This document shows positions 1-29,349 of a stretch of 29,349 nucleotides of DNA, in pieces (within the stretch, counting starts at the first letter, position 1; the number at the start of each line of letters is the position of its first letter). The stretch comes from Saprolegnia diclina VS20. Lineage: Eukaryota > Oomycota > Saprolegniomycetes > Saprolegniales > Saprolegniaceae. Location: assembly GCF_000281045.1 (NCBI RefSeq), contig NW_008246070.1, positions 987,089 to 1,016,437 on the forward strand, given 5' to 3'. The translations under genes and the position numbers were made by a program. The notes under the pieces are model-generated. The model was given only the letters and a program-made list of their open reading frames with translations. It made no database searches and was not told the DNA's origin.

Positions 1-308
1 AGGTCGGCGACGTTGGTCGTGAGGTGGGCAATGGTCGTGTCTTGGGTGGCGACTGTCGTCTGCAGCGCCGGGACGGTCTCGACATTGTCAGGCAACGGAC
101 GAAGCTGGGTGTCGGACGCTGCCTTGGCAGCTGTCAAGAGCTTGCAGGCAAAAGGGCGGAGGCCGAGAAGCACGCGGCGCATCCCGAGGGTGCGGACGAG
201 CATGGCCATGAGGAAACCAGCGGCGAGGTAGCGCTGGGATTTGGCACTCGTGCGCGGAATGTAGAGCGCAAGGAAGCCAAGCATCGGGGTGGGCGTCGTC
301 ATCATCAT
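1..308 (-). CDS. Unknown protein, 5' end only (cut by window edge)
   Basis: An open frame runs on the minus strand from a triple ATG at 308 to the window edge without a stop, giving 102 residues of an incomplete gene. I chose the first of three consecutive ATG codons (308, 305, 302). The product starts MMMTTPTPML and has a hydrophobic stretch around residues 9-17. A second hydrophobic, basic segment follows at about 27-60 (LAAGFLMAMLVRTLG and neighbours) and may be membrane-embedded. The last 25 visible residues are rich in Thr, Val, Leu and Gln with heptad-like spacing, so a coiled coil may begin there. Codon use is like the recognised genes nearby (mostly C or G at third positions), so I think it is real. 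I do not recognise the family. It is divergent from the M96-like gene starting at 1045. Confidence 0.6.
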   Translation of the reverse strand, partial: MMMTTPTPMLGFLALYIPRTSAKSQRYLAAGFLMAMLVRTLGMRRVLLGLRPFACKLLTAAKAASDTQLRPLPDNVETVPALQTTVATQDTTIAHLTTNVAD

Positions 309-1044
309 GGTATACGTTTGAAAATGAGGTTTCTGGTAAAAGCAGCGTCCGAGCCTTTTGTACAAGCGCCTTTGCGCTAGGAAGCGCTGGCTATTGCTTC
401 CACCTGACGTCGATTGGTCAAATGGACTATCGATGACACTCGTAGTGCATTTCACCAAGAGGCTCTGGATATGGGCAATCGCAAGCATCCCCAACTACCT
501 GCTCGTAGTCGTGTTGCCCGAGTCGATCGATTGCTAGTAGCAATTATCGTGCTCCAGTTGGAGGTGCAGTCATGCAAGGGTGTGTGGGGTTGCACGTCGA
601 ACGAGAAAGAGGCTGTCGGTGGATCGTGCGCATTTGGCGGGAAATCCGCAGGGAACTCCCGACATACCTCGGTAATACCACCAAAGGCAGCACCAAGGGT
701 GGCTAGTGCTCTGCCAGAAGCAAGTCTGGCTGCTGAAACGGTCCTGGTACAGTAAGCTTGCGAGTGCGTGGACTCAGCTTGCGTCATGATGGCGTTATTC
801 CGGATCACCCATCAGACTCACATTGGCCCTCGATGCTCCATCGACCCGACGTTCAAAAGGCTAAACGACAACGTGCCGATACTATAGCCCTGGCAATTCT
901 AGTAGCAACGGTCGTGGTGACAAGTGGTCGCGAGAAAGTAGAGCTGCAAGTGCCAAGTTGTCGGCTCGATGCCTGGACCTTCTGGATGTTACGTGTGCAA
1001 CCTTGAGCACAGTATGGGGCTTACTATGGTATACACACACTCAT
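309..1044. other. Intergenic stretch, no gene recognised
   Basis: This separates two divergent genes. Open frames of 80-120 codons exist on both strands, for example minus 452-808. Their composition lacks the third-position G/C bias of the neighbouring exons and their products resemble nothing I know. It probably holds the two promoters. An ATTGG (inverted CCAAT) lies near 414. Confidence 0.5.
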
Positions 1045-2255
1045 ATGACACACAATCAAATGCAAAGCGGTGACCCGAAGGACGCTACCAACCCGGCAAA
1101 GACCAAGCTGCGCCTCTACAACCGGTTCAAGCAGCGCGAGCACCGGTCGCTGCTCCGCTCCGAGACTTCGTACCTCCAACAAGCCATAGCCACGCTCCAC
1201 GCGCAGCTCCGCCAACTGCAGGCGCGGCCATCGACGTCCGCACTCTCGTGGCGAGACGTCGCCGCCGGGCTGCAGGCCGCCACCGCCGCGAGCCTCGACG
1301 AGCAAGCCGATCTCCAAGAGTTGCAGCGGCGGCAGCAGCACTTTCTCACAGCTATGACCCATTGGGTCGCAGGCCACAGCGTTCAGGTAGTGTCCATGTA
1401 CCTATAGCATCGTGGTCGTCCTACACGGTAGGTATCGTAGCGTGGGCTCTCGACGCAGTCTACGTGGCGTGACTTGTCCGTCTTGGCCGACCCCGCGACC
1501 CGATTTGCGAGTCTCGACTGGGTCAGTAAGAACCTGTATTACAACACGGACGCGGTCTTTGCCACGTTTGGCCTCTGCGGGCCGACCGCCAACATGCGCG
1601 ACCAGCGCGCGTTCAAGTACGAGGTGCTAGAGACGGGCACGATCCAGCTCACGTGGCACTACCATCTCTTCGTGGACAAGCCTCTCGATGACGTTGCGCC
1701 GCGCGTCAAGGCGCTCTTCTGGGCCCCGCGCATGGAAGGCCGCTTCACGCTCGAGCCGCCACCTGGCGTTGCTGTGCACTGTCTGGATGCAGAGGTAGAG
1801 CAAAACGATGTGTGGGGTTTCGTCATAGCGCTGTGGTAGATGCTGGCTACTACGGCGGTCGACATGGAGTACAAGCGAGTGCAGCGGGGCGGTCTCGAAC
1901 CGCTGAACGTGTTGGCGCGCGAGTTTAGAAGCTTGAACACCCGCACGCTGGTCGGCAGCTCGATTGCGTTCGACGAGGCGTGGCCACGCACGGCGCCTCT
2001 CCAGCGCCACTGCAAAGTCTGGTACACCGCCATTCGTTTCTATGATAGTCGACGGCTTAGCATCTGTGCAGGGTGCTCTGCGAACGACTGTCGCCAACGC
2101 AAACACAAGTGCGTATTTTGGCCATGTCCAGTGACGAGGCTGCGTCGACGCTGAGGCTCTCGGACGCCGAGACGGAGCGCATGGGCGCGCACATAGCCAA
2201 GCTCGGGGATGTCCTGCACGGCAACCTCGTTAATTTGGTCGTCGCCGATCAGTAA
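1045..2255 (+). CDS. M96 mating-specific/START-like protein with basic coiled-coil N-terminus
   Basis: Four exons give 347 residues: 1045-1386, 1459-1794, 1840-2021 and 2072-2255. The frame is preserved across all junctions; introns are 72, 45 and 50 bp. Residues about 18-60 are basic and then leucine/glutamine-rich, like a bZIP or coiled coil (KLRLYNRFKQREHR, then LQQAIATLHAQLRQL). After a Trp-Arg-Asp-Val-Ala block comes a roughly 230-residue C-terminal domain with the pattern of the large oomycete family annotated as M96 mating-specific or START-like. Visible hallmarks are SLDWVSKNLYYNTD, the TWHYHLFVDKPLDDV block, LNVLAREFRSLNTRTLVG and the WVLCERLSPTQT region. The START fold binds lipids in other families; function here is unknown. 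The intron 2 acceptor (1839) is the least certain junction. Start at the first in-frame ATG. Confidence 0.8.
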
Positions 2256-2292
2256 CGCATGTATGTGCTAGCATTTCTTAAGTTATATTCTC

Positions 2293-2520
2293 TCATGCTT
2301 CTTCGTCATCTTCATCTTCGCGGAGCTCGGGCAGTGCGTCGGCGTCAAAGATGATGCGAATCGTGAGCGAGCACGACGGGCAGCTCGCAATGTCTTCGCC
2401 GTCGTGGAGCTCGTCGAGGCCGATGAAGAACTTGTCACCGCAGGGACACGGGTAGTAGTACACCTGGTCGTCCTCGTTGAACTCCATGTCCTCGATCTCA
2501 ATCTCGTCGTAGACCGACAT
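2293..2520 (-). CDS. DPH3: Dph3, CSL-type zinc finger protein
   Basis: This single exon encodes 75 residues, the usual size for Dph3. It opens SVYDEIEIEDM and carries the CSL zinc-finger signature YPCPCGDKF, then GLDELHDGEDIASCPSCSL. The four zinc/iron ligands are Cys25, Cys27, Cys47 and Cys50. The tail is very acidic. Dph3 donates electrons to the Dph1-Dph2 iron-sulfur enzyme that starts diphthamide synthesis on elongation factor 2, and to Elongator-dependent tRNA wobble-uridine modification. In yeast it is recharged by the cytochrome b5 reductase Cbr1. An upstream in-frame ATG at 2607 would add 29 residues unlike the family, so I used 2520. The gene is divergent from the cytochrome b5 gene. 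Confidence 0.93.
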   Translation of the reverse strand: MSVYDEIEIEDMEFNEDDQVYYYPCPCGDKFFIGLDELHDGEDIASCPSCSLTIRIIFDADALPELREDEDDEEA

Positions 2521-2761
2521 GCTGCTTTGTCTTATCGTCGGCGTGGCGCTGATGGGCGTGATTGGCTGGTCGAAAGCGGCACCTGAATTAGATTCGGCAT
2601 GTGCCATGTAAAGGGAGGATTGGTGGAAATGCAATGGAAATGTGTCGAATCACAACGCGGCAAGAACGATCTTTTGTCAAAGGTCGCGGTGCATGCGCCA
2701 CGGCCGTGGCTTCAAGACCACGTTCGTCGACCACCTCCGCAAGCGACGACAGCTTGCCAAC
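2521..2761. promoter_or_regulatory. Shared promoter region of DPH3 and cytochrome b5
   Basis: This 241-bp interval separates the start codons of two divergent genes and must contain both promoters and 5' leaders. I see no clear TATA box. A second in-frame ATG for the cytochrome b5 gene lies inside it at 2693. Confidence 0.45.
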
Positions 2762-3169
2762 ATGAGCGAATTGCATGAATACACGGCCGCCGAGGTGCTT
2801 CGCCACGCCTCCACCGACGACTGCTGGCTCATCCTTGGCGACGACGGCCGCCAAAAGATCTACGACATCACGGCCTTCTTGGAGTCGCATCCGGGTGGGC
2901 CCGAAATCCTCATGGACCTTGCGGGCCAAGACGCCCACGAAGAGTTTAAAGAGGTTGGGCACTCCAAAGCTGCGCAGGACATGGTTGAGCAGCTCTGCAT
3001 TGGCCGGCTGCGCGTCGACGGCCGGCGCAAGGCCAAGCGCGGCCGCGTCGTCTTGCCCGTGGCCGTCGACGACGAAAAACGCCCGCGCCACGACCGACTG
3101 GTGGCGCTCATGATCCTTCTCATGGCGCTATGCTTTGGGTATTTGCTCGTGCCCAACACAGCGCTGTAA
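2762..3169 (+). CDS. Tail-anchored cytochrome b5
   Basis: A single exon of 135 residues. Residues 5-82 are the cytochrome b5 heme-binding domain: HEYTAAEV at the start, the HPGG motif with heme ligand His43, and second ligand His67 in EVGHS. A basic linker leads to one hydrophobic segment at about 113-130 (LVALMILLMALCFGYLL) with a five-residue tail, typical of a tail-anchored protein of the endoplasmic reticulum or outer mitochondrial membrane. Cytochrome b5 passes electrons from NADH-cytochrome b5 reductase to desaturases, hydroxylases and P450s. I chose the ATG at 2762. The ATG at 2693 would add 23 very basic residues that could act as a targeting peptide and should be kept as an alternative. 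It is head to head with DPH3. Confidence 0.93.
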   Translation: MSELHEYTAAEVLRHASTDDCWLILGDDGRQKIYDITAFLESHPGGPEILMDLAGQDAHEEFKEVGHSKAAQDMVEQLCIGRLRVDGRRKAKRGRVVLPVAVDDEKRPRHDRLVALMILLMALCFGYLLVPNTAL

Positions 3170-3237
3170 TCCACAAAATAGTTTATGCAAACCCGAGTTT
3201 AGAGATGACTACGTAGAATACATACTAGTTATTTGAG

Positions 3238-4680
3238 TTAATGTTGCAGTGAGGCGATCCATGCCTGCTTGCGCGTCGCAAAACCCGCGGGGCAGTACGG
3301 GAACGACGTCGGTGCATAGGTGGCCGGCGCCGACGAAAACAACTTGTACGTCGACGAGTTTTCGACAATGTTGGCGATCGCGTGGTACGTGCTGTAGCCG
3401 CCGAGGAGCGTCGTGACGACGATGACAGCGATGCACAGCATTTTATGGCGTTTGGACATGGTCGTGCGGAACATGGCGTAGTAAAAGACAAGCGGCAGAA
3501 TCACTGAGCAGAGGTTCATGACGGACGCGCCAATGAGGTCGGCAATGTCCGAGAACGAGCTCTGCGTGAGCATGGCGACAAAGCACTGGATGCCGACCAT
3601 ACTCGAGCGAAACACAATTCGGCGCAGGAATGCGACCCGCGTCGCCCGCACGTCGTCGACGGCACTCGCGTCATTGTCCGACGCGCCGTGCGTCGGCGTG
3701 CGCACTGCCGCAAACCCCGCTTCGGTCTTGTCGGCGTCGTCATTCTCGTTGGTGTCCGTCATCGCCACCTTGGCAAACCACGGGTCCCACTTGCGCTCAA
3801 AGTAGACAAAGAACGGGTTCATAAAGATCGCCAGCGCAATCATGACGTGCACTTGCATGCAGATGAACGCAATTCGCCGGCGCTCCGTCGTAGCCGACAT
3901 GGCGATCAAGAGGTTCCCAGGCGCCGCGCAGCCAAAGTGCGCGTACCCGACCGCACCGAGGGCCACGTAAAAGACGGAAATCAGCAACATGCCAAACACC
4001 ATCGTGCTCGGCATGCTCTCGGGGCGGGGGTGGTGGTTCTGCATCTGCGGCACGATCGTCGCGGCGCCGTACGCGAGCGCAAATGCGCCAAACGTGTTGA
4101 GAACGTTGGAGAAGCCGGGCGACGCCGTCGCTTCAAAAATGTCACCGCCGGGCGCCAAATACGCATCGACGGTCGCCATGGTATCGGCAATGATCGTCCC
4201 GAGCGCGCCCGCAACCAACACGGGGTACGCTTCGTGGAGCACGCGGATGTAGATGATCGGCAGCAGTACGAGCGTCATGAGCAAGATCCACCACGTCGAC
4301 GAAATGTCGATCGCGCCGTCGAAGATGGATGGAAGCAGCGTCGCGCCGCCGAGGACGAGGAACGCGATCGGAAGTAGAAAGCAAGACGCGAGCTGCGTGC
4401 CTTGGACGAGGACAGCGCCGGTTTTGCCAAAGAGGTAGAACCCGAGGTCGACGTACGTCTGGACTTTGGGCTCGTCCTTGAGCGCGAGGAGGCACTGGCA
4501 GAGCGCGACGGTCGCATATGTGTTGAAGAAGAAGTTGAGCAGAAAGGTGATGCACGACAAGACGGCGCCGGATTCGGCAAAGATGTGGGGCATCGAGAGC
4601 GACCCGATGCCGCAGAGGCAGCAAATGAGCTGCACGATGACGCCGATGTCGTAGCGCTGCGGCGCGTACCATTCAATCAT
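3238..4680 (-). CDS. Amino acid/auxin permease family transporter (AAAP, SLC36/38-like)
   Basis: This intronless 480-residue protein has about eleven hydrophobic segments. The first helix carries the family pattern GIGSLSMPHIFAESG, close to the GxGxLxxPxAxxxxG signature of amino acid permeases. Later segments include TWWILLMTLVLLPIIYI, an AFALAYGAA segment like the conserved substrate-site helix, and IADLIGASVMNLCSVILPLVFY near the end. A hydrophilic loop rich in Asp, Asn and Thr (about residues 300-345) lies between predicted helices 8 and 9. The protein should import or export amino acids across the plasma, vacuolar or lysosome-like membrane. Substrate cannot be told from sequence. The start is the first ATG and keeps a short cytosolic N-terminus. 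Confidence 0.88.
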   Translation of the reverse strand: MIEWYAPQRYDIGVIVQLICCLCGIGSLSMPHIFAESGAVLSCITFLLNFFFNTYATVALCQCLLALKDEPKVQTYVDLGFYLFGKTGAVLVQGTQLASCFLLPIAFLVLGGATLLPSIFDGAIDISSTWWILLMTLVLLPIIYIRVLHEAYPVLVAGALGTIIADTMATVDAYLAPGGDIFEATASPGFSNVLNTFGAFALAYGAATIVPQMQNHHPRPESMPSTMVFGMLLISVFYVALGAVGYAHFGCAAPGNLLIAMSATTERRRIAFICMQVHVMIALAIFMNPFFVYFERKWDPWFAKVAMTDTNENDDADKTEAGFAAVRTPTHGASDNDASAVDDVRATRVAFLRRIVFRSSMVGIQCFVAMLTQSSFSDIADLIGASVMNLCSVILPLVFYYAMFRTTMSKRHKMLCIAVIVVTTLLGGYSTYHAIANIVENSSTYKLFSSAPATYAPTSFPYCPAGFATRKQAWIASLQH

Positions 4681-5394
4681 ATTGCTTTTGGACGAACGAG
4701 GAAATTGGGGAATGAGCTCGTGGAAAAGTGTTTTTCAAACGGGACAGACGGCAAAAGGGCGTGTCCCACGTGCACGCGTGCTTTCTGGCTGCGTTTGCTG
4801 TGCATCCCACTGAGGCGAGCGAGGCACACTTGAAGTTGGTCGCTCCATGGATGCGCCGTTATAGGTTACGAAGGGTGCATAGTAGCACTGAAATTGCCGT
4901 TTGGACGACGTCGTGACCGGCTTGCATCCGATATCTGGGTGCTCGCACGTTTTGCGTACAAGGCGACACCTCGAGTCGCGTGTTGCAAGGACCCTTTGAA
5001 AGGGCCAGCAGGCGCGACTTTGCAGGGACCATCCCCGGAGATGGATCGGCTTGGTCTTCAGTCCCAAGCCATCGCCATTGGAATCTTCCCGCTGATAAAA
5101 TAAGCAGTTGGAACGATGATTTTTGGGACGTTGCACTTTTTTGCAGCCTTGTGCAAAGGCGCGCGCGTTGAAGTTGACGGGACAGGCGACTCTGGCGCAT
5201 TAAGATTTGGAAAGATCGCAGACGGGCGCAAAGCCGCGGCAATTCCTTTCAATCGCCAATATTCATATTCGATCGTAGTGGTGAGCTTATCGCAGCGGTG
5301 GGATCTGCACGGCGACGTCGTTGTCCAGATGCGCTGACCACAAGTAGACAAACCCAAAATTTGAAAAACCAAGGAGCAGATTCGTTTGCGTGGT
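4681..5394. other. Intergenic stretch, no gene recognised
   Basis: Overlapping open frames of 60-140 codons lie on both strands (minus 5058-5489, plus 5116-5337), but none has a recognisable domain and none clearly shows the codon bias of nearby exons. The left side should contain the promoter of the minus-strand transporter. The right side is the 3' flank of the sorting receptor gene. Confidence 0.45.
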
Positions 5395-7775
5395 TTACGA
5401 GTCCTCTTCGTCCATCGCCACGAGTGGCGTGTACCGCGCAAAGAGCTGGCGCATGTCGCTCTTGAGACGCCGATCGCGCCGTTGAACAAGCCACGTCGTC
5501 AGCGCTGTGCTAACGACAAGCCCGCCGAGCGCGCCAACGTACCACATTTTGGGGACCGTGCGCGCCTTCTTCGCGCCGCCCTCCATCGACAGCACTTTGA
5601 CGTCGACGGCGCGACTACTTGGTACTGCATTCGCATCCACAGTGGTAGGACACAATGGCGACTACCTGGACGCATCCTCCGAGTGCAAATAGACGTCTTG
5701 GACGAGCGCGCTGACGTCGATAGCGCCAAGGCGCGCCACGACATTCTCACTCGCGCCCTCGGGTGACGACGCCGTCGGAAGAAGAAAAATGTTGACAACA
5801 AGTGCATCGTCGACCGTCTCGATCGACCTGATGTGCACGCTGGTCGCTTCGGTCTTTGCTGCCGCGGCGAGCGTCGACGCCAACGTCGTCACAGCCGCCG
5901 ACTGACCAAACACCCCAGCACTAACACAATGACACGACTGCGTATGCGTCCCAGGCGATAGAAGTAGTACCCGACTCCACGAATAAAAAGCTTGAGGTGC
6001 ACAGCATCTGGGTCCACCTCGAGTTGGCACCCGTAATTTTGGCGGCGCGGGTCGTCGGCTTGGAAGCACAGGCCACACGCATCAAACGACCCTACTCGAC
6101 CACAAAAAAGGGTTATTTCTCGACGAAGACATAATGCCATTCCTACCATGACCTCCACAGACTCCGCACGCATCGCGCGTCGCAGGGCCCCACGGTTCGC
6201 CTTTGCAGTCGGCGCATACCGTATCGCGTCGCGAGTCCTTGGCGGGAAGGCACTCGCCGCAAATATCAAACGAGCCGTCGCCGCCACACACGCCGCAAAC
6301 GTCCAATGTCTACGCGCAATGTGTCGTAATTTTGTCCGGTGGAAGATGCGAACCTTGTTGCTGTGGACAACATTGTCGCAGCCGCGGCACGCACGGCTCC
6401 ACTTGGCGCTGTCGCGCTCGTTGCAGACACCGCAGTCATCGATGGCATGCGGCGGAAGGCACCGGCTCTGCCAGTACTCGGGGGCGCACACACCGTCCGG
6501 AAGCGTCACGTTCGAGTACTCGAGATACCGGCAGAGCACGCTGAGCGGTGCACAGGTCGTCATGGAAATCGGCTCGTCGCACGCCCAGTCCTCTACGCCT
6601 TTCCCTTATTCCACTGTTTGCTTCTCGGTGTTTACCGTAGAGCGGCTGGTCATTGATCGTCACGAGTGGGTACGTGGCAACACCCGCAGCGTACGCATGC
6701 TGCAGCTCGGCGTTGTAAAATTCAGTTGCGTTGTTGTCCGCGCACGCAGCTATCGCAGCACCAATCGTGGGCGTAAACGACGCCAAGACCCGTGTGCGGC
6801 ATGTCGCTGGATCGACACCCGCGGTGCACTCGGTTAAGATGCGGTTTGTAACATCCCAAAAGGCAGACGCGTTCGGCTTCGAGTGCTCGTAGGCGCAAAA
6901 TGCCAAGACGTCGTGGGCCAAGACGTCTTTGCCGTCCAGCCCGACGGTGGCGTCGTCTTCAGGATCGTACGTGCACGCTCCGTCCACGCAGAGTGCGGCG
7001 CAGAGACTCGAGTCGCTCATGTTGCCACAGCCCCACGCACCAGCACGATACATTTCAAAGTGAGGCGTGAAGCGCACAAGGTCGCCAAAGGTCGCCAACA
7101 GCGTCGGGTACCCGCTGTACCCGCGATCCATTCGGGCAGTTGAGGGGAAATACACGTCGAAACTCACGTGTGTCTCGGGGTGCGGCGTCGTCCAGCGCAA
7201 TAGCGCCACGACCGGCGTCTCGGAGGCGAGTTGCTCGAGCCGCGCGGCGTCGAGGCCGCCAAGAAAGACGGCAGGGATCGTAATATCGGCGGCAGGACGC
7301 ATGCTCTAGTGCTACGATGAGGACGAGGGCACTGTGTGTACAGGCAGTGTACCTCGAACGGCACCGTTGCGTTGAGTTGGTTGGCGTCGTATAGGAACGC
7401 ACCAATAGCTCCAGCCGCTTGCGCCTGCCGCACGCGGTCGACGACCTTGCAGTCGGGCAAATCGGTGAGCGGCAGCAGCGCAATGCGGTGCATGGCATCC
7501 TCGCTTGGCTTGTCCGTCGAGCTATTGGCGGTCGGAAAAGCAAACGCGGGGCAGTTGCCGATCGCAGGGATGAGCTCGATGGCCGTGGCGTTGGGGGCTG
7601 CGGGTGTCACGAGTGGCCCGACGATCTTGCCGCGGTAGAGTGGCCGCTGGGCCACCGGAAGCAGCGTGTATGGCACGCCATCCGGCAGCGCGTCGTGCGG
7701 CGTCACGATCGTGAGCTCCGCCGTCGCCGCACGTGCCAGCAGCACCGCCGTGAGGCTTTTCAAGACGCTCTGCAT
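5395..7775 (-). CDS. Vacuolar sorting receptor-like type I membrane protein with CGVCGG repeats
   Basis: Seven exons on the minus strand: 7775-7353, 7305-6636, 6592-6354, 6309-6147, 6091-5971, 5920-5666 and 5614-5395. Joined in frame they give 696 residues; introns are 43-55 bp. A signal peptide (about 1-20) is followed by a protease-associated (PA) domain to about 160 and a central region like plant VSRs. Shared VSR elements are TPHPETHVSFDVY, the VRFTPHFEMY block, a CVDG..CTYDPEDD..GLDGKDVL block and VATYPLVTINDQPLY. Where plant receptors have EGF repeats, this has Cys-rich modules of DxCGVCGGxGSFDxCG type (about 415-520). One transmembrane helix lies at about 647-667. The cytosolic tail contains YTPL (685-688), a YxxPhi signal matching the YMPL motif of plant VSRs. 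Likely role: sorting soluble cargo to the vacuole/lysosome. Intron 2 removes a frame-disrupting stretch after QPLY. Confidence 0.85.
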
Positions 7776-8360
7776 GTTGCGCAATGCGGCAAACCGGAGC
7801 AACACGCACGAATGTTCGATAATCGAAGGCTCCGTGCTTGAACCTACTGCGTTTCCCAGGCGGCGGATCAACGCCAGAGCGTTGGAAGGGAACGATTCGA
7901 GCGCTCGAATCACAGGACATGAGCGGTTGTGTAGCTCAGGATGCTTCTGATTACGTTCAAGGATCGACCGAGGGTCCATAAACAGTTGACCGTTGGATCA
8001 ACGTTCGCGTAGCTTCGTAGGGGTAGGTCTTCCCGGCTGCCGTCGTTGTGGCGTCACTGCCAAGGGTTGTGTGTTGGCTTGACGAGAAGTAAGCTATCGA
8101 CTCGTGGTATGCTCCGAGAAGATATGGCGTGGACGACTCCTGCGTCGCTTCGACTTCTGTCCGAAACGACATGGCAGCATGGTTGAACGATAAGCAACAC
8201 GCACATTATAGCGTTGCTGCATCTACCAGCGCTTGGATTGGCTTTTGGCCACCGCGCGCGATGCTACCTACATGAGAACGACAAACTTTTGACAGCGTCA
8301 CGACGCTAGGACGCGAGTGTTCATTTCATAAATACGATAACTAAACTAGGTATCCATGAC
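7776..8360. other. Upstream flank of the sorting receptor gene
   Basis: No domain-bearing gene was recognised. A 71-codon minus-strand frame at 7957-8172 starts with ATG (MSFRTEVEATQESS) and ends SVDP. It resembles nothing I know, so I leave it as an unsupported candidate or upstream open frame. The promoter of the receptor should lie here. Confidence 0.4.
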
Positions 8361-9155
8361 TCAATTGGTCACGGACGAAATACAAGGGGGCGACATTCCT
8401 TGTGTCGCTGGGCGCTGCATGGGCGCAAACTTGGTGCGCGCGAGGTTCGCAAACCACGTGGTTAGAATCCGCAGCACGAGTTGGTCCATTGCGTCGCAGC
8501 CGAGTTGAGCGTCTATGATTTGCACAATGAGTGCTTCGTCTTGCTCGGTAGCCGCTTCGCTGTCTTCCGTGCAGACGGCATGGAGGCATGGCAAGAGCAC
8601 AGTCGGGTCGGTGCCAAACGTCGGGTCGGCCGTCGCCATCGACGCAATCTCAATCACGCTACCGCTGCAGTGGGCGATGAAGATTTCAAAGAGGCACCAC
8701 GACCGGCGCAGCAAAATCGGGTCCGCGAGGTCCGGAAGTATGAGGAGGAGCTGGCCCGTCGCGTCCAAAACCGACCGGAACCGCGTCATGTACTGCACGA
8801 ACGAGAACGACTGCATCTCGTGCTGGTTGTTGGCAAAGAGGCAGAACCACACGGACGTCGTGCGGACATCGCCCACCGTGTACACGAAGCTTGTGATGCT
8901 GTCGACCACGTCGAGAAACAAGCTCTGCCACGTGTGTCCGAGGTACCAGTTAGCCGGCGCCGTCATGAGCCCGGCGCTGGCCGGGTGCGCCTGCATGTAT
9001 TGGTCCAGGTATGAGGCATTGGCTGCTTCGGTCGTCGGAAGGACGTAGAGGTAGCAGACGTCTTCGGTCGTGAGGCCTCGAAAGGCTGCGCGGCCGCCAA
9101 AGTCATCAATGAACTGCAGGAGGAACGCAAGCGTGACACCTGTGGGCGCGCTCAT
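8361..9155 (-). CDS. Protein with the FxNNQH / RxWCxxEI domain of TPR/kinesin-light-chain-like proteins
   Basis: A single exon of 264 residues from the ATG at 9155. The core (about 70-160) has a pattern I recognise from the N-terminal region of many oomycete and algal proteins annotated as kinesin-light-chain-like or TPR proteins. Elements in order are WYLGHTWQSLFLDVVDSI (His-Trp motif), VWFCLFANNQHE, LLLILPDLADPILLRRSWC and WCLFEIFIAH. Molecular function is not established; spacing of the HTW, aromatic strand and WCLFE elements is loosely TIR-like, which is my inference. In relatives this block usually precedes TPR repeats. Here only about 100 residues follow, without visible TPRs, so the gene may be a shortened member. 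Family identity is moderately sure; function unknown. Confidence 0.7.
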   Translation of the reverse strand: MSAPTGVTLAFLLQFIDDFGGRAAFRGLTTEDVCYLYVLPTTEAANASYLDQYMQAHPASAGLMTAPANWYLGHTWQSLFLDVVDSITSFVYTVGDVRTTSVWFCLFANNQHEMQSFSFVQYMTRFRSVLDATGQLLLILPDLADPILLRRSWCLFEIFIAHCSGSVIEIASMATADPTFGTDPTVLLPCLHAVCTEDSEAATEQDEALIVQIIDAQLGCDAMDQLVLRILTTWFANLARTKFAPMQRPATQGMSPPCISSVTN

Positions 9156-9527
9156 GGCCAAAAGGAAAAGTGAGCGCCTTCCTGCGCCGGGCGGAGACGA
9201 TTGGTTGTGTCCGTGGCGCCAGATGGTGCACCGACAACATCGACGCCATGTGTCACAGGTGCCAAATGCAAAAGCAAGGTAAAACAAACATTCCTCAATG
9301 GCAGCGGAGTGGCAAGGTGGCTCGAGAGACGAGCGAGGTGGTCGTCTTGCTGCTGCTAACGTTCATTGTTGTGCACCTAGAAGAAGTTGCATGAGTGCTA
9401 GAAGTACACCGATTCGAAAATGCGGCAACGCAACTGCCCCTCTTGCGGTTATCTGGGAACGAAGGCTGCAGGGGCGAGAGTGATAGAATTCACAGCGTAA
9501 AAGAACCCGGCTTGATACGTGGGTGAC

Positions 9528-9581
9528 GGCCACATTTGTAGTGAATTGAGATCTCAATCTCAATCCACTACATTTGTGGCC
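9528..9581. repeat. 16-bp inverted repeat enclosing a 14-bp perfect palindrome
   Basis: The left arm 9528-9543 (GGCCACATTTGTAGTG) and right arm 9566-9581 (CACTACATTTGTGGCC) pair at 14 of 16 positions. The 22-base loop includes the perfect palindrome ATTGAGATCTCAAT at 9545-9558. The unit could extrude as a nested hairpin or be the ends of a small inverted-repeat element. Confidence 0.8.
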
Positions 9582-9972
9582 CGTGCGAGAGGAGGTCGCG
9601 CCTCGGTCCGAAAACGCCGCGATGCAGCCCTGCGTTAAAAAAATGGAGTAGGTATCGTGTTCCTCTCAACGCGTGCAGGCGAGAGCGAGGATGCCGCCTC
9701 TTTTGTGTGCTATTTTGCCCTGAGCAAACAACAAGCCTACTACTTCATTTCGCAAACGCTATCCTCTAAAACTGTTGCTGGAAGCAGCTACGGAAAACTG
9801 TAGGGAACTTTGCGTCCATTTACGACCGCCATTTGTGAGTCAAGCTCGTCGGAGAGCGTGAGCCAGAGAGACGCCAAGAACCACGCTGAGGCGGCAGTCT
9901 GGTCTGTGCAGGGGATTAGTTGCCGTCACACCACATGTTTTCACAACTGTCTCGACTGGTTTTTGTGTCCGA

Positions 9973-9985
9973 CCAATCATATTGG
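9973..9985. repeat. Inverted CCAAT pair
   Basis: CCAATCATATTGG: two CCAAT boxes facing each other around a three-base centre. It could be a factor-binding site of NF-Y type, but no gene start lies nearby. Confidence 0.5.
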
Positions 9986-11253
9986 AAACAGCAATAGATA
10001 ATGCTCATCGAGCCGCCGTGCTATCATCAAGCAAATGCTTAGTACTGATCAGTAGTACTAGTCCTTTGCGTGTGTTATAGTACATGCACTGCGGTCTCGT
10101 CGTGTATGCATGTATCTCTACCGTTCATACACGGGGCAAGCTCTTGTTGACGTTAGGTCTGGAGTTTGGTCGGGGTTTGCAACTTGGTGCACAACACATT
10201 TGCAGGTAGTACGCTTGTATAGTAGGTAGTTGGGTGGCGGCACCTAATCAGCACGCAGAAAAAGCACGAACAACAATACACCGCGGGGCGATGCGAATTC
10301 AGTGGTTTCTGCAATACGAGCAATTAGTGTCTAGCTGTTGGACGGTACGCTAGTTGTTCGTCGACATCGAGTGTCAACGTACGACACTTGGATCCGTTGG
10401 GAACACGAGAAGGCGCTGTTTCTATCGCGCTTGACAACTGGACAGCTGGCTACGTACGGTGCCAGCTTGAAGTGTGCAAAATACGCTGTGACTCTTGGTG
10501 GATCGCGGGCAGCGTTCTCGCAGCTCACGCAAAGTTAAAGTGCTGGGTAGGGCGAGTGTTCTGATTGAAGGTAGCGGTTGAGAGCGTGGCAACGGTCTGT
10601 CGTTGATCGAGGGCCACCCGGAATTTTCTACCCTTTTTCCGGTAGTGTTTTCCACCACAACTAAACCAGGGTATTGTTTATCCATGTTGGGCGCCAAGCG
10701 ACACAAACATACTTCGAATCATGGCACAAACCCAATCCAGAGTCGCTCAATAGAGTGGTTTGATATTTTGGGCCACGACCGTAGTTTTGAGTGTCTACTT
10801 TCACTATAATCGTGCGCGCGGCAGATAAGACACAAGTAGCGTATCTCCATCCATACACGTCCATGCAGAGATGTTGTGCCTTCCGCAGCCCGCGTTGATT
10901 GACACTAAAAGTACTCGGCAGATCATTAGATGATGCGGCTGAAATGCAATCAGTGGATATGTGGTTTTCCCTAACTCCCTGTCCATCCATACTCTGTCCT
11001 GCTTATACAGTGTATGTGATTCCATATTCGTGGACGTTAGTGTGCCATTTCCGTTCGGCACTCTACCCAGAGCACGAAGGTGCTCGACAGAATTTTTAAC
11101 TTTCCGCCTACACAAAATCATATAGTTGGCAGCGCTGTTTCGATCTCTTGACGTCGGTCGTTGAGCGTGGATATAAGAAAAGATGGCGATGGCGCTGGAC
11201 AGTGCGGTGCATCTCATGATTCGTAAAGTCAAGCTTCCTGGGCGGGGACGGCC

Positions 11254-11354
11254 AAAGATCGCAGTGCACCAATCATCGATGCCACTCAGCGGAGAGAGAC
11301 ATGTGATTGGCTCTTCTATTTTTTTGCCTGCGATCTTTCAACGACGATGATTGG
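11254..11354. repeat. Interleaved inverted repeats with three CCAATCA heptamers
   Basis: The left segments A (AAAGATCGCAG, 11254-11264) and B (CCAATCATCG, 11269-11278) recur as reverse complements A' (CTGCGATCTTT, 11328-11338) and B' (CGATGATTGG, 11345-11354). The order A-B-A'-B' is interleaved and not a simple nested hairpin. A further TGATTGG lies at about 11304-11310. Confidence 0.75.
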
Positions 11355-11824
11355 CCCATCGCGTATCTAAATTCACCAACTGCTCGTCCTGCTGACAACC
11401 GCAAACAACAGAGCAAGCTTTGAACCTGCGACCCAACAACGGTACTCCAAATAACAGCTCATATGAGCAACGCTCTATCCGTGTCTATTCGGTTTGGCAG
11501 TCACTGCTAGCGTACTAGTACTACTGCGAGCAACCAATCTTAAGCTCTCAGTCAACCTTATTCACACGCGCAAAATTGATGCAGGAGCAGCACCCAAACT
11601 AGCAGACTAGAACGCTCTGCCTTTATTGAAGTCCACTGACCGTAAACAGGTCGTGGTAGCATAATTGCTGGTGTCGGTCATTGGAGTACCTCCTGAAACC
11701 CGCGGGCCAAATTTCGCGGGCCAGCATGCGGATCGGTGGTTCAAACGCAAGGCAGTAGCCAAGGCGTTGAGAAGACATTGGTTTACATTCAAGTTCACTA
11801 CGTAGCGAGCTACGAAAACACACA

Positions 11825-12340
11825 TCAACAAGCAGGAGGGGTCGTTGGCACCAGCGCCTTGAACAAAGCTTTAAACTGCGACCACTTGGGTCGACGAGGT
11901 TGACTTTCCTCGACATCGACTTCTTCGTCCTCTTCAACAAAGGTCGAGTGATGCCGCTCGCGAAAGCTGCCCTCGGCTTTGGAACATGCGAGTGGGCTGA
12001 AGAGGATGAGCTCTGTCGTTCGGTACAGCGTATCATGGTGGACGAGAAGTTGCTCGAGATTGACGTCCAGCGTGTCGGATGTAATATCGCGGATAATACA
12101 CGGCCGGCAGACACGCACTGGCGTAAGGCCGACAAGCGGGAGCTCCGATGTCACAAACTGAGAGCACGCGCGGCAGACAACGTCGCCACAGCGGCGGCAG
12201 TGGTGCTTTCGCCGCAGCCGGAGAAGAAACTGCTTGTTGCACGCCGCGCAGCTCGAGCGGCGCTTGTCAGGCACCCACTCGCGCTTCGGTTTGAAGTGCT
12301 CAAGGCGATAGACCACTGGTGATGAGAGTGCTGAGGGCAT
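11825..12340 (-). CDS. FYVE zinc finger protein
   Basis: A single exon of 171 residues. Residues about 20-85 form a complete FYVE finger: WVPD at 22-25, the basic patch RRKHHCRRCG (43-52), and RVC at 76-78. Eight zinc ligands are Cys31, Cys34, Cys48, Cys51, Cys56, Cys59, Cys78 and Cys81. FYVE fingers bind phosphatidylinositol 3-phosphate on endosomes. The remaining ~85 residues are acidic in the middle (VEEDEEVDVEE) and end in a basic, aromatic stretch, with no second domain visible. In oomycetes FYVE fingers are often joined to a START domain. None is seen upstream here. ATG at 12340 is the first in-frame ATG. Confidence 0.88.
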   Translation of the reverse strand: MPSALSSPVVYRLEHFKPKREWVPDKRRSSCAACNKQFLLRLRRKHHCRRCGDVVCRACSQFVTSELPLVGLTPVRVCRPCIIRDITSDTLDVNLEQLLVHHDTLYRTTELILFSPLACSKAEGSFRERHHSTFVEEDEEVDVEESQPRRPKWSQFKALFKALVPTTPPAC

Positions 12341-12475
12341 AATGTACAATGAACCTGCATAAAGCCAAGGCTCATTGCCCTTGATCAGGCTCGTTCGCGC
12401 CGATCTCCGGCTTCGATTTTTCCAAAAAATAGAATATGACACTATAAACGACTACAGACAATCACCCCCGTTTAG

Positions 12476-12483
12476 TATAAATA
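12476..12483 (+). promoter_or_regulatory. Possible TATA box
   Basis: TATAAATA lies 35 bp before the ATG of the candidate secreted peptide at 12518. It is also about 140 bp upstream of the divergent FYVE gene. Sequence match only. Confidence 0.3.
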
Positions 12484-12517
12484 GTGTAATAATATAGTGA
12501 AAGCCTCTCAACACGGC

Positions 12518-12661
12518 ATGGCAACGTTGCTATGTACACTATTTCTTGGATCGGTTTCTGCGGCACCGCAATCGAGCATCAAGTTTAGTCCCTTGCTGAG
12601 CACAGAGGTTGGCCACAATCCCAGCAGCCCTTCTACCGTTATGATAACAAAACTGACCTAG
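12518..12661 (+). CDS. Candidate small secreted peptide
   Basis: A 47-residue open frame begins MATLLCTLFLGSVSAAPQSS, which reads as a signal peptide with a cleavage site near Ala-Ala-Pro, then a Ser/Thr/Pro-rich tail ending at TAG 12661. The stop sits in CTGACCTAG, a plausible branch point plus acceptor. An alternative model uses a donor GTTGGC at about 12609 and continues into the downstream sequence, with a further GTAAGT donor near 12700. A TATAAATA lies 35 bp upstream. No family is recognised. Evidence is the signal peptide and promoter-like sequence only; it could be chance. Confidence 0.3.
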   Translation: MATLLCTLFLGSVSAAPQSSIKFSPLLSTEVGHNPSSPSTVMITKLT

Positions 12662-13190
12662 CTTCTTTCACTCGCTTCAGCATCGTCTACAGCGCATAAG
12701 TAAGTGCAGTCAACTTGAACGAAACGGCAGTTGCCGCCCACCAAGTCTGAGTCCATCCATCAGCTTTTCATTACCTTACATGTTCACCCGTTGAGTATAA
12801 ACCTGGCAAGGTCTTCCCATGTAATATAGCCTAAAAGTCGTAGAAGCGGACCTCTACGTCAATCCGCTTGGCTAGGGAGCCTCCAATCTCAGCATTAGAG
12901 CCTCCGCTCTCAGCACGAGATGCGTACTACCACCATGTTTTCTCAATGAATCTCTGCTTGGACAGTGGTGCGGCGAGACACCCGTTTGCAGCTCTTTGGG
13001 GCGGAAGGTTCCTGAGAAGGCTGTCCGCAATGCTACGTTCTCCATCGAAGCGCACCTCACCTTATGTGAACGTTCCTCCTTATTTGCGGCACATGCCACG
13101 GATAAAACACGAAATTAGTGTGCGACTATCTTTTTCGAGCCAACGGCAAATTGCCACAGTCGCGCCAGTGCCCAGTCCCAAGAAGCAACC

Positions 13191-14282
13191 ATGGCGCTCA
13201 TCACGACGTACGTCTCGATGTGGACGGCCGCGCTGCTCGACTACTCGGCGCAGTGGTTCCCCGCGCCGGCGGTGCCAGCGCCGCCAGCCCCGCTGCCAAA
13301 CGCGTCGATGGCGCTCGACATGCTGTGCATGTGTCGGTCGTTTGCGACGCCCCAGTCGCACCTCGCTGACCAACTGAACCAAACGCAGTGCGCAGGCCTG
13401 GGCTTTGCCAACCGGTGGACGGTCGATACCAACATGTCGCACCTCTCGCCGTTGGCACCGCCCGTCTTTGTCGACGGCCACGAGCTCATACTCGGTGGCA
13501 CGCTGCGCGCGATGGTCTTTACGAGCTCCGAGACGGATGAAATGGTGCTTGCGTTTCGGCACCAAGAAGGCGACGGGCTACTGGACAGCGAGCTCTGGGA
13601 AGCCATGGGCCTCTTTGGGCGCAACTTTGTGCAGCTGAGCGCGCCCTCGATGCTGACGTACGGCTCGCTGCTCGACTATGCGAGCCGGTACATCCAGTAC
13701 CTCATCTTTGGCACACGCCACCTGCTCGGCGCCGACTTTGTACCGCTAGCGATTGCGTTTACAACCGAGATGCGCCGCACGTACCCGCACCACTCGCTGC
13801 ACTTTACTGGCTACTCACTCGGCGGCGCGATTGCGCAGCTGGCGGCGATTCGCTTTGACATGCATGCCACGACGTTTGCTGCGAATGGCATCTTGGACCT
13901 TCTCCACTTGTACCAATTACAGCCCTCGGGCTCGGTGCGCACGCTGGTCAACTATGCCCACGCCAACGATTTCGTCCCGAAAATGGACTGCCAGATTGGC
14001 ACGCTCGTGCTCGATCCCACGACCGGTGGCTCGGACGACCCGGACGCGACGCACAAGGCATTTGTGTACGGGCCCACAGCTTGGAACATGCTGCATTCGC
14101 CGCTCACAGCAACGCCGGGCCGGCTCTACAGCCAAGACCACGGGTACTGCATTGACAATGCTTTTGCCCATGCACCTGGCGCGGCGTCGGTCCTCGACGG
14201 CACCTTGCAGCGTCTCACGGCGCATCTCGTGTCGACGATGCTGGTTGCCTGCGTTGCCTGGTGGGTCGTGCGCCGCATGTAA
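13191..14282 (+). CDS. Class 3 (fungal-type) lipase with C-terminal membrane anchor
   Basis: An intronless gene of 363 residues starting in a good context (accATGG). An N-terminal hydrophobic region (about 1-22) may be a signal peptide. The alpha/beta-hydrolase core contains the nucleophile elbow GYSLGG with catalytic Ser209. The likely acid is Asp260 in HANDFVPKMD and the likely base is His317 in DHGYC, so the Ser-Asp-His triad is complete. Before the elbow, LHFTGYSLGG follows the usual beta strand. A hydrophobic segment at about 342-360 and a short basic end (RRM) suggest a C-terminal anchor with the catalytic domain in the lumen or outside. Expected reaction: hydrolysis of acylglycerols or phospholipids. 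It ends 69 bp from the calnexin stop codon, on the opposite strand. Confidence 0.88.
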   Translation: MALITTYVSMWTAALLDYSAQWFPAPAVPAPPAPLPNASMALDMLCMCRSFATPQSHLADQLNQTQCAGLGFANRWTVDTNMSHLSPLAPPVFVDGHELILGGTLRAMVFTSSETDEMVLAFRHQEGDGLLDSELWEAMGLFGRNFVQLSAPSMLTYGSLLDYASRYIQYLIFGTRHLLGADFVPLAIAFTTEMRRTYPHHSLHFTGYSLGGAIAQLAAIRFDMHATTFAANGILDLLHLYQLQPSGSVRTLVNYAHANDFVPKMDCQIGTLVLDPTTGGSDDPDATHKAFVYGPTAWNMLHSPLTATPGRLYSQDHGYCIDNAFAHAPGAASVLDGTLQRLTAHLVSTMLVACVAWWVVRRM

Positions 14283-14351
14283 GCCACAACACAATGCAAG
14301 TTTTGCTCATGTATGTAAAAAGAAAAGACATTATTGGTACCACATAGCACA

Positions 14352-15992
14352 TTACGCTTGCTGGGTCGTGCTCGGCCGGCGCTGGCGAAGGCCTTCAGTG
14401 TCTGGCGGCACGGGGGCGTCCGTAGCGTCTTTGGCGGGCTTGGCATCGAGGTGCACAACCTCGGTCTCGTCGTCGACTCGGATATCTGGCGTCTCCTTCT
14501 CGGCTTGCTCGTGGCGGAGCTCGTCGGCCCAGTCTTGGCGCAGCCCGCGCACGAACGCCAGGAGGAGCAGTGCAAAGATGGTGCCCACCGCCGACATGAG
14601 CGGGTACGTTTGGACGTACTCGGCCCCACGGGTCGCGTAACCTTTGGCGATCTCGTAGTACGTAGGCTCGTACTTCTTGCGCGCCGGTCGCTCCTTGGGC
14701 TTGGGCGCCGGCTCCATCTCGATGGCGAGCTCTTCGGCCTTTTGCTTGGGCGCCCACGTCTCGCGCGCAAAGTCAAAGGCGTCCTGAAGGTCGTGACCGA
14801 GCCAAAGGTTGTCGATCTGAATGTTGGTGGCCATGCTCCAGACCTCGAGCGCCACGGCGCTACGACACATCATGAGTGTCAAAGGTACTTGGCCATTGCC
14901 TACCCGATCGGCTCCATGCGCGCCGGGTGCGCATCTTCGTAGTAGTCGGGGTTGGGGATCTTTCGGGGCTCCCACTCCCCCAAGTAGTCGGGATTTTCGA
15001 TCATCGGAGGCGTCCACTTGCCTCGGTACGCCGGGTTTGACATCATCGATTGCTACGAGATTCCCATGTTGAAGGACAAGTTGACCATTGTGCATTGGAC
15101 GTACCTTCCACGGTCCCTTTTCCGCCTCGTCCCAGTCGTCGGGCTGGGTGATCTTGGGGTTGGGAATGGTCTTGGGCGCGTCATCGTCCCAGTCTTCTGG
15201 CTTTTGTGCCGCGGGGTCCGGAATGAACTCGGTTTCTTCGTACGTCGAGGGGCGGACGTCGGACGGGTCATCAATTTCCTTTGGCGGGTTGACCGCCGGC
15301 TTGAAATGCGTGAGAAGACTGCCCTTCTTGATCGCGACCAAGTCGGCGTACACCTCGAACGAGTTGTCATCATGGACGGCGAGCGTGTACACGTGGCTCA
15401 GCTTGTCTTCGGTCTTTGCGGGCGGCGAGATCTCGAGATGCTTCTCTTCATACATGTGCGTCAGTGGGTTCTTGTGGTTGAAGATAAAATGCACTTTGTT
15501 GGTCTTGTCGCACCGGTCGGGCCCAAACATGATGCTGAACGGAGACTTTTCATCGAGCGATTCGAGGTCGGCGGGTTCGCGGAGGAGCTTGAGGTAGCTG
15601 CCGGCGCAGTTGACGCCGTCACGGTACTTGACTTCGTACTGCACGATGAGAGCGCTCTTGGTCTCATCCAGCTGGAATGACGACGGAAGCTTGGCGCCAA
15701 AGCCGTAGTGCTGGGCTTTCGCCTCCATCAAAAGTGCCTTGTCCTGCGCAAAAGTGCCGAGGAGGCGCGGGCCTTCCTGCACAGACACCTTTTGCTCGCG
15801 GTATTTCTTGTGGCGGCTCTTGACCCACACCGAGTTCTCGTCAAAGAGCGTCGAGTTCTGGAACGTCTCGGCCCAGAACGCCTTGCTCGTCGACGGGACT
15901 CCAAACGCCGACAGGCTTGGCACGACGTCGCCTTCGGCGGACGCAAGGGCCAGCGCGATCGCTGTCGTGAGGTAGGCGACAGAGCGGACCAT
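14352..15992 (-). CDS. CNX: Calnexin
   Basis: Three exons on minus: 15992-15105, 15052-14904 and 14859-14352, with introns of 52 and 44 bp, giving 514 residues. A signal peptide (about 1-19) leads to the legume-lectin-like domain ([30 protein letters not shown]). The P-domain has two type-1 motifs ([21 protein letters not shown]). Three type-2 motifs follow ([17 protein letters not shown] and IPNPDYYED), two of them in exon 2. Then come [19 protein letters not shown], a transmembrane helix ([19 protein letters not shown]) and an acidic/basic cytosolic tail. Calnexin is the ER lectin chaperone for monoglucosylated glycoproteins. Both introns lack stops and their lengths sum to a multiple of three, so the unspliced locus is one open frame, which is misleading: only the spliced form restores the P-domain. 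Confidence 0.95.
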
Positions 15993-16908
15993 CGAGCTTG
16001 AGGGAAGGATCTGTGCGCCAGGAAACTAAATGCACTCTGACTGCCTTTCTGGCGAAACCGGACCGAAACCGAGGACCCTCTCATTATGAATATACTGTGC
16101 AAATGGGTTCCATGTAATCCACTGTATCAAGTATATATTCTGAATCTTGGATATCAAAACATTATTTCCTGTTAGAATGAATATCTCTGTGGTGTGCGGT
16201 CGAAACATCGAAGTTTAGTCCCGCGACGAGGCGCCGGTTCACAACCTCCAAAAGCGCGGCCCTTGGCGCTTACGGCTGCTGTGCTCGTAAACGTGCGGCT
16301 TGTTGATGCAATTAAGGGAAGATAATTGCACTGGTTTGCTGCAGTCGACGCTGGGATACCATGTCAGCGAATCATTCTTCCGTTCACGCTCCCGTGGGTC
16401 TCAAGGAAGCTCCCTATTCACTTTGGAAATGCGGTGATTTGAAACGCAGCAATCTTGTCTTTGGCACCATGTTGCTGTCGGACCTGCGATTGGCCCACAC
16501 AAAATCACAGAGCCCAACGCAGGGCAGTGTGCTCGAGCGAACTTGCTTGAGCGAGCTAGTTGTAAGTTGGCTGCCCAGTTGAAGCCGAAGAAAATATACG
16601 ATTGCAGGACGCAGCTGCGCCTGGACACAGTACTGTCGAGTCCCACTGACTGACCTCTGTTCAGTGAAAATTCGGCCGAGTAGCCTTCTCGGGTGTATCG
16701 TAGGAGCTCCAAGTCCTGGCGTCGTCTTGTGCAGCGACGCACACCTTGGTGATGGTGCGTTGAGAGACAGCGAACACATCGGCACCAACCGGCGCGCAGG
16801 AGCCGGCGGCGGTTGGCGATCTTGTCCTGTCTTTGGCGCGATGCCATTGGTTAAGAATGTAGGTCACTGGGACAGGCCCAACGGCGGTGCCAGTTGGCAG
16901 AGTGAGCG
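15993..16908. other. Intergenic stretch between divergent calnexin and glycosyltransferase genes
   Basis: About 0.9 kb holding both promoters. I looked for an ER-stress element (CCAAT-N9-CCACG) near the calnexin start and did not see one. Short frames such as plus 16361-16582 and minus 16401-16847 have no recognisable content. The part at 16080-16200 is AT-rich. Confidence 0.5.
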
Positions 16909-18258
16909 ATGGAGAGCAAGCGCATCGCGATCGTCTCGATCGGGTCCCGCGGCGACGTGCAGCCGTACTGCGTGCTCGGGCGCGCGCTCGCGGACCGCGG
17001 CCATAAGGTCGTCATCGCCGCCGAGCAGCGCCTTGAGAGCCTCGTCGTCGACGAGTTCCGGCTGCCGTACCGGCGCATCGTGGGCGACTCGACTGGCGGC
17101 CTCTTTGACCCCAAGTTCCAAGCCGGGCTCGCGAAAGGCTCGATCGTCGCGATCATGAAGATGACAAAAGAGTGGAAGGGCAAGTACAAGATGGACGACA
17201 TTCTTGCATCGTATGTGACCGCACTCGAAGGCGCCGACGTCATTGTGTCGGGCGGGCTCTGCCTCGCCATGTCGTACGCGGTTGCCGAGAAGCTCGACGC
17301 GGCATGGGTGCCGTTCATTCTCGGGCCCACATGTCCCACGACCGAGTTTCCTGTGTGGGCGCTGAGTGGCCTCGCCTGTGGCCTGCGCTGCCTCAACAAG
17401 TGGACGTACAATGTGCTCTTCAAGCAGCTCTGGAAGGACGAGCAGGTCTACATCAACCCATGGCGTACCCAAGTCTTGGAGCTGCCCCCGATCACGATGC
17501 CCCTTGGTATGCTCGATGTCATCAACACCAACGAGCGCATCCGAGTTCTTATCGGGTGCTCGGCGCTCTTTTGCGGCCCCAAGGCGCGCATCCCAAGCGA
17601 CTATGACCCGCGCAAGATCCATCTGCTTGGCCCTATCTTTGCTGCGCCGTCGCCGCTCCCCGAGACAGCAACCAGCTTTCTCAACGCCGCGCGGGCGGCT
17701 GGCACGCCCATCATCTACTTGGGCTTTGGTAGCATGCCGACCGCCAACCCGATGGGGCTGTTGCGCCTCGCGATCGATGTCTGCGAGCGCGTCGGGTGCC
17801 GCGCGATCGTCGTCGCTGGCTGGTCGGCGCTCACGTCGGACGAGGCCGACGCGCTCCTCACGGCCAACCAAACGCGGCTCTTGGTGCTGCCGTCGATCTC
17901 GCACGGAGCCCTCTTTCCAAAGGTCGACTGCATCGTGCACCACGCCGGCATTGGCACGTGCAACGCGTCCCTCATCAGTGGGACGCCGCAAGTGCCGTGC
18001 CCTGTGCTATTGGACCAACCGCACAATGCAAAAGTCCTCGTGCGACTCGGTGTCGCGCCGTGCGCACTGCCGTTCGGGAAGCTTGCGGCTCCCGGGTTGG
18101 CCCGCGCCGTTCAAGACATATTGACGAATGCCAAGGATATCCAAGCCCGCGCCACGGCGATTGGCATCAGCCTTCGGGACGAATGCGCCAACGCGCTGGC
18201 ACAGTACATGCAGCTCATCACGACGGCCGAGTCGCTGAACGCCGCTGCGTCCTCGTAG
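16909..18258 (+). CDS. Family 1 glycosyltransferase, sterol glucosyltransferase-like
   Basis: An intronless gene of 449 residues with the two-lobed GT-B layout. The N-terminal signature IGSRGDVQPY (11-20) is typical of sterol 3-beta-glucosyltransferases and related GT1 enzymes. The C-terminal lobe has IIYLGFGSM (268-276) and the nucleotide-sugar motif: HGALFPKVDCIVHHAGIGT (332-350), then PCPVLLDQPHNAKV with Asp369-Gln370. The conserved HHxGxGT is intact. Likely reaction: transfer of glucose from UDP-glucose to a sterol or other lipophilic acceptor. Fungal sterol glucosyltransferases have N-terminal PH and GRAM domains; none is present, so this is the single-domain form. The acceptor cannot be told from sequence. 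ATG at 16909 is first in frame and directly precedes the signature. Confidence 0.88.
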   Translation: MESKRIAIVSIGSRGDVQPYCVLGRALADRGHKVVIAAEQRLESLVVDEFRLPYRRIVGDSTGGLFDPKFQAGLAKGSIVAIMKMTKEWKGKYKMDDILASYVTALEGADVIVSGGLCLAMSYAVAEKLDAAWVPFILGPTCPTTEFPVWALSGLACGLRCLNKWTYNVLFKQLWKDEQVYINPWRTQVLELPPITMPLGMLDVINTNERIRVLIGCSALFCGPKARIPSDYDPRKIHLLGPIFAAPSPLPETATSFLNAARAAGTPIIYLGFGSMPTANPMGLLRLAIDVCERVGCRAIVVAGWSALTSDEADALLTANQTRLLVLPSISHGALFPKVDCIVHHAGIGTCNASLISGTPQVPCPVLLDQPHNAKVLVRLGVAPCALPFGKLAAPGLARAVQDILTNAKDIQARATAIGISLRDECANALAQYMQLITTAESLNAAASS

Positions 18259-18400
18259 CCGACCCGTCGGCACCCTATCCTTTGCCGGTGCGACGGGACA
18301 CGAACGTTCAGACAATATGTCTTTTTATGTTGTATACCCCAGCGATCTTATGTCCAGCTACAGTGGTCGTATTAGCCGCTGGAACTTGCGTGCGAGGGGG

Positions 18401-18766
18401 CTAGGGTTGGCGGCGGCGGCGCGCGGCGGTAGAGCGCTGCAGGGCGTGCTCCCAGAGGCGGTCGGCCGTCTCGTCGTGCTCATGCTCATGAATGTAGAAC
18501 GCAGACCAGCGCAGCTTGCGCGCTTGCCGGTGGTAGCGAGCATGCAGCGCCTGCAGTCCGACTTCGACGGCGTCGGCAATGTCGGCTGGTGATGCGTCCA
18601 TCTGCACGAGCAGCGTGTACCGGCGCAGGGTCTCGGCGCCGTTCTTGGTGGCAGCGAGGTAGATGGTCGCAAACACCATTGCAAATAGGATAGTTGGTCC
18701 AACTCTTCCCTCGTCACGAGCCTTTGCATGGAGAAGTCCTCGACGCCATTTGCCTTTGTACATCAT
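18401..18766 (-). CDS. Small single-pass membrane protein, unknown
   Basis: A single frame of 121 residues from the double ATG at 18766. A basic N-terminus (MMYKGKWRRGLLHAKAR) precedes one hydrophobic segment at about 23-41 (GPTILFAMVFATIYLAA). Then comes a helical domain with DADS-like repeats of Ala/Asp/Leu and a His-rich HEHEHDE stretch, and a very basic end (ARRRRQP). Codon bias matches its neighbours. It is convergent with the glycosyltransferase (142 bp between stops) and divergent from the ankyrin gene. The basic-TM layout could suit a mitochondrial or ER membrane protein. I do not recognise it. Confidence 0.55.
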   Translation of the reverse strand: MMYKGKWRRGLLHAKARDEGRVGPTILFAMVFATIYLAATKNGAETLRRYTLLVQMDASPADIADAVEVGLQALHARYHRQARKLRWSAFYIHEHEHDETADRLWEHALQRSTAARRRRQP

Positions 18767-18953
18767 TTTTCTTGTCGGAAAATAACATTAGAAATCGCGA
18801 TTGCCACTGTGGAGGAAGCGTTGTCCGTGCTGGCTTTTTTTGCCGTCTCGGTGCTCCAGGGTTGAATCACGCAATCTAACCTCTTATCGATATATTTATC
18901 CATCTAGTATCTAACTAGAATCTATCCATCCTTGCCGTTACAACCGCAGCGCT

Positions 18954-19553
18954 ATGCGACGACAGAGTGCGTTCCAGCACCGCCCGGTGGCGGCGCCCCA
19001 AGCCGAGCGCAACGAGGTCTGGGACGCAGTGTACGCGCAAGACTATGCGCGCGCCCAAGCGCTTCTCACGCAAAGCGTAAACATACCGAGCATCAACCGA
19101 CCGCACGGCGTACGAGTCGGGAATGCTGGAACGAACTGTCCTGTTTCTTAGATCTGGGGCAACACGTGCGCGCACGTCGCTGTGCTGCACAACAACCGCA
19201 AGCTCGTCGCGCTTCTTTTGCTGCACAAGGTCAATCTAAATGGGATCAATGTACAGATATTGTCGGCGTTTCCCAGAGGACACTGTGGATCGACTAGATC
19301 AACGGCACGACGCCATTGCACTTTGCCGTCGAGCAGCGCCGCACTGATATGGTCAAGTACCTCGTCGAGAACGGCGCGTCACCGAGCAAGCGAAACGTAT
19401 GAATCGCAGGTCTCGCCGACTGCTGATTGCCTGTAGTATACGTTCAAGTCGCCGTTGGAGCTCGCCAAGACGTTCTCCGACAACAAGGCTATGGTCAAGC
19501 TGCTCCAAGATGCCTACAACGTCGAGCGGGGCGCGGCCAACTTGCAGCCATAG
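18954..19553 (+). CDS. Small ankyrin repeat protein
   Basis: Four exons, all joined in phase 0: 18954-19076, 19152-19250, 19298-19396 and 19437-19553, giving 145 residues. The introns are 75, 47 and 40 bp. Exons 2 and 3 are each 99 bp, exactly one 33-residue repeat. The clearest repeat is NGTTPLHFAVEQRRTDMVKY followed by LVENGASPSKRN, preceded by NTCAHVAVLHNNRKLVALLL. The last repeat is partial (SPLELAKTFSDNKAMVKLL). Exon 1 supplies an N-cap (NEVWDAVYAQDYARAQALL). Ankyrin repeats bind other proteins. The partner is unknown. The whole protein is little more than the ankyrin stack, so it could be an adaptor or inhibitor. Confidence 0.8.
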
Positions 19554-19621
19554 GCCCAGTGACAAATACGATGTTATATATATTGACTGTAAAGGGTAGA
19601 TATGGTAGCCAACCCGATGCG

Positions 19622-19996
19622 CTAGACCCATTTGGCTGTTGATCGGCGGCTGTAGGTAGATCGTTGCCACCGCTGCTTGGCTTTGCGGGGGACGAAGCGG
19701 CCGATGTAGCTGGACAACCGCTGCCACCGCGTCCGCGAGTTCATGAAGGACACCGACTCGGACGTCACCGTCGCCGGAGAGTCCATGGCCCACGAACCAG
19801 GGCTACCGATGGCCGTCGGGAGCTCATCTGCTGGAGGCGTCTCGGCAACCCACGAGCCCGAAATGTCGTCATCGCGACTCATGGCACGACTAGTGCATCG
19901 CACAGGCGCGTCGGCGGCCGCCTTCGCGTTCATCCGCTTTGGCATCTCCGAGGCAGCGTGGCTCATGCTGGTGGTGACAAAGTCAAAGTCGTTCAT
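19622..19996 (-). CDS. Unknown small Ser/Arg-rich protein
   Basis: A single frame of 124 residues from ATG 19996. It opens MNDFDFVTTSMSHAASEMPK and has two SGSW/PGSW motifs (SGSWVAE and SPGSWAMD) about 20 residues apart. The C-terminus is strongly basic (VPRKAKQRWQRSTYSRRS). No domain is recognised and it is likely disordered. It is convergent with the ankyrin gene (68 bp) and divergent from the XRCC2-like gene (176 bp), a compact arrangement that supports it being a gene. Coding bias is moderate. Confidence 0.5.
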   Translation of the reverse strand: MNDFDFVTTSMSHAASEMPKRMNAKAAADAPVRCTSRAMSRDDDISGSWVAETPPADELPTAIGSPGSWAMDSPATVTSESVSFMNSRTRWQRLSSYIGRFVPRKAKQRWQRSTYSRRSTAKWV

Positions 19997-20172
19997 ATCG
20001 CCTTCTCCACCGCGTAAAGGCGTCTAGCTTCAGTGCGAGCACTCTGCATGCATCACGATGCATTTTGTAGAAAACAGTGTAATATACAGCAACTTGAGAC
20101 AGTGTCTGTTGTGAATACGCTGGCTTCAAACACTGTCTTGCACGCTTCGTCTTGTATCCGGACCGAGCCGCG

Positions 20173-21109
20173 ATGTGGGCGCTGGACGAGACAGCGCTGG
20201 ACCTCGTACAGCGAACGTGGTACGACGCGCCTTTCCGCTGTGGTATCGACGTCGTCGACGCCGTCTTCCCCGATGGCATCCCATCGCGCGCCGTCTTGGA
20301 GCTCTACGGCGACGCGGCGAGTCCGCGCAGCCTGATGCTCCAGCACCTCGTCGCGACCTTTCTCCTCCAACAGCCGAATGGCCGCGTCTACTACTTTGAT
20401 CACGAGTGCCATCTCGACGCGGTCGAGATGCGCTGCATTCTCGAGGGCTACGCCGCGCACGACGAAGCGGCGGTCGTCAGCGCCATGCAGCGCCTCGAGC
20501 TCTTTCACGCTCCGTCGACCGCGGTATTTTCCGCCGAGCTGCGCAAGGTGCATGACGAGCTGCTCGCCGCCAAGACACGCCCAGCCAGCGTTCTTTTGGC
20601 CGTCGACGCCATTAGCTCGTTCCACTTGATCGACAAGGCCACGGCGCTCCGCGTCGGCGAGGGCGTCGCGCCCATCAGCGCCATCTACGCGCAGCTCAAG
20701 GAGTTTGCCCGCACGCACTCTGCGTTTCTGTTTGCGACCAAAGCAAGTACGTCCTCAAAGTCGATATTGTCTTTCAGAGAGGATACAATAGACGAGGTGG
20801 GCAAAGGCTGGGGCCACTCCGAGTACATGCCAAGTGTCTGGTCGTCCCTCGTCACCAAGCGGCTCTACTTACGGTATCTGTCCTCTTGGTATACTTTCCG
20901 AGTGGAAATCTCCATCACAAAAGGACACGGACGTCGCCAGGGACGGCGTTTCCATCCCCCGATCAGTCGTCGTTCCAACTGCGCCATTTTGCAAACGGCG
21001 AAGCGTCCGACGCCCACTGACATGCGCAGCTCACATTGTCTGTAGGCGCATTCTGCCCTTTGGCCTCGAGAACCATCGGCTTGTCTTGCTTGGTCCGTCG
21101 CAAGCATGA
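20173..21109 (+). CDS. XRCC2: XRCC2-like RAD51 paralog
   Basis: Four exons: 20173-20746, 20792-20873, 20924-21004 and 21046-21109, giving 266 residues (human XRCC2 is 280). Introns are 45, 50 and 41 bp. The N-terminal half follows the XRCC2 pattern: CGIDVVDAVFPDGIPSRAVL, LELYGDAASPRSLMLQHLV at the ATP-loop position, RVYYFDHECHLD, then the Walker B-like SVLLAVDAISSFHLID (139-154). The C-terminal part has YMPSVWSSLVTKRLYL and ends ENHRLVLLGPSQA. XRCC2 with RAD51D forms part of the BCDX2 complex that helps RAD51 in homologous recombination. Residues 46-53 (GDAASPRS) lack the Gly-Lys-Thr of Walker A. Intron 1 is 45 bp without a stop, so reading through it stays in frame. The last intron has a weak donor (GTCCGA). 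Confidence 0.8.
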
Positions 21110-21140
21110 ATACAGTCCACTGTGGGGTTAGGTCAAACGG

Positions 21141-23563
21141 TTAGGCTTCTATGTCGTACTTCATCACGAGCTCCATATCAAATGCACAGTCGTCGCCAAG
21201 CATGGTGGTCATCGCCCGCACGACCGCCTTGTGCGTCGCCTCGAGCTGCGATAGCCAGCGATTGCTGTAGCTCAAGCACAGTCGCGCGAGCCGCCGGGCG
21301 TTTTGGCTCGCGGTCGACGCGCGGTCAATGTCGCGCACGTGGAGCTGCTCGAGCGCAAGGTTGTTGTACGTCACCGCCACGAGACATAGTTTTTGGGCCG
21401 ACGCGCCGCCGGCGTCTTCGAGCTGCGCACTCTCGACTAGCTGGAGGATCTCGTGGAGAGCTTGGATGGCAGCGTCGTGGCGCTCGAGCCGCGAGAGGAG
21501 TGCCGCCATGTGTAGCTTGGCCTTGGCCACATGCGACCACTCGCCGAGCTTGACGTGTGTCCCATGGGCTTTGGCGCAGTACTTGAGACCCTACCCCCAG
21601 AAAAATGGTTGAAATAGTTTCAAAATATGCAAAATAGGTAGAAATAGCAGCAGTCCAATCGACGTACCGCGTGGGCTTTGCCGCGGCTGTAGTAGTAGTG
21701 TGCGTACGAGTCGGCGATAAATGCCACGAGTTCGGCGCGCGCGGGTCCAAGGAGCAGCGTCGAATCGTCGAGAAGCGCTTCCGTCTACCATCGCCACGAC
21801 ATGACCACAGGCTGCGCATCGCCTCAAACCTTCTTGATGAGTTGCAGTGCCACCGCGTGCTTCTTGGCGTCAATGTTGCGGCTCGCAAATGCGTTGCCTA
21901 GGCGTCATGAGGCAAGCGCTCCCACATACAAAATTTGCGATGGTACATGTGATGACGAGCTGTCGCCAGAGCTTGATGTCGATGTCATCGAGCATCTTGA
22001 AGTGGGTACGTAATCGCGCCATGAGCAGCGTCTCGACGACCGCAATGTACTTTTCGTGGGCACCACTCTACCCAAGAGATGTCGTAGTACGTTGTTCAAC
22101 GTCGCGTCGCAACCTGTTCAAGTTGCCGGAGGTCGTCGCAGAGCAAGTGCCGACACAAGACTGGCTCGCCCTCGAGGTAGGTGCGGTCGGGTGTTGGCTT
22201 GTGGCCCTCGAGCTCGGGGCCGGCCAGTGCACACCACGTCGCCAGCACGACGCCCGTGCCCGCAAACCAAATCGGGCGCGGGATTTTCGGTATGCAGAGT
22301 TTGACTTTGCCGTTCTCGAGTCGGTGGCTCGGCTCCCACGAGTCTTGTACCGCTCGGACGCGCGACCGGCGGTCCTCACACACCATTTTTGTCGTCCCTT
22401 CAGAGTGCTCAATCGGTGCCTTTGGATCGCAAAGGGGCGTCGGGGAGCCAGCGGGCTTTGTCGGAGAAACCCCATGTTTCTTGGTGTTGACGCTGGTGGC
22501 GTACAGGCTCAGAATTTGACGCGCGAGCTCGTTCTCCCAGACCTTGTCGTCATTCGTGTTCGGGTCCGTGTCTGGGAACGGCTCGAGCATTGCCAGTTGA
22601 TAGCCTTTCGGGGGCGACTTGGTTGGCTCCGGCATCGATGGCGCGATTTCAGCTGTCTTGTCGGCTCCATCGAGGGGCTCACGAGGGCTTGTCGGCGCGT
22701 GTGCGGTCGATAGCGCAGAGTCGCCGGTCGCGAGAGGGCGACGCGAAGCCTCCCAAAGCGGCTTTGGTGCGATCTTACCCGGGCGGTAATTCGTACTCGA
22801 CGTTGTTTGCTGCAAAATGCGTTTGGTTTGTTGCAGCAAGATCCACGTCCTCTTGTCCATATTGTAGGGCACTTTGGTCAAGTCCGTCCACGCCGCAGCT
22901 TCGTCCACCGGCGTCGGAGACTCGTCGGATGCCGCCTTGGCTCTTTCCGGTTTTTTCGCCGTTGCCGACTTGAGCTTGGGCTTCTCGAAAAGAGGGTTGT
23001 CGCGCAATCGAGACTCTTTCTCGGCGCGCTTGGCTCGCTTCGTCGTCGAGTGCGGGCGCACTTGGCGCTCGGCGACCGTTTGTTCTGGTCCCTCGTGCCG
23101 AGCGAGCACGAGCGGTCGGTCGCCAGGGTCGGCTGGTGCGGGATCAGTGGGCGGTGGCAAGACGTGGGCGTAGTTGAGACCGCTCTCACTGAGCGAGTGC
23201 GAGAGCAGCGAGTGCAGCCGGCCCTCAAAGATCGCCTCCTTCTTGGTCTTGTGGTGTTTTTGTTTCTGGGGTGGAAGCGAAAGCAGCCCGTTTGTCGCTA
23301 GTTTCTCGACCACTTGTTGAATGACGCGCTCGCGCTCGACGGCCAGCTGCGCTTGCTGCTCTCGCTGCAAATCCTATGGGTCGCTTGAGGAGAACCGAAA
23401 TCCCGACTGGACTACACTACGTAGTGGTACCTCGACAAGCTTGGTCACGGTTGCGACGGTGAGCTCTCTCGGCACGGATGGCTGCCGCGCGAGCCTACCA
23501 CAAAGCGGATCAGTGACCTCGCGCCGCGTCGCTGTCGGACCCTGGCAGCTTGGTCGCGTCCAT
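21141..23563 (-). CDS. TPR-like helical repeat protein with disordered N-terminal half
   Basis: Seven exons on minus: 23563-23541, 23494-23431, 23373-22114, 22067-21947, 21897-21830, 21784-21668 and 21590-21141, giving 700 residues. Introns are 45-77 bp. Residues about 25-55 are a short coiled coil (LQREQQAQLAVERERVIQQV). Residues about 60-330 are Lys/Pro/Ser-rich and probably disordered. From about 440 on the chain is helical, with pairs of amphipathic helices like TPRs. Examples are KLWRQLVITCNAFASRNIDA, ARAELVAFIADSYAHYYYSR, AKLHMAALLSRLERHDAAIQ and LVAVTYNNLALEQLHVRDID. I recognise no named family; TPR-type scaffolds are common in ciliary and trafficking complexes. Exon 1 encodes only seven and two-thirds codons, and its donor (GTCCGA) is weak, so the exact N-terminus is the least certain part. 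Confidence 0.75.
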
Positions 23564-23740
23564 GGCTATAAAAAGTCCCGATGAATTAGCCTATCAACGA
23601 AATGTCTCAATCGGACGTGCTTTTCTCGATACCGTCTCTTTTTCCGTTTTAAAAGCTCCAATTTGAGGCTGTGTCGATAAATTGCCACTGTCGAAGCTTG
23701 ACTGGGGTCGGTTGGCGCTAAATTTAAACGTGCGCGAAGC
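23564..23740. promoter_or_regulatory. Shared promoter region of the TPR-like and coiled-coil genes
   Basis: A 177-bp interval between two divergent start codons. TTTTTATAGCC lies just before the TPR-gene ATG but is too close (about 10 bp) for a normal TATA box. The small space suggests the genes may be co-expressed. Confidence 0.4.
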
Positions 23741-26355
23741 ATGACGGGCGACGCGCTGCCCGAGCCCGTCGTCATTACGATCGACGACTTTGATGAGGAC
23801 GCGAGCAGCGACGGCGAGCTGCTCAACAGTCCCCGGTCTCTCGAGGTACACGCCTCCTCCATCAACTGCTGACACCGCGGAGGGTAGGCGTGCTGCGAGG
23901 TGGGCGTGACACCGGCCGAGCTCCTTCGCCGACCGCTCTCGTACTTTGAGCGGCCCCACGACGCGGCCTCGTTGACGTTGAAACGAGCCGAGCGCTATGA
24001 GCGGCACCGCGAACAGCTTTTAGGCCAAGTGCGCGACGTGCGGCGAGCGCTGTTGCAGACGAAGAAGCTGTTGCCGTCGTCACCGGGCAAAAGCATGATC
24101 GTCGCGAGCCATTCGCTGAGCCCGTCCAAGAAGACCCGGATCTATGCGTCGTTGCCGACAGAGCATGCGACCAATGGCGGCATCTTTGAGTCGACCATGC
24201 TCGAGACCGAGCGCCGCCGCTTGGAGAAGATCCAGCAGCGCCAGCTCATGGAGATGCAGCAGCTCATGCACATGGAGATGAAGCGCGCCGAGATGGACGC
24301 CGCCATGCAGCAAGCTGCCGAGACGCGCAAGAAGCGAGACGAAGCCATCGAGCGGGACAAGGCGCGGCGCGCCAAAGACGCCGACGACGCACGCCGCCGC
24401 CGCGAGGCTGAAAAGGTAACATCCCTTCGCGCAAAGAACCGTTGTTCTAGCTTCCGCGTGTTTGGCAGGCGGCGCAGGAGGCCGACGCCATCTTGCAACA
24501 GAAGCGGCTCGCTCAAAAGGACTATGAAGAGACGCAGCGCCGCAAAGCCTTTGAAATCCAAGAGGCCAAAGCGCGCAAGGCGGAAGCGGCGCATCGCGAG
24601 CGTGAGCGGCAGCGCAAGCAAGACGAGCACCACGAAATGACCCAAGAGATTCTCACCGAACTCCAGCAGCAGGTACTTCTTGCTACCATGTCGTCGATCA
24701 GTTAGCATGCACAGTGTTTAGGCCATGGCGCGGACGCAAGACATGAACGTGCGCGAGCAACGGCGGCGCGAGAAGCTCGAGAAGGCGCGTGACGACCGCG
24801 CCCGGCAGGTGCACGAAAAGGCCCAGCGCAACAAAGCGCGCATTGAGCACGTCCTCAGTGACAAGGAGCGGCTGGCCGAGGAGCAACGCCTGGCCCTCGA
24901 GCGACGACAGGCCGAGAGCGAGCGCCGTCGCCAGCAGCACGAGCATGACATGCAGCTGCGCAAGCAGGAGCAAGCCGAGCTCGAAGAAGCGCGGCGCGTA
25001 CGCTTCAAAGATGTTGCTGCGTCTCACATTGCACTAGGCAATGGAGGCTGAGATTCGCGACAACCAGCGGCTCGCCGAAGAAGAGAGGCGGCGAAAGCTC
25101 CTGGATGCCGAGACCGAAGCCGAGTACCGACTACGCAAGCGCGAAGAAGCCAAGGAGCGCGAGCGCAAGGAAAAGCAAAAGGAAGACGAGCGCCGGCAAG
25201 ACGAGCGGGCCCGCGTCGCCGCACGCATGCGGGAGGTCGAGGAGGTCCGGGCCACCACCGTGCTGCACAAGACAGTGGAGAAGGGCCGGCGAACCGAAAC
25301 CGTACGAGATGCCAATCAAGCCGTATCTCATTGCACGCTGTAGGTCCAGGAGAAGCGCCGGGCCGAGCTCCGCAACAAGCTCGAGGACGCAAAGCTCCGG
25401 GAAGAAGAGATTGCACGCGCGCTGGAGCGACAAGCCCGAAAAGACGTACGACGACGGCGACAGTATTCTCGATAGTCGACTCATGTGCCCTTAGGACTAC
25501 CACCGTAGTCTTCTCCAAGCCAAGCTCCAAGCCGACCACGAACGCGCCGAGGCGCTGCGACGACAGAAGAACACACTTCTCAAGCAGCGCCAAATCGCAC
25601 AGCAAAAAGCAAACGTGCAGCGACACGAGATCCTCGATAGCTTCCACCGCATGAAGGTTTATGGAGATAGAATAAGGCGAGGGATGTACAAGTTGTTGAT
25701 TAGGTCACCAAGAAATTCGACCTGAGTAAACTCGCGTCCAAGAACGGCATCGACCTCTCCGTGCACCAGAGCCAGAGAGTACCGACAACAACCAGTGACG
25801 ACATTGTCAAGTCGCTCGATGGCCGACCACCAAGTGCCAGCGCACCCAACCGGATACCGGTGCGGCCCAAGCGACCCGCCACTGCCAAGGCGCGCAAGCC
25901 CCCGCCGGCTACGGCCTCGTCGACCTGTCGGGAGCGGTAGCTAGTCGATTTCATCGAGGTCGTTGGTGTCAGCTCGTGGACGTAGGTATATCAGCCGCCG
26001 CATCTCGCGGTACCCGCGGCACGAAGCTGCCGCGCCGTCGTCACCGCCGCCGATCACGAGCGTGCCGCTGGAAGTCTCCAACGAAGACGCAGTCCGCGAT
26101 CAACTCGACCAGTTTCGTCGGCGGCAGAACCAAGAGCTGCTCCACGTGCTCGAGGAAGAGCAAGCGGCGGAGGAGCAGCGCGAGATCATCTTGCGCAACG
26201 CGGCCGACGCGTCCGAGCGCCGGCGACTCGAACGAATCTTTGGTGTCGAGCGCAACATGGCAAGCGAACGCATCATGCGCCTCACCGAAGAACACGAGAT
26301 CATGTTCACACAGCGCATGGCCGACCTCAACGTCCACTGCTCCTCGAGTAGCTAG
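23741..26355 (+). CDS. Long charged coiled-coil protein, nine exons
   Basis: Exons 23741-23845, 23888-24415, 24469-24672, 24722-24997, 25038-25301, 25344-25445, 25495-25656, 25704-25936 and 25986-26355 join to 747 residues. Introns are 40-53 bp; the first seven junctions are phase 0. An acidic start (ITIDDFDEDASSDGE) is followed from about residue 100 to 545 by an almost unbroken Glu/Arg/Lys/Gln helix of trichohyalin-like composition (for example EKIQQRQLMEMQQLMHMEMK). A Pro/Arg/Lys-rich stretch (RPATAKARKPPPATA, about 600-620) separates it from a final coiled coil (QLDQFRRRQNQELLHVLEEE). Such proteins occur in cilia, basal bodies and the cytoskeleton; a role in the motile zoospore flagellum is inference only. 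The gene is divergent from the TPR-like gene. Confidence 0.8.
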
Positions 26356-26363
26356 CTAGCTAG
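26349..26363. repeat. TAGC tetranucleotide repeat over a stop codon
   Basis: The sequence TAGC is repeated almost four times and contains the TAG stop (26353-26355) of the coiled-coil gene. Gain or loss of one unit would change the frame at the very end of the protein. Confidence 0.7.
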
Positions 26364-26774
26364 TTGTACATACAAACCACGCTCTTCTTCCAGCAGCCAA
26401 AACTCGTCACCACGCAGCACGATCAAGTAGTATAATCTGTCGTGGGGAAGCTAAAACAGTGCCTACTAGTGCATTGCTGTGTAGACAAAAGAGTTGAGCC
26501 ACCATAGGGCTCGGGGTGGAAGGTGCAGGACCCAAATCGTTGCAGTTTACTAGTACGGGTACCGGCGCTCTGGCGGTGCACCAAACACCACCCGATGACG
26601 ACGCTGCAAGTCTCTTACTTGACGACAAACAAGGAGCTTGAGACGGAGCTCAACCACGCGATTGGTCCCGCTGGTTCGTACGCACGTAGTTTATATTAAA
26701 AGGGATACAGCACTTACTACGCTAGACAGAGACGATGACGATAGTGTTGGTCGTGAAGTGGATGGAAATACGTC
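26356..26774. other. Convergent intergenic stretch between coiled-coil and RGS-DENN genes
   Basis: It should hold the 3' ends of both genes. It is AT-richer than the flanking exons. The only coding-like segment is a short plus-strand frame at 26595-26699, listed separately. Confidence 0.5.
26595..26699 (+). pseudogene. Possible orphan first exon or gene fragment
   Basis: A 34-codon frame starts with ATG (MTTLQVSYLTTNKELETELN) and for its first 26 codons has the codon bias of real exons. It then meets GTTCGTACG, which resembles the splice donors in this window. No in-frame continuation could be found before the oppositely oriented RGS-DENN coding sequence. It may be the remains of a gene, a duplicated first exon, or chance. 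Confidence 0.25.
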
Positions 26775-29283
26775 TTATTGCACGCCATTGGTCGCAACAA
26801 ACTGCGAAAAGAGCTGCGTTTTCACAAACACTTGGTAGAACGCCGCGTCCGTCCCGTCCCGGTGCTTGAGAAACCCGACGTTGTCAAAGACGACCATGCT
26901 GTCGACCTCGTCCGAGAGCGGGAAGCTAAACTCTTCCATGTCGGCCATCATGTCGGTCCACGTCTCGCGGAAGAGTGCTCGGACCGCGTCCTGCGGAAAC
27001 GGTCGCGGCGTCGGCGGCGCCAGTGTGTCGGCAAACGCCACACTCGGCATCCAGAGCTCGGCGAGTTTGGCCGCGAGGCCGTGCCGCACGGCGGGAGGCA
27101 GCTCCATGGGCGCGTTGGCCACCTCGTGCGTATCCAAGTGCACGAGCACAACGTCGTCTTCGTCGTCCGAGGTTTTCAAGAGCGCATGCACCGAGTCGAG
27201 CTGCGAGGCGTGGACGCCAAAGAGGTACGGCGTCGGGCAGTGAAGGCACTCGAGCATACCGGGCGGCAAGAGCGGTGCGTACACATGGGGCCATTGCAGC
27301 GGCGCGAGGAGCGATTTACAGGCCTCCGCGACCGTCGTGAGCACCGAGACGTGCGACGAGACGAGCACGATCTTGCGCTCGAGCAAGAGGCTCGCAAACA
27401 GTCGTAAGATCGCATCGATGTGCAGGCACAAAAAGAGCGGCTGCATCGAAAAGTCGACCGCGTGGCTCACCGGGAACGGCGCCGGCGTCGACGGCACCGG
27501 AGCGGTCAGTGCGGCGACATGGCGGCTGCTCCACGCAAAGTCAAGGTCGTTGTAGCTCGGGTCCGTGAGCACATCGTCGTGCAATGTTGTGAGGCGGCGC
27601 CGCAGCGTCTCAAAGAGCGGGTACCGACTCAGAACGCAGATCCCCGCGGCGACGTAGACGCGAAGACTCTTTTGTTCAAGAAGCACGGCCTCGAGCGGGC
27701 TCAAGTACTCGGACGCCGTCACGGGCACGTAGCGCGTGAGGCACACCATGTAGAACGGCCGCTCGGTGCTGCCCACGACAACGTGCACCAGCGACGGCGG
27801 CGGCGGTGACGTTGACCGAATTGTGGCCGCCGACGGGCACAGAAAGCTCTCCAAGTGGTCGGGCAGTGTGTGGTGGTGTGCCACCGACTCGTCTTGCGGG
27901 TAGACGTTGGCGAGCGCGTAGAGGACCGTTTGGTTGAACCGGCCGCGCGTCGCGAGGTTGCTCGCAAAGGAGAGGACGCCCGAGATGCAGTGCGGCGCGC
28001 CGCCGACCTTGTGCAGCGCAAACGACGTTAAGCGCGGTCGCTGCGGCTGGTGCGAGATGACGTTCATACAGTGGAAGAGCTCTGGTAAGCTCGTCGTGCT
28101 CGAGTCGGACGACGACCCGGAGCTGCTTCCGTGGCTGCTGCGCGACTCTTTGAGCGTAGCCACCGCGAGGGAGTTGTTGGACGGACTCAACAGGCGGTGC
28201 TGGAACGACTGCAGCATCGACTGGAACGACTTGGACTGGAGAAACCGCACAAAGTGGTTCATCTGGAGGTCATCCTTGACATAGCACAGGATCGAGCGCA
28301 GCGTGAGGCCTGCTTGCTGCACTTGGGTCGCACTCAAGAGCGTATCGAGCGACCACGAACCAATGTGGTGCTCAAGCACGTCAAAGAGCGACCGCTCGCC
28401 TTCGCAGAGCACGTGGACTTCGGCGGTGGCATGCGGTGCCATGTACTTCTTCCACAGCACCCTTCCCAGGTGCACGATGGCCCGCGAGTGGTCAATGTCG
28501 AGGCGGCTGCTGCTACTGCCATCGATACTGCGGCGGGACGCATCGTCGTCGTTGTCGTTGGCACCACCGCCCTGAAGGTACTCGTCCATGAGCGGTAGAA
28601 GCCGCATCGTCGCCTCCATCCAGAAACTCAGCGGACCGTGGCTGCGCTCCTTGAAGAGGAAGACCCAAAAGACGCAACAGAGACGGCGGTTGGAGAGCAC
28701 GCGCTCGAGCGTAAAGTTGGCCTTGGTGTGGTCGACCTCGACGTCGTGGAGGCTCGTTGCGACCGTCGTGTCGATCATCGAGACCTTGACTTGCAAGAGC
28801 GCGCGGCCCTCGGCCGTGAGCCGAAAGGCCTCGAGGCTCGGCTCCAAGGCGGCAACCACGGCCTTCTGAACATCCAGAAAGAGGTCGGCGTCGGAGCTCA
28901 AGCCCGAGCACATGCTCAGGTCGTTCTTGAGAAACGTGCCATAGGTGGCAATCGGCTGGTCCTGGACGCGAAATCTGTCGTCGCCAATGTGGAAGAACGA
29001 GTCGTCGCTCATGTACTTGGCGATGATCTTCTTGGCGTAGCTGCCGCGGAGGCTCGACGGACTGGTCGGACTCGCGGTCGGCGCGGCGCTAAAGAGCTTC
29101 TTGAACTCGTCGACGCTGACGCTATTCCATGGCGTTAGCCGCCCATCGCGTCCATGGCTCGACGTACAGGAAGAGGAGCCGCGAGAAGTTGACCGTGTCA
29201 TGCACCGAGAGGTACTTGAGGAAGACCGAGTGCATGTGCGGGTCATGCACGACCTCTTGGACCGTCAGGCCGTGCGATGGCAT
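26775..29283 (-). CDS. Double RGS domain plus tripartite DENN domain protein
   Basis: Two exons on minus, 29283-29168 and 29121-26775, with a 46-bp intron, give 820 residues. Residues about 5-145 look like an RGS domain: SVFLKYLSVHDTVNFSRLLF joined across the intron to LVSVDEFKKLF, then YAKKIIAKYM and DLFLDVQKAVVAAL. A second RGS-like unit spans about 176-344 (ERVLSNRRLCCVFWVFL, LSFWMEATMRL, WKKYMAP, then DDLQMNHFVRFLQSKSFQSM). After a Ser-rich linker comes a DENN module. The uDENN covers about 390-525. The cDENN (about 528-715) includes FLCLHIDAILRLFASLLLER, KIVLVSS and LLAPLQWPHVYAPLLPPGML. The dDENN follows at about 745-815. RGS domains speed GTP hydrolysis on G-alpha; DENN domains are exchange factors for Rab GTPases. 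ATG 29283 is the first in frame; an upstream exon outside the window is possible. Confidence 0.85.
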
Positions 29284-29349
29284 GCTGCGTCGGCGGCTGA
29301 AACCAAAATGCAAGCCAACCACGGACAGGATTTTGACCAATCACAGCGC

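Follow-up and report, generated by a model that had tools for sequence, protein, structure and literature searches.

The window, by which we mean the whole 29,349-nucleotide stretch of Saprolegnia diclina VS20 DNA that was analysed, contains a minus-strand gene extending from 29283 to 26775. The spliced product has 820 residues, with the sole stop at its end, and its domains follow the order RGS, RGS, longin/uDENN, cDENN, and dDENN. The features are as follows.

29168..29283, minus strand: exon 1, with the ATG at 29283; encodes the first part of RGS-homology (RH) domain 1, residues 1-38 plus two bases
29122..29167, minus strand: intron of 46 bp, GT-AG (GTACGT...AATAG), splitting RGS-homology domain 1
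26775..29121, minus strand: exon 2, with the stop codon
28791..29271, minus strand: RGS-homology domain 1, residues 5-149; the span includes the intron
28203..28712, minus strand: RGS-homology domain 2, residues 176-345; carries a low-complexity insert
27669..27998, minus strand: longin/uDENN part, about residues 414-523, from the model strands and the DENND1B alignment
27126..27650, minus strand: cDENN, residues 530-704 (Pfam DENN, 1.8e-34)
26796..26888, minus strand: dDENN, residues 784-814 (Pfam dDENN, 28.5 bits; cut-off 26.8)

The neighbouring long frames in the window look, by eye, transporter-like (3238-4734, minus strand), lipase-like (13119-14282, plus strand), calnexin-like (14352-16025, minus strand), glycosyltransferase-like (16906-18258, plus strand), and RecA-like (20098-21045, plus strand).

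The original prediction held that the 46-bp intron at 29122-29167 joins the two halves of an RGS domain and that the assignment of this domain depends on it. Without splicing, the reading frame from the ATG stops after 53 residues. We examined 18 frame-keeping GT-AG choices, with donors 60 to 169 bases past the ATG and lengths of 38 to 119, and only the predicted intron produced the conserved junction LLFL-VSV, which is uninterrupted in 19 of the 28 aligned relatives. The Pfam RGS score, both stretches summed, was 35.2 bits (E 1.8e-8; cut-off 23.9) for the spliced protein versus 23.5 bits, just below the cut-off, for the unspliced one, a gain of 11.7 bits by splicing. Both statements were thus confirmed.

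In the case of the Aphanomyces astaci model (P0006), 11 extra residues lie exactly at the junction and read as a retained intron, and models P0021-P0023 start at the junction or just past it; these observations suggest the same intron position in relatives. In P0024 and P0026, VSVDEFK is preceded by a short lead of unrelated sequence, P0025 starts further inside, and P0028 and P0029 diverge at the junction region. Judged from the protein models of the relatives, the intron is probably old. Directly beyond the window end at 29349 (L022:3939 upward), 66 bases upstream of the ATG, begins a run of N that may be an assembly gap; additional upstream exons are therefore possible. The S. parasitica model begins at the same methionine as the window gene.

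In the spliced protein, the Pfam DENN profile (cDENN) scored 119.7 bits over residues 530-704 (cut-off 23.4). Two RGS stretches appeared at a lax E limit of 10, the better one covering residues 177-340; in the orthologue P0001, neither stretch reaches E 0.001 singly. When profiles of the two domains were compared with eight RGS domains (four human and four from this genome), the E values were 3.6e-6 for the first domain and 4.2e-7 for the second, against 0.16 and 0.065 for reversed profiles and 0.022 and 0.017 for the best of 30 column-shuffled profiles. The helical-bundle fold of RGS is present in the modelled S. parasitica orthologue, where the matches span residues 1-148 and 175-351, in agreement with the predicted boundaries of 5-145 and 176-344. 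Both domains are thus matched by profile comparison as well as by fold. Among the matches listed, the closest fold to RGS domain 2 is SNX13.

The prediction of a complete DENN module was upheld for cDENN and dDENN, which score above the Pfam cut-offs, whereas the uDENN profile remained below its own (12.9 bits versus 22.3). In the structure model of the S. parasitica orthologue, the uDENN region is included, with a longin fold (strands at 420-507) ahead of cDENN; residues 416-791 of the model aligned to the DENND1B structure 3tw8_C (chain 10-367), and in structure comparison the module resembles DENND1A/1B. Pfam gave no match to a DH-PH pair or to a PX domain up to E 10 in the spliced protein, and an NCBIfam search gave nothing useful.

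A search for the same order in other stramenopiles, as had been proposed, found orthologues from Saprolegniales to Phytophthora. Near-full-length relatives occur in Saprolegnia, Achlya, Thraustotheca, Aphanomyces, Phytophthora, Pythium, Lagenidium, the downy mildews, and Albugo; oomycetes with such relatives include fish and plant pathogens. The protein searches each scored about 8,000 candidates and require shared words, and are thus not exhaustive; in them, near-full-length matches were oomycete wherever the source was named, and animal and fungal matches extended over no more than 27% of the query. This agrees with the earlier remark that the order is unfamiliar from animals, plants, and fungi.

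The alignment of the window gene's subfamily (subfamily 1; A3) contains 28 of 33 matches, P0027 and four fish proteins being left out, and that of a second subfamily (subfamily 2; A4) contains 30 of 81 matches. At E 0.001, Pfam detected DENN in all 28 members of subfamily 1, RGS in 19, dDENN in 18, and uDENN in 9, and both DENN and RGS in 30 of the 30 members of subfamily 2. P0028 and P0029, which are full-length distant relatives, gave no Pfam RGS match up to E 1, and they match the subfamily 1 profiles, with their own rows removed, for both RGS domains. The Albugo protein P0117 has a sub-cut-off RGS match of 18.8 bits. Against PDB sequences, the subfamily 1 profile found DENND1A/1B and one chance match, with no RGS chain, and the subfamily 2 profile matched RGS12 at 1.2e-4. 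The RGS-RGS-DENN architecture in one protein, as predicted, is borne out by Pfam, by the modelled fold, and by an order that, on sequence evidence, is conserved in oomycetes.

We searched the S. diclina genome (54 Mb, 169 contigs) and found DENN at ten places by Pfam and at one more, C3:1162 kb, by profile. RGS-like sequence lies beside DENN at four of the eleven: the window gene, C2, C64, and C3:1162 kb. At the other seven, no RGS profile matched at E 0.5 in the 5.5-9 kb around each (frames of at least 30 residues). The C2 paralogue, P0034, is intronless, a single open frame letter for letter, and its protein is identical to SDRG_00729. Because P0034 has the same domain order (RGS, 51.1 bits), the RGS-DENN fusion does not depend on any intron. 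C64 holds a putative third gene (L020, C64:116500-122500; 1174-3694, plus strand), divergent and with further introns; the first-domain profile matched in two successive frames (2.7e-5 and 0.014), the second-domain profile at 4.1e-10, and DENN at 1.4e-30, and Pfam finds DENN and no RGS there. A possible fourth member at C3:1162 kb (L037, C3:1160500-1168000; 1218-3997, plus strand) is split over frames and has one Pfam RGS match of 27.6 bits and a DENN piece of 23.4 bits, exactly at the cut-off. These two look like further RGS-DENN genes, with putative gene models.

Subfamilies 1 and 2 align collinearly over 740 columns (E 1.6e-55). The first RGS domain of one matches the first of the other (E 1.7e-6) and the second matches the second (3.1e-6), the four other pairings giving 0.0013 to 0.32; this pattern, together with the collinear alignment, suggests that the tandem probably predates the duplication of the subfamilies. 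We consider the collinear match better evidence for one fusion origin than the cDENN tree, from which 3 of 41 domain pieces (shorter than 120 residues) were dropped. In the tree, subfamilies 1 and 2 and the distant pair share their side (89/82) with the C64 gene and a fish SBF2, and subfamily 1 is united at 64/0 only.

As to RGS matches elsewhere in the genome, C76:191418-197037 carries a dense cluster on both strands in less than 6 kb, and C38:380040-381435 carries three more.

The RGS4-type contacts with G-alpha are Asn88, Asn128, and Asp163, which we take to correspond to the aligned positions N88, N128, and D163 here. In all four tandem domains compared, these contacts are substituted, with some placements uncertain (N128 of RGS1, N88 of the paralogue RGS1, and D163 of RGS2; D163-R167 of RGS2 was positioned by eye on the xxRF motif). 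The residues at N88, N128, and D163 are R, R, and P in RGS1 and P, H, and N in RGS2 of P0001, and V, S, and E in RGS1 and E, Q, and S in RGS2 of the paralogue. No row has Asn in the N88 column (5 of 28 RGS1 rows are gapped) or Asp in the D163 column, and Asn occurs in the N128 column in 1 of 28 RGS2 rows. The neighbouring column, one away from N88, has Asn in 2 of 30 rows of the paralogue RGS1, and alternative N128 columns have it in 1 of 28 rows (RGS1) and 2 of 30 (paralogue RGS1). The equivalent of R167 in RGS2 is kept in 26 of 28 rows of subfamily 1 and 29 of 30 of subfamily 2.

Among six other RGS domains of the genome, L002 and L003 keep all five RGS4 residues, L005 three, and L007 two; L001, the best Pfam RGS in the genome (78.3 bits), and L006 keep none. 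As only two of the six keep all five, the loss of these residues is weak evidence against a G-alpha role, and RGS-homology domains without RGS4-type contacts can bind G-alpha. The loops that would face G-alpha show slightly higher conservation than the remaining positions (random P 0.09, 0.003, 0.016, and 0.038, uncorrected). Mean entropy was 1.13 for RGS1, 1.30 for RGS2, 1.10, 1.14, and 1.23 for the DENN parts, and 1.23 for the linker; we dropped conservation of the RH pair as a sign of selection since the linker scores equally well. One G-alpha gene is clear in the genome, alongside six weaker matches under the cut-off. The predicted link to G proteins is thus supported in part: the RGS domains are real, but the RGS4-type contacts are replaced at the aligned positions. 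From the aligned sequences, a GAP role of these domains on G-alpha appears less likely.

The exon structure, the RH-RH-longin-cDENN-dDENN order with its conservation, and the contact-residue substitution at the aligned positions are each seen in the sequence or the model. Starting from these, we tentatively favour, at slightly under even confidence, an oomycete-conserved RabGEF of the DENN kind that is put in place by the docking of two non-catalytic RGS-homology domains, whose partner may be a Rab or the one clear G-alpha. We infer that the DENN module is a RabGEF, which would load GTP on a Rab. The RH pair would dock on a GTPase and would so place or release the exchange factor at one membrane. 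Our first choice of partner would be a Rab, given that D-AKAP2/AKAP10 reportedly binds Rab4 and Rab11 through its own two tandem RGS domains (PMC4920182); the gene product would then form part of a Rab cascade. Next in line, on the pattern of the RGS-RhoGEFs, would be the one clear G-alpha of the genome.

A possible alternative, to which we give a rather low probability, is that the protein is a G-alpha effector like the RGS-RhoGEFs, in which active G-alpha, on binding an RH domain, brings in the DENN RabGEF or releases it, forming a direct wire from receptor to membrane traffic. The substituted contacts count against it, and the model fold is no closer to the RGS-RhoGEFs than to other RGS domains. 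The broader proposal, under which the lone G-alpha of oomycetes directly controls Rab activation by binding the paired RGS-homology domains of a few related DENN exchange factors, a one-protein wire from receptor to vesicle traffic, seems doubtful to us; we found no description of it in the literature searched.

It is unlikely that the protein is a bifunctional enzyme, as the original prediction implied, acting by RGS as a GAP on G-alpha and by DENN as a GEF on a Rab. Two RGS folds with a Pfam score above the cut-off and the retained R167 equivalent in RGS2 would fit such an enzyme, as would SNX13, the nearest fold to RGS2, which was initially described as a G-alpha-s GAP (PMC8864675); moreover, other RGS domains here also lack the RGS4 residues, and the RGS4 rule may thus misfit oomycete partners. 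However, L002 and L003 of the same genome follow that rule completely, and the aligned N88 and D163 columns are devoid of Asn and Asp, respectively, with one row having Asn at N128.

We regard as quite unlikely that the DENN module is itself a GAP of the Avl9/DENND6 type rather than a GEF. Avl9 and DENND6A are reported as GAPs in a 2026 preprint, according to which an arginine located between strands 4 and 5 of the longin part is the mark of DENN GAPs of the Avl9 type (PMC12803157), and the window protein matches the Pfam Avl9 profile weakly (17.3 bits, below the cut-off of 22). In the beta4-beta5 loop, located from the strands of the P0001 model only, the 28 rows of subfamily 1 have K 19 times, R 7 times, and S and N once each at position 495 of P0001, and elsewhere in the loop, position 576 of subfamily 2 is R in 22 of 30 rows. 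These arginines would fit a GAP, but no invariant arginine was found in either subfamily at the positions examined. The cDENN core (619-679, picked by eye) has a mean entropy of 0.59, lower than the domain averages, which also speaks against a GAP.

A gene-model artefact is hardly credible: the first RGS domain does hang on a predicted intron and a run of N does begin directly upstream of the window end, but two separate genes are ruled out by the intronless paralogue with the same order and the conserved LLFL-VSV junction, and a chance RGS match by the reversed and shuffled profile controls, which fell far below the true profiles.

In the open-access literature searched, we found no paper describing an RGS-DENN fusion and no report of an RGS-homology domain on a Rab exchange factor; the parts of PMC6033456, PMC3307776, and PMC3521125 consulted mention no RGS-DENN protein. 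Many database entries of the relatives already carry both Pfam domains. With two such genes, perhaps four, in this one genome and relatives throughout the oomycetes, it would become possible to test directly, in one polypeptide, whether signalling is linked to membrane traffic.

DENND1A/1B are Rab35 exchange factors with the DENN module at the protein N terminus and without RGS, and they differ from the window gene product in both respects. The SNX-RGS proteins (SNX13, SNX14, and SNX25) are described as having one RGS domain amid PXA, PX, and PXC, whereas the window protein has two and no PX match; SNX14 reportedly binds G-alpha-s with no GAP effect, and both SNX13 and SNX14 are reported to associate with Rab9A (PMC8864675). 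D-AKAP2/AKAP10 and fly Pkaap, like the window gene product, have two tandem RGS domains, and theirs are tied to membrane traffic; D-AKAP2/AKAP10 carries a PKA-binding site, and no DENN module is described for it in the available part of the report (PMC4920182), whereas the window gene product has one. If the RH pair does dock as we propose, RGS folds would have been reused as docking parts.

Rho exchange factors that carry an RGS-homology domain are known, namely p115-RhoGEF, PDZ-RhoGEF, and LARG. Like these RGS-RhoGEFs, the window gene product has N-terminal RGS homology on a small-GTPase exchange factor; in them a single RH domain is joined to a DH-PH RhoGEF, whereas in the window gene product an RH pair is joined to a DENN module. 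The RGS-homology module would thus sit here on an exchange factor of the DENN kind, the target of which is probably a Rab.
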